Shown here one piece after another: positions 1 to 64,000 of a stretch of DNA of 64,000 bases. A model generated the notes under the pieces. That model did not search any database, was not told the DNA's origin, and worked only from the letters and a program-made list of their open reading frames with translations. The stretch lies in NCBI RefSeq assembly GCF_900604485.1, contig NZ_UWOP01000001.1:1940369-2004368 (forward strand), written 5' to 3'. Positions within the stretch are counted from its first letter, which is position 1. Every line of letters begins with the position of its first letter. The translations under genes and the position numbers were made by a program. This stretch comes from Enterococcus mediterraneensis (GTDB lineage Bacteria > Bacillota > Bacilli > Lactobacillales > Enterococcaceae).

Positions 1-528
1 GATCAAGAGACAAAGCAGCAGATAAACAAACAAAATCGATCGTTTGACGGCCTCCGCGTGAGCTAAGAAACCGGCTGTCGCTTCAGCGATCCGCAAAATC
101 CCGGTCCGCTGATTCTTTACCGTTAGAGGTAATGCTACATACAGCAACTCTTGGTCTAGCGTGCGGCTGTACCGAACTGAAAAACCAAGCTTGCTGCCGG
201 AAAGGACCGCTTGGACTTCGGGGCGGTCAGAACGCGTGCCTGAAAGATCAGAATCAAAGGTATCGAAAATGATCTCTCCGTCACTATTCAGCAATGTCAC
301 CCGTTCATCGGAATTTTCTACATAGTTTTCTGCTAAACGCATCAGTTCGGTTTGATCGGCGCCGTTTTTTGATAGGCGGATCAACAAGTCGGCTTTTTTT
401 TCTAAATACTGCTCTTGCTGGCTTAAAACCTGTTGTTGGTAAAAATTACTGATCAAGCGCCAGGCACCAAAAAAAATCGCTGATAATAAGAGGATCCAAG
501 CGAACGTTTCAAACCAGCGCTTTTTCAT
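1..528 (-). CDS. Sensor histidine kinase, N-terminal part (cut by window edge)
   Basis: Read on the minus strand from an ATG at 528, the frame stays open to position 1, giving about 176 residues. It begins MKKRWFETFAWILLLSA, a membrane anchor, followed by an extracytoplasmic PAS-like stretch (an ...FDTFDSD... segment and a basic, glycine-rich strand) and the start of a second membrane segment near the edge. The ATG overlaps the stop codon of the upstream response regulator (ATGA overlap), so the two are co-transcribed and translationally coupled. The layout matches PhoR/WalK-type kinases; the dimerisation and ATPase domains lie outside the window, so the kinase assignment rests on the partner gene and topology. 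Confidence 0.8.
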   Translation of the reverse strand, partial: MKKRWFETFAWILLLSAIFFGAWRLISNFYQQQVLSQQEQYLEKKADLLIRLSKNGADQTELMRLAENYVENSDERVTLLNSDGEIIFDTFDSDLSGTRSDRPEVQAVLSGSKLGFSVRYSRTLDQELLYVALPLTVKNQRTGILRIAEATAGFLAHAEAVKRSILFVYLLLCLLI

Positions 529-1232
529 TTTTCCGGCTCCTGAAATTTATACCCAAAACCGCGGATCGTTAGTAAATATTCAGGATTTTTAGGGTCTTTT
601 TCGATTTTTTCCCGCAAATGGCTGATATGGACATCCACGATCCGGCTTTGGCCTGTGAAGTCAAAATTCCAGATTCGATCCAATAATGTATCCCGATCGA
701 TCACTCGGTCTTTACGCTTCATGAAATAAACCAACAGCTCGAATTCTTTTGGTGTCAGGAAGATTTTTTCATTTCGGACGGTCACTTGATAATTCGCCAG
801 GTCGGCTTGAATCTCGCCGACTTGTAATAGTTGATTGTCGACAGGCGCCGCTGTTTCAGAAACACGAGGCTGCAGTCGGCGGAAGATCGCCTTCATACGA
901 GCAATCACTTCACGGGGACTAAAAGGTTTCGTCAGATAATCATCGGCGCCGATCTCAAGTCCCAAGATCCGATCAATGGTGTCATCTTTTGCAGTCAATA
1001 GCAGGATCGGGGTATCGATTTTTTCCTGCCGCAATTTTTTTGTGACTTCCATACCGTCCATCGACGGCAGCATTACATCTAAGATGATAAAGTCGAAAAT
1101 ACCGGTCACAGCCTGCTCAAAAGCAGTCTCTCCATCAAGGGCAGAAGTCACCTGATAGCCTTCTTTTTCTAAATTGAAAGTCAAAAGCCGAATGATAGAA
1201 GGTTCATCATCGACGATCAATACGTTTTTCAT
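525..1232 (-). CDS. OmpR/PhoB-family response regulator
   Basis: A 235-residue response regulator. The receiver domain has the acidic pair D8/D9, phospho-acceptor D52 in ILDVMLPSMDG and conserved K102 in LTKPFSP. The C-terminal half is a winged helix of the OmpR/PhoB type (LTPKEFELL and the recognition region RIVDVHISHLREKIE). I place the start at the ATG at 1232 because GGAG lies six bases upstream; a TTG at 1247 would put the Shine-Dalgarno inside the gene. It overlaps the kinase gene by four bases. Sequence features fit PhoP/PhoB-like regulators of envelope or phosphate responses, but which stimulus it serves cannot be read here. Confidence 0.93.
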   Translation of the reverse strand: MKNVLIVDDEPSIIRLLTFNLEKEGYQVTSALDGETAFEQAVTGIFDFIILDVMLPSMDGMEVTKKLRQEKIDTPILLLTAKDDTIDRILGLEIGADDYLTKPFSPREVIARMKAIFRRLQPRVSETAAPVDNQLLQVGEIQADLANYQVTVRNEKIFLTPKEFELLVYFMKRKDRVIDRDTLLDRIWNFDFTGQSRIVDVHISHLREKIEKDPKNPEYLLTIRGFGYKFQEPEK

Positions 1233-1298
1233 AGGAAACTCCTTCAAATTCTCTGGATTTGTATTCTTATTTTAGCATACTATTGTGATTAGGTACTA

Positions 1299-1325
1299 TT
1301 GTCTTTGTGGATTAAATGCTATAAT
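1299..1325 (+). promoter_or_regulatory. Probable promoter for the DUF523-ylxM-ffh group
   Basis: A perfect TATAAT at 1320-1325 lies about 40 bases ahead of the DUF523 start. TTGTCT at 1299-1304 could be the -35 but the spacing is short (15 bases). The two-component genes diverge from the same intergenic region. Confidence 0.5.
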
Positions 1326-1365
1326 AAGCATTGGTCTGACAAACAATGAATGAAGGTGTTTTTTC

Positions 1366-1869
1366 ATGATCGGTATCAGCGCATGTTTAGGCGGTACTTA
1401 CTGTCGATATGACGGCGAAACGCAACAAATCCCAGCACTCATAGAACTGGTCCAAAAAGGTCAGGCACAAATGGTCTGTCCAGAGGTCCTCGGCGGTTTG
1501 CCGACCCCTCGTGACCCGGCTGAGATCGTGGGCGGCAACGGCTTTGATGTTTGGAATGGAACGGCACGAGTCGTCACTGATCATGGAGAAGATGTCACGG
1601 AAGCATTTAAAACAGGTGCGAAGATCGCCTATGAAAAATTACAAGCGTCAGGCATCACTCAATTGGTTTTAAAAGAACGCAGCCCTTCTTGCGGGAGCCG
1701 AGTGATTTATGACGGTACCTTTTCAGGTGCGAAGAAAGATGGCGTAGGTGTAGCGACGGCCTATTTTCTTGCACAAGGTATGGACGTTTACTCTGAAGAA
1801 AATTGGCAGGAATTAATGGAGGTAGTTGATGGAAATCGAAAAAACAAATCGCATGAACGCCCTCTTTGA
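1366..1869 (+). CDS. DUF523 family protein
   Basis: A 167-residue protein with the DUF523 (YbbK-like) hallmarks: the N-terminal SACLGG with C7 followed by CRYDG (C13), the [12 protein letters not shown] block, and the SPSCGS block near residue 108. The four conserved cysteines suggest a metal or Fe-S centre, but the biochemical role of the family is not established. Its end overlaps the start of ylxM by 41 bases, so the two are likely translated from one message that continues into ffh. Confidence 0.85.
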
Positions 1870-2167
1870 ATTTTATTCGACGTTACTGACGGAAAAACAA
1901 ATGAATTACATGGAGCTGTATTATGCAGATGATTTTTCATTAGGAGAGATCGCGGAAGAATACGCGGTCAGCCGGCAGGCAGTCTATGATAATATCAAAC
2001 GTACGGAAAAAATCTTAGAAGATTACGAAAAAAAGCTGCATTTATTTTCCGATTATATTGTCCGCGGGGAAATATTGGATCGACTGACACAATATGTGAC
2101 AGAGCATTATCCTAAAGATGAGACCTTGGCGGATCTTATCAAACAAATCCAAGAAATCGATGAATAA
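1829..2167 (+). CDS. ylxM: YlxM/p13 family putative DNA-binding protein
   Basis: A 112-residue protein with a sigma-70 region-4-like helix-turn-helix (residues about 20-60: [20 protein letters not shown] then [11 protein letters not shown]). YlxM is always found immediately before ffh in Firmicutes and is linked to the signal recognition particle pathway. The start is set at ATG 1829, with GGAGG six bases upstream; the TTG three bases earlier is too close to the ribosome-binding site. It overlaps the DUF523 gene and ends 14 bases before ffh. Confidence 0.9.
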
Positions 2168-2181
2168 AGGAATGAACAACT

Positions 2182-3600
2182 ATGGCATTTGAAAATTTAA
2201 CAGAGCGATTGCAGCAAGCAATGAGCAAGCTGCGTCGTAAAGGAAAGATCACTGAAACAGACGTAAAAGAGATGATGCGGGAGATCCGTCTGGCATTATT
2301 GGAAGCCGACGTAAACTTGCAAGTCGTCAAAGAATTTACGAAAAATGTACGGGAACGTGCAGTTGGTTCAGAAGTATTGGAGAGCTTGTCTCCAGCGCAA
2401 CAAATCGTTAAGATCGTCGACGAAGAATTGACCAAAACATTAGGTTCGGAAACAGTCGGTATTGAGAAATCACCGAAGATCCCGACGGTTATCATGATGG
2501 CTGGTTTGCAAGGGGCCGGGAAAACGACTTTTGCCGGTAAATTGGCGAACCATTTGATCAAAACAGAAAAAGCCCGACCATTGATGATCGCAGGAGACGT
2601 GTATCGTCCAGCCGCTATCGACCAATTGAAAGTATTGGGCGAGCAGTTAGACGTACCGGTTTTTGATATGGGAACCGATGTCAGCCCTGTGGAGATCGTG
2701 CGTCAAGGGATGGCTGTCGCTCGTGAAAAGAAAAATGACTATGTCTTGATCGATACGGCCGGTCGTCTGCACATCGATGAAGCATTGATGGAAGAATTGC
2801 AACAAATCAAAGAAGTCGCTCAACCGAACGAAATCTTATTAGTCGTTGACGCGATGACCGGGCAAGACGCGGTCAATGTTGCTGAAAGTTTCAATCAACA
2901 ATTAGGCATCACCGGGGTCATCATCACAAAACTAGATGGGGATACCCGTGGCGGGGCGGCGTTATCGATCCGCCAAGTGACTGGTGCGCCGATCAAATTC
3001 ACTGGTACTGGCGAAAAACTGACAGACCTTGAAGTTTTCCACCCAGATCGAATGGCCAGCCGTATCCTAGGTATGGGTGACATGCTGACGCTGATCGAAA
3101 AAGCCCAACAGGACTATGACGAAAAGAAAGCGGAAGAACTTGCCCGCAAAATGAAGGAAAATTCTTTCGACTTCAACGATTTTATCGAACAATTGGATCA
3201 AGTGATGGGCATGGGTCCGTTAGAAGATCTGCTGAAAATGATCCCTGGAATGAATCAAGTACCGGGCATCGAAAATGTCAAAGTCGATCCAAAAGATGTC
3301 GCGCGTAAAAAAGCGATGGTCTTTTCAATGACTCCAGCGGAACGGGAAAATCCTGACTTGCTGAATCCAAGCCGTCGTCGTCGGATCGCCGCCGGTTCAG
3401 GAAACAGCGTGGTGGAAGTCAACCGGATGATCAAACAATTCAAAGAAGCCCGTACCATGATGCAAAAAATGTCGAAAGGCGATATGAATATCCCTGGTAT
3501 GGATCAAATGTTCGGCAGCGGCGTTAAAGGCAAGCTGGGCAAGATGGCGATGAACCGCATGATGAAGAAAAACAAGAAGAAAAAGAAAAAACGCAAATAA
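2182..3600 (+). CDS. ffh: Signal recognition particle protein Ffh
   Basis: A 472-residue SRP54-type GTPase that binds the 4.5S/scRNA and delivers nascent membrane proteins to FtsY at the membrane. The N domain (1-90) is followed by the G domain with P-loop GLQGAGKTT (108-116), DTAGR (191-195) and TKLDGD (249-254), then a methionine-rich M domain (about 300-470) containing GMGDM and many Met residues for signal-peptide and RNA binding. The tail is strongly lysine-rich. Length is typical. It is the last gene of the unit and is followed by a strong terminator. Confidence 0.98.
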   Translation: MAFENLTERLQQAMSKLRRKGKITETDVKEMMREIRLALLEADVNLQVVKEFTKNVRERAVGSEVLESLSPAQQIVKIVDEELTKTLGSETVGIEKSPKIPTVIMMAGLQGAGKTTFAGKLANHLIKTEKARPLMIAGDVYRPAAIDQLKVLGEQLDVPVFDMGTDVSPVEIVRQGMAVAREKKNDYVLIDTAGRLHIDEALMEELQQIKEVAQPNEILLVVDAMTGQDAVNVAESFNQQLGITGVIITKLDGDTRGGAALSIRQVTGAPIKFTGTGEKLTDLEVFHPDRMASRILGMGDMLTLIEKAQQDYDEKKAEELARKMKENSFDFNDFIEQLDQVMGMGPLEDLLKMIPGMNQVPGIENVKVDPKDVARKKAMVFSMTPAERENPDLLNPSRRRRIAAGSGNSVVEVNRMIKQFKEARTMMQKMSKGDMNIPGMDQMFGSGVKGKLGKMAMNRMMKKNKKKKKKRK

Positions 3601-3619
3601 GCGTATCAATAAAAATAAT

Positions 3620-3662
3620 AGTTGTGAAAAATAAGGAATCCTTCTTTTTCACAACTTTTTTT
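3620..3662 (+). terminator. Rho-independent terminator after ffh
   Basis: Stem AGTTGTGAAAAA with TTTTTCACAACT, followed by a T run, 20 bases after the ffh stop. Confidence 0.85.
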
Positions 3663-3676
3663 GAAAGGAGAAATAG

Positions 3677-3976
3677 ATGAGTATCACGGTAAATATCCTG
3701 TACACAGGAACAGACGGCAATGCCCGCAAATTTGCGGAAGAGATGATGGAACGCAAGATCGTTGAAGGGGTCCGCACGCAACCCGGTAATGAGTCCTACG
3801 CTTATTTTTTCCCGGCAGAAGATCCTGAATCCGTACTTTTGATCGATCGCTGGGAGAATGAAGAAGCCATCGATCGTCATCATAAATCAGAATGGATGCC
3901 GCAGATCGCGGCTCTTAGGGAGAAGTACCGATTGCGAATGAAGGTGGAACGATTCCAAGATTGGCCAGAAGACTAA
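3677..3976 (+). CDS. Putative ABM-domain monooxygenase
   Basis: A 99-residue protein resembling the antibiotic biosynthesis monooxygenase (ABM) ferredoxin-like fold: an N-terminal beta strand, a helix with FAEEMM, a basic turn, then AYAYFFPAEDP-like and LIDRWENEEAIDRHHKSEWM, where the W-x-x-E-E-A-I-x-x-H pattern is typical. Members include YgiN-type quinol monooxygenases and haem-degrading enzymes; no specific substrate can be assigned. It has its own ribosome-binding site (GAAAGGAG) and stands alone between two terminators. Confidence 0.75.
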   Translation: MSITVNILYTGTDGNARKFAEEMMERKIVEGVRTQPGNESYAYFFPAEDPESVLLIDRWENEEAIDRHHKSEWMPQIAALREKYRLRMKVERFQDWPED

Positions 3977-4042
3977 AAAATTGCTTCTTATTCCATGCTT
4001 TCCAATAAATTTGGAAAAGCGGTAGAATAAGAAGCAATTTTC
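3976..4042. terminator. Bidirectional terminator between convergent genes
   Basis: Long stem AAATTGCTTCTTATTC paired with GAATAAGAAGCAATTT, with A and T runs on the two sides. It sits between the convergent ABM gene and tcyP and can serve both. Confidence 0.85.
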
Positions 4043-4047
4043 ATTTT

Positions 4048-5439
4048 TTAGATATTTTCGCTGACAAGTTTGCTGTCGTCGTTTAAGGTGTCACGATCCA
4101 ATTCTTTGATGGAAGCACTTGTCACTAAACCGGCAACCATGCTGTCGCTGACATTCAATGCTGTCCGAGCCATGTCGATCAATGGTTCTACGGAGATCAC
4201 CAAACCAACGATCGCAACAGGCAAGTTCAATGAACCTAAAACGATCAATGAAGCAAAGGTCGCGCCGCCGCCGACACCGGCAACACCGAAGGAACTGATT
4301 GTCACGACTGCGATCAATGTCAAAACAAATTCAAGACTGAAAACATCGATCCCGACAGTTGGTGCGGCGATCGTTGCCAACATTGCCGGATAGATTCCGG
4401 CACAGCCGTTTTGTCCGATCGACAGACCAAAACTGCCGGCAAAGTTTGCGGAAGCTTCATCTACACCTAACGCTTTGTGCTGTGTTTCGATGTTCAATGG
4501 TAAAGCACCAGCACTGGAGCGGGATGAAAAGGCGAAACTCAATACTGGGAAAGCTTTTTTGATATAGACAAACGGATTGACCTTCACGAATGAAAGAATC
4601 AACAAATGGATCAGGAACATCACGATGATCGCAGCATAAGAAGAGATCACGAATTTTCCAAGGTTGATAATGGCAGTGAAATTGCTGGTAGCCATCACAT
4701 TGGTCATCAATGCAAGGATTCCATAAGGTGTCAGACGTAAAACCAAAGTAACGATACGCATGATGATTTTATATAAGCTGTCGATCAGATTTGCGAAGAA
4801 AGCCGCTTCTTCTGGCGCTTTGCGTTTCACACCGAGATAAGCGATCCCGACAAATGCGGAAAAGATTACTACGCCGATGGTACTTGTTGGACGAGTGCCG
4901 GCAAAATCCGCAAATACATTTTTAGGAATAAAGGAGATGATCTGTTCTGGGATCGATAAGTTGGCGACTGCGTCTTGTCGTGTCGCAAGTTCAGCGATCC
5001 GAGCGGTTTCTGCTGCTCCTTCAGAGAATTTCGCGCCTTGCAACCCGAATAAAATCGTTGACCCATATCCGATAAAAGCGGCGACAGCGGTAGTTCCTAA
5101 AAGGGTAACTAAAATCGTCGAGCTGATTTTTCCTATTTTTTCAGAAACTTTCATTTTTACGAAGGCACCAACGATAGAGATGAAGACTAAAGGCACTACC
5201 AACATTTGCAAGAATGCGATATAGCCGCTGCCGACGATGTTGATCCATGACATAGCAGAAGTGATGCTCTTGTCGCCATTACCTAGAATCAGTTGAAGGA
5301 TCCCGCCGAAGATGATCCCGATCCCTAGTCCGATAAAGACGCGGTTTGAAAATTTAACGTGTCGTTTGCTGAGCCGAGTCAAAAAGAACAATAACCCAAC
5401 GAAAAGTAAAATAATTAAAAGTGTAATAAATAATTCCAT
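4048..5439 (-). CDS. tcyP: L-cystine uptake protein TcyP (DAACS symporter)
   Basis: A 463-residue polytopic membrane protein of the dicarboxylate/amino acid:cation symporter family, the same length as Bacillus subtilis TcyP. Visible landmarks are the opening hydrophobic helix, the serine-rich re-entrant loop (SFAFSSRSSAGALPLNIE), and later GGGATFASL and the VEPLIDMARTALNVS segment that forms the substrate site in this family. It likely imports cystine (and related compounds) with sodium or protons. It is monocistronic, ending in a shared terminator, and is preceded by a Fur/PerR-type operator (see separate entry). Confidence 0.9.
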   Translation of the reverse strand: MELFITLLIILLFVGLLFFLTRLSKRHVKFSNRVFIGLGIGIIFGGILQLILGNGDKSITSAMSWINIVGSGYIAFLQMLVVPLVFISIVGAFVKMKVSEKIGKISSTILVTLLGTTAVAAFIGYGSTILFGLQGAKFSEGAAETARIAELATRQDAVANLSIPEQIISFIPKNVFADFAGTRPTSTIGVVIFSAFVGIAYLGVKRKAPEEAAFFANLIDSLYKIIMRIVTLVLRLTPYGILALMTNVMATSNFTAIINLGKFVISSYAAIIVMFLIHLLILSFVKVNPFVYIKKAFPVLSFAFSSRSSAGALPLNIETQHKALGVDEASANFAGSFGLSIGQNGCAGIYPAMLATIAAPTVGIDVFSLEFVLTLIAVVTISSFGVAGVGGGATFASLIVLGSLNLPVAIVGLVISVEPLIDMARTALNVSDSMVAGLVTSASIKELDRDTLNDDSKLVSENI

Positions 5440-5466
5440 TTTTCTCCTCCTGTTTTTTCAATCCTT

Positions 5467-5485
5467 ATTGATATTCATTATCAAT
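5467..5485 (-). promoter_or_regulatory. Fur/PerR-type operator upstream of tcyP
   Basis: A 19-base inverted repeat with core TGATATTCATTATCA (5469-5483). It differs from the 7-1-7 Fur consensus TGATAATNATTATCA at one position. It lies 28-46 bases upstream of the tcyP start, in or near the promoter. The regulator (Fur, PerR or Zur) cannot be told from the site alone. Confidence 0.55.
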
Positions 5486-5547
5486 ATATATCGGATTCTA
5501 TCACAGGAATAGGTGATTATCAGCATAAACAGCCGCTTTTCGCGATA

Positions 5548-5596
5548 CTAAAAACAGCGTTGTGATAATGAAGACTTATCACAACGCTGTATTTTT
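5548..5596 (-). terminator. Terminator after the VanZ-like gene
   Basis: Perfect 14-base stem ACAGCGTTGTGATA with TATCACAACGCTGT; on the minus strand it is followed by a short T run. Confidence 0.85.
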
Positions 5597-6087
5597 TATC
5601 GATGATTTGCAATGAAAAGAACCAAAAACAAGCTGATAAATAATATGGTGCAAACAGTAGCAAGTATCAGAAGTATAGGTTCAGTTTTTTTCTTTAACAG
5701 TTTTTTCAATAACCAAAAGATGAAAAGTCCAGCGATTCCGCCTGCCGTATTCAGCAAAAGATCAGTAACGTCGGTGGCGCCGATTCCTAGGATGTATTGC
5801 ATTACTTCATAAAACAGACTGATTCCGGCGATAATCAAACTGTTTTTTAGAAAGCGTGAGCCGAAAAGCAGCGACAAATAGATCCCAACAGGAACAAAAA
5901 TCAGAAAATTGTAGATCTGTTCAGTTTGGTTGACTTTGCCATTGATGATCGCCGGATCAGCAAATGGGATCATATTGATCATTCGATAGTGTCCTAAAGG
6001 AGGAATCCTTAACGACATTTTGAAAAGAATGATCCAAGTAAGCAGTACAAGATAGATCACTGCCAAAGACCAAAGCCATTTTTTCAT
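5596..6087 (-). CDS. VanZ family membrane protein
   Basis: A 163-residue protein with four to five hydrophobic segments and the VanZ-like core: RIPPLGHYRMINMIPF, then QIYNFLIFVPVGIYL, FYEVMQYILGIGATDVTDLLLNTAGGIAG. The family includes VanZ of teicoplanin-resistance operons and many chromosomal relatives (phosphotransmitter or membrane-stress proteins of unclear function). I choose the ATG at 6087 because GGAG lies six bases upstream; the ATG at 6099 would overlap that site. It is a single gene with a strong terminator, and no van genes are nearby, so a resistance role is not implied. Confidence 0.85.
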   Translation of the reverse strand: MKKWLWSLAVIYLVLLTWIILFKMSLRIPPLGHYRMINMIPFADPAIINGKVNQTEQIYNFLIFVPVGIYLSLLFGSRFLKNSLIIAGISLFYEVMQYILGIGATDVTDLLLNTAGGIAGLFIFWLLKKLLKKKTEPILLILATVCTILFISLFLVLFIANHR

Positions 6088-6137
6088 TATTTTCTCCATA
6101 GATTAAAGTTTTAGATAGTTCTGCAAAAATCAAGCAT

Positions 6138-7355
6138 TTATTTTAGCGCCAGTTTGCGTTCTTTGCGTAATCGAAACCAAGTCTTGATACTGGAAAAGTA
6201 AACGATAGTAAAACAGATCCCAGCAACGATTAATAAACCCAGTAAGCTATGGATAAGCGGTGAAAAAATCGACATTTTGTCTTTTTCTAAAAGACTATAA
6301 AAATAAGCACTCCAGCTGCTGAAGAAAGTATTTTGGATGAAAAAGACAAACAGAGTCATGAATAAAAAGACTGGAAAACGAGAATGCGCGTGCAATAGAT
6401 AATCTCCATCATGTTCTAACGATAATTTTCGGAAATTGCGATATGTCCAGAGTAAAAATAGAACGCTAAGAAGAATCATCAGTACGCCCATGTACCAACG
6501 ACCGCTGTTTTTACCAATTTCGTAAGCAAAAAGTTGCTCACTTAAATTAGATAGAATGTCATGGTCATTGCCTCGAGCTAGGTTTATCAAATATCGGTAA
6601 TGATCAATAGTTTGCGGTATCAAGGTAGTATAACCGATAAACACCAACCATGTAAGAGGGCCAAAAATAAGATTGCCTACCATTGAGCCGATAAAGATAC
6701 TTGAAGAAAAAGCCAAAACGATCAAACTGAAATTATTTGCGGCAGAAAAGAGCAGCCGAGTCAGATCTACATTCATATAAGGCTGAGGGATCCCAAAATA
6801 GAAAATGAAAGTGTAAAGCAGCTGCCCGCAGATAACTGAAGCCAGAAGCGGCAAAGCTACGTGAGTCATTTTTTTCAGGAACAGTTCTTTACGACTGACA
6901 GGTAACGAGAATAAAAAGCGGTTAAAAGCTGTTTTTTCATCTACAAAAAAGAGCAAGAAACCAGCAAGTGCGACGAAAAGGATCACGAATCGAGAAAACC
7001 CACCGCTTAAAATACGACTGTATATTTCATTATTATTATAATCATGACTTTTTTCTTGATCAGAAAGTACCTCACCAGAATCATTTACAGATCGATAAAC
7101 ATACAGTTGTTGAGCTATATATTCCTCATAAGAAGGAAATGGGATATCTTTTTGTTCCTTATCATCCCAGTAGGTATATTCTTCCGTATTTTTTATATAA
7201 TCGCTTTTGGTTTTTTCAGATTGATAATAGTCATTCGTTCTGTGCCACGAAGTTACATTATTGTAGCCATCCAGTGCATAACAGCCAATGATCAGCAGCA
7301 TGAAGCCAATCAAAATCTTGCCATAGCGTTTTTGATAAATCGTTGTAAGCATCAA
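6138..7355 (-). CDS. ABC-2 type transporter permease
   Basis: A 405-residue membrane protein: one N-terminal helix, a long extracytoplasmic loop (residues about 30-120), then five to six further helices, including ILSGGFSRFVILFVALAGF and the FLFSLPVSRKELFLKKM motif typical of ABC-2 permeases. It is the last gene of a three-gene operon with a GntR regulator and an ATPase, the YtrA-YtrB-YtrC arrangement known to respond to cell-wall-active compounds. The cargo is unknown. It starts ten bases after the ATPase stop. Confidence 0.88.
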   Translation of the reverse strand: MMLTTIYQKRYGKILIGFMLLIIGCYALDGYNNVTSWHRTNDYYQSEKTKSDYIKNTEEYTYWDDKEQKDIPFPSYEEYIAQQLYVYRSVNDSGEVLSDQEKSHDYNNNEIYSRILSGGFSRFVILFVALAGFLLFFVDEKTAFNRFLFSLPVSRKELFLKKMTHVALPLLASVICGQLLYTFIFYFGIPQPYMNVDLTRLLFSAANNFSLIVLAFSSSIFIGSMVGNLIFGPLTWLVFIGYTTLIPQTIDHYRYLINLARGNDHDILSNLSEQLFAYEIGKNSGRWYMGVLMILLSVLFLLWTYRNFRKLSLEHDGDYLLHAHSRFPVFLFMTLFVFFIQNTFFSSWSAYFYSLLEKDKMSIFSPLIHSLLGLLIVAGICFTIVYFSSIKTWFRLRKERKLALK

Positions 7356-7364
7356 TCGTTCCTC

Positions 7365-8243
7365 CTATCGGTAAAGTTCTTCCTTGTTTAGATTTGCTTC
7401 AAATAGATCTTCTAGTGACAATGGTAATTCTTCAAAGAGTATCGGCTGTTCTGCTGAGATCTTGGCAGCCAGTTCCGGAGTATACTGTTCAAAAACGACC
7501 ACTACTACACGGCCTTGATAAGCGATCAGTTTTGAATGATCTTTGACGATTTGCGGTACTTTTTTTGTTTTGAAGACCATTTGGAATTTTTTCGCCGTTT
7601 CCCGCATCGTTTCCAGACGATAATCTTTAACGATCGTTTGTCCTTTGATCAATAGCGCACGGTCGATGATCCCTTCTAATTCTTGCAGGTTATGTGACGC
7701 GATGATCGCAGTACGCTGCCCGTCAGCGACATACTCCAATAACAACCTGATCACTTTTTTGCGAACGATGACGTCCAAGCCATCAAAAGGTTCGTCTAAT
7801 AATAAATAAGACGCATTGGAACTGATGGCTAAGATCATTTGGAATAATCCTTGCATTCCTTTTGACATCCGACGATAGGAAAGATGCAGCGGCAGCTGGT
7901 GTTCATTTGTCAACGCGAGAAAGCGATCTTGATCAAAAGTGGGATAAGCTGCTCGATAAAATTCATTGATTTTTTTCAAGGAGTAGGCTTTTAAAAAATT
8001 ATCCGCCTCGTCGATATAAAAGATCTGGGCTTTTAACGCAGGTTCTTGTTGTAACGGCTTATTGTCGATGGTGATCGAACCAGTGTCTTGCAAATAGTGA
8101 CCCGCGATGGTGCGGAATAATGTCGTTTTTCCCGACCCGTTTCTGCCCACCAGTCCTACGATCTCATTTGGAGCAAGGTCAAAATCGATGTTTTCCAAAA
8201 TTTGTTTTTGTCCGATTTTTTTTGATAGATTCGTAATTTTCAT
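7365..8243 (-). CDS. ABC transporter ATP-binding protein (YtrB-like)
   Basis: A 292-residue ATPase with Walker A GRNGSGKT (33-40), the signature region MSKGMQ (126-131), Walker B YLLLDEP (D150/E151) and the H-loop in IIASHNLQELE. The C-terminal 80 residues are an accessory domain seen in drug/antimicrobial-peptide ABC-2 systems. GAGGACAG upstream of the ATG at 8243 provides the ribosome-binding site; the gene follows the GntR regulator by one base and precedes the permease. Confidence 0.92.
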   Translation of the reverse strand: MKITNLSKKIGQKQILENIDFDLAPNEIVGLVGRNGSGKTTLFRTIAGHYLQDTGSITIDNKPLQQEPALKAQIFYIDEADNFLKAYSLKKINEFYRAAYPTFDQDRFLALTNEHQLPLHLSYRRMSKGMQGLFQMILAISSNASYLLLDEPFDGLDVIVRKKVIRLLLEYVADGQRTAIIASHNLQELEGIIDRALLIKGQTIVKDYRLETMRETAKKFQMVFKTKKVPQIVKDHSKLIAYQGRVVVVVFEQYTPELAAKISAEQPILFEELPLSLEDLFEANLNKEELYR

Positions 8244-8244
8244 G

Positions 8245-8625
8245 CTACTGTCCTCCTAACTTTTCTTCGGCTTCTTTGACCCAAGTGATCAATTCCTCTT
8301 GCGTGATCTGCAGATGCAAGGCTTCGATCACTATTTCTTTGAGTTGTTCTTTCAACTGTAAGATCCGGATTTCATCTCTAGGTGAATCTGTCATCTGTTT
8401 GACGAAAGTCCCTTTGCCTTTGACAGTGACTAATACTTGTTCGGTTTCTAAAACTTTATAGGCTTTACTGACTGTATTAGGGTTCATCAGCAATTGCTTG
8501 GCCATTTCCCGGACCGAAGGCAGTTGGTCACCAGGTTTCAATACGCCATGTAAAATATCTTCTTTGATTCCCAGCACTAGTTGCTCATAGTAGGGCTTGC
8601 TGCTGCCTTTGTTGATTAAAACCAT
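8245..8625 (-). CDS. GntR family regulator, YtrA subfamily
   Basis: A 126-residue regulator with an N-terminal winged helix (PYYEQLVLGIKEDILHG, then LPSVREMAKQLLMNPNTVSKA) and a very short C-terminal helical part, as in YtrA proteins, which repress their own ABC operon. The ATG at 8625 is preceded by AAAGGAG; an upstream extension to 8787 has no conserved character and lies over the promoter. It most likely autoregulates through the palindrome at 8660-8678. Confidence 0.92.
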   Translation of the reverse strand: MVLINKGSSKPYYEQLVLGIKEDILHGVLKPGDQLPSVREMAKQLLMNPNTVSKAYKVLETEQVLVTVKGKGTFVKQMTDSPRDEIRILQLKEQLKEIVIEALHLQITQEELITWVKEAEEKLGGQ

Positions 8626-8659
8626 CTGAAAAACTCCTTTCTGCAAAGTGTATCTACGT

Positions 8660-8678
8660 GTACTAGTATACATAGTAC
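8660..8678 (-). promoter_or_regulatory. Putative YtrA-type operator
   Basis: Perfect inverted repeat GTACTA-N7-TAGTAC located 35-53 bases upstream of the GntR start. Short palindromes of this sort at the promoter are typical operators of YtrA-type regulators. Confidence 0.6.
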
Positions 8679-8758
8679 AGTTTGAAAAGCAATCTTTTTT
8701 TTCGATTTTTTGATAAACTGGCTTTGATAAAAGTAAATAGCAAAAAGGGAGGGATCGG

Positions 8759-9355
8759 ATGCAACGATGTCCTTGGTCGGAATCCAATGAAAAAATGCAG
8801 GCCTATCATGATGAAGTTTGGGGAGTACCGGAGTTTGGTGATCAACAGCTTTTTCGTAAGCTCGTTCTAGATATGAATCAAGCCGGTCTAAGCTGGAATA
8901 CGATTTTGAATAAAATGGAAAATTTTGATGTCGCCTATGAAGGATTTGTTATTGAAACAGTCGCGGCGTTTGATGAGGAGAAAGTCGAAACATTGATGCA
9001 AGACAGCGGGATCATCCGCAATCGCCGAAAAATCGAAGCCGCGATCACGAATGCTCAGTGTGTGTTAGAGATCCAAAAGGAATTTGGCAGTTTTTCTGAT
9101 TATCTTTGGAAATTTGTCGATTTTCAGCCTATTGAGAATCAGTTTTCGACAGTCACGGAAGTTCCAACAAAGACACCATTGTCTGATGAGATTTCTAAAG
9201 ATCTCAAAAAGAGAGGTTTCAAATTCGTTGGCACAACGATCATCTATGCCTTTATGGAGGCGGTAGGGATGGTCAATGATCATTTGCTGACTTGTCCCTG
9301 TCATGAAAAGGTAAAAGATACCAGAGTTACAAAAAAGGAGGAGAACCATGCGTAA
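8759..9355 (+). CDS. tag: DNA-3-methyladenine glycosylase I
   Basis: A 198-residue base-excision repair enzyme that removes 3-methyladenine from DNA. It starts MQRCPWS and carries the Tag zinc-snap pattern: C4, H17 in YHDEVWG, and the C-terminal H and C in DHLLTCPCHE. The W in AGLSWNTIL and the E in the catalytic region (ENFDVAYEGF) are also typical. GGGAGG lies seven bases upstream of the ATG. It overlaps the next gene by eight bases, so the two share a transcript. Confidence 0.95.
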   Translation: MQRCPWSESNEKMQAYHDEVWGVPEFGDQQLFRKLVLDMNQAGLSWNTILNKMENFDVAYEGFVIETVAAFDEEKVETLMQDSGIIRNRRKIEAAITNAQCVLEIQKEFGSFSDYLWKFVDFQPIENQFSTVTEVPTKTPLSDEISKDLKKRGFKFVGTTIIYAFMEAVGMVNDHLLTCPCHEKVKDTRVTKKEENHA

Positions 9356-9887
9356 AATCGCTTTTTACGGAGCAATCAGTTTAGACGGCTATTTGGCAGA
9401 AAGCAACGACAGTCTACAATGGCTTTTTGATACCCCTACAGGCGAAACCACCTATGCCGCTTTTGATCAGCAGTTCGACACGATGGTGATGGGCCGCAAG
9501 ACATACGAAGAAGCAAAAAAATTGTCGGAAGGAACGCCTTTCTACCCAGAGAAAGAAGTGATCGTTTTTTCCCGCAAGCTGAAACAGCTTCCCGAGGCAA
9601 AAGTGGTCTCAGAAGATCCTGTAGATTATTTGAAACAGCTGCAAAAGCAAGAAGGAAAAATGATTTGGATCGTAGGCGGCGGGAATCTGTTGAAACCATT
9701 GATCGAAGCGGACTTGATCGATGAATGGTGGATCCAAATCGCTCCTGTGCTATTGGGAGAAGGCAAGCGGCTGTTTGAAGAAGGGGATTACCATCAACGT
9801 CTTGAATTAGTTGACACAACACAAATGGAACAGCTTTATGAGCTGCATTACCGCAAAATTTCCGATAAAAAAAGCACGCCATCCTAA
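9348..9887 (+). CDS. Dihydrofolate reductase family (RibD-C) protein
   Basis: A 179-residue RibD C-terminal/DHFR-fold reductase. It opens with KIAFYGAISLDGYLAESND, then DTMVMGRKTYEEAKK, and IWIVGGGNLLKPLIEADLIDEWWIQIAPVLLG split across two conserved blocks. These proteins bind NADPH; the true substrate of the family outside folate and riboflavin synthesis is generally unknown. It is translationally coupled to tag (ATG inside the tag stop region) and preceded by AAAAGGAGG. Confidence 0.88.
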   Translation: MRKIAFYGAISLDGYLAESNDSLQWLFDTPTGETTYAAFDQQFDTMVMGRKTYEEAKKLSEGTPFYPEKEVIVFSRKLKQLPEAKVVSEDPVDYLKQLQKQEGKMIWIVGGGNLLKPLIEADLIDEWWIQIAPVLLGEGKRLFEEGDYHQRLELVDTTQMEQLYELHYRKISDKKSTPS

Positions 9888-9910
9888 GATCGCGTGCCGT
9901 AAAGATTAAA

Positions 9911-9940
9911 GGTTGAGTGATCCTCAGCCTTTTAATTTTT
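9911..9940. terminator. Terminator between convergent genes
   Basis: Imperfect stem GGTTGAG/CTCAGCC with a T-rich tail on the plus strand. It overlaps the end of the FMN reductase gene. Confidence 0.55.
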
Positions 9941-10478
9941 CAAAGAATTCGATATATTTTGTTGTGATCAATTGGAAGAAGTCGACAGTGCTGGTCAAGA
10001 TCTCACCATTTGCGTCCAACAGATTAGCAATGTTTCCGATATATGCTTCTGGTTGTTGCAGTGTCGGCATATTCAAGAAGACAAGGGATTGACGTAAGTG
10101 ATGGTTTGCGCCAAAACCGGAGATCGCACCAGGCGAAACACTGACGATTAATGCAGGTTTGCCATCCCAAGAGCTTTGTCCATAAGGGCGGGAACCGACA
10201 TCCAGCGCATTTTTCAAAGCACCGGGTACGGAACGGTTGTATTCAGGAGTAAAGAAGTAAATGCCGTCGACACTTTGAAGCTCTTGACGGAAACGAGTCC
10301 AGCTTTCAGGAACTTTTCCTTCTACTTCAAGGTCTTCATTGTAAAAAGGCAGGTCACTAAAATCAATAAATTTGGCTTCATAGCCGTCTGGTAAAAGTTC
10401 AGCAAATTTCTGTGCCACAAGTTTGTTGTAGGAACCTTCTCGCAAGCTTCCTACTAAAATACCGATTGTTTTTGTCAT
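9924..10478 (-). CDS. NADPH-dependent FMN reductase family protein
   Basis: A 184-residue flavodoxin-like protein. The phosphate-binding loop GSLREGSYNK follows the first strand, and PEYNRSVPGALKNALD is the conserved FMN-contacting block; FGANHHLRQSL follows. Homologues reduce FMN, azo dyes, quinones or chromate with NAD(P)H. The ATG at 10478 is preceded by AAAGGAGG; an upstream in-frame extension lies in the promoter region and is not credible. It is a single gene divergent from rpsP. Confidence 0.9.
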   Translation of the reverse strand: MTKTIGILVGSLREGSYNKLVAQKFAELLPDGYEAKFIDFSDLPFYNEDLEVEGKVPESWTRFRQELQSVDGIYFFTPEYNRSVPGALKNALDVGSRPYGQSSWDGKPALIVSVSPGAISGFGANHHLRQSLVFLNMPTLQQPEAYIGNIANLLDANGEILTSTVDFFQLITTKYIEFFEKLKG

Positions 10479-10584
10479 TATAGCAATTCCTCCTTTATTA
10501 TTCTTATTTAATCTTAACGACAAAAATCATTTTTGACAAAAGATATGTTTAAAGAAAAAAATTTATACTGTAAAGAAAAAACTC

Positions 10585-10613
10585 TTTACACCTTAGACAA
10601 AAGCTGTTAAACT
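10585..10613 (+). promoter_or_regulatory. Promoter for rpsP-khpA
   Basis: TTTACA at 10585-10590, 17 bases, TAAACT at 10608-10613. The -35 overlaps a small inverted repeat, TGTAAAG/CTTTACA (10569-10590). Confidence 0.6.
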
Positions 10614-10650
10614 ATCATTTGTGATTAAGACTAATGGAGGTGTAATCGTA

Positions 10651-10926
10651 ATGGCAGTAAAAATTCGTTTAAAACGCATGGGTTCTAAAAAGAGTCCTTT
10701 TTACCGTATCGTAGTAGCAGATTCACGTTCTCCTCGTGACGGACGTTTCATCGAAACTGTAGGTACTTATAATCCTTTGAAAGACCCTGCAGAAGTAACT
10801 CTTAAAGAAGATCTAGTTCTAGATTGGTTATCAAAAGGGGCACAACCTTCTGATACAGTTCGTAACATCCTTTCAAAAGAAGGCGTTATGAAAAAACATC
10901 ACGAAGCTAAATTCACTAAGAAATAA
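10651..10926 (+). CDS. rpsP: 30S ribosomal protein S16
   Basis: A 91-residue ribosomal protein S16, which binds 16S rRNA early in 30S assembly. It begins [19 protein letters not shown], followed by [15 protein letters not shown] and VGTYNPL, all diagnostic. I use the ATG at 10651, which follows GGAGGTG; an upstream GTG start would add residues absent from the family. It is followed after 11 bases by khpA, the usual order. Confidence 0.98.
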
Positions 10927-10937
10927 GGTGCAAGACA

Positions 10938-11186
10938 ATGACAGATTTGAAAGATTTAGTCTTAACGATCGTCCGTCCTTTAGTTACCTATCCTGATCAA
11001 GTCACTTTAGATGTGGTTGAATCAGATGATTTCTATGAATACAACTTATCAGTAGCTCCGGAAGATATCGGTCGTATCATCGGAAAACAAGGTCGTGTTG
11101 CAAAAGCGATCCGCACCATCGTTTATGGTGTACGTACCCAAGGACCGAAAAAAGTCCGCTTGAATATCTTAGATGGCAAAGAATAA
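10938..11186 (+). CDS. khpA: KH-domain RNA-binding protein KhpA
   Basis: An 82-residue single KH-domain protein with the GxxG-type loop in IIGKQGRVAKAIRTIV. KhpA pairs with KhpB/EloR to bind many small and messenger RNAs and influences cell elongation in Firmicutes. It is in its usual place directly after rpsP, on the same transcript, and is followed by a strong terminator. Confidence 0.95.
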   Translation: MTDLKDLVLTIVRPLVTYPDQVTLDVVESDDFYEYNLSVAPEDIGRIIGKQGRVAKAIRTIVYGVRTQGPKKVRLNILDGKE

Positions 11187-11192
11187 GAGTAG

Positions 11193-11226
11193 ATTCCAAC
11201 GATTTTTGATCGTTGGAATTTTTTTT
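11193..11226 (+). terminator. Terminator after khpA
   Basis: ATTCCAACGAT and ATCGTTGGAAT pair around a short loop, followed by eight T residues. Confidence 0.9.
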
Positions 11227-11316
11227 CTAAAAAAACATAATGATCACTCAACTCCGACTCAAGTCGCATGCAAAAACAAGACAAATCAGCGATAATAAAA
11301 AGAGGAGGGAAGACAA

Positions 11317-11580
11317 ATGACACAAATAATCGTATGGCTCATTGTTATACTGCTTATTTATTTAATAGTTAAAATCAGTTCATTCATTTGGCGTCTCGTT
11401 GGCTTTTTAGTCATCGTTTTTCTGCTTTGGACTTTTCGAGATACAATCTTTACGGGGGTACAACATTGGGTCTCTGATTTTGATATGAGCCAATTGCCTC
11501 ACTACTTTGAACAAGCAAAAGATTTCGTTGTGGAAAAATCCCAACAGTTTGTTGATTGGTTCCAACAACTTTTAAAGTAA
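11317..11580 (+). CDS. Small membrane protein of unknown function
   Basis: An 87-residue protein not recognised as a named family. Residues 1-48 are almost entirely hydrophobic (two closely spaced membrane segments with a KISSFIWR turn), and the remainder is an amphipathic, aromatic tail (QHWVSDFDMSQLPHYF then repeated FVxW/FVDWFQQL motifs). A strong ribosome-binding site, AGAGGAGGG, precedes the ATG. It lies just ahead of a lipoprotein gene and may act with it at the envelope. Confidence 0.75.
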   Translation: MTQIIVWLIVILLIYLIVKISSFIWRLVGFLVIVFLLWTFRDTIFTGVQHWVSDFDMSQLPHYFEQAKDFVVEKSQQFVDWFQQLLK

Positions 11581-11646
11581 CAACAGTTCGAATTAATTGT
11601 CTTTTTTTTCTGAAAACGTTACCCTTGAGATAAAGGAGGGAACGTT

Positions 11647-12477
11647 ATGAAAAAATTCTGGATCTCTATCGGTCTGCTTGTTGTATTAGCCGGCTGTGGT
11701 CAAGGGCAAGAGTCCTCCAGTGAAACGTCTAGTACTGGAAGTGATGCAGAAAGTTCTTTAACAAGTTCATCTGCTCAAACCAGTACTGATCAATCGAAGA
11801 GCTCAACCAAAGAAACCACAACTGAACAAAAAGAATCTGCGGAAACATCTCAACCTGTTTCTTCATCGGAAGAAACGGCAGATGCTAGTAAGGAATTGGC
11901 AAAACAATTCCCACAAACTGAATTTCCTTCCGAGATTCCTCATGAGAATAACCAAGCATTGAACATCGCCAGCGATGGCAATAATCAAAAACTGTCTGTT
12001 CTTTATTATAGTATGGATGAACCATTGGCATTGAATCATAATCGTTTGAATCAGGAACAGCCGATCGCAAGCTATCGCAAAGAAACCTTCAAAACCAAGC
12101 AGGCAGCTAAAGAAGCCGTAAATGCAGTGTATGACAAAGGCGGACAAAAAGTCGACCTAGGTCACGATATCACTGGGTACAAGCAAGGTGCCGCCGGTTC
12201 TTCTTATCTGAATTGGCAAGAAGGGAATTGGGCACTTGTAGTTCGCGCAAGCAATGTAGAAGGACAATCACCGGATGAGACCGCCAAAGATGTTGTAGAA
12301 TATCTAGAAAAAGCGTTTCTGCCGGCACCAAAAGATACAGGACAAGTGACGATCGATTTAAACACGCAAGATTATCGCGCTGCCCAAGTCGTCTGGCAAG
12401 AAGACAATGTGGTATATACAGTAACACATCAAGATTATTTATCCGCATTGGAAATGGCAGTTTCAATGGCTGATTGA
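11647..12477 (+). CDS. Predicted lipoprotein
   Basis: A 276-residue protein with a lipoprotein signal peptide and lipobox LAGC (Cys17). Residues 18-80 are a Ser/Thr/Glu-rich linker of low complexity, and the folded domain (about 85-276) contains no motif I can name with confidence. It is predicted to sit on the outer face of the membrane. RBS GGAGGG precedes the start. A good terminator follows. Confidence 0.85.
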   Translation: MKKFWISIGLLVVLAGCGQGQESSSETSSTGSDAESSLTSSSAQTSTDQSKSSTKETTTEQKESAETSQPVSSSEETADASKELAKQFPQTEFPSEIPHENNQALNIASDGNNQKLSVLYYSMDEPLALNHNRLNQEQPIASYRKETFKTKQAAKEAVNAVYDKGGQKVDLGHDITGYKQGAAGSSYLNWQEGNWALVVRASNVEGQSPDETAKDVVEYLEKAFLPAPKDTGQVTIDLNTQDYRAAQVVWQEDNVVYTVTHQDYLSALEMAVSMAD

Positions 12478-12495
12478 TACAAACAATAAATCAAG

Positions 12496-12545
12496 TAGAG
12501 ATCCCTCGAGGCTGTTTTTCGACTAGCTTCGGGGGATCTTTTAGG
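12496..12545 (+). terminator. Terminator after the lipoprotein gene
   Basis: AGATCCCTCGAGGC pairs with GCTTCGGGGGATCT with two mismatches, followed by TTTT. Confidence 0.75.
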
Positions 12546-12669
12546 AAAATAAAAGAGTTGCAGATAGGAGAATTCTTTTGAAGGATGGAAAGATTTCTCC
12601 AATCCTAGAATTCAACCAGCAACCATGCTAAAATGGGTCAAGAAAACTAAATTAAAGTGAGGATATATC

Positions 12670-13194
12670 GTGACGGAATATTTAAATGTAGGAAAGATCG
12701 TCAATACTCAAGGGATCCGCGGGGAAGTTCGTGTGATCTCACAAACCGACTTTCCGGAAGAACGTTATCAAAAAGGCAATCAGCTAGTACTTTTTCGTGA
12801 AAAACAAGCACCATTGACATTAACGATCGCGTCCCATCGCAAGCACAAAAATTTTGACCTGTTGTCGTTTGAAGGTTATCCTTCCATCAACGACGTGGAA
12901 AAATTCCGCGACGGCATTTTGAAAATATCTAAAGACGAGCTCTCTGATTTGGAAGAAGACGCGTTTTATTATTATGAGATCATCGGTCTGGAAGTCGTGG
13001 ATGAGACAGGCGAAACACTTGGCAAAGTCAAAGAAATCTTATCTCCAGGAGCCAATGATGTGTGGGTGGTCCAACGAAAAGGCAAGAAGGACGCGCTGAT
13101 CCCATATATCGAATCGGTAGTCAAAGAAATCGATCTTGAAAATGGTGTTATCCAAGTTGAGATTCCAGAAGGGTTGTTGGACGATGAGGATTGA
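12670..13194 (+). CDS. rimM: Ribosome maturation factor RimM
   Basis: A 174-residue RimM that assists 16S rRNA processing and 30S head assembly. The N-terminal domain opens [20 protein letters not shown], and the PRC-barrel-like C-terminal domain has [22 protein letters not shown] and [12 protein letters not shown]. The start codon is GTG at 12670, after GTGAGGA. The stop lies inside the first codons of trmD (11-base overlap), the usual rimM-trmD coupling. Confidence 0.97.
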
Positions 13195-13933
13195 TGTATT
13201 GACTCTTTTCCCACGGATGTTTGAAGGTCCGATGGGAGAATCGATCATTGGCAAAGCCAGAGAGAAAAATCTGTTGGAGATCAATTTTTCTAATTTTCGG
13301 GAATACTCCGATAATAAGCACAAAACAGTTGATGACTATCCTTACGGCGGCGGCGCAGGAATGCTGCTGAAAGTCCAACCGATTTACGACAATTTAAAGG
13401 CGATCGAAGAAGAGACCCAAACAAAAAAACGAATCATTTTGATGGATCCTGCCGGCAAGCCTTTCAACCAAAAAATGGCAGAGGAATTTTCGCAGGAAGA
13501 ACATCTGATTTTTATTTGCGGACATTACGAAGGATATGACGAACGGATCCGTACATTGGTGACGGATGAAGTTTCTTTAGGAGATTACGTACTGACTGGC
13601 GGCGAGCTGGGAGCGATGGTGATGATCGATGCTACCGTCCGCTTGTTGCCGGAAGTTTTAGGAAACCAGACATCAGCGCAAACCGATTCTCATTCCAGCG
13701 GATTGCTGGAACATCCACAATATACGCGACCAGCGGAATTTGCCGGTATGAAAGTGCCGGAAGTTTTGACTAACGGCAACCACCGTTTGATCGAACAATG
13801 GCAGTTGAAGGAATCTTTGCGGAGAACCTATTTGCGCCGCCCGGATTTGTTGGAAAAATATCCTTTGACGGATGAAATGAAAAAAATGCTGTCAGAGATC
13901 GAGCGGGAAGAAAAAAATCAAGAGAAAAGTTAG
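13184..13933 (+). CDS. trmD: tRNA (guanine-37-N1)-methyltransferase TrmD
   Basis: A 249-residue SPOUT-class enzyme that methylates G37 of tRNAs reading CNN codons, preventing frameshifting. Key blocks: [26 protein letters not shown], the SAM-binding trefoil knot [12 protein letters not shown] and [15 protein letters not shown], and the C-terminal [10 protein letters not shown]. The ATG at 13184 sits inside the rimM end; an upstream in-frame extension reads through rimM and is rejected. Confidence 0.98.
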
Positions 13934-13950
13934 ATGACAAGAATTTTATC

Positions 13951-13980
13951 TTTACAGCAAGTGTTTAGATATGTTAATAT
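13951..13980 (+). promoter_or_regulatory. Promoter and leader ahead of rplS
   Basis: TTTACA at 13951-13956, 18 bases, TAATAT at 13975-13980. About 85 bases of untranslated leader follow before rplS. Firmicute rplS genes often carry a structured L19 leader; I see the leader but could not establish its fold. Confidence 0.5.
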
Positions 13981-14067
13981 ATTTTGGTGAGTGCAGAGCT
14001 CATCTATTACGATATTCCGCTGAGACAGGGTTCTTAAGAATATTTGGGAATAAGGAGAATGATAAAT

Positions 14068-14415
14068 ATGAATCCATTGATTCAAGAATTGACACAAGAA
14101 CAATTGCGTACAGACATCCCAGCTTTCCGCCCTGGTGACACGATCCGTGTTCATGCGAAAGTTGTCGAAGGTACGCGGGAACGTATCCAGCTTTTTGAAG
14201 GTGTTGTAATCAAACGCCGCGGCGCAGGTATCAGCGAAACTTATACAGTACGTAAAGTTTCTAACGGTGTCGGTGTTGAACGTACTTTCCCATTACACAC
14301 ACCACGTGTTGCACAAATCGAAGTTGTTCGTTACGGTAAAGTTCGTCGTGCGAAATTGTACTACCTACGTGCATTACACGGAAAAGCAGCTCGTATCAAA
14401 GAAATTAGAAGATAA
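14068..14415 (+). CDS. rplS: 50S ribosomal protein L19
   Basis: A 115-residue L19, which sits at the 30S-50S interface. Diagnostic blocks are [58 protein letters not shown] and the basic C-terminus [18 protein letters not shown]. The ATG at 14068 has AAGGAG eight bases upstream. Its 3-prime end marks the left flank of the conjugative element, which begins within about 100 bases. Confidence 0.98.
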
Positions 14416-14451
14416 TAACGGAAGAAATCCTAAAATCTCTAAAATCTGTGA

Positions 14452-14480
14452 AAAGTCCTTGTATATCAAGGGCTTTTTCT
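14452..14480 (+). terminator. Terminator after rplS
   Basis: AAGTCCTTG and CAAGGGCTT form the stem, followed by a T-rich tract. Confidence 0.75.
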
Positions 14481-14598
14481 TTTTTCTCTATCACAGTTTT
14501 AAGCCTGAATTGGCTGTTTTGGACCATTTTTTACTTATATTCCCCCAGAATGTCCTAGATTGTCCGATATTGACTAACAGTATCGTCAAAATAGGGCA

Positions 14599-14628
14599 AA
14601 ATTTAGTAGTCAGTCTGACGACAAATTT
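14599..14628. repeat. Palindrome near the left end (possible recombinase arm site)
   Basis: AAATTT, then GTCAG-T-CTGAC in the middle, then AAATTT, symmetrical over 30 bases. Its position about 200 bases inside the presumed left end fits an integrase arm-binding site or accessory protein site. Confidence 0.4.
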
Positions 14629-14783
14629 AATACGAAAAATACCAAAACATTTACCGAATTTATCATATTTTTAACCCCTTAGGATAAAAAGGTACCAGTT
14701 TTCAAAAAAAGGCAAAACATATACTTTGGTGATAAAAAGTTAGTGTGATAGATATTCTCTAAATATTTTTAGGAGATTTTTTA

Positions 14784-15446
14784 ATGGATAAGATCGATGG
14801 TCGAATTATTTGGAAGAATCAAAGTGACTTAAAATTGATTTTAACAATTAATAATTTTATCGAAAAATACGGAATTACATCTACGAGACAATATCAGAAA
14901 AAGTTAGCAGAATATCCCAATGAATCACCAAGTATTTGGTTCATCAATCAGAAATATGGGTCATGGGAGAACTTGCTAGAGAGTATTGGCCTTGAAAAAA
15001 ATGATTATGGAAAATGGGCTAAGATGCCAGAAGACAAATTGATGGAAATAGTAGAAAGCTTTATAAGTGATGAAAAAATTCGTTCACAGCGAAATTACGA
15101 AACAAAATCAGTTGGTAGAGATGTTCCTTCTTTAAGTACGTTGAAAAAAATAGTTGGTGATGTACGGCCACTGTTTAGAAAAAGGGAACAGAAAAATTTA
15201 TTAACTGACTTTCAATTATTGATGGAGCTGAGAGAAGAAATTATTCGATTAGGGCTTGAAGAAGACTTATCAATGACAAAATTCCGTAAGCTATCAAGGT
15301 CAGATAAACTTCCGTCAGCGATCACAATATTGAGAAGAACAAACAAATCTTGGGAGGAATTAATGGAAGAAATAGGATTTGATTATCGAAGAATCAAAAT
15401 CTATAAACAAAGAAATAACTTATCTCAAACAAAGAAAACTAAATAG
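14784..15446 (+). CDS. Protein of HNH-associated (HTH-like) repeats, no nuclease
   Basis: A 220-residue protein containing at least two, probably three, copies of a roughly 60-residue module: helix, then a Tyr/Arg turn, P-S-x-x-x-I/F, ..., G/K-S-W-E-x-L-L/M-E-x-I-G-L/F. Clear copies end in YGSWENLLESIGLEKND (about 55-72) and NKSWEELMEEIGFDYR (about 190-205); a central copy is weaker (PSLSTLKKIV at about 115). This resembles the homing-endonuclease-associated repeat family (HNH_repeat), a presumed DNA-binding unit, but there is no HNH catalytic motif. It may be a DNA-binding regulator of the element. AGGAG precedes the ATG and a terminator follows. Confidence 0.6.
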   Translation: MDKIDGRIIWKNQSDLKLILTINNFIEKYGITSTRQYQKKLAEYPNESPSIWFINQKYGSWENLLESIGLEKNDYGKWAKMPEDKLMEIVESFISDEKIRSQRNYETKSVGRDVPSLSTLKKIVGDVRPLFRKREQKNLLTDFQLLMELREEIIRLGLEEDLSMTKFRKLSRSDKLPSAITILRRTNKSWEELMEEIGFDYRRIKIYKQRNNLSQTKKTK

Positions 15447-15460
15447 TAACTCGATAGATT

Positions 15461-15497
15461 AGACGTTCAAAACTACAAATTTGAACGTCTTTTTTTA
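15461..15497 (+). terminator. Terminator ahead of the adhesin gene
   Basis: Perfect stem AGACGTTCAAA/TTTGAACGTCT followed by seven T residues. Confidence 0.9.
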
Positions 15498-15527
15498 TTA
15501 CCCAAAAACGAAAGGAGATTTTATTTT

Positions 15528-18500
15528 ATGAAAAAGCCAAGATTTAAAAATTGGCGATTATTTGCGACTTTAGCTCTGTTGGGTCAAACCATTGGCGGAG
15601 CGATTGGTCCTACGATTGCCTTTGCCGATGAGATTACTCATCCGCAAACGGTTACCGTGCATAGTGATCAGTCCCATCTTTATTCTGTTGAGGGAACTTT
15701 TAGTGATGGTCGAACATTATCTGAGGTAACTGTTCCTCATTATGCTATCTATAATGGGGAGAAACAAGATATTTTCTGTATTGAACCAGGAGTGCCAATT
15801 TACAATGAGTTCACTCCTGGTTATGAGAAAAATCCATTGCCTGATATGCCGGAGAAAGCCAAATTAGTTTCAGTTTTATGGCAAAATGCCGGTACAGACA
15901 TTGATACACAAATGGTTGCTCAAAAGATGATCTGGCAAGAGGCCAATGGGTATACACTTCACTCTATGAATCATCCAGATGGCAGTGCTGTAAATATCGC
16001 AGCCATTGAGGCAAAAATTAATCAAGCTATTTCCGATTATCAGAAGAAACCAAGTTTCCACAATAGCACGGCTAAAACTGTGTTAGGTCAATCGACTACT
16101 GTAACGGATACGAATAATTTGAACTTGTCAGAGTTCGATGAAGTTGTGGAGAATACCGCAAATATTGATTATCGTGTCAATGGCAATCAATTGGTCATCA
16201 CCCCAAATGCTAATTCTAAAGAAAGTGGTGTGTTGACGCTTAAGAAATCTGCTGGAATTGGAACACCGGTTGCCTATAAAATGGCCGGTCAACAAACCCT
16301 GATGGCTGGGGCGATTGATAAACCGAACACTTACACAGTCAAAATTGATGTGGAAACGGAGGGAGTTTTAAAAATCAAAAAAGTTGATAAAGAATCAGGT
16401 GCTATTGTACCAGGGACGGTTTTCCATTTAGATTTTGGAAAATCTTTACCTGCAAAAGACGTGACTACTGACAAAGAAGGCGTTGCTTTCTTAGATGGGA
16501 TTCCTCACGGTACAAAGGTAACTATTACTGAAAAATCAGTGCCAGCGCCTTATACGATTGATACTACCCCCATGACTGCCACGATTAAAGCAGGCGAAAC
16601 CATTTCTGTGACTTCAAAAAACACGCGAGAAAAAGGTCAAATCATTCTGGATAAAACCGGAGTTGAAACAGGGAGTGATCTTTGGAATGACAATTACTCA
16701 TTAGCTGGTAATACGTTTGCCATTCGCAAAGACAGTCCCACTGGTGAAATCGTTCAAAAAATGATCACGGATGAAAACGGTCATGCAGAAACACCAAAAG
16801 AGATTGCCAATGCGTTGGAATTGGGAACTTACTACGTGACCGAAACCAAAGCATCTAATGGCTTTGTGAATACCTTTAAACCAGTAAAAGTCGAATTGAA
16901 GTATGCCAATCAAACCGTAGCCCTTGTTACCAATAATGTCAAAAGGCAAAACCAAGAAATTACTGGTGAAACCACTTTGACGAAAGAAGACAAAGATACC
17001 GGTAATGAAACTCAAGGGAAAGCTAAGTTTAAAGGAGCTGAATATACTCTCTTTACTGCAAAAGATGGTCAAGCGGTTAAATGGAGTGAGGCTTTTAAAC
17101 CAGAATTCGTGAAAGGAACGAAAGCTTCTGATGAAACCGTAACTTTGACTTTAGATGAAAAGAATCAAGTTGCCGTTAAACATTTAGCCATTAATGAGTA
17201 TTACTGGCAAGAAACCAAGGCTTCTGAAGGATATACCTTGGATGAAACGAAGTATCCTGTATCCATCAAAAAGGTGGATGATAGCGAAAAAAATGCTGTG
17301 ATTACCCGAGATGTTACGGCAAAAGAACAAGTGATTCGCTTTGGTTTTGATTTCTTTAAATTTGCTGGATCAGCTGCGGGCACTGCCGAAACTGGCTTTA
17401 ATGATCTGACCTTTAAAGTGTCGCCATTAGAAGGAACCAATGAAATTACAGGCGCTGAAGATGAAGCGACCACAGCTTATAACGAGCAACTAGGTTTTGA
17501 TGGCTATGGCAAGTTTGAAAATCTTCCTTATGGGGATTATTTACTTGAAGAAGTAGAAGCCCCAGAAGGATTTCAAAAGATTACGCCATTAGAAATCCGT
17601 TCTACTTTTAAAGAAAATAAAGAAGACTTTGTGAAGAGTGAGTATGTCTTTACCATTACCGAACAAGGTCAAAAACAACCGATTAAGACGGTGATCGTTC
17701 CTTACGAGAAGCTGACGAACAAAGCATTTTCGGTTAGTTTGAACCGTTTGATGCTCTATGATTTGCCTGAGGAAGAAGATAGTTTGACTTCCCTTGCGAC
17801 TTGGAAAGACGGGGACAAAGAATTGACTACCCTTGATTCTACCGAGCTAATTGATAAGTTGAGCTATAACTTGCATGAAATCAAAGAAGACTGGTATGTG
17901 GTAGCACAAGCCATTGATGTGGAAACGACAAAAGTTGCCCAAGAAAAAGATGAAAAAGCCAAACCAGTGGTAATTGCCGAAACGACGGCCACCTTGGCGA
18001 ACAAAGAAAAAACAGGAACTTGGGAAATTCTGCATAAATTAACCGCCGAACAAGTTTTGGATAAAACCATTGTTTTGTTCAACTATGTCTATGAAAACAA
18101 GGAAGCCTTTGAAGCAGGCGATGAGCCAGTAGCAAAGGATGCTAGTTTGAATAACCAAGCCCAAACTGTTAATTGTACGGTGGAACGCCATGTTTCCATC
18201 CAAACAAAAGCGCACCTAGAAGACGGTTCTCAGACCTTTACTCATGGTGATGTGGTGGATATGTTTGATGATGTATCCATTACCCATGATGTACTGGATG
18301 GCTCAAAAGAAGCCTTCGAAACAATTCTGTATGCACTACTACCAGATGGCACGACCAAAGAAATTTGGAATTCTGGAAAAATTGATTACGAAGTGAATAA
18401 CAAAGAATTCACCAAAAACGTGCCTGCTGAAAAAGTAGATACCGGAAAGTATCCAGAAGGAACCAAGTTTACTTTTGCGGAAATCAATTATGATAAAGAT

Positions 18501-18755
18501 GGAAACATCAATGGGAAACACAATGAAGATTTGAAAGAAAAATCTCAAACCTTAACACCAAAAGAAGTGCCAACCACACCAAGTACGCCGGAACAACCGG
18601 AAACACCAACCGTTCCAAGTGGCTCTCAAGAATCTAGTCCTACAGTGAAGACATTCCCTCAAACTGGGGAGAAAAATTCTAATGTGTTACTGTTCATTGG
18701 CTTTACATTGATCTTTGCGACGGCAGGCTATTATTTCTGGAATCGCCGAAACTAA
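15528..18755 (+). CDS. Thioester/CnaB-domain LPXTG surface protein
   Basis: A 1075-residue cell-wall adhesin. Residues 1-33 are a signal peptide ending AFA. Residues about 50-200 resemble a thioester adhesion domain: C84 in IFCIEPG and Q132 in AQKMIW could form the internal Cys-Gln thioester. Then come several SpaA/CnaB-like Ig modules (for example EGVLKIKKVDKESG..., QIILDKTG..., ending with the E of ITEK, VTETKAS, LEEVEAPEGF), which normally contain Lys-Asn isopeptide bonds. A Thr/Pro linker precedes the sorting signal FPQTGE, a hydrophobic segment and WNRRN. It probably mediates attachment or mating aggregation. It precedes the transfer genes and has its own terminator. Confidence 0.88.
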   Translation: MKKPRFKNWRLFATLALLGQTIGGAIGPTIAFADEITHPQTVTVHSDQSHLYSVEGTFSDGRTLSEVTVPHYAIYNGEKQDIFCIEPGVPIYNEFTPGYEKNPLPDMPEKAKLVSVLWQNAGTDIDTQMVAQKMIWQEANGYTLHSMNHPDGSAVNIAAIEAKINQAISDYQKKPSFHNSTAKTVLGQSTTVTDTNNLNLSEFDEVVENTANIDYRVNGNQLVITPNANSKESGVLTLKKSAGIGTPVAYKMAGQQTLMAGAIDKPNTYTVKIDVETEGVLKIKKVDKESGAIVPGTVFHLDFGKSLPAKDVTTDKEGVAFLDGIPHGTKVTITEKSVPAPYTIDTTPMTATIKAGETISVTSKNTREKGQIILDKTGVETGSDLWNDNYSLAGNTFAIRKDSPTGEIVQKMITDENGHAETPKEIANALELGTYYVTETKASNGFVNTFKPVKVELKYANQTVALVTNNVKRQNQEITGETTLTKEDKDTGNETQGKAKFKGAEYTLFTAKDGQAVKWSEAFKPEFVKGTKASDETVTLTLDEKNQVAVKHLAINEYYWQETKASEGYTLDETKYPVSIKKVDDSEKNAVITRDVTAKEQVIRFGFDFFKFAGSAAGTAETGFNDLTFKVSPLEGTNEITGAEDEATTAYNEQLGFDGYGKFENLPYGDYLLEEVEAPEGFQKITPLEIRSTFKENKEDFVKSEYVFTITEQGQKQPIKTVIVPYEKLTNKAFSVSLNRLMLYDLPEEEDSLTSLATWKDGDKELTTLDSTELIDKLSYNLHEIKEDWYVVAQAIDVETTKVAQEKDEKAKPVVIAETTATLANKEKTGTWEILHKLTAEQVLDKTIVLFNYVYENKEAFEAGDEPVAKDASLNNQAQTVNCTVERHVSIQTKAHLEDGSQTFTHGDVVDMFDDVSITHDVLDGSKEAFETILYALLPDGTTKEIWNSGKIDYEVNNKEFTKNVPAEKVDTGKYPEGTKFTFAEINYDKDGNINGKHNEDLKEKSQTLTPKEVPTTPSTPEQPETPTVPSGSQESSPTVKTFPQTGEKNSNVLLFIGFTLIFATAGYYFWNRRN

Positions 18756-18794
18756 GGTGATGAGATGAAACAACTAAATAGGAAGAACCAACGT

Positions 18795-18833
18795 GCGCGA
18801 CCGCCTCCTAAAAAAGTGGTCGCGCTATTTTTG
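18795..18833 (+). terminator. Terminator after the adhesin gene
   Basis: GCGCGACC/GGTCGCGC stem followed by TATTTTTG. Confidence 0.85.
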
Positions 18834-18867
18834 TATTCAAAACTAACAATGAAAAGAGGAAAAAAAG

Positions 18868-19182
18868 ATGGAATTGAAATTTGTTGTGCCAGATATGGTC
18901 GAAACCTTTGGAAAGATCAGTTATGCCGGAGAAGGCGAAGTTTTAACAGAAGGATATGGTCGAAATACTACGGTGATTGGCCACAGTTATCATTTGTATT
19001 CCAGTAAACAACGGGCTGATGATATTGAAGTGGTGGTAGCTGCGGAAGCCGGCGAAAAGGATTTTGACCAAGATCAACCGCTAAAAGCCGTGAATCCCCA
19101 CTTGGTTGCCAAAGGTTATGAGATTGAGAATCGTGGGTTTACCGACTACGTGTTGTATGTTGATGATTTAGTGAAAGCTTAG
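18868..19182 (+). CDS. Tn916 Orf23-like (YdcP/DUF961) protein
   Basis: A 104-residue protein matching the small DUF961/YdcP proteins at the start of the Tn916 transfer operon (VPDMVETFGKISYAGEG, then YHLYSSKQRADDIEVVV). The pair Orf23/Orf22 is always first in the module; in Tn916-like elements these proteins have been linked to rolling-circle replication helper functions. The ATG has AAGAGGA upstream. It is followed after 11 bases by its paralogue. Confidence 0.85.
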   Translation: MELKFVVPDMVETFGKISYAGEGEVLTEGYGRNTTVIGHSYHLYSSKQRADDIEVVVAAEAGEKDFDQDQPLKAVNPHLVAKGYEIENRGFTDYVLYVDDLVKA

Positions 19183-19193
19183 GAGGAAAAAAG

Positions 19194-19568
19194 ATGAGAT
19201 TAACAGAAGGTATTGTCGTAGATTCAGGATTAACGTTTGGGAAGTTGCGCTTTTCTGCATTACGTCGAGAAGTACGGAAACAAAACGAGGATGGGACGAT
19301 TAGTAACGAGGTAAAAGAACGGACCTATAATTTGAAATCCTCCGCGCAAGGTCGAATGATCCAAGTTAGTATCCCAGCAAATGTGCCCTTACGCGAGTTT
19401 GCCTATGATGCAGAGGTAGAGTTGGTCAATCCAATCGTGGATACGGTCGCCAATTATGTTTTCCGAGAAGGAACTACTGTCAATTGGTTCATTAAGGCAG
19501 ATGATTTAGTCTTGAAACGACAACCAAATCAGGGAAATCCTGCGAACCAAAATGAAGGAAAGAAATAG
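19194..19568 (+). CDS. Tn916 Orf22-like (YdcP/DUF961) protein
   Basis: A 124-residue protein of the same DUF961/YdcP group, with the characteristic FGKLRFSALRREVR and NLKSSAQGRMIQVSIPA blocks and a strand ending NWFIKADDLVLK. It follows Orf23 with a strong AGGAGG site and is part of the same operon. The C-terminal 15 residues are a Gln/Asn-rich tail. Confidence 0.87.
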   Translation: MRLTEGIVVDSGLTFGKLRFSALRREVRKQNEDGTISNEVKERTYNLKSSAQGRMIQVSIPANVPLREFAYDAEVELVNPIVDTVANYVFREGTTVNWFIKADDLVLKRQPNQGNPANQNEGKK

Positions 19569-19577
19569 GTGAAGATT

Positions 19578-19922
19578 ATGGAAATTAATGTTGAACATAT
19601 TTTAGATTGTCTCGATCAATATGGCAAAGGTGAACTAACGGAGGAACAACTCACTAACGCATTAACCTATGATGAAAAAATGTTTCTGATTATGCATCAA
19701 GGGTTACTGGAAGTAGGTAACGATGCCAAAGAAGACTTTGATGTACTGAATTGGTTAGGGGAAGAAGCGTCCTTCTTTATGGTTGTCGAAGTAAATGAAA
19801 CCTTATGTCGCCAAGCAGAATCAGTCTTAGAAGAAATCGGTGTGGAAATGCCGGACGCCATTGAAAGCTTTTTAAAACAATTAGTTGAAACAGAGCAACT
19901 CCCCGTAGCAGTAAATGACTAG
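19578..19922 (+). CDS. Protein with RelB/DinJ-like C-terminus
   Basis: A 114-residue acidic protein with no counterpart in Tn916 itself. Residues about 66-111 (VVEVNETLCRQAESVLEEIG, then EMPDAIESFLKQLVETEQLP) have the pattern of a RelB/DinJ antitoxin ribbon-helix-helix: a strand, a long helix, a G-V/L-x-M/P-x-D-A-I turn and a second helix ending in LP. The first 65 residues are an unrelated helical domain. No toxin gene is adjacent. AGGTGA lies six bases upstream of the ATG at 19578. It could be a transfer-operon regulator built on an antitoxin fold; I infer this only from pattern. Confidence 0.55.
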   Translation: MEINVEHILDCLDQYGKGELTEEQLTNALTYDEKMFLIMHQGLLEVGNDAKEDFDVLNWLGEEASFFMVVEVNETLCRQAESVLEEIGVEMPDAIESFLKQLVETEQLPVAVND

Positions 19923-19936
19923 CTTAACTTTTTGAA

Positions 19937-19968
19937 ATTACCCAATAAAATCCTATTGGGCAATTTTT
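19937..19968 (+). terminator. Terminator or attenuator before orf21
   Basis: CCCAATA/TATTGGG stem extended by ATT/AAT, followed by a T run. Confidence 0.75.
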
Positions 19969-19990
19969 ATTGGAGGTGGAAATCATCAAA

Positions 19991-21349
19991 ATGTACAAAG
20001 GGCATCGCATAAGGGCAGGAGATCAGCACTTGGTTTATCACTTTATTCTTGGGTGGCTAATCATTTTATTCATCGGTTGGATGGGTGTCTTTTATTTTCA
20101 AGAGCTTAGACAATTTGATATTTCTAAGCTATCACTTTCCACTAGTGAAATTGATTGGTCCATAAAAGAGTTAATCTGCTTACTAGGAAGTCTCACTCTT
20201 TCAGGAGCTATGATGTTACTTTATATTCACTTTTTTCAGGATCATTGGCGAAGTTTGTGGCATCGACAAAAGCTAGCCCGGATGATTCTAGAAAACCATT
20301 GGTATGAAGTAAAGCAAACTCAAAGTGAAGGCTTTTTCAAAGATTTGAATAGTAGTCGGACCAAAGAGAGTATCAGTTACTTCCCCAAAATTTATTATCG
20401 AATGAAGGATGGCTTACTGTCTATTCGCGTTCAAATTTCACTGGGAAAATATCAAGATCAACTCTTGAAATTGGAAAAGAAGTTAGAAAGTGGGTTGTAT
20501 TGTGAGTTAGTAGAAAAAGAACTCAAAGACTCTTATGTGGAATACACCTTGTTATACGATATGATTGCCAATCGAATTGGAATTGAAGAAGTAGTGGCAG
20601 AAAATGGTGCTTTGCGATTGATGAAAAATCAAGTATGGGCGTATGATTCCTTGCCCCACATGTTAATTGCTGGTGGGACAGGTGGTGGGAAGACCTATTT
20701 CCTCCTCACCATTATCGAAGCACTATTGAAGTCAGATGCAGAATTGTTTATCCTCGATCCCAAAAATGCAGATTTAGCTGATTTAGGTACGGTAATGCCT
20801 CATGTTTATTCTCAAAAGGAAGAAATTTCTGATTGTGTGGAAGATTTTTATGAACGCATGATGGCTCGTAGCAAGGCAATGAAAGAAATGCCCAACTACA
20901 AAACAGGAGAGAATTATGCGTATCTTGGACTTCCGCCCAACTTTTTAATCTTTGATGAATACGTGGCTTATATGGAAATGTTAACGACAAAAGAAAGTGC
21001 GGTGATTTTGAATAAGCTTAAACAAATCGTGATGTTAGGTCGTCAATCTGGTTTCTTTCTGATTCTAGCTTGTCAAAGACCAGATGCGAAATACTTGGGA
21101 GACGGAATTCGGGATCAATTCAACTTTCGTGTAGCTTTAGGACGTATGAGTGAACTCGGGTATTCCATGATGTTTGGCGAAGTTGATAAAAATTTCTTTA
21201 TGAAACGCATCAAAGGTCGAGGATATGTGGATACTGGAGGGAGTGTGATTAGTGAATTTTATACGCCTCTTGTGCCAAAAGGGCATGATTTCTTAAAGGA
21301 AATTAGAAACATCGCTGGATTAACCGTTCATATGGAAAGAAAAAAATAA
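19991..21349 (+). CDS. Tn916 Orf21-like FtsK/SpoIIIE coupling ATPase
   Basis: A 452-residue type IV coupling protein that drives the relaxase-DNA complex toward the mating channel. Two N-terminal membrane helices (about 20-45 and 65-85) precede the FtsK-type motor: Walker A AGGTGGGKT at about 226-234, Walker B LIFDEY, and the sensor block LILACQRPDAKYLG. The ATG at 19991 is eleven bases after GGAGGTGG; an in-frame TTG upstream would place the ribosome-binding site within the gene. It is the Orf21 equivalent; the order orf22-[RelB-like]-orf21 is otherwise conserved. Confidence 0.93.
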   Translation: MYKGHRIRAGDQHLVYHFILGWLIILFIGWMGVFYFQELRQFDISKLSLSTSEIDWSIKELICLLGSLTLSGAMMLLYIHFFQDHWRSLWHRQKLARMILENHWYEVKQTQSEGFFKDLNSSRTKESISYFPKIYYRMKDGLLSIRVQISLGKYQDQLLKLEKKLESGLYCELVEKELKDSYVEYTLLYDMIANRIGIEEVVAENGALRLMKNQVWAYDSLPHMLIAGGTGGGKTYFLLTIIEALLKSDAELFILDPKNADLADLGTVMPHVYSQKEEISDCVEDFYERMMARSKAMKEMPNYKTGENYAYLGLPPNFLIFDEYVAYMEMLTTKESAVILNKLKQIVMLGRQSGFFLILACQRPDAKYLGDGIRDQFNFRVALGRMSELGYSMMFGEVDKNFFMKRIKGRGYVDTGGSVISEFYTPLVPKGHDFLKEIRNIAGLTVHMERKK

Positions 21350-21357
21350 TAGGATGT

Positions 21358-21389
21358 AGCCTAGAATATCAATAATCCTAGGCTTTTTT
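21358..21389 (+). terminator. Terminator after orf21
   Basis: AGCCTAG/CTAGGCT stem followed by TTTTTT, separating orf21 from the methyltransferase gene. Confidence 0.85.
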
Positions 21390-21402
21390 GTTGAGGTGAT
21401 TT

Positions 21403-22545
21403 ATGAGATTTTTAGATTTATTCGCCGGAATTGGCGGCTTTCGCTTAGGTATGGAACAAGCGGGTCACCAGTGTATTGGCTTTTGTGAAATTGATGAATT
21501 TGCTCGAAGGAGTTATAAGGCAATCCATGATACAAGTAAGGAGGTGGAAATGTATGACATCACAAGTGTATCAGACAAGTTTGTTCAATCCCTCGGACCA
21601 GTGGACATCCTTTGCGGCGGATTTCTGTGCCAAGCTTTTTCAATTGCGGGAAAGCGGCAAGGATTTTCCGATACTCGAGGTACTTTATTCTTTGAAATCG
21701 CTCGATTCGCCACTCTTCTCCAACCTAAGCTTCTATTCCTTGAGAACATCCGGGGATTGCTTAATCACGAAGGAGGGGCTACGTTCGAGACGATCCTCCG
21801 AACACTGGATGGATTGGGGTATGATGTGGAATGGCAAGTGCTTAACTCAAAGGCCTACGTTCCCCAAAGCCGTGAGCGGGTCTTCCTTATCGGACATTCT
21901 CGAGACGCATGTACCGAACAAGTATTTCCTATCATTGGATCGGCTCCAACATCTGATCAAAACATCAGAAACTTGGTAAATATCAATCCTTCCAATCGAG
22001 GCATGGGTGGACAAGTCTATGGTTCAGATGGTGTAGCGCCCACCTTAACTGGTGATGAAGGAATCAAAATCGCACTACCGGTAAAGGATGGTATTTCTGT
22101 AGCGGGTATGTTACCGGGAAATTTTGAACAAGGCAATCGGGTATACGAAGTAACCGGAACAGCTCCCACTTTGTCAACGAAACAAGGGGGAACAAAGATT
22201 ATGATTCGGAAAAATGAAACAGAATATCAAGAGGTGAAGCCAGGGGACAGTGTGAACCTGGCTTTTCCTAATTCCACAAGTCGCCGAGGCCGTCTCGGGA
22301 AACAAAGTGTGCATACTTTGCTAACGGGAGACCAACAAGCGGTAGTCACGGATCAGTACCAGATTCGAAAGTTAACACCTAGAGAGTGTTGGCGACTTCA
22401 AGGATTTCCCGATTGGGCTTTTGACCGAGCTTCTCAAGTCAATTCAGATAGTCAGTTGTATAAGCAAGCCGGAAACTCAGTAACAGTTCCGGTCATTTTT
22501 GATATTGCCAGAAGATTAAAGGAGGTAAAAATAGATGATTTATGA
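21403..22545 (+). CDS. DNA (cytosine-5)-methyltransferase, altered PCQ motif
   Basis: A 380-residue m5C methyltransferase. Motif I is LDLFAGIGGFRLG, motif VI LENIRGLL, motif VIII QSRERVFLIG, and motif X QAGNSVTVPVIF. The catalytic loop (motif IV) reads GGFLCQAFS: Cys76 is present, but the nearly invariant proline before it is Leu75 (codon CTG, 21625-21627). This could reduce activity. No restriction enzyme is adjacent, so it is an orphan, most likely protecting the element on entry into a new host. It lies between orf21 and oriT and overlaps the next gene by 11 bases. Confidence 0.93.
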   Translation: MRFLDLFAGIGGFRLGMEQAGHQCIGFCEIDEFARRSYKAIHDTSKEVEMYDITSVSDKFVQSLGPVDILCGGFLCQAFSIAGKRQGFSDTRGTLFFEIARFATLLQPKLLFLENIRGLLNHEGGATFETILRTLDGLGYDVEWQVLNSKAYVPQSRERVFLIGHSRDACTEQVFPIIGSAPTSDQNIRNLVNINPSNRGMGGQVYGSDGVAPTLTGDEGIKIALPVKDGISVAGMLPGNFEQGNRVYEVTGTAPTLSTKQGGTKIMIRKNETEYQEVKPGDSVNLAFPNSTSRRGRLGKQSVHTLLTGDQQAVVTDQYQIRKLTPRECWRLQGFPDWAFDRASQVNSDSQLYKQAGNSVTVPVIFDIARRLKEVKIDDL

Positions 22546-22825
22546 TGAGTTGATTGGAGAAATCTACTGGGTGATTGGCAAGATTCAGTCAGATCCGGAA
22601 TTGGAAGAAGAACTATACCGGCTCAATTTTGATATTCGAAAAAATGGGGTGAAAGTCCCTGGTGATTCATATGTAATGGACGAGGAAACCGATACTCGAA
22701 TTGAACTAAATCAAGTAATCACGGAACTTGAACGGATTGCGGACCTTGCGAAAGAACCGGATATCCGTCAATACTTGTTCGAGATAAAAGCAGAACTAGA
22801 AATTGAGGGGATTACCGCGGAATAA
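22535..22825 (+). CDS. Hypothetical protein ahead of oriT
   Basis: A 96-residue, strongly acidic and probably all-helical protein that I do not recognise. It begins MIYDELIGEIYWVIGKIQSD and ends in a run of Glu-rich heptad-like sequence (ELERIADLAKE, IKAELEIEG). AAAGGAGG precedes the start, inside the methyltransferase stop region, so the two are coupled. Its position between the methyltransferase and oriT suggests a transfer or anti-restriction accessory role, which is a guess from location. Confidence 0.6.
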   Translation: MIYDELIGEIYWVIGKIQSDPELEEELYRLNFDIRKNGVKVPGDSYVMDEETDTRIELNQVITELERIADLAKEPDIRQYLFEIKAELEIEGITAE

Positions 22826-22854
22826 CAGGTAAATAAACCACTGATAGGCGCTGA

Positions 22855-22957
22855 CCGCGGGGGATTTGCGAAGCAGAAATCCTCCGTGGTGCTGTGCCTG
22901 TTCATGGACGGCGCCAGCCGGCCATGATGTCTCACCCCCCGTATCTAACAGGGGGGT
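22855..22957 (+). other. Origin of transfer (oriT)
   Basis: The nic-type inverted repeat ACCCCCC (22934-22940), ten-base loop GTATCTAACA, GGGGGGT (22951-22957) matches the oriT hairpin of Tn916 and ICEBs1, including CTAACA ahead of the G run. It lies directly upstream of the relaxase, as expected. A second GC-rich imperfect hairpin (about 22855-22889) and a GC-rich block at 22900-22925 belong to the same region, which is otherwise gene-free. Confidence 0.85.
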
Positions 22958-23082
22958 ACAAAAACACAAAAAAATAAGCAAGCAACGATTGAGAATTGCT
23001 GGTGTATCAAGGAAATTAACGATTTGATTCAGTGTGAAGTATTCGTCAATTACTTCACACTTTTGCTTTAGGAGGTGATTAT

Positions 23083-24267
23083 TTGGCGAAAAGAAATTTA
23101 AGCAAGGAATTGCTGAAAGAAAAGCGTAAGGATTACAAGATTTCGCAGAACAAATTAGCTGTCGCATGTAATTTGACTAGAGAATATATCAATAAGATTG
23201 AATCAGGTCTACTTACACCATCAGAAAAAACCATGAGGAAAATTTTTGACCAACTGGAAAGTTTCAATCCCGATTTGCCTTTGACGTTACTGTTTGACTA
23301 TGTAAGGATTCGTTTCCCCACAACGGATGTACGGAAAATTATTCAAGAAATTCTCCATTTGAAATTTGAGTATATGCTTCATGAGGATTACGCCTTTTAC
23401 TCTTATCAGGAACAATATGTCATGGGCGATATTGTGATGATGTTGTCTCATGAAGAAGATAAGGGCGTTCTTTTGGAATTAAAGGGGCGAGGTTGTCGGC
23501 AATTTGAAACTTTTTTACTTGCTCAAAAGCGTAGCTGGTACGACTTTTTCGGAGATTGTCTAAAAGCCGGTGGCGTGATGAAACGCATAGACTTGGCAAT
23601 CAATGATCGAGTGGGGCTATTGAATATTCCTGATTTAACGAAAAAATGTCAGGAGGAAGAATGTATCTCCTTGTTTCGTACCTTCAAAAGTTACCGTTCC
23701 GGGGAACTGTTGAAAGCTGATGAAAAGGATGGTATGGGCAATACCTTATATATCGGTAGTCTTAAAAGTGAAGTTTATTTTTGTTTGTACGAGAAAGATT
23801 ATGAGCAGTATATCAAGTTAGGGATTCCATTAGACCAAACTGAAACGAAGAACCGGTTTGAAATTCGGTTGAAAAACGATCGTGCCTATCATGCGATTCA
23901 AGATTTGTTAAAAGGTCGTAGCATTGAAAGTACCACGTTTTCCATTATCAACCGTTATTTGCGATTTGCGGATAAAGTAGAAGGCAAAAGGCGAACCAAC
24001 TGGCCCTTAAATGAACGATGGGGTCGCTTTATTGGGCGGAATCGCAAGGAAATCCAATTAACCTCTGAGCCGAAACCTTATACTATCGAACGAACCTTGA
24101 ATTGGCTTGGACGTCAAGTCGCCCCTACGTGGAAGATGGCTAAGGAGTTGGATCGGTTGAATCAGACCACTTATATCCAGGATATGGTACAGAATGCGCG
24201 ACTCTCGGACCGACACAAAAAGATTTTGGAGCAACAAAGTGTGGCAATTGAAAACCTGATTATATGA
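23083..24267 (+). CDS. MobT-type relaxase (Tn916 Orf20)
   Basis: A 394-residue relaxase/replication initiator of the Rep_trans (pT181-like) class. Residues 1-60 are a helix-turn-helix (KISQNKLAVACNLTREYINKIESG), followed by the catalytic rolling-circle domain (RIDLAINDRVGLLNIPDL with metal-binding Asp, then YIGSLKSEVYFCLYEKD and the catalytic-tyrosine region). It nicks oriT and starts strand transfer and element replication. The start is TTG at 23083, after an ideal AGGAGG six bases upstream. Cognate oriT lies immediately upstream. Confidence 0.93.
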   Translation: MAKRNLSKELLKEKRKDYKISQNKLAVACNLTREYINKIESGLLTPSEKTMRKIFDQLESFNPDLPLTLLFDYVRIRFPTTDVRKIIQEILHLKFEYMLHEDYAFYSYQEQYVMGDIVMMLSHEEDKGVLLELKGRGCRQFETFLLAQKRSWYDFFGDCLKAGGVMKRIDLAINDRVGLLNIPDLTKKCQEEECISLFRTFKSYRSGELLKADEKDGMGNTLYIGSLKSEVYFCLYEKDYEQYIKLGIPLDQTETKNRFEIRLKNDRAYHAIQDLLKGRSIESTTFSIINRYLRFADKVEGKRRTNWPLNERWGRFIGRNRKEIQLTSEPKPYTIERTLNWLGRQVAPTWKMAKELDRLNQTTYIQDMVQNARLSDRHKKILEQQSVAIENLII

Positions 24268-24281
24268 AAAGAGGAATAGTT

Positions 24282-24377
24282 ATGGGAATTATAAAAGATA
24301 TTTTACTGGTATTTGGTGGCAGTCTACTTGGTGTCACTGTGATGTGCTTGATGAATGCAAGTGCAGCGGCGGACTGA
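24282..24377 (+). CDS. Small DUF3789 membrane protein
   Basis: A 31-residue protein (MGIIKDILLVFGGSLLGVTV, then MCLMNASAAAD) with one membrane helix. Such DUF3789 peptides are found directly after orf20 in many Tn916-like elements; their function is unknown. It has its own ribosome-binding site, AAGAGGA, and lies 14 bases after the relaxase stop. Confidence 0.7.
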   Translation: MGIIKDILLVFGGSLLGVTVMCLMNASAAAD

Positions 24378-24405
24378 GCAATGGAAAAGAAAGGAAAGTG
24401 ACGAG

Positions 24406-24627
24406 ATGAATTTCGGACAAAATTTGTATCAATGGTTTTTAACCAATGCGCAATCTTTAGTTTTACTGGCAATTGTGGTCATTGGTTTGTTTTTAGGATT
24501 TAAGCGAGAGTTTTCCAAACTGATTGGCTTTTTGGTGATTGCCTTGATTGCGGTAGGTCTGGTCTTTAATGCTTCTGGTGTGAAAGATGTCTTACTCAAT
24601 TTGTTTAACCGAATTGTCGGGGCTTAG
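24406..24627 (+). CDS. TcpD family membrane protein (Tn916 Orf19)
   Basis: A 73-residue protein with two membrane helices (SLVLLAIVVIGLFLGFKREF and IGFLVIALIAVGLVF). The sequence is that of the TcpD-like Orf19 of Tn916-type elements, a small component of the conjugation channel. The ATG at 24406 follows GAAAGGAAAG; the upstream in-frame extension crosses the DUF3789 gene end and is rejected. Confidence 0.87.
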   Translation: MNFGQNLYQWFLTNAQSLVLLAIVVIGLFLGFKREFSKLIGFLVIALIAVGLVFNASGVKDVLLNLFNRIVGA

Positions 24628-24638
24628 GGGGAATCACA

Positions 24639-25142
24639 ATGGAACAGATGCGTGTTTATATTGCGAACCTTGGAAAATACAATGAAGGTGAGTTGGTGGG
24701 GGCATGGTTTACCCCACCTGTCGATTTTGATGAAGTGAAAGAACGGATTGGATTAAATAATGAATATGAGGAATATGCAATTCATGATTATGAACTACCT
24801 TTTGAGATTGATGAATATACGCCAATTGAAGAGATTAATCGGTTGTGTGGTTTAGCAGAAGAACTTGAAGGAACGCCAATTGGTGAGGTTGCTTTAGAGA
24901 TTCAACATGCTTTCTTTAATTCTTTTGAGGAAATGGTAGAGCATGTGGATGATATTGTCTATTATCCGGACTGTGATGATATGAGTGATGTGGCGTATTA
25001 TTTGATTGTGGAAGCTGGTGATTTTGGCGAAGTACCAGAACACTTGAAGACGTATATTGATTTTGATGCGTGTGGTCGAGATTTGGAGATTGGAGGGAAT
25101 TATCTGGTTACTAGTCGAGGAATATTTGAATATGTTGGTTAA
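24639..25142 (+). CDS. ardA: Antirestriction protein ArdA (Tn916 Orf18)
   Basis: A 167-residue, very acidic protein of the ArdA family, which mimics the DNA double helix and inhibits type I restriction enzymes in the recipient cell. The opening MEQMRVYIANLGKYNEGELVG and the block LVGAWFTPPVDFDEVKERIGL are diagnostic; the acidic surface is visible throughout (EEYAIHDYELPFEIDEY). It is in its usual place before orf17, but a PHP-ATPase gene has been added between them. Confidence 0.95.
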   Translation: MEQMRVYIANLGKYNEGELVGAWFTPPVDFDEVKERIGLNNEYEEYAIHDYELPFEIDEYTPIEEINRLCGLAEELEGTPIGEVALEIQHAFFNSFEEMVEHVDDIVYYPDCDDMSDVAYYLIVEAGDFGEVPEHLKTYIDFDACGRDLEIGGNYLVTSRGIFEYVG

Positions 25143-25154
25143 TACAAAGTAGAC

Positions 25155-25184
25155 TTGACTACTGATAAATCAGAAGGCTATGAT
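25155..25184 (+). promoter_or_regulatory. Promoter for the PHP-ATPase gene
   Basis: TTGACT at 25155-25160, 18 bases, TATGAT at 25179-25184, about 35 bases before the ATG. This gives the gene its own promoter inside the transfer operon. Confidence 0.55.
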
Positions 25185-25219
25185 TGATTTAATGATAAAC
25201 ATAAGTAGGAAGTGACAAT

Positions 25220-27904
25220 ATGACCCAAGTAACAAAAGGTAAATCAAGCTCTCAGATAATTATCCCACGGTTATATAAAGCGCTAAGCACTTCGGAGAAC
25301 GGCGGGAGATTTAGAAAAACGCTATTTCATATTCATACTCCTGCATCATATGATTACAAATTAATAGATGAAGAGACACAAAACTTGCTCAAAATTCAAA
25401 AAAATAATAATTGGAAAACTTTTACAGAAAATGATCTTATGAAAATATGGAATTATCTAGAAATCTCTGTATTTAAAGATCACTCAAGTGAAGAAATATG
25501 CAAGATAATGCCTGAAATTTTTTGTGACATTAAAGAATTTTTGGCTTATTTGATAGTTGGGCATACTATCCTCATGGAAAAAATTGAATTTTGTTTAGTA
25601 ACGGATCACAATACTATTGCGGGATTTGAAAAATTGGAAGAAGCAATTGGTATCCTACTTCATGAACGCAAGGATTATCCAGTTAAAACTAGACTAGAAC
25701 TTGGAATTGAAATATCATGTTCAGATAAAAACCATATAGTAGTAATCCTAGATAGAAGGAAGAACAATCAGATTAGAAATCTTGCAAATTGGCTTGAAAA
25801 AAATATTATATCTAGTAAAGACGGTACTATCCGTACCTCATTAGACGTCTTTAATGAGATTAATAAAATTAATGCCATCGGCTATATTGCACATATCAAC
25901 ACATCAAATATTTTTAATAAAGATTACTTGAGTGGAACGTATAAGAAACAACTATTTAATTCAGGATTGTTCAATATAATTGGGGTTACAGATATTAAAC
26001 AAATTGCTGGGACGACTGAAAGATTGTTCAATCTCACACATCAAAAGTTCAATTTTGTAATAGATAATGATTCACATCATATTAACCAACTGAAGCAGAA
26101 TTTTTTCTATATAAAAGGGGATAAATTAAATTTCTCAACCTTACAAGCAGCTTTTCGTGATTTTTCTTTGTCAGTGTGCTATGAATTACCCAGATTACCC
26201 GATCAGTATATCAAGGCAATTTACGTAGAGGGTAAAGAATTTCTGAAGGGTAAAGATGGGGGCTATTTAATTTTAAAGTTTTCTAGCATGATGAACGCAT
26301 TTATTGGAGGTAGAGGTACTGGAAAAAGTACACTTCTAAATATATTAGGATTTGCAATTTCTCAATATTGTGAGACACCTCAGGATTTAAGAAAAATTTT
26401 GTTACAGGGTACTTGCGCTGTGGTTTATCATTATCATGGGCAAGATTTCTATATTCTTTCCCATTCAAGTGATCAAGAAAACAATGAAATTTTCATCCAT
26501 AATTATTTTAATGAAACAAAAAATTCATTACGAAATACAGAGGAAGATGAAGAAAATACTCGAAAAATAGCTATCAATGATAGAGTTCAAGTATTCACTT
26601 ATGATGGTAAAAATGTGGAAATTTACCGGAGGCAAAATGAAATTCTAAAAAAATTATTGACAAGAAAATTTACAGTGAACGATTTAGTGAGGGTTGCTAG
26701 TAGTGATTACGAGATTACTGATTTTGTCGACAAGATTCTTTTTGAAAATAAAGATATAAGAAACAGAAGTAATTTTTATAATATTGGGAAAGAATTTAAA
26801 GGTTTATTCAACAAATTCGATAAGAGAGTGAATATTCTAGAAAGAAGGAAGGATAATGTTGGGCATCTCTTGGATTCCTATAATGAATCACAAAAAGGTA
26901 AATTGAGAATTTTATTTTCCCAAGAAGAAATTGATGACCAGCATTTTAACTGGTTTGATGCACTTGGTGTAACTAGTTATCGTAGTTCTGAATATTTTAA
27001 AAAATATGCAATCACTTATGATGATCTTACTAGTTATCTTAGCTGGAGGTCAGAACAGGTTGGAGGAAGTATTGAGCTGCTTCGGATTTTTTATAATAAA
27101 GATTACGAAATTCTAGTTAGTGATGATACATCTTCAAAATTCTTTGTTGATACATCCAACAAGACAACGGATCTTGAGTTGAAGTTCTTGAAAAATAAAG
27201 AGGATATTTTAGAGTTTCACAAATATTTGAGACAGAGGCTAATTACTCCAAGTTGTGAGCAGTATGCAAAGAGATTTTTGAAGAATTACTTCAATCATTG
27301 TGAACAATTCACTTTGGAATTCAATATTAATAACAAAGAAACAACTGACACAAGAGGAATTAACTATCAAAATATCAATACATTATCAATGGGACAGAAA
27401 GTAGTTGCGATTCTGTCATTCTTACTATCATATAGTCAATATATTGGAGACTATTCACCTTTCATTATCGATCAGCCTGAAGATAACTTAGATAATCAGT
27501 ATATTTATAAGAATTTAGTAGCAGATTTAAGAGACCTCAAACAATATCGTCAAGTTATATTAGCAACTCACAATTCAACTATAGTTATGAATAGCGGCTG
27601 TGAACAAGTACTAGTCATGAGTTCTGATAATCAGAAAGGTTGGTGTGAAATTTCTGGTTATTTTTCAAATCCACAAATTGTAAATCAAGTGATTAATATT
27701 CTTGAAGGAGGTAAGCCTGCATTTACGGATAAAATGTTTTTGTATAATGAGAAGCTTCCAAAAAATGTTAGTAATACTATTTCAGAAAATATTAAAGAAT
27801 TGTCGAAAAAGAACTCAATAGTTGATGAAATTGTATTAAAACTAGATGGATTTATATCAGATAACAACATGGAAGCAATACAGCATTTTATAAATTTAGA
27901 ATAA
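25220..27904 (+). CDS. PHP-domain AAA/SMC-like ATPase (TrlF-like), candidate defence protein
   Basis: An 894-residue protein. Residues about 35-290 are a PHP phosphoesterase-like domain: H37-I-H39, TDHN (D129/H130), E164 and H172 in GIEIS...H, H225 in GYIAHIN, and D282/D284/H286/H287. Residues about 340-860 are an SMC/Rad50-type ATPase: Walker A GGRGTGKST (363-371), a long helical insertion, signature LSMGQ near 722, Walker B FIIDQPEDNLDN near 747-758 and H-loop ATHNS near 783. The fusion matches the TrlF-like family of metal phosphoesterase plus ATPase proteins often seen in defence islands. It is AT-rich relative to its neighbours, with its own promoter and terminator, inserted between ardA and orf17. 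Confidence 0.75.
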   Translation: MTQVTKGKSSSQIIIPRLYKALSTSENGGRFRKTLFHIHTPASYDYKLIDEETQNLLKIQKNNNWKTFTENDLMKIWNYLEISVFKDHSSEEICKIMPEIFCDIKEFLAYLIVGHTILMEKIEFCLVTDHNTIAGFEKLEEAIGILLHERKDYPVKTRLELGIEISCSDKNHIVVILDRRKNNQIRNLANWLEKNIISSKDGTIRTSLDVFNEINKINAIGYIAHINTSNIFNKDYLSGTYKKQLFNSGLFNIIGVTDIKQIAGTTERLFNLTHQKFNFVIDNDSHHINQLKQNFFYIKGDKLNFSTLQAAFRDFSLSVCYELPRLPDQYIKAIYVEGKEFLKGKDGGYLILKFSSMMNAFIGGRGTGKSTLLNILGFAISQYCETPQDLRKILLQGTCAVVYHYHGQDFYILSHSSDQENNEIFIHNYFNETKNSLRNTEEDEENTRKIAINDRVQVFTYDGKNVEIYRRQNEILKKLLTRKFTVNDLVRVASSDYEITDFVDKILFENKDIRNRSNFYNIGKEFKGLFNKFDKRVNILERRKDNVGHLLDSYNESQKGKLRILFSQEEIDDQHFNWFDALGVTSYRSSEYFKKYAITYDDLTSYLSWRSEQVGGSIELLRIFYNKDYEILVSDDTSSKFFVDTSNKTTDLELKFLKNKEDILEFHKYLRQRLITPSCEQYAKRFLKNYFNHCEQFTLEFNINNKETTDTRGINYQNINTLSMGQKVVAILSFLLSYSQYIGDYSPFIIDQPEDNLDNQYIYKNLVADLRDLKQYRQVILATHNSTIVMNSGCEQVLVMSSDNQKGWCEISGYFSNPQIVNQVINILEGGKPAFTDKMFLYNEKLPKNVSNTISENIKELSKKNSIVDEIVLKLDGFISDNNMEAIQHFINLE

Positions 27905-27910
27905 ATTCTG

Positions 27911-27951
27911 GGCAGTCATTTTACTATATTTTGGATGACTGCCTTATTTTT
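27911..27951 (+). terminator. Terminator after the PHP-ATPase gene
   Basis: GGCAGTCAT/ATGACTGCC stem followed by TTATTTTT. It isolates the inserted gene from orf17. Confidence 0.85.
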
Positions 27952-27965
27952 CGAAAGGAGAAAAC

Positions 27966-28355
27966 ATGAAAAAAATAAAAAGCTATACCAGTATCTGGGC
28001 AGTTGAAAAAGTCATTTACGCAATTAATGACTTTCAGCTGCCTTTTCCTGTGACCTTTAACCAGATGGCTTGGTTTGTTTTATCCTTGCTGTTTGTCATC
28101 GTATTTGCCCATGTGCCTCCGCTGTCTATGATAGAGGGGGCATTTCTAAAATACTTAGGTATACCGGTGGCGGTTACTTGGTTCATGTCGCAAAAGACCT
28201 TTGACGGCAAGAAACCATTAGGATTTTTACGATCTTTTATCAGCTATCACTTACGGTTTAAGGTCACTTTCGCAGGAAAGAAAGTCAAAGAACAAAAGAA
28301 ACGATGGGACGAACCCATTACTCTTGTAAGGAGTGTGAACTATGTACCCGATTAA
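27966..28355 (+). CDS. TcpE family conjugal protein (Tn916 Orf17)
   Basis: A 129-residue membrane protein of the TcpE family (Orf17): two membrane helices (WFVLSLLFVIVFAHVPPL and a weaker one), then a basic C-terminus (GFLRSFISYHLRFKVTF). TcpE is part of the Tn916-type mating channel. RBS GAAAGGAG precedes the start, and the last 14 bases overlap orf16. Confidence 0.9.
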   Translation: MKKIKSYTSIWAVEKVIYAINDFQLPFPVTFNQMAWFVLSLLFVIVFAHVPPLSMIEGAFLKYLGIPVAVTWFMSQKTFDGKKPLGFLRSFISYHLRFKVTFAGKKVKEQKKRWDEPITLVRSVNYVPD

Positions 28356-30789
28356 GTATATCGAAAACAATCTTGTCTTTAACCAAGAAGGCGAGTGTTT
28401 TGCCTACTATGAATTAGTGCCCTATAACTATTCCTTTTTATCGCCTGAACAGAAGTATCAAGTACATGATAACTTTCGCCAATTAATTGCACAGAATCGT
28501 GAAGGGAAGATCCATGCCTTACAAATTGCGACAGAAAGCAGTATTCGCGTCACACAAGAGCGCTCGAAAAAGGAAATTATCGGTAGACTCAAAGAAGTAG
28601 CGAAACAAAGAGTTGACCTACAAACAGATGCATTAGTATCCATGATTGGCGATAGTCAGATTGATTATCGCTTTTTTATTGGCTTTAAACTAATTGTGAC
28701 AGATGAAGAGGTTAATCTAAAAAGCCTCAAGAAATCTTTCTTTTCTGGGTTTCAAGAATTTGTCTATGGAGTGAATCATCATTTGATGGGTGATTTTGTT
28801 TCCTTATCTAATGAAGAAATTCGCCGATATACCAAGCTAGAAAGGTTAATGGAGAGTAAATTAGCTCGGAGATTTAAAGTCAGACGTGTCACACCGAGTG
28901 ATCTGACGTATTTGATTGAACATATCTATGGTGAAAAAGGCACACCGTTTGAAGAATATGAATTCCAACTACCAAAGAAAAAGCTGAAATCAGAAACGCT
29001 GGTGAAACGTTACGACTTATTACGTCCCACTCGTTGTCTGATTGAAGAAAAGCCCCGTTACTTACGAATTGAACATGAAAATCATGAGTCTTATGTAGCG
29101 TATCTGACAATCAATACGATTGTAGGGGAAATGGAGTTTCCTTCCTCAGAACTTTTCTATTACCAGCAACAACAATTTACTTTTCCTATTGATACTTCAA
29201 TGAATGTGGAAATCGTGACGAATAAAAAGGCCCTAGCTACTGTTCGCAATAAGAAAAAAGAACTGAAAGATTTAGACAACCATGCTTACCAATCCGATAA
29301 TGAAACGAATTCCAATGTACTAGATGCGTTGGATTCCGTGGATGAGTTGGAAACCACCTTGGACCAGTCAAAAGAATCCATGTACAAATTGAGTTATGTG
29401 GTTCGAGTGAGTGCAGAGTCTGTAGATGAACTAAAGCGCCGCTGTGATGAAGTGTTCGATTTTTATGATGATACCAATGTAAAACTAGTCCGGCCCTTTG
29501 GCGATATGATGGGGCTACATGAAGAATTCTTACCTTCTAGTAAGCGATATATGAATGACTATATCCAATATGTTACTTCTGACTTTTTGGCGGGACTTGG
29601 ATTTGGAGCTACACAGATGCTAGGAGAATTGGAAGGAATTTACTTTGGCTACAATGTAGATACGGGTCGTAATGTTTATCTCAAGCCGGCTTTGGCTTCA
29701 CAAGGAGTCAAGGGTTCAGTTACCAATGCGCTAGCTGCCGCTTTCCTTGGTTCACTAGGTGGTGGGAAATCCTTTAGTAATAATCTCCTAGTTTACTATG
29801 CTGTTTTGTTCGGTGGGCAAGCTGTGATTGTCGATCCAAAAGGCGAACGAGGTGGTTGGAAAGAAACCTTGCCAGAAATTGCGGAGGAAATCAATATTCT
29901 CAACTTGACCAGTAAGCCAGAAAATCAGGGCTTACTTGATCCTTATGTGATTATGAAGAAAAAGAAGGACTCGGAAAGTTTAGCAATTGATATCCTGACT
30001 TTTTTAACAGGGATTTCTAGTCGAGATGGGGAGAAGTTTCCAGTGTTGCGCAAAGCCATTCGAACCGTTACCCAAAGTGAGCAACGAGGATTATTACAAG
30101 TAATCGTTGAATTGCGTAAAGAGGGTTCGTCAGTCGCGGAAAATATCGCCGATCACATCGAGTCCTTTACCGATTATGATTTTGCCCATTTGCTTTTCTC
30201 AGATGGTTCGATTACCCAATCGATCAGTTTAGACAAGCAGTTGAATATCATTCAAGTGGCGGATCTGGTTTTACCGGATGCGGAAACGACTTTTGAAGAA
30301 TATACCACCATGGAATTGCTTAGTGTTTCGATGTTAATCGTCATTTCGACTTTTGCCTTGGACTTTATCCATAGCAACCGAGAAATTTTTAAGATTGTGG
30401 ACTTGGATGAGGCGTGGAGTTTTCTTCAAGTGGCACAAGGGAAAACATTATCGAATAAGCTTGTTCGTGCTGGGCGGGCTATGAATGCCGGGGTTTACTT
30501 TGTCACGCAAAATAGTGACGATTTACTGGATGAACGCTTGAAGAATAATATCGGATTGAAGTTTGCGTTTCGTAGTACCGATATTCATGAAATTAAGAAG
30601 ACTTTGGAATTTTTTGGATTGAATCAAGAAGATGAAAGCAATCAAAAACGCCTACGAGATTTGGAAAACGGCCAATGCTTGATGCAAGATTTGTATGGAA
30701 GAGTTGGCGTAGTTCAAGTTCACCCTGTCTTTGAAGAACTCTTCCATGCCTTTGATACCCGTCCACCTGTTCAAGAGAGAATGGAGTGA
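28342..30789 (+). CDS. VirB4/TcpF-like conjugation ATPase (Tn916 Orf16)
   Basis: An 815-residue VirB4-type ATPase that powers assembly of the mating channel. The N-terminal half is helical and variable; the motor has Walker A GSLGGGKSF near residue 470, Walker B IVDLDEAWSFL, and the C-terminal YFVTQNSDDLLDERLKNNIG block. It overlaps orf17 at the start and ends just before orf15. Length and domain order are normal for the family, with no sign of truncation. Confidence 0.95.
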   Translation: MYPIKYIENNLVFNQEGECFAYYELVPYNYSFLSPEQKYQVHDNFRQLIAQNREGKIHALQIATESSIRVTQERSKKEIIGRLKEVAKQRVDLQTDALVSMIGDSQIDYRFFIGFKLIVTDEEVNLKSLKKSFFSGFQEFVYGVNHHLMGDFVSLSNEEIRRYTKLERLMESKLARRFKVRRVTPSDLTYLIEHIYGEKGTPFEEYEFQLPKKKLKSETLVKRYDLLRPTRCLIEEKPRYLRIEHENHESYVAYLTINTIVGEMEFPSSELFYYQQQQFTFPIDTSMNVEIVTNKKALATVRNKKKELKDLDNHAYQSDNETNSNVLDALDSVDELETTLDQSKESMYKLSYVVRVSAESVDELKRRCDEVFDFYDDTNVKLVRPFGDMMGLHEEFLPSSKRYMNDYIQYVTSDFLAGLGFGATQMLGELEGIYFGYNVDTGRNVYLKPALASQGVKGSVTNALAAAFLGSLGGGKSFSNNLLVYYAVLFGGQAVIVDPKGERGGWKETLPEIAEEINILNLTSKPENQGLLDPYVIMKKKKDSESLAIDILTFLTGISSRDGEKFPVLRKAIRTVTQSEQRGLLQVIVELRKEGSSVAENIADHIESFTDYDFAHLLFSDGSITQSISLDKQLNIIQVADLVLPDAETTFEEYTTMELLSVSMLIVISTFALDFIHSNREIFKIVDLDEAWSFLQVAQGKTLSNKLVRAGRAMNAGVYFVTQNSDDLLDERLKNNIGLKFAFRSTDIHEIKKTLEFFGLNQEDESNQKRLRDLENGQCLMQDLYGRVGVVQVHPVFEELFHAFDTRPPVQERME

Positions 30790-30793
30790 GGAG

Positions 30794-32917
30794 ATGAGAA
30801 AGAAACTTTTTTGGATTGCAGGAATAATCGCAATCAGTCTCTGTGTCATGTTACTTCTTCTCAGTCTGATTGGAACGGTGGCCGAGGCAACGGGTCTGGT
30901 TGATGATACAGTTGAAGCCGGAAATCTTTATTCTCAATATTCACTGAACAACTATCAACTAGATTTCTTTGTGGATAGCTCTTGGGATTGGCTGCCTTGG
31001 AATTGGGGTGATGGTCTAGGCAAGAGCGTGATGTATGGTCTTTATGCCATTACGAATTTCATTTGGACCGTGAGCTTGTATTTATCAAACGCCACAGGCT
31101 ACGTTGTTCAAGAAGCTTATAAGTTGGATTTCATTTCGGATACGGCTGAGAGTATTGGGAAAAACATTCAAACCTTAGCTGGCATTACCGAAAATGGACT
31201 CCAGACCACGGGCTTTTACTTTGGGTTTCTACTATTGATGATTTTAGCTCTAGGGGGGTATGTGGCGTATACAGGTCTACTCAAACGAGAAACTACCAAA
31301 GCAGTTCGAGCCGTATTAAATTTTATGATGATCTTTCTACTTTCGGGTTCATTCATTGCGTATGCGCCCACCTATATCACAAAAATCAATGACTTTAGTT
31401 CAGATGTTAGTGAAGCGGCTCTTAGCCTTGGAACCGAGATTGTTGTACCCAATTCGGAAAGCCAAGGAAAAGATAGTGTGGATTTGATTCGAGATAGCTT
31501 GTTTTCGATTCAAGTCCAACAACCCTGGTTACTCTTACAATTTGATGATTCTAATATAGAAGAAATTGGCGAAGATCGGGTCAATAAGATTCTATCCGTG
31601 AGTCCGGATGAAAATAAGGGCAATGATCGGGAAGAAGCGGTCAAAGCCGAGATTGAAGACAATGACAATGCGAATCTCAGTATTACCAAGACCATGAACC
31701 GCTTAGGGACCGTGGTCTTTTTGGTGTTGTTCAATATCGGGATTTCCTTCTTTGTTTTTCTTCTAACTGGGATTATGTTGTTTTCGCAAATTCTCTTCAT
31801 TATCTTTGCGATGTTTCTTCCTATCAGTTTCTTATTGTCCATGTTGCCGACTTATGAGAGTTTGGGCAAGAAGGCGATTATTCGCTTATTCAATACGATT
31901 ATGATGCGAGCGGGAGTCACGCTGGTAATCACAACGGCTTTTAGTATTTCTACGATGTTTTTCAATATTTCGGCTAACTATCCATTTTTCATGGTTGCTT
32001 TTCTGCAAATTGTGACCTTTTCCGGCATCTATTTCAAATTGGGCGATATTATGAGCATGTTCAACCTTCAAAGTAGTGATAGTCAGTCAATGGGAAGACG
32101 TGTTATGCGAAAACCGCAAATGTTAATGAACCGAAAGCTACGGCAACTTAATCGAAATGTGGGACGTACTTTGGCTTTTGGTGGTGGTGCAGCAGTCGGA
32201 AATAAGTTGGCAAAGGAACAATCAAAATCCAAATTTAAGCCATCCGGTTCTTCTCTACGAAAGAATTCACGATTAGCTAACGATTACGAGGTAGCATCTG
32301 ACTCGACTAAGGAAAATCCAATCTCAAAAAATAAGAAACAGTCCCGAATGAACTTGGCTGGGAGAAAAATCGGCAAGGTTTTGGATACTCAAGCTTTGGT
32401 GAAAGATAAGACTAAACAAGTAAGGGATCAGATACAGAAAACACCAACCAATTTGAAATACAACCTCCATAAAGGAACTGAGAAAACTAAAACAGCCCCT
32501 GAAGAATTTAAGCGTGGTCTGGTCCAAGAAAAAACAAATCGAGCAGAGTTGCGAGAAAAACAACGACACCGAAGAGATGAAAAAATGGCTGAAAAGCGCA
32601 AAGCATTGAACGAAACAGGAAATCGTCATGGGAAAAGAAGGGGGAATGTTCCGATAAAAACAGAACTCCAACCTCAAAAGGATAGAGCAACAAAAAAAGA
32701 AGCACCAAAGCGGATTGTGAAGGGAAATCCGAATCCTGAAATCAAACGGAAGCTTGCTAGTCAGGAAGTCATTTTAAAAGAGAAAAACCAATCACTCAGT
32801 AAGAAAAATTCTTTCCAGCAAGTAAAACAGAGGTCTACTCTGCCCAAGCAAACTAATCAAAAAGTACAAAAAGGAATGAACCCACGTCCAAAATCAAGGT
32901 CGGGTGAGAAAAAATGA
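30794..32917 (+). CDS. Conjugal transfer membrane protein (Tn916 Orf15, TcpH-like)
   Basis: A 707-residue VirB6/TcpH-like protein. An N-terminal helix and 50-residue periplasmic loop are followed by five or more membrane helices (about 80-440), and then a 260-residue, very basic cytoplasmic tail rich in Lys, Arg and Gln (for example EKQRHRRDEKMAEKRKA), as usual in Orf15. It forms the membrane scaffold of the channel. The ATG at 30794 follows GTGAGGAG; an in-frame extension upstream reads over the end of orf16. Its stop overlaps the start of orf14 (ATGA). Confidence 0.9.
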   Translation: MRKKLFWIAGIIAISLCVMLLLLSLIGTVAEATGLVDDTVEAGNLYSQYSLNNYQLDFFVDSSWDWLPWNWGDGLGKSVMYGLYAITNFIWTVSLYLSNATGYVVQEAYKLDFISDTAESIGKNIQTLAGITENGLQTTGFYFGFLLLMILALGGYVAYTGLLKRETTKAVRAVLNFMMIFLLSGSFIAYAPTYITKINDFSSDVSEAALSLGTEIVVPNSESQGKDSVDLIRDSLFSIQVQQPWLLLQFDDSNIEEIGEDRVNKILSVSPDENKGNDREEAVKAEIEDNDNANLSITKTMNRLGTVVFLVLFNIGISFFVFLLTGIMLFSQILFIIFAMFLPISFLLSMLPTYESLGKKAIIRLFNTIMMRAGVTLVITTAFSISTMFFNISANYPFFMVAFLQIVTFSGIYFKLGDIMSMFNLQSSDSQSMGRRVMRKPQMLMNRKLRQLNRNVGRTLAFGGGAAVGNKLAKEQSKSKFKPSGSSLRKNSRLANDYEVASDSTKENPISKNKKQSRMNLAGRKIGKVLDTQALVKDKTKQVRDQIQKTPTNLKYNLHKGTEKTKTAPEEFKRGLVQEKTNRAELREKQRHRRDEKMAEKRKALNETGNRHGKRRGNVPIKTELQPQKDRATKKEAPKRIVKGNPNPEIKRKLASQEVILKEKNQSLSKKNSFQQVKQRSTLPKQTNQKVQKGMNPRPKSRSGEKK

Positions 32918-33921
32918 ACTTTAAGAAAGTAAGTGTCATTTCGTTAGCCTTCCTGACAATCTCCTTTATGGGCATCTTGATGTGTGTGGGTTTATTGTTT
33001 GGCGAGGACAGTGAAGGAAGTGGTAGTTCTGGAACTTCTCCTGGAGATAGTAGTGTCTCAGAAGAAGTTTTGCAACACCGTGTAATGGTGGAAAAATATG
33101 CCAAAGAATCAAACATCTCAGAATATGTCCCGATTCTTTTGGCGATTATTCAAGTCGAATCTGGTGGCACAATGGAAGACGTTATGCAAAGTTCTGAGTC
33201 AGCAGGGTTACCACCGAATTCATTAAGTACAGAGGCATCCATCAAACAAGGGTGCCTCTATTTTGCGTCTTTGGTTAAGCGTTCCAAAGAATTAGGATGC
33301 GATCAGTATAGTATTATTCAAGCTTATAACTATGGTGACGGGTATCTAGATTATGTCGCGAAAAACGGGAAGAAGCACAGTTTTGCTTTAGCCGAATCTT
33401 TTTCGAAGGAAAAATCGGGCGGTCAAAAAGTTGATTACCCCAATCCTATCGCGATTAAGGAAAATGGTGGGTGGCGGTATAACTATGGCAATATGTTTTA
33501 TTGCTTATTAGTGAAGCAATACCTGACCACGACACAGTTTGATGATAAGACGGTCCAAGGGATTTTTGACGAGGCGTTTAAGTATGAAGGTACTGCTTAT
33601 GTCTTTGGTGGATCAAGTCCAGAAACGGGGTTTGATTGTAGTGGTTTGACTCAATGGTGTTATGCCAAAGTTGGTCTGAAACTTCCTCGGGTGGCTCAGG
33701 ATCAATATGATGCCATGACCCATATTGATTTAAAAGATGCCAAACCAGGAGATTTGGTTTTCTTTCATTCGACTTATGATGCCGGTACTTATGTAACTCA
33801 TGTGGGCATTTATGCAGGAGACAATCGAATGTTCCATGCAGGAGACCCAGTTGGTTGGACGAATCTCACCGATAGCTATTGGCAGCAGCATCTTATTGGA
33901 GCCGGGCGATATAAACAATAG
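32914..33921 (+). CDS. CwlT-like bifunctional cell-wall hydrolase (Tn916 Orf14)
   Basis: A 335-residue secreted or membrane-anchored enzyme that opens peptidoglycan for the mating channel. One N-terminal membrane helix (10-29) and a Ser/Gly linker precede a lysozyme/SLT-like domain (about 55-200) with E82 in QVESGG, and a C-terminal NlpC/P60 endopeptidase (about 215-335) with Cys242 in FDCSGLTQW and His in THVGIYAGDNRMFHAG. Both domains are complete. It overlaps orf15 by four bases. Confidence 0.95.
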   Translation: MNFKKVSVISLAFLTISFMGILMCVGLLFGEDSEGSGSSGTSPGDSSVSEEVLQHRVMVEKYAKESNISEYVPILLAIIQVESGGTMEDVMQSSESAGLPPNSLSTEASIKQGCLYFASLVKRSKELGCDQYSIIQAYNYGDGYLDYVAKNGKKHSFALAESFSKEKSGGQKVDYPNPIAIKENGGWRYNYGNMFYCLLVKQYLTTTQFDDKTVQGIFDEAFKYEGTAYVFGGSSPETGFDCSGLTQWCYAKVGLKLPRVAQDQYDAMTHIDLKDAKPGDLVFFHSTYDAGTYVTHVGIYAGDNRMFHAGDPVGWTNLTDSYWQQHLIGAGRYKQ

Positions 33922-33937
33922 AAAAGAGGAATGGAAA

Positions 33938-34849
33938 ATGAAGATAAAAATTGAACGGAATCAAAAGGAGAAGACTCCCAAAAAGAAGAAAGAACGGGTT
34001 GTTTCAGTGGGTAAGAATCGGAAAATGGTGCTTGCCCTTTGGTTTTTACTGTTTTGTAGTCTCGCTTTTGGAATCTATAAAAACTTTACGGCCATTGATC
34101 AGCATACAACTCATGAAAAAGTGGTCGTGAAAGAGAAAATAGTGAATACCTCTGGAGTAGAAAATTTTACTGTAGATTTTGTGAAAGAATACTTTTCATG
34201 GAAGAATGACAAGGAAGTAATTGAAAAGAGAATGACTAATCTTGAACAGTATCTTACGGAAGAAGGATTGTCCTTAAGCCAAGATATGGTTCGAGCAGAT
34301 ATTCCTACTAGTTCACAAGTTCAATCAGTAAAAATTCTAGATGTTGAAAAGCACTCGGAAGAATTTGTTGTTTCATTGATGGTAGATCAAAAGGTTACAG
34401 AAGGGGAAAAATCACAGCAAGTTTCTTCTGCGTATCGAGTGACTATTTTTGAAGATGAAAAAGGAAATTATGTTGTAACCAGTTTGCCTACAATGATTGC
34501 AAAATCAGAAAAGGCGAAGCATGAAGAAAAACAAGTAGAAAGTGATTCAGGGATTGATGCCAAAACAACGGAAGAAATCACCGAGTTTTTAGAGACGTTT
34601 TTCAGGCTTTATCCAGCAGCATCAGAAAAGGAACTAGAATACTATGTTGAAAATGATGCGATGCGACCAATTAATATAAATCTGAAATTTGTGGAATTGG
34701 TGAATCCAGTTTATGAACAAGATGGAAAAATTGTTCAAGTTAAAGTTGGAGTAAAATATCTTGATGATTTATCAAAAACAACTAGTTACTTTCAGTATGA
34801 ATTAGGATTACAAAAAGATAGAAACTGGAAAATTATTGAATCTGATTAA
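33938..34849 (+). CDS. TcpC family conjugal protein (Tn916 Orf13)
   Basis: A 303-residue protein of the TcpC/Orf13 type: a basic cytoplasmic tail (1-30, KKKKERVVSVGKNRK), one membrane helix (about 32-50), and two NTF2-like outer domains with the strands typical of the family (DFVKEYFSWKNDKEVIEKRM; EITEFLETFFRLYPAASEKEL). It is the last identifiable transfer gene, where Tn916 would continue with its regulatory and resistance genes. The ATG at 33938 follows AAGAGGA. Confidence 0.9.
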   Translation: MKIKIERNQKEKTPKKKKERVVSVGKNRKMVLALWFLLFCSLAFGIYKNFTAIDQHTTHEKVVVKEKIVNTSGVENFTVDFVKEYFSWKNDKEVIEKRMTNLEQYLTEEGLSLSQDMVRADIPTSSQVQSVKILDVEKHSEEFVVSLMVDQKVTEGEKSQQVSSAYRVTIFEDEKGNYVVTSLPTMIAKSEKAKHEEKQVESDSGIDAKTTEEITEFLETFFRLYPAASEKELEYYVENDAMRPININLKFVELVNPVYEQDGKIVQVKVGVKYLDDLSKTTSYFQYELGLQKDRNWKIIESD

Positions 34850-35591
34850 CATGTATTAAGATAAAGTTAAAAAAATCTATTTGTTGTTAGGAACGAATTC
34901 ACATAAGAAATCGGGGTTAATCATAAGGGAGAGTATCATAATGATGAAACTTTAAAAATTTTTAGTTGGTATAACACATATTCTAATGGGAGGACGGAAA
35001 ATTGCTGGGGATAATACAGAGATTTGGTATTGATATGAAGTAGTTTCTCATAGTTCTTTGTGTTAACTCAATCTGCAGGCGTGATTTTACTAGGTCCTCC
35101 TAATTACTATTAGTGAATTATCATTTCAAGAAAGCCTATCAAATTTGTTGTTTAAATTAATATTTAGATTTTTCGCTATATTTTATTTCATCAGAACTAT
35201 CTCTAATCATAATTAATTATATTGAGTTGTTTATGTTGTTTGAACTCTAAAAAAACGTATTTATGAATACTATTTTCTATGATGGTATGCTGAAGTAAAA
35301 ATAAATGATGAAATAAGTCAACTAAACTTATCTATCAGATTTAACTGATAAGAAAAGGGATTAGATCAAATAATATTTTGATGTGGGAAATATGGGAGTC
35401 ATCAAAAAAAGTAGAAATTACCATCCTCTATATCGATGATACTGGGCGTGACGTTCTTTACTACAATATTTTCCATCTTACAATACCTATGAGTTCAGCT
35501 TGGTCGGCAGAAAATATTGTTCGAATTGCTTTTATTTCAATATTACTTAGATGAATTAATTGATTCATAGATACATATCATGAGTCCTATG
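34850..35591. other. Degenerate, gene-free right part of the element
   Basis: A 742-base AT-rich stretch with no open frame longer than a few dozen codons in keeping with a gene. Short frames on the plus strand (for example GITHILMGGRKIAGDNTEIW near 34975, ending at a stop) and near 35440-35550 read like decayed membrane or recombination genes but cannot be named. This is where Tn916 would carry tet, regulatory genes, xis and int; they are gone or never were here. Confidence 0.6.
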
Positions 35592-36476
35592 TCATTTGTT
35601 TTGAGCCAATTTGTTTTTTATTATTGTCAGTAATGCTTGAGTAGTTTCCGAAAAAAATTGGTACTTCTTCCAAATTAAACTTACGCTTGTTGCAAACTCT
35701 GGTTTCAGTGGGAGACAAACTAAATTTGTTGAATGGTAGTCAACTAGGTCATCAAATACTAAGGCAATACCTAGCCCACTTTCGACAAGCTTTTTAGCAC
35801 TAAGATACATACCAAATGTACCAGTAATGTTTAACTCACTTTCTTCTCGGTGAAACCATTCTGGTAAGGAATTATCATCTAACGAATTTTGATAGAGAAT
35901 TAATGGTTGATCGGCAAGATCGTCGGGTGTCAGGATAGACTTTTCTGCCAATGGATGATTTTTTTGCATTAATGCACCAAAAAGATTTGGCGTCTTCAAC
36001 TCGATATGATTGAAGATATTCTGATCAATTGCACCAAAATAAAGGCCCATGTCAACTAAACCACTGTTTACCATATGTAATACGGACTCATTATCTCCAT
36101 TGCGTAATTTGAGTGTGACTTTAGGATGCAGACTAATTAATTGACTGGTGCATTGACCAATAAAACGGATAGCGTCTGTTTCACTGACTCCTAATAAAAT
36201 ATCCCCAGATAAATCATTATGATCTGTTGTCAATTCATTCGTTGTTTTAGCAACTAGATTAGTAATTTCAGAAGCTCTTTTACGTAAGAGCATTCCATCT
36301 TTAGTTAGCGTTATTTTTTTTGATTCACGAATTAGCAGTGTTTTACCCAGTTCATCTTCTAAAGCCTTAATTTGTCGAGAAAGGGCCGGCTGTGAAAGAT
36401 GTAAATAATTAGCAGCATGAGTAATATTTTCTTCTTGAGCAATGATTAAAAAATTTTGCAATTGCTGTAAATCCAT
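35592..36476 (-). CDS. LysR family transcriptional regulator
   Basis: A 294-residue LysR-type regulator. The N-terminal winged helix is DLQQLQNFLIIAQEENITHA plus LSQPALSRQIKALEDELGKT; the C-terminal effector domain has the usual two-lobed pattern (GDILLGVSETDAIRF, then LADQPLILYQ). The ATG at 36476 follows GGAGGTAC; an upstream extension lies outside the family. Its target is not visible: the adjacent divergent DNA holds only remnants of istB and topB. It may have arrived with the insertion-sequence fragments. Confidence 0.92.
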   Translation of the reverse strand: MDLQQLQNFLIIAQEENITHAANYLHLSQPALSRQIKALEDELGKTLLIRESKKITLTKDGMLLRKRASEITNLVAKTTNELTTDHNDLSGDILLGVSETDAIRFIGQCTSQLISLHPKVTLKLRNGDNESVLHMVNSGLVDMGLYFGAIDQNIFNHIELKTPNLFGALMQKNHPLAEKSILTPDDLADQPLILYQNSLDDNSLPEWFHREESELNITGTFGMYLSAKKLVESGLGIALVFDDLVDYHSTNLVCLPLKPEFATSVSLIWKKYQFFSETTQALLTIIKNKLAQNK

Positions 36477-36514
36477 GTTAAGTACCTCCAATTTGACATG
36501 CAAATATGCGTTAT

Positions 36515-36676
36515 GAACACCGCTCTACGATTATTACGACAAATATCGTCTTATCTCGATGGGGTGAATTGTTTCAAAGCCCAGAAATCGCGGCAGCGAT
36601 CCTTGACCGACTGGTTCATCATGTCAAAGTGTTCAAGATTACCGGCAAGTCTTATCGTATGAGAAATAAAATCTAA
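36515..36676 (+). pseudogene. IS21-family istB remnant (C-terminal end)
   Basis: The plus strand codes for EHRSTIITTNIVLSRWGELF and, after this, SPEIAAAILDRLVHHVKVF and ITGKSYRMRNKI with a stop at 36674-36676. This is the C-terminal part of the IS21 helper ATPase IstB; the first two thirds and the istA transposase are absent. It shows that an IS21-type element inserted here and later decayed. Confidence 0.85.
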
Positions 36677-36697
36677 ACTGGCGATTGCCGACAATTC

Positions 36698-36871
36698 CTA
36701 TTGCCGAAAACCTACATTTTTATTCTGCCCAAAACCAAAGGTGATAAACGTTTCATCTGTAAATAGTGGGTCTTTGATCTCAAAATAACCGTCTTTTTTG
36801 GTGCTTTGTTTTAAAGCACTTGCGTAGGCTAATGCCTGGCTTGGTTTTTCAGCTAAAATAACCGTACTCAT
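36698..36871 (-). pseudogene. Topoisomerase III (topB) N-terminal fragment
   Basis: The minus strand from ATG 36871 codes 57 residues starting MSTVILAEKPSQALAYASAL, with KQSTKKDGYFEIKDPLFTDE and TFITFGFG, which is the start of a plasmid-type DNA topoisomerase III. It breaks off abruptly at the position where the conserved HLVEL motif should follow, and the end adjoins the istB remnant. Such genes are typical of conjugative plasmids, so this DNA probably came from a plasmid. Confidence 0.82.
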
Positions 36872-37044
36872 TAACTATCCCTCTTTTCTTTGTTTTTTCT
36901 TTGATCTACTGTCACGTTATATCTTGCTCGATACCTTCTAAACGTTCGGCGATTGATTCAGTTTTGTGAAGAGTACAAATTGGTGAAATAAGGCTGGTTA
37001 CATTCATCAACAAAAATAACTTATCTGTTTTGGAGGAAAATACT

Positions 37045-37677
37045 GTGTTAAAAACAATTAAACCCCGCGCACTAGCGATGGTGATTTTGGGGAGTACAAT
37101 CTTATCTTTTGGCTTATTTAATATCCATTCCTTCAGTGGTGTGACTGAAGGTGGTGGTCTGGGGCTGACCCTGTTACTAGATCATTGGTTTCATTTGTCA
37201 CCAGCAATCACTGGGTTCATCTTCAATATGTTATGTTATGCGGCTGGCTGGAAAATATTAGGGCGAGAGTTCATATTTTATTCCATTGTCGCTTCTGTGG
37301 GTTTTTCTGCTAGCTATAGTCTTTTTGAAGCAATCGGACCTTTTTGGCCCCATATCGGTGATACGCCCCTTTTGGCAGCAGTAGTAGGAGCTATCTTTGT
37401 CGGGGTTGGCTGTGGGCTTTGTGTTCGAGCAGGTGGTGCCCCGGGTGGAGATGATGCTATGGCCATGAGTATTGCCAAAGTTTTTAAAATGAAAATTCAG
37501 TGGGCCTACCTTGCTAGTGATTTGGTCGTCTTGGTATTGTCTTTGAGCTATATTCCCTTGAATCGCATTGGTTTTTCATTGCTGACAGTCATACTTTCAG
37601 GACAACTCATCGGTATCGTACAAGAATTTCATTTGCCAGCTTGGATGCATCAGGAAAAGCCGGCTAAGGTGGAGTAA
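37045..37677 (+). CDS. YitT family membrane protein
   Basis: A 210-residue protein with five predicted membrane helices and the YitT/DUF161 features: SFGLFNIHSFSGVTEGGGLG near the N-terminus, GFIFNMLCYAAGW, GVGCGLCVRAGGAPGGDDAM and the conserved GQLIGIV toward the end. The family is widespread in Firmicutes with unknown transport function. I place the start at GTG 37045, with GGAGG nine bases upstream; a TTG fifteen bases earlier would overlap that site. It is a single gene between the insertion scar and the xylose island. Confidence 0.85.
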   Translation: MLKTIKPRALAMVILGSTILSFGLFNIHSFSGVTEGGGLGLTLLLDHWFHLSPAITGFIFNMLCYAAGWKILGREFIFYSIVASVGFSASYSLFEAIGPFWPHIGDTPLLAAVVGAIFVGVGCGLCVRAGGAPGGDDAMAMSIAKVFKMKIQWAYLASDLVVLVLSLSYIPLNRIGFSLLTVILSGQLIGIVQEFHLPAWMHQEKPAKVE

Positions 37678-37713
37678 TCAACTTTTCTAGCAAGCTTAAA
37701 TACAAAAGCGTAA

Positions 37714-37749
37714 AGGCAAGCAACCTTGAAAGAGGGCTTGCCTTTTTTT
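37714..37749 (+). terminator. Terminator after the YitT-family gene
   Basis: AGGCAAGC/GCTTGCCT stem followed by seven T residues. Confidence 0.85.
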
Positions 37750-37801
37750 AGACTTGGTATTATAAAGTTTTCACAAGTGGAAACTCCATAATACCAAGTC
37801 T
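37750..37801. repeat. 52-bp near-perfect palindrome
   Basis: AGACTTGGTATTAT (37750-37763) pairs exactly with ATAATACCAAGTCT (37788-37801), with an inner AGTTT/AAACT pair and a ten-base loop. It abuts the terminator. It could be a miniature inverted-repeat element, the joined ends of a lost insertion sequence, or a second terminator-like hairpin without a T tail. Confidence 0.75.
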
Positions 37802-37915
37802 ACAATCCGGCTGATTCTCCGGTAGCAAGGCAATCTTGTTTTCTAATTAATAGGAGGGGATGAAGGTAGCTGTGGGAGTAGCGCATTTCTTTAAAAAAAC
37901 TGAAAAAAAGATACG

Positions 37916-37984
37916 TGAAAGCGGTTGACATTTAAAAAAGGTTGCGCTATTCTTTAATAGAGTTAGTTAGTTAAACTAAACAAC
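37916..37984 (+). promoter_or_regulatory. xylA promoter with cre-like site and XylR operator
   Basis: TTGACA (37925-37930), 17 bases, TATTCT (37948-37953). A catabolite-response-like TGAAAGCGGTTGACA (37916-37930) overlaps the -35 but has one extra base compared with the usual cre. Downstream of the -10 is a 23-base operator (37962-37984): arms GTTAGTTAGTT and AACTAAACAAC around one A, 9 of 11 positions symmetrical, resembling XylR operators of other Firmicutes. The rest of the 329-base gap from 37678 holds the terminator and palindrome. Confidence 0.75.
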
Positions 37985-38006
37985 CTATTTGATGGAGGGA
38001 TTCTCA

Positions 38007-39311
38007 ATGAGTTATTTTCCAAGTATCGACAAGATTCAATATGAAGGCACAGACACAAAAAATATGTTTGCATTCCGCCACTACAATCCAGATGAAGTAG
38101 TGATGGGCAAAAAAATGAAGGATCATCTTCGTTTTGCCATTGCTTATTGGCATACAATGACTCAAGATGGTTCGGATCCATTTGGTAATCCAGTCAACCA
38201 ACGCCCTTGGTTTGGTGAAACGCCAATGGAAACTGCCAAAAATCGGGTAGAAGCCTTCTTTGAAATTTGCGAAAAATTAGGCGCAGAATACTTCTGTTTC
38301 CATGATGTAGATATCGCACCAGAAGGCGATAGCTTAGAAGAATTCTTTGCAAATGTTGATGAAATTACTGACTTGATCAAAGAAAAAATGGATCAAACAG
38401 GGATTAAATTGCTTTGGAACACTGCCAACATGTTTTCTAATCCACGTTTTGTTAACGGCGCGGCTTCAACAAATAACGCTGAAGTTTATGCGATTGCTGC
38501 AGCACAAGTGAAAAAAGGCTTAGACATCTCCAAAAAACTTGGCGGTGAAAACTATGTCTTCTGGGGTGGCCGTGAAGGATACGAAACTTTACTGAATACC
38601 AACATGAAACTTGAACAAGACAATATAGCTCGTCTTTTCAAAATGGCGATTGCTTATGGTGAAAAAATTGGTCACAAACCACAGTTCTTGTTGGAACCAA
38701 AACCAAAAGAACCTTCAAAACATCAATATGACTTTGATGCAGCGACTACGATGGCCTTTATCCAACGTTACGGTTTAGAAGGCGACTTCAAGTTGAACTT
38801 GGAAGCGAACCATGCTACTTTAGCTGGTCATACATTTGAACACGAAATTGCAGTGGCACGTTGCTACGATTCATTGGGTTCATTGGATGCCAACCAAGGG
38901 GATGTTTTGTTAGGTTGGGATACGGATGAATTCCCTACCAATGTCATGGACGTGACTTTGGCGATGTACGAAGTCTTGGAAAATGGCGGTATCGCTCCTG
39001 GTGGGATCAACTTTGACTCCAAAGTACGTCGTTCCGCTTTCGAACCAGAAGACTTGTTCTTGGCTCATATTGCTGGGATGGATACTTTCGCTCGCGGTTT
39101 GAAAAATGCAGCGAAATTAAAAGAAGATCGTTTCTTCGATGATTTGAAAGAAGAACGCTATGCTTCCTTTAACGAAGGCCTCGGCGAAAAAATCATGAAG
39201 GATGAAGAAGACTTGGAAAGCTTATACGATTATGCTGTTAGCCATGAAGATCCAGTCCTGAAATCTAGCCATATCGAATATGTGAAAAATATCTTGAACG
39301 ATTATTTATAA
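38007..39311 (+). CDS. xylA: Xylose isomerase
   Basis: A 434-residue xylose isomerase, converting D-xylose to D-xylulose in the cytoplasm. The catalytic His99-Asp102 pair (CFHDVDIAPEGDS), the metal ligands in LLEPKPKEPSKHQYDFD and NLEANHATLAGH, and the WDTDEFPTNVMDVTLAMYE block are intact. The ATG at 38007 follows GGAGGGA; the in-frame ATG at 37989 lies within that leader. First gene of the operon with the alpha-glucuronidase, repressed by XylR. Confidence 0.98.
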   Translation: MSYFPSIDKIQYEGTDTKNMFAFRHYNPDEVVMGKKMKDHLRFAIAYWHTMTQDGSDPFGNPVNQRPWFGETPMETAKNRVEAFFEICEKLGAEYFCFHDVDIAPEGDSLEEFFANVDEITDLIKEKMDQTGIKLLWNTANMFSNPRFVNGAASTNNAEVYAIAAAQVKKGLDISKKLGGENYVFWGGREGYETLLNTNMKLEQDNIARLFKMAIAYGEKIGHKPQFLLEPKPKEPSKHQYDFDAATTMAFIQRYGLEGDFKLNLEANHATLAGHTFEHEIAVARCYDSLGSLDANQGDVLLGWDTDEFPTNVMDVTLAMYEVLENGGIAPGGINFDSKVRRSAFEPEDLFLAHIAGMDTFARGLKNAAKLKEDRFFDDLKEERYASFNEGLGEKIMKDEEDLESLYDYAVSHEDPVLKSSHIEYVKNILNDYL

Positions 39312-39384
39312 GCCGTTTAAATGATGAGGGGTCTTCTTAGGCCCCTTTTCTTGTACGAAAAATTAATGAAGGTTAGGTGGACTG

Positions 39385-41328
39385 ATGACTCGCGATTTAT
39401 GTTGGTTACGAAAAGTAGCCAGTCATTATTTTCAACATTTCTCATTGCCTGCGGATGATTTAGTGGCAAGAAGTATTCGCCGAGAAGTAGGCACATTACT
39501 GAATTTGACAAAAGAAGTAGCAAGTGAAGGGGACTTGGCCTTTTCACTTGTAACAGAAGAGTGTTTGGGAAGGGAAGGCTATCGAGTAAAAGGGGAGCAA
39601 AATCATGTTGCTATTCAGAGTAATACGACAAAAGGCTTACTCTATGGCTTATTTGCCTTGTATGAAAAATTGATATTGGGAGAAGCTTTCACTTCTTTTA
39701 CAAGTGTGCCAGACCAAGCGCTACGGATGATTAATCACTGGGATAATATGGATGGAACAATTGAACGAGGCTATGCCGGAGATTCCATTTTCTTTAAAGA
39801 CAATGAATTTCGTAAGGATTACCAACTGATTGAGTCCTACGCTCGTCTTTTAGCATCTGTGGGAATTAATGCTATCTCAATTAATAACGTGAATGTTCGT
39901 GGTGCAGCCAAAGCCCTCATTTGCGAGGAGCATTTTGGCGAATTGCGACTTATTGATGAAATTTTGGGCTCTTACGGAATTAAGCTATACCTTAGTGTGA
40001 ACTTTGCCGCCCCTAAAGCGATTGGTGGTTTGGAAACAGCGGATCCTCTTGCTAAAGAAGTCATCGCTTTCTGGCAAGAAAAAATTGATGCTTTATATCG
40101 TTATATTCCTGATTTTGGGGGCTTTGTAGTGAAAGCGGATTCGGAAGGGGAACCAGGGCCTTTTGCTTATGGTCGTGGGCATGATGATGGGGCCAATATG
40201 TTTGGCAGGCTATTGCAACCTCATGGTGGACATTTGGTATGGCGTTGTTTTGTTTATAATCATCAGCAAAACTGGCGGGACCGTAGCATTGACCGTGCCA
40301 AAGCAGCGTATGATCATTTTATGCCTTTGGATGGGAAATTTGTTGAAAATGTTAGCCTACAAATTAAGCTTGGCCCACTGAATTTCCAAGTGCGAGAGCC
40401 CACTTCTCCTTTGTTGAGTGGGTTGCGAAAGACCAATCATATCATTGAGTTTCAATTGACTCAGGAATATACGGGGCATCAAAAAGCCGTTTATTATCAA
40501 TTGCCCGTGTGGAAAGAAGCATTGGATTTTGATTGTCGCAATGAAGACGTACCAGGCCAAGTGAAGGAATTATTGAAAAGCACTTCACCACAACCAGCTT
40601 ACAGTGGTATTTGTGCCGTAGGAGTGGTGGGCATGTCAGAAAACTGGACTGGCCATAAGCTGATGCAAATCAATCTCTATGGTTATGGCAAACTGTGTTG
40701 GAACAATCAGCTGACCACCCAAGACTGTGCCCAACGTTGGATTGGCTTAACTTTCGATTTAGCTGAGGATCAAACGAAAAAGTTGGCAGATCTTTTGGTG
40801 ACTTCTCGGGAAACCTATGGCATGTATACAGCCCCTCGAGGTGTCGGTTTTATGGTGACGCCAGGATCCCACGATGGGCCCAATATCGATGGTTATGAAT
40901 ATGATCGGTGGGGAACGTATCATTTTTCTGACCATCTGGGTATTGGCAATGATCGAACAACTTCAGGAACGGATTACGTGTCACAATATGCGCCAGCTAT
41001 CCGAGATTACTTTAATGACTTAACAACTTGTCCCGATGAGTTGTTGTTATGGTTTCACCATGTACCTTACACGCATCGACTACACAATAGCAAAACCCTG
41101 ATTCAAGACATCTATGATACGCATTTTGAAGGTGTTAAACGAGTTGAGGACTATCAAGCTGTTTGGGAAGAAATCGGTCCTCATGTTGACCAGAATTCTT
41201 ATCAAAATGTCAAAGAGTTGCTGCAATGGCAACGAGAACTGGCAGTGGAGTGGCGAGATCAAATCAATACTTATTTCTGGCGAAAATCGGGTATTGCCGA
41301 TCAAGCAGGGCGTAAAGTATATCCATAA
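39385..41328 (+). CDS. aguA: GH67 alpha-glucuronidase, catalytic base substituted
   Basis: A 647-residue GH67 enzyme, which normally removes 4-O-methyl-glucuronic acid from the non-reducing end of xylo-oligosaccharides. Family blocks are NHWDNMDGTIERGYAG, ADSEGEPGPF and the C-terminal GIGNDRTTSGTDYV, PDELLLWFHHVPY. Catalytic acid Glu254 maps to Glu285 of Geobacillus AguA and Glu361 (TQEYTG) to Glu392, with the same spacings (79 and 28). Between them the base equivalent to Asp364 is Asn333 (GPLNFQ, codon AAT at 40381-40383 approximately), where the family has GPxDFQ. Activity may be lost. No signal peptide; it acts on imported oligosaccharides. Same operon as xylA. Confidence 0.93.
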   Translation: MTRDLCWLRKVASHYFQHFSLPADDLVARSIRREVGTLLNLTKEVASEGDLAFSLVTEECLGREGYRVKGEQNHVAIQSNTTKGLLYGLFALYEKLILGEAFTSFTSVPDQALRMINHWDNMDGTIERGYAGDSIFFKDNEFRKDYQLIESYARLLASVGINAISINNVNVRGAAKALICEEHFGELRLIDEILGSYGIKLYLSVNFAAPKAIGGLETADPLAKEVIAFWQEKIDALYRYIPDFGGFVVKADSEGEPGPFAYGRGHDDGANMFGRLLQPHGGHLVWRCFVYNHQQNWRDRSIDRAKAAYDHFMPLDGKFVENVSLQIKLGPLNFQVREPTSPLLSGLRKTNHIIEFQLTQEYTGHQKAVYYQLPVWKEALDFDCRNEDVPGQVKELLKSTSPQPAYSGICAVGVVGMSENWTGHKLMQINLYGYGKLCWNNQLTTQDCAQRWIGLTFDLAEDQTKKLADLLVTSRETYGMYTAPRGVGFMVTPGSHDGPNIDGYEYDRWGTYHFSDHLGIGNDRTTSGTDYVSQYAPAIRDYFNDLTTCPDELLLWFHHVPYTHRLHNSKTLIQDIYDTHFEGVKRVEDYQAVWEEIGPHVDQNSYQNVKELLQWQRELAVEWRDQINTYFWRKSGIADQAGRKVYP

Positions 41329-41793
41329 AGTTACGCTTATAAAGGGTTCTACGCTTTCAAGCCTTGAAAAATAAATACGAGGCCATCTGACGCGGGATAT
41401 ACGAAGGTTTTGAGGTAAAAAAGAACTTTAGTCTTTAGAAAATAGTATGACGGTAGCTAAACTAGCCCTGTCAAAAGAAAAACGAATTTTTTGTCTGTCG
41501 GTTTCGCTATAACCTGATGAAGTTGTTGGGGGGCGAGACCGACTTTTTTTTAGGAGTAAAGGGTTCGTGCATAGTTGTTCATTAGTGGTTAATAGACGGA
41601 TAGTGGTGTAGCAAAAAAAACAAAAAAATTGTTCTGTAAGCGGTTGACTTGTGCCAAGAGGTGTTTTATCATTTAGAAAGTTAGTAAAGCATACAAACTG
41701 AACTAGCTGACTCATTTTAATAGCGCCTTATTTCAGGGATGCTAGCTGGTGTCCCTCTTCCTTAGCAATTAAAAATGAGAAACGAGGCTAACC
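41329..41793 (+). promoter_or_regulatory. Gene-free region with terminator and GH43 promoter
   Basis: After the xylA-aguA unit comes a terminator (41497-41552), then a promoter TTGACT (41644-41649), 17 bases, TATCAT (41667-41672) for the GH43 gene. A cre-like TGTAAGCGGTTGACT (41635-41649) overlaps the -35 exactly as at xylA, again with one extra base. Downstream, GTTAGT and ACTGAAC half-sites form a weaker XylR-like operator. A minus-strand frame here (41428-41715) reads through the hairpin and is rejected. Confidence 0.65.
41497..41552 (+). terminator. Terminator of the xylA-aguA operon
   Basis: GTCGGTTTCGC pairs with GCGAGACCGAC (one G-T pair) across a 26-base loop, followed by about eight T residues. 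Confidence 0.8.
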
Positions 41794-43323
41794 ATGAATA
41801 CTTTTACTAATCCAGTTTTGAAAGGCTTTTCTCCAGATCCAAGCGTTTGCGGGGTAGGAGAAGATTTCTATTTAGTGACCTCAACGTTTGCTTATTTTCC
41901 AGGCGTTCCCATTTATCACAGCAAAGATTTGGTAAATTGGACACAAATTGGCAATGTCTTAGAGCGGGATAGCCAGTTGCCTTTAGACCAGGCGGGGCAT
42001 TCCCAAGGGATATTTGCACCTTGTCTTCGTTACCATGAAGGAACTTTCTATATGATTACCACCAATGTTACCCATGGTGGCAACTTTGTGGTGACAGCAA
42101 CCGATCCCAAGGGGCCGTGGTCTGATCCCTATTATTTAGAAGATGCTCCAGGTATTGATCCCAGTCTATTCTTTGATGAAGATGGACGTTGTTATTATGT
42201 AGGCACGCGCCCGAATCCAAAAGGCGTCACTTACAATGGTGATTGGGAAGTATGGTTGCAAGAACTTGATCTAAATACCATGCGTCTGATTGGTGTGAGT
42301 ACTTCTTTGTGGAAAGGTGCTATGCGAGATGTAGTTTGGCCTGAGGGACCACATCTTTATAAAAAAGACGGCTATTATTATCTGATGATTGCGGAAGGGG
42401 GAACTGGCTTTAACCATTGTGTGACGATTGCTCGAAGTCAACAAGTGGCAGGGCCTTATTTGGGAAATCCCAATAACCCTATTTTGACTCATCGACATTT
42501 GGGTAAAGATTTTCCTGTTTGCAATGTCGGGCATGGGGATTTAGTAGAAACGACAACAGGCAAGTGGTATATGACTTGTTTGGCTAGTCGAAACTATGAA
42601 GGTTACAGCAATCTTGGACGTGAAACGTTTCTCGCTGAAGTTGTCTGGGAAGACGGCTGGCCGGTAGTCAATCCAGGTCATGGGCAGCTGTTAGACGTCC
42701 AAGAACATGCACTGCCCCTCAGTCCAGTCCCAGAAACAAGCCAGTTTTCATTGGCTGAAGAAAACGTTGCCTTTGTCTATTTGCGTAATCCGCATCCTGC
42801 TGATTACAATCGGGCTGTTCGTCCAGGCTGGTTGCGATTGACACCCGGGAAAGCGACTTTATCAGATGTGGCTTCACCCACTTATATTGGGTTACGACAA
42901 AAAGCGATGAATTACCATTTTCGTGTCGATATCCAACCATCCTTGGCCAAAGGGGAAGCATGTGGCTTGGCGTTGATTCAAAGCAATGACTACCATGTAC
43001 GTTTGGAAATTACCGAAACAGAAAATGGCTATCTAGCCCAGCTCATCCGTACTCTAGCTGGCGTAGAAGAAACACTAGGGAGGACGACCTTTACCGGTGA
43101 TCGTTTCGTATTGCAATTTACCGGTGCGTTGCAACAATTGACAGCCAAGGTAATTGTAGCTGAAGAAGAACATCTTGTCGCAGAAGCGGTGGCTATTCAT
43201 TATTTAAGTACAGAAATTGCTGGTGGTTTTGTAGGCTGTACAATGGGTCTATATGCTACCAGAACAGCACCACAGGCTACAGGATATGTGGATGCTTATC
43301 AAATTGAACACCAGGTCAATTAA
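41794..43323 (+). CDS. GH43 beta-xylosidase
   Basis: A 509-residue intracellular GH43 enzyme that releases xylose from xylo-oligosaccharides, possibly also arabinose. The five-bladed propeller carries the base Asp15 (FSPDPSV), the pKa modulator Asp122 (GIDPSLFFDEDG) and the acid Glu184 (WPEGPHLYK). The C-terminal 200 residues are the beta-sandwich cap common in GH43 xylosidases (LRKA-like IGLRQKAMNYHF, GFVGCTMGLYAT). First gene of an operon with xylB. Confidence 0.95.
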   Translation: MNTFTNPVLKGFSPDPSVCGVGEDFYLVTSTFAYFPGVPIYHSKDLVNWTQIGNVLERDSQLPLDQAGHSQGIFAPCLRYHEGTFYMITTNVTHGGNFVVTATDPKGPWSDPYYLEDAPGIDPSLFFDEDGRCYYVGTRPNPKGVTYNGDWEVWLQELDLNTMRLIGVSTSLWKGAMRDVVWPEGPHLYKKDGYYYLMIAEGGTGFNHCVTIARSQQVAGPYLGNPNNPILTHRHLGKDFPVCNVGHGDLVETTTGKWYMTCLASRNYEGYSNLGRETFLAEVVWEDGWPVVNPGHGQLLDVQEHALPLSPVPETSQFSLAEENVAFVYLRNPHPADYNRAVRPGWLRLTPGKATLSDVASPTYIGLRQKAMNYHFRVDIQPSLAKGEACGLALIQSNDYHVRLEITETENGYLAQLIRTLAGVEETLGRTTFTGDRFVLQFTGALQQLTAKVIVAEEEHLVAEAVAIHYLSTEIAGGFVGCTMGLYATRTAPQATGYVDAYQIEHQVN

Positions 43324-43341
43324 GAGAAGGGAATAATCGCT

Positions 43342-44838
43342 ATGAAACAAATTTTAGGCTTAGATCTCGGAACGAGCGCGTTAAAAGGACTCCTTTTTGA
43401 TGAGGGCGGGAACCTGCTAGCATCAGCAGATAGTGCTTATCCTTTAGATACACCACAAGCTGGTTACAGTGAACAAAATCCGAATCATTGGCAAAAAGCA
43501 GCGGAAATTGTGATGACAAAACTGTTGGATTTGCGTCCAGATATGAAGGATGCGTTGGTGGGGATTAGTTTTTCCGGTCAAATGCATAGTTTGGTGTTAT
43601 TAGACGATGCCAACCAAGTTATTCGTCCAGCAATTTTGTGGAATGACGTACGAACAACCAAAGAATGTCAAGAAATCATGGCAACTTTTGGGGACCAATT
43701 GTTAGCCATTACGAAAAACGTGGCTCTCGAAGGATTTACCTTGCCTAAAATTCGTTGGGTTCAAAAAAATGAACCAGCCAACTGGGAAAAAGTGGCTCAT
43801 GTGATGTTGCCAAAGGATTATTTGGCGTTTTGGCTGACAGGCCGATATTCGATGGACTACTCTGATGCAGCCGGTACATTGTTATTGGATGTAGAAGAAA
43901 AAGTTTGGTCAGCGGCTATTTTGAAACAGTTTGATATCGATGAAGCGGTCTTACCAACACTACATGAATCAGCTGGATTAGTCGGCAAGATAGTACCAGA
44001 ATTGCAATTGAAATTTGGTTTTACCCAAGAAGTAGCGATTTTTGCTGGTGGGGCAGATAATGCCTGTGCTGCATTGGGAGCTGGGATTATTAAAGAAGGC
44101 TTAGCGATGGCCTCTATCGGAACAAGCGGCGTCTTCTTGTCTTATGAAGCAGATGAAACAGTGGATTATCAAGGAAAACTCCATCTCTTTAATCATAGCG
44201 TCAAAGACAAATTGTATGGGATGGGCGTGACTTTGGCCGCCGGAAATTCATTGAGCTGGTTTCGGGATACCTTTGCGCCAGAAGAAGATTTTGCGACCTT
44301 ATTAGCGGATGTGGGGACTGTGGCAGCTGGCTCAGATGGGCTGTTGTTCACTCCTTATATCGTAGGGGAACGGACACCTTATAGTGATGCCAAGATTCGT
44401 GGCAGTTTTATTGGCATTGACACTCATCATCGATTGCGCCATTTTGGCCGTGCAGTTTTGGAGGGCATCACTTTTTCTTTAAAGGATTCTCAACAAATCA
44501 TGGCAGATACGACGGGGCGCCATTTTAAACAGATTGTCTCCGTTGGTGGTGGGGCGAAAAACTCTGATTGGCTGCAAATGCAAGCAGATATTTTCGATGC
44601 TGAAATCTTAACGTTGACTACCGAACAAGGTCCAGGCATGGGAGCTGCCATGTTAGCAGCTATCGGAGCGGGATTATTCCCAGATGCTGAAAGTTGTGCC
44701 GAGGTTTTTGTGCACTATGACAAACACATCATGCCTGATCCACAACAAGTAGCGAAATATGCGAAAATTTATGAGATTTATCAAGATGTTTATCCCCAAA
44801 CTGCACCAATCTGTCATCGTTTACTGACAGAAGAGTAA
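43342..44838 (+). CDS. xylB: Xylulokinase
   Basis: A 498-residue FGGY-family kinase that phosphorylates D-xylulose to D-xylulose 5-phosphate, feeding the pentose phosphate pathway. It starts ILGLDLGTSALKGLLFDEGG (phosphate-binding loop 1), with GQMHSLVLL, ILWNDVRT, the catalytic Asp in AGGADNACAALGAG, and SVGGGAKNSDWLQMQADIF. It follows the GH43 gene by 18 bases and is closed by a terminator. Confidence 0.98.
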   Translation: MKQILGLDLGTSALKGLLFDEGGNLLASADSAYPLDTPQAGYSEQNPNHWQKAAEIVMTKLLDLRPDMKDALVGISFSGQMHSLVLLDDANQVIRPAILWNDVRTTKECQEIMATFGDQLLAITKNVALEGFTLPKIRWVQKNEPANWEKVAHVMLPKDYLAFWLTGRYSMDYSDAAGTLLLDVEEKVWSAAILKQFDIDEAVLPTLHESAGLVGKIVPELQLKFGFTQEVAIFAGGADNACAALGAGIIKEGLAMASIGTSGVFLSYEADETVDYQGKLHLFNHSVKDKLYGMGVTLAAGNSLSWFRDTFAPEEDFATLLADVGTVAAGSDGLLFTPYIVGERTPYSDAKIRGSFIGIDTHHRLRHFGRAVLEGITFSLKDSQQIMADTTGRHFKQIVSVGGGAKNSDWLQMQADIFDAEILTLTTEQGPGMGAAMLAAIGAGLFPDAESCAEVFVHYDKHIMPDPQQVAKYAKIYEIYQDVYPQTAPICHRLLTEE

Positions 44839-44870
44839 AAAAATGCCTCATTGCCTTGAAAGGTAAATAA

Positions 44871-44917
44871 GCCATCGGATAATCAGCAAGTCGGCTGATT
44901 ACTCGATGGCTTTCTTT
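44871..44917 (+). terminator. Terminator after xylB
   Basis: GCCATCG...CGATGGC with inner AATCAGC/GGCTGATT, followed by TTTCTTT. It sits in the 227-base gap between convergent xylB and xylR. Confidence 0.8.
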
Positions 44918-45027
44918 AAAAAAACGATGGAACCGTATTCGTTTGCCCTGGATAGCGGAAGTTTCATGATGAATGGTAGCTAGTAAGCTTGGGACAAAAA
45001 GACTTATAGCCACTTAACATCGTAAAA

Positions 45028-45056
45028 ATTGCTCATGGGTTTCGCCATGAGCAATT
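45028..45056 (-). terminator. Terminator after xylR
   Basis: ATTGCTCATGG/CCATGAGCAAT stem with a T tail on the minus strand. Confidence 0.8.
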
Positions 45057-45065
45057 GGAAGAAGC

Positions 45066-46235
45066 CTACTTTTTAAGCATTCCTAGTCTTAAGTTTTGGA
45101 TTTTTAAAAAGTGGGAAGTAGCCTGGGCAATGCCACCGTATAGCGGGGCATGATCCCCTAACAGGCTCGTCTGAATGGTGATACTTTGCGTAAAACGAGA
45201 GACCATTTTTCGACGTATCCGGGGAAGAAGATCGGGAATTTTACGATAGACAGAGCTATTGACGATCAATAACTCAGGATCTTCTGCCACGATGATATTG
45301 TTTAGGCCGATACTTAAATAGTCAACATTTTCTAGGGCTAGACGGATGGCATCCACATCACCGGCATTATAGGCGGCTGCAAAAATATCAGAATTAACAA
45401 AATCCAAGTCTTTTAATTTGGCAAAAGTATCAAATAACACTCTGTTGGAGGCATATTGTTCGAGACAGCCCTTATTACCACAAGGACAGGATTTGCCATT
45501 AGGGAAAAGCGTGCTGTGTCCTAATTCTCCAGAGAAGCCATGGGAGCCAGATTGTAAAGAACCATTGGCTACTGTGCCAGCGCCAATTCCGCTATGAATA
45601 CTCAGACTGATAATTTTTTGGTAGTCGCCAGTTGTCATAAAGCAGTATTCCCCGACAGCATTAAGGTTGGCTTCGTTTTCTACAAAGACCGGCACACTGA
45701 AAAGTTGCTCTAGGGGTTCTTTGATATCCAAGCCAGACAAATCGTAGTAAGGAGTAAAGGTGATGCGGTTATCGTTGACAATCCCGTGGATGGCCAATGA
45801 AATCCCCACTAGACCATGGGGCGTCACTGGGGCCTGACTTAAAAAATTGGTGATAATGCTTTGAACAGTGGGCAAGATATTTTCGCTATTGATTGGGGTA
45901 TTTTTTCTTTCTTCGAGGCGAATCACTTCCCCATCGAGATAAGCCAACATCCCTGCCACATAGTTATAGCCCACATCAAAAGCAAGCGCCAAACCGCAGC
46001 GTCCATTAAAGTGCAGCTGAATCGGTTTTCGCCCCCCCATCGAACTAGCGTTACCGATACCAACTTCTTCTACGATATCGTTTTCAATTAGGTTTTTGAT
46101 AATTTGCGAAACCGAGGCCTTATTTAGTTTGGTTAAAGTGGAGATGTTGGCTCGGGAAATATTTTTATTTTCAATAATCGCTTTTAGTACAGTCGCTTCA
46201 TTTTGCTCACGAATGTCAAGTTTATTAATAATCAT
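45066..46235 (-). CDS. xylR: XylR, ROK-family xylose repressor
   Basis: A 389-residue ROK-family repressor. Residues about 1-70 are a winged helix (NEATVLKAIIENKNISRANI, STLTKLNKASVSQIIKNLIE), followed by the ROK sugar-kinase-like domain with the Zn-binding cluster CPCGNKGCLEQYAS. XylR proteins release DNA when xylose binds. The ATG at 46235 follows AAGGGGAT; an upstream start at 46283 lacks one. It is oriented to repress xylA, the GH43-xylB unit and the GH39 gene through GTTAGTT-type operators. Confidence 0.93.
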   Translation of the reverse strand: MIINKLDIREQNEATVLKAIIENKNISRANISTLTKLNKASVSQIIKNLIENDIVEEVGIGNASSMGGRKPIQLHFNGRCGLALAFDVGYNYVAGMLAYLDGEVIRLEERKNTPINSENILPTVQSIITNFLSQAPVTPHGLVGISLAIHGIVNDNRITFTPYYDLSGLDIKEPLEQLFSVPVFVENEANLNAVGEYCFMTTGDYQKIISLSIHSGIGAGTVANGSLQSGSHGFSGELGHSTLFPNGKSCPCGNKGCLEQYASNRVLFDTFAKLKDLDFVNSDIFAAAYNAGDVDAIRLALENVDYLSIGLNNIIVAEDPELLIVNSSVYRKIPDLLPRIRRKMVSRFTQSITIQTSLLGDHAPLYGGIAQATSHFLKIQNLRLGMLKK

Positions 46236-46269
46236 GGACAATCCCCTTTTTAAAGTACGTCTTAGAGTT

Positions 46270-46298
46270 AGTATACTGTGCAAATTAACTGATTACAA
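46270..46298 (-). promoter_or_regulatory. xylR promoter
   Basis: On the minus strand TTGTAA, 17 bases, TATACT. GTTAGT and TTAACT half-sites overlap the core, consistent with autoregulation. Confidence 0.6.
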
Positions 46299-46369
46299 CT
46301 GAAAAAAGGGGGATTCATAAGGTTTTGTAACAAATGTTAGCCAATTATAGTTAAAACCACTAGCCAAAA

Positions 46370-46391
46370 TGGTTGTTTTTTTAACTAACTA
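46370..46391 (+). promoter_or_regulatory. XylR-like operator ahead of the GH39 gene
   Basis: GTTGTTT, a short T run, and AACTAAC form an operator-like pair of half-sites related to the xylA operator, about 20 bases before the GH39 ATG. An upstream TATAGT (46346-46351) may be the -10 of the promoter. Confidence 0.5.
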
Positions 46392-46409
46392 TTACGAGGA
46401 GAAGAAAAA

Positions 46410-47891
46410 ATGGAAACTATTCAATTGACAAAAAATATGACAGTTAGCTCATTTCACAATTTTGCGGATGATTGTATTGGTACTGGCCGGATGGGCTTGG
46501 CTCTACAGCGGCAATACCAAGAACAATTACGTCTCGTACAAGAAAAAATTGGGTTCAAGTATATTCGCGGTCATGGCTTATTTAGCGATGACATGGCAAT
46601 CTACCAAGAATACGAAGACGAAACGGGAAAAAAAGTCGCGGAATATAATTTTACCTACTTGGACATAGTGATGGATTTTTATCAAGAAGTGGGTATAAAA
46701 CCCTATTTAGAGTTGGGCTTCATGCCACAAAAACTAGCTTCTGGGGATCAGACGGTCTTTTATTGGCAGGGAAACGTGACCCCGCCTCGCTCATACGAAG
46801 GTTGGTGCCAATTAGTCCAAGCGACCTTACAACACTTAATCACACGCTATGGTCGGGCTGAGGTAGTGACTTGGCCGGTGGAAGTTTGGAATGAGCCGAA
46901 TTTGCCAGGTTTTTGGCAAGATGCTGATATGACCGAATACTTTAAGTTATTCAAAGAAACTTTTTTGGCGGTGAAAGCTGTCGATGACCAATTCAAAGTT
47001 GGGGGACCAGCGATTTGTGGGGTAGATGATATCAATTGGCTACAACAGTTTATGGCCTTTTGTCACGAGGAACAATTGGCGATTGATACGGTGACCCGCC
47101 ATTTTTACACCATTTCTGATCCAGAGACCGCCGGACATTATAGCTATGTGACTTTGCGAGAAGCACAGGAATCCCTGACTGAGTTGGATATTTCCCGTAG
47201 TATTATCGATGACTATCCAGAATATCGTGGCTTGCCGATGCATATTACGGAGTTCAATACGTCTTATCGGCCGGATAGCCCTTTGCATGATACGAATTTG
47301 AACGCAGCCTATATCGCTCAGTTGCTTTCAAGATTAGGAGAAACCAGTGCCTCGTATTCTTATTGGACGTTTGGGGATATCTTTGAAGAAATGGGGGTTC
47401 CCTTCACACCGTTTCATGGAGGTTTTGGGCTAGTCGCCAATGGCAATATTCCTAAACCAACTTTTTGGACCTTTGCTTTTTATAAAAAACTACAAAAGAA
47501 CTGTCTTTATAAAGGGGAACACGGCATAGTAACTTCAGATGGCAAGGAGCGCTTTGCTGGCGTTTTTTGGAATTTAACAGCTGAAGCGATGTCTTTCCAA
47601 CTAGATTTCCCAGAAGAGGTTGAAAAATGGTGTATCACTTCAGAAGTGGTGGATCAACAAACAACCAACCCATTGCAAAGTTGGCATGATTTGGGAGAGC
47701 CAGCCAATTTGAGTGCTGAACAAAGAGCGCTTTTGCAGCAAATTGCTCAGCCAAAAGTGACTACCACGGTCACGTCTAACAGCTATTCATATACTGTACA
47801 GCCTCATGGAGTTCATTATTTCGAGGCGCGGCCAAGAAAGCAAACACCCGATCGAGGCTATGATTATCAACGAGTCTTGGCTGGTAGATAA
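46410..47891 (+). CDS. GH39 beta-xylosidase
   Basis: A 493-residue cytoplasmic GH39 enzyme, which cleaves xylobiose and short xylo-oligosaccharides with retention. Acid/base Glu162 lies in VWNEPNLPGFW and the nucleophile Glu281 in MHITEFNTSY; both are intact. The (beta/alpha)8 barrel (about 1-350) is followed by a beta-sandwich. No signal peptide. It is the first gene of an operon with the downstream GH43 enzyme and lies behind an XylR-like operator. Confidence 0.95.
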   Translation: METIQLTKNMTVSSFHNFADDCIGTGRMGLALQRQYQEQLRLVQEKIGFKYIRGHGLFSDDMAIYQEYEDETGKKVAEYNFTYLDIVMDFYQEVGIKPYLELGFMPQKLASGDQTVFYWQGNVTPPRSYEGWCQLVQATLQHLITRYGRAEVVTWPVEVWNEPNLPGFWQDADMTEYFKLFKETFLAVKAVDDQFKVGGPAICGVDDINWLQQFMAFCHEEQLAIDTVTRHFYTISDPETAGHYSYVTLREAQESLTELDISRSIIDDYPEYRGLPMHITEFNTSYRPDSPLHDTNLNAAYIAQLLSRLGETSASYSYWTFGDIFEEMGVPFTPFHGGFGLVANGNIPKPTFWTFAFYKKLQKNCLYKGEHGIVTSDGKERFAGVFWNLTAEAMSFQLDFPEEVEKWCITSEVVDQQTTNPLQSWHDLGEPANLSAEQRALLQQIAQPKVTTTVTSNSYSYTVQPHGVHYFEARPRKQTPDRGYDYQRVLAGR

Positions 47892-47983
47892 GAAAATTTG
47901 TTTATTTGGATTTGATGGGTTTGAAAATTGGTGTGTGGACCACTAATCAAACTACTCGCAATTATTATATTTAGGAGGCTATT

Positions 47984-49753
47984 ATGAGTTATCAATTATT
48001 GAATTATCAACGAGAAGCTAAAGAAACAGAGCTTTATGATACTCGGCTGGGATTGGCGATGCATTTAGCATTGGCAGATGAATCAGGAGTGTTTCAGCCA
48101 TTAAATCAAAACTTTGGGGTCTTGTTTGCCAAAGCACATTCTTTACCAGATGGGTTTTTAGTAGCAAAAGCCCTTAAAAAAACTTGGATTTGTCAGGGAA
48201 AAGAGAAATTTTACATCATCGGGATTCGGGTAAATGCCGATGGAACGTTGGATGAAACCAGTGTGGGTAGCATTTTAGTTTTTGAAACGGAAAACTTTAT
48301 TCAGTATCAAGAACTACCTTTGCTCCACCTAAGTGAAATGCCTCTGATGGATGTTCAATTGGCTTATACGGATGAAGGGTATCAAATCCGGTGGTTAGAT
48401 AGCTGTGATCAGGCTTATCAAGTGACGACCCCAAGCTTAGATCATGTGGATGAGACTAAAAAGGTTGCCATTCAGTGGCAACCACTTTTGGAAGTAGCAA
48501 CGGATATTGAAGGGGCAATTCCGAGGAATAGTTTGACCATTAGTGAGGAACAAGGAGACTATTTACAAAAAAAATTGATAACACCCCATCATATCGCTGT
48601 GGACTTACCGGATGAAGTCGTTGTTGAAAACATGGAAGAACTTACCACGATGAAAGCAACCTTGCGCTATAGTGATGGCTCGAGTCGCCAAGCCGGAATT
48701 GATTGGTTTGATTTACCAGCAAGTGCTACTGAAAAAGCTTTTGTAGCAAAGGGTCAAGTGCATCAGGAACATTTTTCTTTCCCGATTGCGACTTATCGCG
48801 CGGATCCTTGTATCGGCAAATGGCAAGGGGAATACTACTTTATTGCCACGAATGATTATGATGATAACCGTAGCCTCTATATCCGTAAAGCCAAGACGAT
48901 TGCTGAGTTAGTTACTGCCCAAGAGATGAAGATTTTGGATAGCGAGATGTACCCTGAAATTGCCAATCTCTTGTGGGCACCAGAATTTCATATTATTAAT
49001 GATCGTTTGTATATTTTCCACGGGGCAACACCAGGTCCTTTTGAAGAGGAACAATCCCACGTAATGGCTTTGAAAGAAGGCGGCAATCCCTTGGTGCTAG
49101 CTGATTGGCAGCGACCGCAAAAAGTCGTAAAAGCAGATGGATCGCCTTTGATTACAGGAGGCATCACTTTGGATATGACGGTGATTAAAGATAGTGGCCG
49201 AATCTATGCCGCTTGGTCGCAACGTCAGTTTTTCCCAGTGGACTTAGGTGCGTGGATTTATTTTGCGGAGCTCAATCCTGATCAACCGTGGCAATTATTG
49301 ACAGAACCAGTAGTCTTAGCAAAACCAGATTATGGATGGGACAATAATCATACCTTTGTCGATGAAGGTCCCTATGCCTTGTATCGAGGAGAAGACATCT
49401 ATTTAACCATTTCCGGCGCAGCTGTCGACAGTAGCTATTGTGTGGGGTATCTAAAAGCCAAAGTTGGCAGTGACTTGCTCAATCCAGCGGTCTGGGAAAA
49501 ATCAAATTACCCATTGTTGACTTCTATGAATGTTCCAGGAGAATTTGGACCTGGACACAATGCTTATGTAGAAGATGAAGAAGGCAATATCTGGAACACT
49601 TATCATGCACGTCCAGGTATCGATGCTCCCCGTTCTTCAGGTATCCGGCGGGTACATTTTGATGTAGATGGACAGCCAATTTTGGGAATGACGGAAGCAA
49701 TGGATGTCAATCCTGAGTTATCTTTGGTGCAAGTAAAAGTAAAGGTAAAATAA
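47984..49753 (+). CDS. GH43-like enzyme with N-terminal beta domain
   Basis: A 589-residue protein. Residues about 1-170 are a beta-rich domain with no obvious motif, and residues about 180-260 a short Ig-like strand region. The catalytic propeller starts near 265: base Asp274 in YRADPCIGKW, acid Glu334 in LWAPEFHI, and LDMTVIKD as the third site. This order suggests arabinofuranosidase or xylosidase activity on branched oligosaccharides; the exact linkage cannot be told. It follows the GH39 gene by 92 bases, with AGGAGG before its ATG, and is closed by a terminator. Confidence 0.85.
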   Translation: MSYQLLNYQREAKETELYDTRLGLAMHLALADESGVFQPLNQNFGVLFAKAHSLPDGFLVAKALKKTWICQGKEKFYIIGIRVNADGTLDETSVGSILVFETENFIQYQELPLLHLSEMPLMDVQLAYTDEGYQIRWLDSCDQAYQVTTPSLDHVDETKKVAIQWQPLLEVATDIEGAIPRNSLTISEEQGDYLQKKLITPHHIAVDLPDEVVVENMEELTTMKATLRYSDGSSRQAGIDWFDLPASATEKAFVAKGQVHQEHFSFPIATYRADPCIGKWQGEYYFIATNDYDDNRSLYIRKAKTIAELVTAQEMKILDSEMYPEIANLLWAPEFHIINDRLYIFHGATPGPFEEEQSHVMALKEGGNPLVLADWQRPQKVVKADGSPLITGGITLDMTVIKDSGRIYAAWSQRQFFPVDLGAWIYFAELNPDQPWQLLTEPVVLAKPDYGWDNNHTFVDEGPYALYRGEDIYLTISGAAVDSSYCVGYLKAKVGSDLLNPAVWEKSNYPLLTSMNVPGEFGPGHNAYVEDEEGNIWNTYHARPGIDAPRSSGIRRVHFDVDGQPILGMTEAMDVNPELSLVQVKVKVK

Positions 49754-49760
49754 AGCGTAA

Positions 49761-49800
49761 AAACAGCCTGTGAAACTAAATACTCACGGGCTGTTTTTTT
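49761..49800 (+). terminator. Terminator after the second GH43 gene
   Basis: AACAGCCTGTGA/TCACGGGCTGTT stem followed by seven T residues; it may also serve the convergent AraC gene. Confidence 0.85.
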
Positions 49801-49838
49801 GAATCACGGGTTGCAAAGGATCAATCAAAATCAGATTG

Positions 49839-50702
49839 TTAAAGGTTTTGTTGTTGAAATTGACGAGGAGTCAGCTCAAATTCCTTTTTAAAGGCTTTAA
49901 TAAAATGAGAATAATTAGTAAAACCAGCATCGTTGCAGGCAATCGTAATTGTGGCCCCTTCTAATAAACGCTCTTTGGCATAGAGCAGTTTCCGTTTTTG
50001 GATGTAGGCATGGGGACTAAAGCCGGTATGACGCTTAAATTCCCTAGTAAGGTGTTCGCGGCTAATAAACTGGGCTTTGGCTAGGGTCTCGACTTTGACG
50101 GGCTCTGATAAATGGTCTTGGATATAGTGAATGGCGTGGCGAACAACATGATTTTCTTTACTATTCGTCAAGGGAGTATTTTCTTTTTGCAAAGCTAAAA
50201 AGCGTTGATTGAGAAAAAGCAGAAACTCGTTAAAACATTGGGTATAGCGCAAGTCACTACCATATTCTTCAGAGGCACTATGTTTTTGTAAATCTTGAAT
50301 AAAAGGTCGAACTTCGGTTAAACTTGTAGGCAAAAAATGACTTTGGCGGTTATTGATACGGGAAAAGCATAACGTCAAATCTGTTTTAGCGGAAGAATAA
50401 CGGTGTAAATAAGATTCGTCAAAATAACAGAAAACGCGCTCATAACGGGCAGAAGGTAAGGTTAGCATCATGTGATGGATATCATGATGATGAATTAACA
50501 GGATATTTCTTGGTTGCATATGATAGACACGATCTTCCACGTAGTAATCCACTTCCCCATCTAATAGACAATAGATCTCATGAAAATCATGGTAGTGGTA
50601 CTCTGGTAAAAATGTGATGGGGGTTTCGAAACAGGAATCTTTATAATAAAAATCGAAATCTTTTGAATGAAGATGATCTTGAATCGTTGCTACTGGTTTC
50701 GT
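49839..50702 (-). CDS. AraC family regulator with ACG in place of a start codon
   Basis: A 287-residue AraC/XylS-type regulator: an N-terminal cupin (YHYHDFHEIYCLLDGEVDYY, then HMQPRNILLIHHHDIHH) and a C-terminal double helix-turn-helix (VKVETLAKAQFISREHLTRE and ACNDAGFTNYSHFIKAFKK). The conserved cupin strands lie upstream of the first possible start in the frame (GTG at 50552). The only position that fits is codon ACG at 50700-50702, with AAGGAG exactly nine bases upstream; the following residues KPVATIQDHLHSKDF read as a natural N-terminus. So the start codon looks mutated from ATG to ACG. It diverges from the epimerase operon, its likely target. Confidence 0.75.
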   Translation of the reverse strand, partial: TKPVATIQDHLHSKDFDFYYKDSCFETPITFLPEYHYHDFHEIYCLLDGEVDYYVEDRVYHMQPRNILLIHHHDIHHMMLTLPSARYERVFCYFDESYLHRYSSAKTDLTLCFSRINNRQSHFLPTSLTEVRPFIQDLQKHSASEEYGSDLRYTQCFNEFLLFLNQRFLALQKENTPLTNSKENHVVRHAIHYIQDHLSEPVKVETLAKAQFISREHLTREFKRHTGFSPHAYIQKRKLLYAKERLLEGATITIACNDAGFTNYSHFIKAFKKEFELTPRQFQQQNL

Positions 50703-50797
50703 CGGGGGTCACTCCTTTTTCGCAAGTTTCTCTGATGATATCACATCTAGCATGAAATGGGTCACATTATAGCGTTTTTATTGTTTAAAAATGTACG

Positions 50798-50803
50798 TAT
50801 AAT
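50798..50803 (+). promoter_or_regulatory. -10 element of the epimerase/oxidoreductase operon
   Basis: A perfect TATAAT at 50798-50803, 33 bases before the epimerase ATG. No good -35 is visible, which is usual for promoters activated by AraC-type proteins such as the one encoded divergently. Confidence 0.5.
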
Positions 50804-50836
50804 AGCCGTAACAAAACAAGAAAGAAGGTTCATTTA

Positions 50837-51712
50837 ATGAACAACTTCACCATCACCGGTTTCGCAGATGAAATCGCAAGTGACTTAGATACACAAATCA
50901 AAGGACTGAAAGAAAACGGCATTGCCCATATCGAAGTCCGAGGCATCAATGGCGTCAATGTCAGTGAATTGACGCTGGATCAAGTACTTACTTACAAAGA
51001 AACACTCCATGAAAACGGGATCAAGATTTCTTCCATCGGCTCTCCCATCGGTAAAATCAGTATTGAGGATCCTTTTGAAGAGCATTTAGCGTTATTCAAA
51101 CATGTTCTTGATGTAGCAGTAGCTTTTGAAAGTCCCTATGTCCGGATGTTTAGTTTCTTCATTCCAGAAGGCAAACCTGCCGACGACTTTCACGAAGAAG
51201 TGGTGAAGCGATGGAACCAATTTTTAGAGGTAGCCAAAGATTATCCTCAAATTACCTTGCTTCATGAAAATGAAAAAGACATTTACGGAGATATTCCAGA
51301 ACGTTGTGCCAAACTTTTGACCGAACTGAACAATCCACAAGTCAAAGCGGCCTTTGATCCGGCCAACTTTGTCCAATGTGATGTGGAAGTCTATCCCCAT
51401 GCCTATGAATTATTAAAAGATGAAATTGGCTATATGCACATTAAAGATGCCCATTTCGCAGATCATAAAGTCACACCGGCTGGACTTGGCGATGGGCAAG
51501 TGGAAGCTGTCTTGCGGGCACTTGTGGCAAACGGCTTTACAGGCTTTGCTTCCTTGGAACCCCATTTGTCAATTTTTGATGGCTTTGCGGCGTTGGAAAA
51601 AGAGGGCGTCTCCATTGAAGAAACAAAATCCGATGGTGAAAAACTGTTCACTGTCGCTAGTAATGCATTGAAAAAAATCCTTGTGGAAAACATGGGTCAG
51701 GAGTGGAACTAA
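50837..51712 (+). CDS. Sugar phosphate isomerase/epimerase family protein
   Basis: A 291-residue TIM-barrel protein of the AP-endonuclease-2-like superfamily of sugar isomerases. Metal-site residues typical of the fold are visible: E in LLHENEKDIYGD, D in AAFDPANFVQ, H in YMHIKDAHF and the E of ASLEPHL. It is the first gene of a three-gene operon with two oxidoreductases. The operon may convert an unusual sugar, perhaps a uronic acid or an inositol-like compound released from hemicellulose; the substrate is unknown. Confidence 0.88.
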   Translation: MNNFTITGFADEIASDLDTQIKGLKENGIAHIEVRGINGVNVSELTLDQVLTYKETLHENGIKISSIGSPIGKISIEDPFEEHLALFKHVLDVAVAFESPYVRMFSFFIPEGKPADDFHEEVVKRWNQFLEVAKDYPQITLLHENEKDIYGDIPERCAKLLTELNNPQVKAAFDPANFVQCDVEVYPHAYELLKDEIGYMHIKDAHFADHKVTPAGLGDGQVEAVLRALVANGFTGFASLEPHLSIFDGFAALEKEGVSIEETKSDGEKLFTVASNALKKILVENMGQEWN

Positions 51713-51713
51713 C

Positions 51714-52874
51714 ATGGAAACAGTAAAAATCGGTATCGTCGGCGTCGGTAATATCGGCTCCTTTCATATGCGCAATGTCTTAGGTGGTGAATTAAAAAAC
51801 GCTGAATTGGTGGCATTGTGTGATAGCAATCCAGAAAAATTGGACCGTATCCATGAACAATACGGGGATCAATACAAATTATATGATGATGTGGATAACT
51901 TGTTGGCAGATCCAGAAGTGGACGCAATCATTATCTCTACGCCCCACTATGATCATCCTGTGATTGCCATTAAAGGTTTGCAAGTAGGCAAACATGTCTT
52001 AGTAGAAAAACCGGCTGGGGTGTATACGAAAAAAGTTCGGGAAATGATTGAAGAATCAGAAAAACATCCAGAACTGTCCTTGTCTTTGGTGTATAACCAA
52101 CGGATGAACCCGACTTATCAAAAGGCGAAAGAACTCGTAGAATCCGGTCAAATCGGTGAATTGCGTCGGACCAACTGGATCATCACCAACTGGTATCGGT
52201 CCCAAAGCTATTACAATTCTGGCGGCTGGCGGGCCACTTGGAAAGGGGAAGGTGGCGGTGTCCTCTTAAACCAAGATCCCCATCAATTGGACTTGTGGCA
52301 ATGGATTTGTGGCATGCCGGAACGGATTTTCTCCTTTGCCTATTATGGCAAACGTCGGGATGTGGAAGTGGAAACAGAAGTAACGGCCTATTGTGAATAC
52401 GCAAATGGGGCCACTGGGGTCTTTGTGACAACCACTACGGAAACGCCTGGGACCAATCGTTTTGAAATCGTGGGTTCTCAAGGAATAATCATGATTGAAG
52501 ATGAACAGTTGAAATTCTGGCGGACCGTTACCGATGAAAAAGAATGGAACGATACTTACACCGGCGGCTTTGGCGAACCGGAAGTTTGGGAAATCAAGAT
52601 TCCTGTTGAATTTGACAGCAGCACCGGCCATTTGCGAGTGACGCAAAACTTTGTCAACAATATTCTCTTTGGCGAAAAACTGGTGGCACCAGCGACAGAT
52701 GGGATTTATGGCTTGTCCATTTCTAACGCCATTCACCTCTCTTCTTGGTTAGGCCAATGGGTTGAGTTGCCGATTGACGAGGAGTTGTTCTTGGAAGAGT
52801 TAAACAAGAAAATTGCGGGCTCAAAAGACAAAGATGTGAAAGAAAAAGTCTTGGATACTGAAAATACTTACTAA
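51714..52874 (+). CDS. Gfo/Idh/MocA family oxidoreductase
   Basis: A 386-residue NAD(P)-dependent dehydrogenase. The Rossmann fold opens IGIVGVGNIGSFH with GxGxxG, followed by STPHYDHP and LVEKPAGVYTKKVRE, where EKP is the family signature. The C-terminal sheet contains the catalytic region GGGVLLNQDPHQLDLW with the usual D/H pair. The ATG overlaps the epimerase stop (ATG inside the TAACATGG junction), so translation is coupled. Confidence 0.92.
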   Translation: METVKIGIVGVGNIGSFHMRNVLGGELKNAELVALCDSNPEKLDRIHEQYGDQYKLYDDVDNLLADPEVDAIIISTPHYDHPVIAIKGLQVGKHVLVEKPAGVYTKKVREMIEESEKHPELSLSLVYNQRMNPTYQKAKELVESGQIGELRRTNWIITNWYRSQSYYNSGGWRATWKGEGGGVLLNQDPHQLDLWQWICGMPERIFSFAYYGKRRDVEVETEVTAYCEYANGATGVFVTTTTETPGTNRFEIVGSQGIIMIEDEQLKFWRTVTDEKEWNDTYTGGFGEPEVWEIKIPVEFDSSTGHLRVTQNFVNNILFGEKLVAPATDGIYGLSISNAIHLSSWLGQWVELPIDEELFLEELNKKIAGSKDKDVKEKVLDTENTY

Positions 52875-52889
52875 AAAGAGTGTGAAAAA

Positions 52890-53906
52890 ATGATACGATT
52901 CGGAATTGTGGGCTGTGGCAATATCTCCGGTACCCATGCAGAAGCCCTTCAGAAAATTCAAGAAGCCCAGTTGACGGCTTTTTGCGACATAGATGAAGTA
53001 AAAGGGCGACGCTTTGGGGAAAAACATGGCTGTAGTTTTTATGGGAATTACCTAGACATGCTAAAAAATGGTGAGATTGACGCAGTAATCATCGCTACGC
53101 CGCATTATCTCCATGGCCAAATGACCCTGCAAGCTTTTGAAGCCGGGAAACATGTCCTATGTGAAAAACCGATGGCCATAACGGTCCAAGAAGCTGAACA
53201 GGTTTTAGCCAAATGGGCGGAACAGCCAGACTTGCATTATGCCGTGTGTTATCAAAATCGCTTCAACCCTTCCTATGCCCAACTGAAAACGATGATTTCC
53301 CAACAAGCTTTCGGGCAGTTAAAAGGAATCAAATGCGAGCTAACCTGGCATCGGGATAAAGGGTATTATGAGGCGGCATCATGGAAAGGTACTTGGAAAA
53401 AAGAAGGTGGGGGTACCTTGATCAATCAAGCCATCCATACCTTAGATGTGGTGACTTGGATGATTGAGTTACCAGAGAAAATCAAAGGCAAGATAATGAC
53501 TACGCTTTTGGAGGAAACCATCGAAGTAGAAGACGCGGCGATGGCGACAGCAGTGCTTCCAGATGACGTGCCGGTGGTCATTCATGCCTCCAACAACTAC
53601 TCTTCAGATCCCGCCCCATCCGTCACCTTTGATTTTGAAGAAGCCAGAGTGGTGTTGACCGCTGACAAACTGGTAGTCAATGACGTAGCGGCACCTCTTG
53701 AAGAAGGCGTGGTAAGCGAGGTAGCTAAAGCCTACTGGGGGGCAGGGCATCTGCGTTTTGTGCGGGCCTTTGTCAATCAGTTATTCGGCTTGCCAGATCC
53801 TTATGCAGAGTACCTCGCCGCCGCGGATGCGTTGGATTCTTTGAAGATGGTTTGTGGGATTTATGAGTCGGATCGTAGTGGGCAGTGGGTTCAACTGAAT
53901 AAATAG
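52890..53906 (+). CDS. Gfo/Idh/MocA family oxidoreductase
   Basis: A 338-residue paralogue of the preceding oxidoreductase. The NAD(P) loop is IVGCGNISGTHAEAL, with the EKP signature in LCEKPMAITVQEA and the catalytic block GGTLINQAIHTLDVVTWM containing the conserved H and D. It follows after 15 bases in the same operon. Two Gfo/Idh enzymes plus an epimerase often form an oxidation-epimerisation-reduction cycle, as in inositol or glucoside catabolism; here this is an inference. Confidence 0.92.
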   Translation: MIRFGIVGCGNISGTHAEALQKIQEAQLTAFCDIDEVKGRRFGEKHGCSFYGNYLDMLKNGEIDAVIIATPHYLHGQMTLQAFEAGKHVLCEKPMAITVQEAEQVLAKWAEQPDLHYAVCYQNRFNPSYAQLKTMISQQAFGQLKGIKCELTWHRDKGYYEAASWKGTWKKEGGGTLINQAIHTLDVVTWMIELPEKIKGKIMTTLLEETIEVEDAAMATAVLPDDVPVVIHASNNYSSDPAPSVTFDFEEARVVLTADKLVVNDVAAPLEEGVVSEVAKAYWGAGHLRFVRAFVNQLFGLPDPYAEYLAAADALDSLKMVCGIYESDRSGQWVQLNK

Positions 53907-53908
53907 TA

Positions 53909-53951
53909 AAAAACCATGGCGACTAGTTGGACTAGTGCTTCATGGTTTTTT
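53909..53951. terminator. Bidirectional terminator
   Basis: AAAACCATG/CATGGTTTT stem with inner ACTAGT repeats, flanked by A and T runs, between the convergent oxidoreductase and AraC genes. Confidence 0.8.
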
Positions 53952-53971
53952 GCTGAGGTGCATTCAATTTA

Positions 53972-54802
53972 CTACAACAATTGTTGATAGTAGAGATTGT
54001 CAAAGCGAATCAATGTCGGCTCTTTTCGTCCGCTGTGGGCATTTTTCCGATAATCTTTAGGGGTGTGACCAATTTTCTGCAAAAAATTACGATTGAAGGT
54101 TCGCGTGTTTTGAAAACCAGATAAGCTAGCGACTTCTGTTATAGAATAATCGGAGTTTGCTAGTAAATAGCAAGCTTGATTGATGCGGTACTGGTTGATT
54201 AGTTTTGGAAAGGTGGACTCAAGTTTTTGGGTAATGACCTTGGATACGTAATCTTTACTATAGCCGATATCTTCACTAAGCTGACCCAAAGTAACTTCAT
54301 TTTGAAAATGAGAAGAGACCCACAATAGAATTAATTCTAAAATATTCTCTTTGCCTCGTGTTTTGACTAGCTTGGTATGTTGCTCATATAGATATAAGAT
54401 TTCATATAAAGCGGCTTTGTGTCTAAAAAATGAGTTGCTCTCAAATAAAGAATCGTAGAGCTGATTAGATTTAGTGCGTTCCACCGGAATAACAGGATTT
54501 AAGAAGGATTTCCCTTTAATTAATGGAAGATAGTCTTCTAGATACTCGGGAGAAAAAATCCAAATATGACCAGAGTTTTCCATTTCAGCTTCTACTTGAT
54601 GGGTTTGATAGGGGAGAATTAGGGCGATATCGCCAGCTTTTAAGGTGTGAATTTCAGAATCGATTGTCAATAGAAATTCGCCAGTTTCACCAAACCATAA
54701 TTCGAAACTCCGATGAAGATGCTCAGGATAGCTGAGATTCTCCGGATGATATTCCACGTGGGAAATTTTTTCCCCAAAGTGATAGGATTCCAATTCAGTC
54801 AT
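53972..54802 (-). CDS. AraC family regulator of the ABC importer
   Basis: A 276-residue AraC-type regulator with an N-terminal cupin (EHLHRSFELWFGETGEF, LKAGDIALILPYQTHQVEA) and a C-terminal double helix-turn-helix (VTLGQLSEDIGYSKDYVSKV, ITEVASLSGFQNTRTFNRNF). The ATG at 54802 has GGGAGGG six bases upstream. It diverges from the importer genes, which are its likely target; such regulators usually respond to the imported oligosaccharide. Confidence 0.93.
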   Translation of the reverse strand: MTELESYHFGEKISHVEYHPENLSYPEHLHRSFELWFGETGEFLLTIDSEIHTLKAGDIALILPYQTHQVEAEMENSGHIWIFSPEYLEDYLPLIKGKSFLNPVIPVERTKSNQLYDSLFESNSFFRHKAALYEILYLYEQHTKLVKTRGKENILELILLWVSSHFQNEVTLGQLSEDIGYSKDYVSKVITQKLESTFPKLINQYRINQACYLLANSDYSITEVASLSGFQNTRTFNRNFLQKIGHTPKDYRKNAHSGRKEPTLIRFDNLYYQQLL

Positions 54803-54862
54803 TTTTAACCCTCCCATTTAAGAAATCATAGTCAACTGATTACGTCTATTAGTGTACTGAAA

Positions 54863-54891
54863 TTGTCTTGTTTTTGCAAGCGTTTTATAGT
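54863..54891 (+). promoter_or_regulatory. Importer promoter with cre-like site
   Basis: TTGTCT (54863-54868), 17 bases, TATAGT (54886-54891). TGCAAGCGTTTTAT (54875-54888) within the spacer matches the cre pattern at 11 of 14 positions, suggesting carbon catabolite repression. Confidence 0.6.
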
Positions 54892-55021
54892 AAATTTGAA
54901 TCAAGGAAGAGAAGTAAGCGCTATTAATTTATTTGAGTCAGGGTTTAGAAGTAGGTTGTGTCACAAGGTTTTTTTATGCATCAACGTTTGTTCTTTAAAC
55001 ATACCAACGGAGGGGAAACAC

Positions 55022-56719
55022 ATGAAAAAGTTTGGAAAAGTTGCAGTGACAGCAATGGCACTAGCTTTATTGGCTGGGTGCGGTAGTGGAAATGGTAAAG
55101 GAGACAAAGATGGTGGCACGCAAGCCACAGATAGTGATGGCAATAAAAAATATACAGCCTTTATGGCGGTACCTGGTTCTGAAGTTCCCGATGATTCTCG
55201 TTTAAACAATGTTTTTGCAGAAGAATTTGGTTGGCGAGTGAAAGTTAGCTGGCTGACGGGTCAAACTGCAAAAGAACGGATTGGGGTTATGATATCTGGT
55301 GGCGAGTATCCAGATATCGTGGATGCTTCCGATGGTCGTTCAGCGATGATTGATGCTGGAGCTTATGTTCCGTTAGAGGATAAGCTAGATGACTATCCGA
55401 ATTTGAAAGCCACATTAAGTGATATTCAATGGGAAAAAATTAAAGCTGATAATAATGGCCATATTTATACGATTCCACAATTTGCTCAAAAAGATGGTAC
55501 CGTGGATACGGCAACTAGTTATGGTGGCGAAGCTTTCTGGATTCAAAAACGTGTCCTTAAATGGGCGAACTATCCAGAAATTAATACTGTCGAACAGTAT
55601 TTTGATTTGATCAATAAGTATTTAGCTGAAAATCCTGATACTGATGGTCAAAAAAATATCGGTTTTGAAATCTTATCTGATGACTGGCGTTACTTCTGTT
55701 TGGAAAACCCACCGCAATTCTTAGCGGGATATCCAAATGATGGCGCAGCTATTGTCGATCCAGACACAATGAAAGCAAAAGTATATGACAAAATTCCAGA
55801 AGCCAAAGAATACTACAAGATTTTGTCTGAACAATTTGAAAAAGGAACGATTGACCCTGAAACCTTTACTGCTAAATATGACCAGTATATTGCAAAATTA
55901 TCTTCTGGTCGAGTGTTGGGGATGATCGACCAAGGCTGGAACTTCCAATCTGCAAGAGATTCATTGGTTTCTCAAGGGAAAGATGAATTAACTTGGGTAC
56001 CTCTTGATTTGACTTTGGATGAAAATGTTCAACCACAATACCGAGAAGGTGGCGTCTTGTCTACTCAAGGTGGGGTTGGGATTACCACTAGCAGTAAAGA
56101 TGTTGATGGCATATTGCAAATGTGGGATGACATGGTTTCTGAAAAAGGGATGATCCTACGCAACTGGGGCGAAAAAGGCGTTGACTATGAAGTTGACGAC
56201 GACGGCATGTTCTACCGCACTGACGAACAATGGGCAAATTGGAAAGATACCGATTATGTTCAAAAGAATAGTGTAGCGTTTGGTTATATGCCTGGTTACC
56301 GTGGTTACTTGCCAGATGGAAAAAATACAGTTTTGCCTTCTGAACAAATCTCTGAATTCCGCAAAACATTGTCTGATATCGATAAAGAAGTGTTGGATGC
56401 TTATAAAGTAGACAACTGGACTCAAATGGTACGCTTGCAAGATCCTGTTTATCCATGGTTCCCAATCTATACAGAACGGAACAAATGGACTTCTTCTGAT
56501 CCAGCTGGGATTGCTAGTCAAAACATGCAAGAAGTGAAAATGCAATGGTTACCAAAAGTCATCATGGGCGGACCAGCAGCTTTCGAACAAAACTGGGAAG
56601 ATTATATGACTGCTTATGATAGTCAAATCGATTACAAAGCCTATGAAGATACATTGACTAAAGAAGTGAAACGTCGGGTAGAAATCGAAAAAGAACTAGA
56701 AGCAAAAGTTGACAAATAG
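55022..56719 (+). CDS. Extracellular solute-binding lipoprotein
   Basis: A 565-residue binding protein with lipobox LAGC (Cys20) and a Gly/Asp-rich linker. The size and motifs (FMAVPGSEVP..., WIQKRVLKWANYPEINTVEQ, then YTERNKWTSSDPAGI) match the large LplA/YtcQ/LipO-type sugar-binding lipoproteins, which capture oligosaccharides outside the cell. GGAGGGG precedes the ATG at 55022; an upstream start at 54863 has no signal peptide. It starts the importer operon and is followed by two permeases. Confidence 0.93.
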   Translation: MKKFGKVAVTAMALALLAGCGSGNGKGDKDGGTQATDSDGNKKYTAFMAVPGSEVPDDSRLNNVFAEEFGWRVKVSWLTGQTAKERIGVMISGGEYPDIVDASDGRSAMIDAGAYVPLEDKLDDYPNLKATLSDIQWEKIKADNNGHIYTIPQFAQKDGTVDTATSYGGEAFWIQKRVLKWANYPEINTVEQYFDLINKYLAENPDTDGQKNIGFEILSDDWRYFCLENPPQFLAGYPNDGAAIVDPDTMKAKVYDKIPEAKEYYKILSEQFEKGTIDPETFTAKYDQYIAKLSSGRVLGMIDQGWNFQSARDSLVSQGKDELTWVPLDLTLDENVQPQYREGGVLSTQGGVGITTSSKDVDGILQMWDDMVSEKGMILRNWGEKGVDYEVDDDGMFYRTDEQWANWKDTDYVQKNSVAFGYMPGYRGYLPDGKNTVLPSEQISEFRKTLSDIDKEVLDAYKVDNWTQMVRLQDPVYPWFPIYTERNKWTSSDPAGIASQNMQEVKMQWLPKVIMGGPAAFEQNWEDYMTAYDSQIDYKAYEDTLTKEVKRRVEIEKELEAKVDK

Positions 56720-56808
56720 TCTGCTGTAGCGAGGTGATGGGAGTTGTGAAATTAACAACTCCCACAATCTTGCTTTGCTACATACTCGAAGATTTGGGGG
56801 AATAAGAA

Positions 56809-57774
56809 ATGAGCGGAAATTCAACGATGTTAGATTCAAACGAGGGTATTCCAAAAGCAAAACGAGAAACATTTTGGGAACGTGTCTGGGCTCAAAAAGA
56901 TCTGTGTTTACTTTGTCTGCCATTTGTCATTTACATTCTTTTCTTTAATTATGCACCGTTATCTGGCTGGTTGATGGCTTTCCAAAAATACCGTCCTGGT
57001 ACTGGTCTTTTTGATCAAGAATGGATTGGACTTGAAAATTTCCGAATGTTGTTTGCTGATCCAAACTTTTTACGGGTTGTCCGCAATACTTTGGCAATGA
57101 GTTTAATCAATTTGACTTTGGGTTTTGTTTTCTCGATTGGCTTTGCGGTCTTATTGAATGAAGTCAAAAATAAACATTTAAAGAAAATCATGCAAACTGT
57201 CTCTTATCTGCCTTACTTTTTATCATGGATTATTGTAACAGGGATCGTGTTGGATGTGCTGAGTCCTGAAACGGGGATTATTAACCAACTACTGATGCAA
57301 TTTAACTTTGTAGACAAGCCGATTAGTTTCCTTTCCGAACCGAAATATTTCTGGTGGATTGTTGGTTTCTCTAATGTTTGGAAAAGTACTGGTTGGGGAA
57401 GTATCATCTACCTTTCTGCGATGTCAGCTATCAACGAAGAACTGTATGAATCCGCCGAAATGGATGGTGCCAGCCGCTTGCGGAAAATCTGGCATATCAC
57501 TTTACCAGGAATTAAACCAACAATCTTTATCCTCTTATTAATCAATATCGGAAATATCCTAAATGCTGGGTTTGAAGTGCAATACTTGTTAGGGAATGGC
57601 TTAGTTCAACAAGTTTCCCAAACTATTGATATTTTCGTGTTGAAATATGGGATTAGCTTGAACAACTACTCCTTTGCCACAGCAGCCGGGATTTTCAATG
57701 GTGTGATCAGTATCATCTTGATTACATTAGGTAATAAACTTGCCAAAGTTGCTGGCGAAGAAAGTTTGTTCTAA
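56809..57774 (+). CDS. ABC sugar permease (LplB/YteP-like)
   Basis: A 321-residue permease with six membrane helices. The coupling loop that contacts the ATPase is SAINEELYESAEMDGASRLRKIW, with the EAA-type motif E-x-A-x-x-D-G-A. It belongs to the LplB group that pairs with an LplC partner. No ATPase gene is present in the operon; in this class a shared MsmX-type ATPase encoded elsewhere normally drives several importers. Confidence 0.95.
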   Translation: MSGNSTMLDSNEGIPKAKRETFWERVWAQKDLCLLCLPFVIYILFFNYAPLSGWLMAFQKYRPGTGLFDQEWIGLENFRMLFADPNFLRVVRNTLAMSLINLTLGFVFSIGFAVLLNEVKNKHLKKIMQTVSYLPYFLSWIIVTGIVLDVLSPETGIINQLLMQFNFVDKPISFLSEPKYFWWIVGFSNVWKSTGWGSIIYLSAMSAINEELYESAEMDGASRLRKIWHITLPGIKPTIFILLLINIGNILNAGFEVQYLLGNGLVQQVSQTIDIFVLKYGISLNNYSFATAAGIFNGVISIILITLGNKLAKVAGEESLF

Positions 57775-57792
57775 TCAGAGGAGGAAAAAAAG

Positions 57793-58689
57793 ATGAAACG
57801 AGTTGCGATTTCAGATCGACTATTCGATATATTTAAGTGGATTTTTCTAATTTTATTCACGTTGGCAACCCTGTATCCAATCTTAAACACCTTAGCAGTC
57901 GCCTTTAACGACGGACTAGATGCTTTGCGTGGAGGGATTTATCTGTGGCCACGAACTTTTACCTTGGATAATTTCAAAGCTGTTTTAGCCAAACAATCGT
58001 TACTAAACGCAGCTTTTATCTCGGTGGCTCGAACGGTGATTGCTACTTTATCACAATTGTTTTTAACATCATTGTTGGCTTATATCCTTAGCCGAAAAGA
58101 ATTTATCTTTCGGACACCGGTTACTTTATTGTTCATCTTCACCATGTATTTGAATGCTGGGATAATTCCTAATTACATGTGGTTGAATAAAATCGGTTTG
58201 ACGAATACATTTTGGGTTTATATCTTGCCGGGGATGATCAGTGCTTTTAACTTATTGGTTATCCGGACTTATATCCATGGAATCCCTGAAAGTTTAGTCG
58301 AAAGTGCCAAAATCGATGGGGCCAGTCATATCCGGATTTTCTGGAGCATTATCTTGCCATTGTGTAAACCAGTGTTGGCAACCGTTGCTTTATTTATCGC
58401 TGTTGGTCAATGGAACTCTTGGTTTGATGCGATGTTGTACAACGGCTTTAATGAAAAACTTAGTACGTTGCAATACGAATTGATGAAACTCTTGTCTTCT
58501 GTAACAAGTCAAGGGGCCAACGCCAATGATATGCAAAATGCCGCTCAAGCAGGTGGTGGCGGCATGGTGACCCCAACTTCGGTACGGGCAGCTACGACAA
58601 TCGTCACAGCCTTGCCAATCGTCTGCCTGTATCCATTCTTGCAAAAATACTTTATCAGTGGTCTGACTATTGGTGGGGTTAAGGGTTAA
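57793..58689 (+). CDS. ABC sugar permease (LplC/YtcP-like)
   Basis: A 298-residue permease partner with six membrane helices. The coupling loop is GIPESLVESAKIDGASHIRIFW, and the C-terminal YPFLQKYFISGLTIGGVKG is typical of LplC-group permeases. It follows the first permease by 18 bases with AGAGGAGG upstream. Together with the binding protein it forms an importer for xylan-derived oligosaccharides, inferred from the glycosidases downstream. Confidence 0.95.
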   Translation: MKRVAISDRLFDIFKWIFLILFTLATLYPILNTLAVAFNDGLDALRGGIYLWPRTFTLDNFKAVLAKQSLLNAAFISVARTVIATLSQLFLTSLLAYILSRKEFIFRTPVTLLFIFTMYLNAGIIPNYMWLNKIGLTNTFWVYILPGMISAFNLLVIRTYIHGIPESLVESAKIDGASHIRIFWSIILPLCKPVLATVALFIAVGQWNSWFDAMLYNGFNEKLSTLQYELMKLLSSVTSQGANANDMQNAAQAGGGGMVTPTSVRAATTIVTALPIVCLYPFLQKYFISGLTIGGVKG

Positions 58690-58727
58690 TTTAAGGCTTA
58701 AAAGAAAGGTTTTAAAAGGTGTTTATT

Positions 58728-59336
58728 ATGAGAAAATCTGGAAATAGTCAAGCGATTATGGACAAGTTGAGTTTGGTAGCCGATTACTTATTGGTAGGCG
58801 TGCTCTGGCTACTTTGCTCAGTACCGCTTGTTACGACGGGGGCAGCAACTAGTGCCATGTATCGCACGGTTTATCAATGCATGTTCCAAAAAGAAGGCTA
58901 TGTCTTAGGGACTTTTTTCAAGGCATTTAAACAGTCCTTTTTCCAAAGTTCATTGATTTGGACGGGGTATCTGGTGTTGGCAAGTTCTTTTCTGCTAAAT
59001 CGTCAACAACTTGCTGGGAGTTATTCCTTGCTTTCAGATGCTATCCAAATTGTTTTAGGGATTTGTTTGTTGGTTCTCTTGCCCTTGGTGGCGTTGGTAT
59101 TGGCTTATATTGCTCGTTTTGAAGATCCTTTAAAAATAATTTTACGCAATTGCGGTCTTTTAGCGCTAACCCATCTTGGAAAAATGATCCAAATGCTCGT
59201 CTTGTATACCGTAGTGATCGTAGGGATTTGGCTATTACCAGTTTTTGCTCTGGTGTTATTACCTGTTGTAGTGAAAAAAACAGTACCCATTTGTGAAAGC
59301 TTATTTGGATTTTGTACCATTGAAAATGCATCATAA
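58728..59336 (+). CDS. DUF624 (YesL-like) membrane protein
   Basis: A 202-residue protein with four to five hydrophobic segments and the DUF624 pattern: an N-terminal LLVGVLWLLCSVPLVTTGAA helix, the charged KAFKQSFFQSSLIW turn, and a closing pair of helices. YesL-type proteins commonly accompany LplB/LplC sugar importers; their role is unknown. The start is set at ATG 58728. In related operons a YesM-type kinase follows; here only a gap and a glycosidase gene do. Confidence 0.85.
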   Translation: MRKSGNSQAIMDKLSLVADYLLVGVLWLLCSVPLVTTGAATSAMYRTVYQCMFQKEGYVLGTFFKAFKQSFFQSSLIWTGYLVLASSFLLNRQQLAGSYSLLSDAIQIVLGICLLVLLPLVALVLAYIARFEDPLKIILRNCGLLALTHLGKMIQMLVLYTVVIVGIWLLPVFALVLLPVVVKKTVPICESLFGFCTIENAS

Positions 59337-59603
59337 GGATTAATTATCAAGATATATCACATTCAGAAACACGGGAATATTCGAGCTAAATACATTGTAA
59401 TGCCACTGTTTCCAGAAGCTGTCCGGTAAATCCTACAGGCTGTAGCAGCAATGCCAATTTAGTTCGGATATTTTTCTTGCAGAAACGACTACTCTTCTTG
59501 TTTGATCAGCTGCATGATTTTGTAGTATATCCCAGTTGATCGTAGCAGAGTATTGTCGGATTGTTTCTTATTGTAAAGTTGAAAGAATGTTGGAGGAAAA
59601 AAC

Positions 59604-61730
59604 ATGATTACCCATTCAGAGGCAAAAGTTGAAGCACAAAAAATTGTGGCACAAATGACCATAGACGAAAAAATTGGTCAAATCAATTTCCGCGCCCCAG
59701 CCATCCAACGCTTGGGCATTACGGATTATAACTATTGGAATGAAGCCCTTCATGGCGTGGCGCGGGCGGGGGTTGCCACCGTCTTTCCGCAAGCGATTGG
59801 CTTAGCAGCAATCTTTGATGATCAGTTGATGGAAGAAATTGCTGGGGTGATTGCTGAAGAAGGCCGTGCAAAATACAACCAGTACCACGCAGAAGGAGAC
59901 AATGATATCTACAAAGGGTTGACATATTGGTCGCCTAATATCAACATTTTTCGGGATCCACGTTGGGGTCGCGGGCAAGAGACTTATGGCGAAGATCCTT
60001 ATTTGACGTCTCGACTTGGTGTGGCTTTTATCAAAGGCTTGCAAGGGGACGGCCCTTATCTGAAATTAGCGGCCTGCGCCAAGCATTTTGCGGTTCATAG
60101 TGGACCAGAAGCGGATCGCCATTCTTTCGACGCGGTAGTGAATGATAAAGATTTGTATGAAACTTATCTACCTGCTTTTGAAGCTGCTGTAAAAGAAGCC
60201 GATGTGGAAAGTTTCATGGGAGCCTACAATGCAGTAAACGGGATTCCAGCATGTGTGCACCCCGAATTGTTACAAGATATTTTACGTGGTAAATGGGCGT
60301 TTGAAGGGCATGTTGTCTCAGACTTTGGCGCTTTGGAAGATGTTCATGAGCACCATCACTATACTGAAAATGCGGCGCAAACCATGGCCTTGGCGATGAA
60401 GATTGGTTGCAATCTATGTGCAGGGAATGTTTCTGATAGCTTGCATCAAGCGTTAGCAGAAGGCTTGGTGACAGAAGCAGAAATTACGCAAGCAGTAGTA
60501 GAACTTTACACAACTCGCGTTCGTTTGGGCATGTTTGATGAGACCAATCCTTATAATGCTATTCCTTATGAAGCCAATGATAGTAAGGAGCATATGGCAC
60601 TATCTTTGAAGGCTGCCGAAAAAGCTTTAGTTTTGTTGAAAAATGACGGCATCTTACCGATTAAAAAAGAAAGCGTAAAAAATGTGGCAGTCATTGGCCC
60701 AAATGCTCGTAGTATCGAAGCATTGCAAGGCAATTATTTTGGTGTTGCTTCGCGAAATGTGACTTTCTTAGATGGCATTCAAGACTATCTGGAAAATGAT
60801 GCACGGGTGTATTATGCGCCAGGTTGTCACTTGTTCCAAGAATATGCAGAATCGACCTTGTCTCGTCCTCATGAGCGAGCATCAGAAGCAATCATCGCTG
60901 CCAAACATGCTGATACCGTGGTGATGTGCCTTGGTTTGGATCCGACAATCGAAGGAGAACAGGGAGATTCCGGTAATGTCTACGGTTCTGGTGACAAAGA
61001 GACGTTGGGCTTGCCGGCAGAACAGATTCGCTTGTTAGATCAAATTTTAGCATTGGATAAACCAGTGATTTTGGTAGTGGCAGCTGGTTCAGCAATTTCT
61101 CTGTATGGTCGAGAAGAGCATCCAAATCTTCATGCCATCCTTCATGCTTGGTATCCTGGTAGCCAGGGTGGAAAAGCGTTAGCGAAAGTCTTGTTTGGCG
61201 AAATTAGCCCAAGTGGTAAATTACCAGTGACATTCTATCGGACCACTGACAATCTACCGGATTTCAAAGATTACGGCATGAAAAATCGGACTTATCGTTA
61301 CTTGGAGGAAAGTCCCTTGTATCCATTTGGTTACGGTTTGACGTATGGCCAAATTGCTTTGGCTGATCTGCAAGTAGAGACGCAAGAAAAAGACTACTTG
61401 ATCAAGGGAACCATTACCAATACCAGCGATTGCGCTATGGAAGAAGTACTACAAGTTTACGGTAAAACCGATTCGAAACATGAAACGTTAAATGGTAAAC
61501 TCGTGGCCTATAAACGGGTAGCATTGGCACCCGGAGAAACAAAAACGGTGACGGTACCTGTTGCCAAAATCAATCTTACTGTGGTTAATGAAGCGGGGGA
61601 ACGATTATTTGATGGCGAACAAATTACCTTTACGTTAGGGACAACCGCGCCATGTTCACGGGCTCAAGAATTAGGCCAACCGGCACCACTTGTGGCAACA
61701 GTCCCACTTGTGGAAACCGTAGTAATTTAG
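59604..61730 (+). CDS. GH3 beta-glucosidase/beta-xylosidase
   Basis: A 708-residue GH3 enzyme with its three domains: the (beta/alpha)8 domain with nucleophile Asp240 (GHVVSDFGALED), the KHF substrate loop at 160-162, the alpha/beta sandwich (from about 330, KALVLLKNDGILPI), and a C-terminal fibronectin-like domain. It lacks a signal peptide, so it acts on imported oligosaccharides. Sequence alone does not separate xylosidase from glucosidase, but the context (GH8, GH39, xylA) favours xylo-oligosaccharides. GGAGG precedes the ATG. Confidence 0.93.
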   Translation: MITHSEAKVEAQKIVAQMTIDEKIGQINFRAPAIQRLGITDYNYWNEALHGVARAGVATVFPQAIGLAAIFDDQLMEEIAGVIAEEGRAKYNQYHAEGDNDIYKGLTYWSPNINIFRDPRWGRGQETYGEDPYLTSRLGVAFIKGLQGDGPYLKLAACAKHFAVHSGPEADRHSFDAVVNDKDLYETYLPAFEAAVKEADVESFMGAYNAVNGIPACVHPELLQDILRGKWAFEGHVVSDFGALEDVHEHHHYTENAAQTMALAMKIGCNLCAGNVSDSLHQALAEGLVTEAEITQAVVELYTTRVRLGMFDETNPYNAIPYEANDSKEHMALSLKAAEKALVLLKNDGILPIKKESVKNVAVIGPNARSIEALQGNYFGVASRNVTFLDGIQDYLENDARVYYAPGCHLFQEYAESTLSRPHERASEAIIAAKHADTVVMCLGLDPTIEGEQGDSGNVYGSGDKETLGLPAEQIRLLDQILALDKPVILVVAAGSAISLYGREEHPNLHAILHAWYPGSQGGKALAKVLFGEISPSGKLPVTFYRTTDNLPDFKDYGMKNRTYRYLEESPLYPFGYGLTYGQIALADLQVETQEKDYLIKGTITNTSDCAMEEVLQVYGKTDSKHETLNGKLVAYKRVALAPGETKTVTVPVAKINLTVVNEAGERLFDGEQITFTLGTTAPCSRAQELGQPAPLVATVPLVETVVI

Positions 61731-61742
61731 TAGGAGAAACGG

Positions 61743-62843
61743 ATGAAAACATATACGAATCTTTTTAAAACATATGGTTATGATGAAAATGAAATCCAAG
61801 ACCGTTTAACGCAAATCTGGGAAGAAATTTTTGTCGGACCGGATAAGGTTTATTTTGAAACAGCAGATGCAGGTTATCTAGTGGATACCGGAAACGATGA
61901 TGTACGGACAGAGGGCATGAGTTACGGCATGTTGATGGCGGTTCAGTACGACAAAAAGGAAGTCTTTGACCGGCTTTGGCGCTGGGTGATGACTTATATG
62001 TATATGGATAGCGGGGAACATGCCCATTATTTCGCTTGGTCGGTCGCTCCTTCTGGTCAGAAAAATGCTTATGGACCCGCTCCGGATGGGGAAGAATTCT
62101 TTGCCTTGGCGCTGTTTTTTGCAGCCAATCGCTGGGGGGATGGAGAAGGGATATTCAATTACTCTCATCATGCCCGAGAATTGTTGAACTATTGTATTCA
62201 TAAAGGGACTGAATTTCCTGGCATGCCTATGTGGAACAATGAAAATAAATTAATCAAGTTCATCCCAGAAGTAGAATTTACCGATCCTTCTTATCATGTA
62301 CCGCATTTTTATGAACAATTTGCTCTTTATACAGAACCTAGCGACCGGCCGTTTTGGAAAGAGGCGGCGAGGGCTAGTCGAAGGTATTTGAAAAAGGCCA
62401 TTCATCCAGAAACTGGGTTGAATCCAGAATACAGTTGGTACGATGGCAGTCCACAATTGGAAAGTGAACATCCGCATTTCTTTAGTGATGCCTATCGGAC
62501 AGCCATGAATGTGGCGCTTGATATGCAGTGGTATGGTGAAGATGTTGTACTCAAAGATCGGTTGGCTCATTTGCAACAATTTTTTCATGCACTACCAGCT
62601 GGGGCAGAAAATTACATTTATACTGTGGAAGGGGAAAATACTGGAGAAGAAATCTTACATCCAGTAGGCTTGCTAGCAACCTTAGCCGCGGCCTCCCTTG
62701 CAAATCCTGAAACAGAAATCGCCCGAGAATTTGTGACACGTTTCTGGCAAACGCCCCTTCGTAAAGGCGTGCGCCGATATTATGATAATTTTTTGTATGC
62801 TTTTGCCTTTATGGCTTTGAGTGGTAACTATCGTATTTACTAA
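61743..62843 (+). CDS. GH8 reducing-end xylose-releasing exo-oligoxylanase (Rex)
   Basis: A 366-residue GH8 enzyme, without signal peptide, that removes xylose from the reducing end of xylo-oligosaccharides. Key residues line up with the Bacillus halodurans Rex enzyme: acid Glu57 (RTEGMSYGM), Asp115 (PAPDGEEFF; spacing 58 matches 70-128), and base Asp249 (FFSDAYRTAMN). It follows the GH3 gene by 12 bases and is closed by a terminator. GH8 and GH3 together can trim oligomers from both ends. Confidence 0.95.
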   Translation: MKTYTNLFKTYGYDENEIQDRLTQIWEEIFVGPDKVYFETADAGYLVDTGNDDVRTEGMSYGMLMAVQYDKKEVFDRLWRWVMTYMYMDSGEHAHYFAWSVAPSGQKNAYGPAPDGEEFFALALFFAANRWGDGEGIFNYSHHARELLNYCIHKGTEFPGMPMWNNENKLIKFIPEVEFTDPSYHVPHFYEQFALYTEPSDRPFWKEAARASRRYLKKAIHPETGLNPEYSWYDGSPQLESEHPHFFSDAYRTAMNVALDMQWYGEDVVLKDRLAHLQQFFHALPAGAENYIYTVEGENTGEEILHPVGLLATLAAASLANPETEIAREFVTRFWQTPLRKGVRRYYDNFLYAFAFMALSGNYRIY

Positions 62844-62850
62844 TTTTTTG

Positions 62851-62903
62851 ACTGGTCAGCAGAGGTATTGAGGAAAATCTCAGACTAGGCTGACCAGTTT
62901 TTT
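62851..62903 (+). terminator. Terminator after the GH8 gene
   Basis: ACTGGTCAGC/GCTGACCAGT stem followed by a T run. Confidence 0.85.
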
Positions 62904-62937
62904 ACATAGGGAATTTCATTTAGGAGGAATAAATGGT

Positions 62938-64000
62938 GTGTGGCAACGAATTTGGGAATATCAGGAACAGGATTACCGCAGTGCTCCTTGCGAGATTGAA
63001 CAACAAGTACAAGTAGTGCGAATTCGGTTAAATCATTATGGGGATCAATGGCGTGTATTGTTTTCTAACCTTTATGGTAGAGGGCCGTTAGTGTTTGATA
63101 AGGTGACTGCACAGGTGAAATCGGCAGAGCTCATTGCACGCACACCGGTAGTTCCCCTGACTCTTCATGGAAAGTCGGAAATACAGCTAGCCCCTGGTTG
63201 TGAGCAGTTGGCAAGTGATCCTATTTTATTATCAGCTGCACCAGGAGAAGTGTTAGAAATCACTACTTATCTAGCCAAACCGGTGCAACTGACTAGTTTT
63301 CTAGTGAGTTATGCTCGTTTGCAACAGGAAGTGCTGAATTATCGTTGGGTTGAGAATTTCTGGACCCATCCCTTGGATAATTATCAGCTCTTTCAAAATG
63401 CGTTGTGGAATCCACGAATGTACGTTATCTATGGTATTTCGGGCCTACAATTGCAAGGAAACAGTCAGACCCTGATAGCTTTTGGGGATTCGTTGACACA
63501 ACAGGGATTTTGGACGGATCATTTCAAACAGCGCCTGGTGACAGAGGGCTTTTCACAAGTGGCACTCGTAAATCGTGGCATTGGGGGAAACCGGGTATTG
63601 CTAGATACAGATGCTACAGCCGATGACTTTAGCCGTCATGGGCGAGCTGGGGTGAAGCGGTTTTTGTCAGACGTTTTTGCGGATGGGCCAGTTAGTGGCT
63701 TGATCCTTTTTCATGGTATTAATGATTGTTTGACGATTGGCGAGAGACCTGTCGCTGAGGGATTAGCCGAATTAACCGCGGCTTTTCGGTTTATGATTGA
63801 GGAAGCCCATTTGCGGCAAGTACCAGTGATTGGAGTGACACTTCTTCCTTTTAATCAATCAGCCTTTTACAGTGAAAAGGCCGAAAGTTTGCGTCAAGGA
63901 TTGAATCATTGGCTGCGTAATAAAGCGCCAATTGAGGCACTATGGGACTTTGATCAAGTCGCCGGAGATCCTCAAGATTCTCAAAAACTCTACCAATTAT
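62938..64000 (+). CDS. SGNH/GDSL hydrolase, putative xylan esterase (cut by window edge)
   Basis: An open frame of 354 codons running off the right edge. The first 170 residues are a beta-rich domain; the SGNH hydrolase fold follows, with FGDSLT (Ser near 185), NRGIGGNR (the G/N oxyanion blocks) and FHGIND (block with N). The last block with the catalytic Asp-x-x-His lies beyond the window. GDSL enzymes of this two-domain kind remove acetyl groups from xylo-oligosaccharides. The start is uncertain: GTG at 62938 is in frame and ten bases after AGGAGG, while the ATG at 62933 is better spaced but in another frame that stops after 28 codons. Confidence 0.8.
   Translation, partial: MWQRIWEYQEQDYRSAPCEIEQQVQVVRIRLNHYGDQWRVLFSNLYGRGPLVFDKVTAQVKSAELIARTPVVPLTLHGKSEIQLAPGCEQLASDPILLSAAPGEVLEITTYLAKPVQLTSFLVSYARLQQEVLNYRWVENFWTHPLDNYQLFQNALWNPRMYVIYGISGLQLQGNSQTLIAFGDSLTQQGFWTDHFKQRLVTEGFSQVALVNRGIGGNRVLLDTDATADDFSRHGRAGVKRFLSDVFADGPVSGLILFHGINDCLTIGERPVAEGLAELTAAFRFMIEEAHLRQVPVIGVTLLPFNQSAFYSEKAESLRQGLNHWLRNKAPIEALWDFDQVAGDPQDSQKLYQL

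Follow-up and report, generated by a model that had tools for sequence, protein, structure and literature searches.

Ppl of E. coli is said to have been established as an anti-phage protein by Gao, in Science in 2020. As described in excerpts of a 2026 review, it is a 3′–5′ exonuclease of single-stranded DNA that requires 3′-OH ends; NTPs on both of its domains keep it inactive, and nucleotide depletion caused by phage, together with 3′-OH ends, releases it (PMC12904381). Anti-phage cargo borne by an ICE is exemplified by spbK of ICEBs1, which excerpts of the original paper describe as dispensable for conjugation (PMC8880864). In Tn916, orf17 begins 88 bp past ardA, in agreement with the adjacency assumed in the original prediction for the DNA studied here; sso916 lies between orf19 and ardA, and orf17 together with orf16 has been tied to host growth arrest (PMC9632896, in excerpts). 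In Tn916 the terminators T2a and T2b follow orf18, and canT antitermination allows the transfer operon to be read through terminators after excision (PMC11658703, in excerpts). Excerpts of the literature, including PMC12479173, PMC8880864, PMC7563491, PMC12323599, PMC9632896 and PMC11658703, contained no report of an ardA–tcpE slot, subscription papers and preprints lying outside the search. Here we describe a PHP-ATPase gene of Enterococcus mediterraneensis, located between ardA and tcpE within the transfer operon of a Tn916-family ICE. This place is probably an exchangeable defence slot that the gene now occupies.

The gene was studied within a stretch of 64,000 nucleotides (the window), whose relevant features are collected in Table 1. 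MobT and TcpF both exceed the cut-offs of their families and the gene order is mobT-orf19-ardA-orf17-orf16, as in a Tn916-family ICE ('orf19' is a positional label for a 90-aa ORF at 24355). An integrase (PF00589, 73.5 bits) and, by eye, an excisionase-like gene are present, and a 13-bp repeat occurs both in rplS and behind the integrase. The second copy, attR, falls beyond the window, at genome position 2013800 and 123 bp past the end of the integrase gene, giving an att-to-att span of 59,039 bp. Four 13-bp repeats emerged from the att comparison, the one in rplS being convincing because of its position. The element appears to be a complete 59-kb ICE inserted in rplS. The last rplS codons read ATT AGA AGA TAA on the ICE side and ATC CGT CGT TAA on the attR side and translate to identical final residues. 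It seems that the ICE swaps these codons for synonymous ones (window 14044-14415), leaving the ribosomal protein unchanged. Of eight relatives with flanks examined, four (G006, G011, G105:C3, G009) carry this backbone behind rplS, and our literature search found nothing on rplS as an ICE site.

Table 1. Features of the element and of the ardA–tcpE interval (window coordinates)
Feature	Coordinates	Strand	Evidence
attL, 13-bp repeat in rplS 3′ end	14393..14405	+	
C5-cytosine methylase, apparent backbone gene	21403..22545	+	PF00145
mobT relaxase	23083..24267	+	NF041493, 663 bits, cut-off 600
ardA, antirestriction gene, left flank of slot	24639..25142	+	PF07275, 9.2e-42
ardA 3′ end tending to travel with cargo; probable left edge of exchanged cassette	25003..25142	+	same- versus different-cargo identity
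Promoter-like site TTGACT-N18-TATGAT	25155..25184	+	best of 18 matches; count equals shuffle mean
Spaf_1101-family PHP-ATPase gene, slot cargo, 894 aa	25220..27904	+	ORF; NF045781, 894.8 bits, cut-off 475
PHP phosphoesterase domain, residues 30-322	25307..26185	+	
Rad50/SMC-type ATPase head, residues about 328-830; natural Gln (Q752) follows Walker B Asp	26201..27709	+	
Terminator-like hairpin closing cassette, T-rich tail	27910..27944	+	−20 kcal/mol for 65-nt stretch, z −5.3
tcpE (orf17), right flank of slot	27966..28355	+	PF12648, 3.5e-35
tcpF (orf16), transfer ATPase	28342..30789	+	NF052333, 1621 bits, cut-off 1100

Several other genes of the element were noted. The cytosine methylase is matched in 19 of 20 close relatives examined, some matches being partial or at the end of a stretch. 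At the left end, 15528-18755 encodes an LPXTG surface protein of 1075 aa that is 88-95% identical in eight relatives (three partial). Translations suggest, by eye, a xylan/xylose-type gene cluster from 37030 to 64000 and on to genome position 2013677; since it has the transfer module on one side and the integrase on the other, it is apparently metabolic cargo of the same ICE. A short, decayed remnant of a second tcpE is found elsewhere in the genome (G000:C1:187676-187789).

The PHP-ATPase gene starts with ATG, with ardA upstream and tcpE downstream, and encodes a PHP phosphoesterase fused to a Rad50/SMC-type ATPase head. PHP phosphoesterases bind metal through the motif set HxH, D-H, E, H, H, DxH. 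All of these are present as putative ligands: HIH (H37, H39), TDHN (D129, H130), GIE (E164), H172, H225 and a DxH (D284, H286). The nine residues are invariant in 10/10 and 17/17 aligned sequences, window protein included, which rules out decay of the metal site. The PHP part resembles endonuclease Q in fold by structure match. The ATPase assignment draws on a head fold resembling Rad50 and on Walker A (GGRGTGKS, 363-370), signature and Walker B (IDQPEDNLD, 750-758) motifs. As Pfam names no PHP domain, SMC_N alone exceeding its cut-off, the PHP assignment rests on the motifs and the structure match. A C-terminal extension of approximately 45 residues is modelled with low confidence and is missing from nine aligned homologues. 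ORF, motifs and structure match agree with the original prediction of an 894-residue PHP/Rad50-like fusion between ardA and orf17 in which the HIH, TDHN and distal D/H residues are intact; loss of the metal site in homologues, which it had named as counting against it, did not occur in the 17 sequences aligned.

The protein belongs to the Spaf_1101 family (NCBIfam NF045781), which it matches over residues 16-845. Membership of the Ppl family (NF042955, 139.1 bits against a cut-off of 1000) and of the TrlF family (NF045780, 223.3 against 350) was rejected. These profiles place the family beside the anti-phage protein Ppl, as its sister and distinct from it. The literature search on function returned one genome paper naming Spaf_1101 and no phage assay or enzymology for the protein or its family. 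The original prediction regarded the activity of the family in Enterococcus as undescribed; the family is not wholly undescribed, because NCBIfam already names it. A PHROGs search with the protein gave no match, a sequence search of the PDB for a Ppl structure returned Rad50/SMC heads only, and a related-locus search with the protein alone gave 32 pattern matches and no true relative.

To compare the position between elements, tcpE was searched for in 105 genomes of the family and 395 of the order, with matches in 38 and 65; the sample holds one genome per species, so that slot variation is compared between species. In the family search 44 of 53 tcpE places outside the window were read, the other nine being weak (E above 1e-20). 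In the order search 24 of 48 new places were read, the other 24 all being a 184.6-bit match in a 178-codon frame. The gap was read in 68 stretches, 67 of which have ardA (L098, without ardA, was left out). It exceeds 500 bp at 39 of the 67 sites, a share that is overstated because the 24 places left out, with a standard Tn916-type tcpE, belong to a class with 88-bp gaps: five read examples of this class (L100-L103, L148) each have a gap of that length, which in L100-L103 is exactly the ardA-orf17 distance of Tn916. Two sites with gaps of 360-365 bp and one 100-aa ORF (L108, L109) were classed as not filled. Insertions above 500 bp were seen at the control junctions tcpE-tcpF, mobT-orf19 and orf19-ardA in 0/68, 5/67 and 18/67 cases. 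The 18 orf19-ardA insertions of this wider set weigh against the slot reading; the junction was considered as a second slot and set aside, L070 being its only case in the close group and sso916 occupying this position in Tn916.

The close group, defined by tcpE identity of 94% or more, comprises 21 elements, all of them taken in. The gap is empty (59-60 bp) in six and filled in 15, whereas mobT-orf19, orf19-ardA and tcpE-tcpF hold 1, 1 and 0 insertions in 21 (Fisher test against the slot, p about 1e-5 and 1e-6). The 15 filled gaps hold ten cargo types. In the stretches examined, the PHP-ATPase gene is absent from all 21 other close elements (L125 judged by its cargo), which rules out a fixed transfer gene, the outcome that the original prediction had named as counting against it. 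A position inside the transfer operon, on the same strand and between two transfer-module genes, is what one would expect if the PHP-ATPase served the element's transfer or DNA processing; its absence from 21 relatives with the same backbone, six of them with a gap of 59-60 bp, and a GC content and 3′ end that differ from the backbone make this explanation very improbable. Gaps that are either empty or filled with differing gene sets match the separable cassette that had been proposed.

The nature of the other occupants argues for defence. In the close group, eight of ten cargo types match PADLOC: Gabija (GajA and GajB, L067), two CBASS sets (cyclase, E1-E2, JAB and membrane effector in L069; cyclase, effector and a weaker TIR-like gene in L125), two Lamassu sets (LmuA-LmuC-LmuB in L075; LmuA-LmuB in L077 and, by BLAST, L085), IetAS (IetA and IetS with a ThsB-like TIR, L066), an AbiJ-like protein (matched in its C-terminal half) with PDC-S32 (L072; L076 and the IS-split L071 by BLAST) and a second PHP-ATPase (PDC-M49A and PDC-M49B, L082). 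No PADLOC match was obtained for the gene of L073 or for the pair shared by L068, L079 and L081. The more distant group contributes 14 types, four of them with a match at 1e-20: Hachiman (L105; L106 and L107 by BLAST), PDC-S06 (L095), PDC-S39 (L137) and DolB (L140). Across all relatives 12 of 24 types match, 11 do not at 1e-20 and L136 lay outside the scan, which also left out the smaller ORFs of L140; PADLOC includes unproven candidates (PDC models), and several of the matches are to these. Cargo was assigned by BLAST cluster in L068, L071, L076, L081, L085, L092-L094, L096, L099, L104, L106, L107, L127 and L128. Counted by protein, 25 of 40 scanned cargo proteins match a model at 1e-20 or better. 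By comparison, among the 25 of 38 family matches listed, at least one of 45 other ORFs in the window matches, namely the cytosine methylase (Fisher p 4e-10). Ten element proteins gave partial ATPase-type and helix-turn-helix matches only (best 4.8e-14). These occupants support the defence-cassette reading of the original prediction, and the comparison across Tn916-like elements that it had proposed shows varied cargo. Since related elements carry differing defence systems or nothing at this place, the slot resembles a trading place for immunity genes.

A protein family of 339-350 aa recurs in the slot of seven elements (L090, L092-L094, L096, L127, L128), its L090 member having no PADLOC match. 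This family, together with L073, L086, L091 and the L079 pair, provides candidates for novel defence genes.

Traces of exchange are visible in ardA. Among 22 close elements, window included, the last ardA columns are 92% identical in same-cargo pairs and 68% in different-cargo pairs; the same-cargo pairs number 22, of which 15 are empty-empty, and are partly related by descent. Approximately the last 150 columns tend to track the cargo. Over most of its length ardA is otherwise 75-92% identical between different-cargo pairs, and in the first 60 columns the order is reversed (80% for same-cargo, 85% for different-cargo pairs). In the same elements tcpE is similar whatever the cargo. Because the ardA tail tracks the cargo and tcpE is alike throughout, the cassette seems to comprise the ardA tail, the cargo and the terminator, exchanged by homologous recombination, with the end of ardA at 25003-25142 as its probable left edge.

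GC content is 30.4% across the PHP-ATPase stretch against 39.1% in the flanks, in line with the AT-rich coding style noted earlier, and cargo GC is below flank GC at 39 of 39 filled sites. The terminator that had been claimed corresponds to the 12-pair hairpin with its T-rich tail, although a consensus scan restricted to loops of 3-8 missed it. Hairpins with z below −2 against mononucleotide shuffles precede tcpE at 31 of the 40 filled sites, the window among them, and at 23 of the 26 sites whose gap measures 50-500 bp. The claim of a promoter fared less well: the best match (10 of 12 positions) does lie directly before the gene, but the region holds 18 promoter-like matches and shuffles give 18.0, so that this candidate promoter is plausible.

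The gap coincides with the site of the T2 terminators of Tn916 (PMC11658703, in excerpts). Given this site and the hairpins ahead of tcpE, we infer that a gene set in the slot could be expressed independently. The anatomy suggests that cargo with its own promoter could be active in the integrated state, when the transfer genes are silent. Occupying the place of T2, a terminator behind the cargo would shield orf17-orf16, whose activity harms the host, and antitermination after excision (canT in Tn916) would read through it. Gene sets may be swapped by homologous recombination between the conserved body of ardA and tcpE.

Elsewhere the family is rare. Members above the cut-off occur in seven of 398 genomes at class level and four of 398 at phylum level, with the window genome and G215 in both sets; among 97 relatives the window's own genome is the only one with a member. 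None of 37 other family loci examined has ardA, mobT, tcpE or tcpF nearby. Plasmid-borne relatives occur in E. faecalis, E. gilvus (adjoining a CBASS set), B. arachidis and L. pentosus, and an S. suis relative adjoins an epsilon-zeta pair. This neighbour, like the resemblance of the head to Rad50, would fit an addiction or SbcCD-like repair factor that stabilizes the element and does not defend the cell. We regard such a role as improbable, as the gene stands single at the slot, with no partner, and its scarcity is more like that of accessory defence than of repair. A Spaf_1101-type gene outside the ardA-tcpE slot (L110 9644-11868, G001) stops after the PHP part and has, by eye, a transposase-like neighbour.

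At 4 of the 37 loci (L034, L035, L151, L171), from S. suis, S. henryi, S. agalactiae (where the gene is in two pieces) and one further genome, the genes immediately downstream are those of a Tn5252-type relaxosome; excerpts of PMC3329508 place Spaf_1101 itself within a Tn5252-like element. This location is perhaps a second fixed niche, and it could point to a role in transfer, counter to the defence reading. It would also suit an exclusion nuclease directed mainly against rival mobile elements and attacking the free 3′ end of incoming conjugative single-stranded DNA, an activity for which the 3′-OH requirement of Ppl offers a precedent (PMC12904381, in excerpts). Such a nuclease seems unlikely: the element's own transfer strand would be exposed as well, and many alternative occupants of the window's slot match phage-defence systems.

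Defence by a Ppl-like, end-sensing exonuclease is the most likely mechanism of the 894-aa protein, to judge by homology. Ppl is its best model because of the shared motifs; the 19% identity and a score far from the Ppl cut-off count against it. By this analogy the SMC-like head would bind DNA ends and the PHP domain would degrade one strand; a simple variant would have it act on conjugative single-stranded DNA entering the cell. Bound NTP would hold the protein inactive until a fall in the nucleotide pool and ends made by phage release it. Since an invariant Gln replaces the catalytic Glu, the nucleotide may act as ligand rather than fuel.

On balance, we lean towards the wider reading that T2 (ardA/orf17) of Tn916-family ICEs is a locus dedicated to the exchange of immunity, insulated by terminators within an otherwise silent operon. 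Defence sets and two PHP-ATPase lineages would be swapped there by recombination through the ardA tail and tcpE, conjugative elements would trade immunity as a module, and the unmatched occupants would be candidates for undescribed defence. If the slot is real, a well-studied family of conjugative elements has a fixed address for phage-immunity modules, and reading ardA-orf17 gaps is a cheap route to new defence systems, 11 of 24 types having no PADLOC match at 1e-20. It could also explain retention of the element in hosts where it carries no resistance gene, and it would link the terminator/antiterminator system of Tn916 to safe carriage of cargo in a silent operon.

Compared with known systems, the window protein shares with the Spaf_1101 family its PHP and ATPase layout and a full-length match far above the cut-off. 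Its relatives, on plasmids, ICEs and chromosomes, are 29-37% identical to it; it differs in its C-terminal extension, at 894 aa, and in its location in the slot. Ppl has the same order of motifs (HxHTPAS, DHN, GxE, GGRG/GSRG Walker A, SxGQK, DQPEDxLD, EGG), whereas overall identity is 19% and the better of two PADLOC Ppl stretches spans residues 712-837. The TrlF family AAA-like ATPase has an identical architecture, with 23% identity to the L290 member. PDC-M49, a PADLOC candidate, is a second, distinct PHP-ATPase in the identical slot of another genome (L082 1490-3809); it differs in its length of 680 aa, 18% identity, a normal DEP in Walker B and a small partner gene. The spbK gene is likewise anti-phage cargo of an ICE, but it encodes a TIR protein in another ICE, and excerpts of its description mention no exchange slot in the transfer operon (PMC8880864). 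The gene in the window adds a member to an already known family, and it is the slot that is the interesting part.
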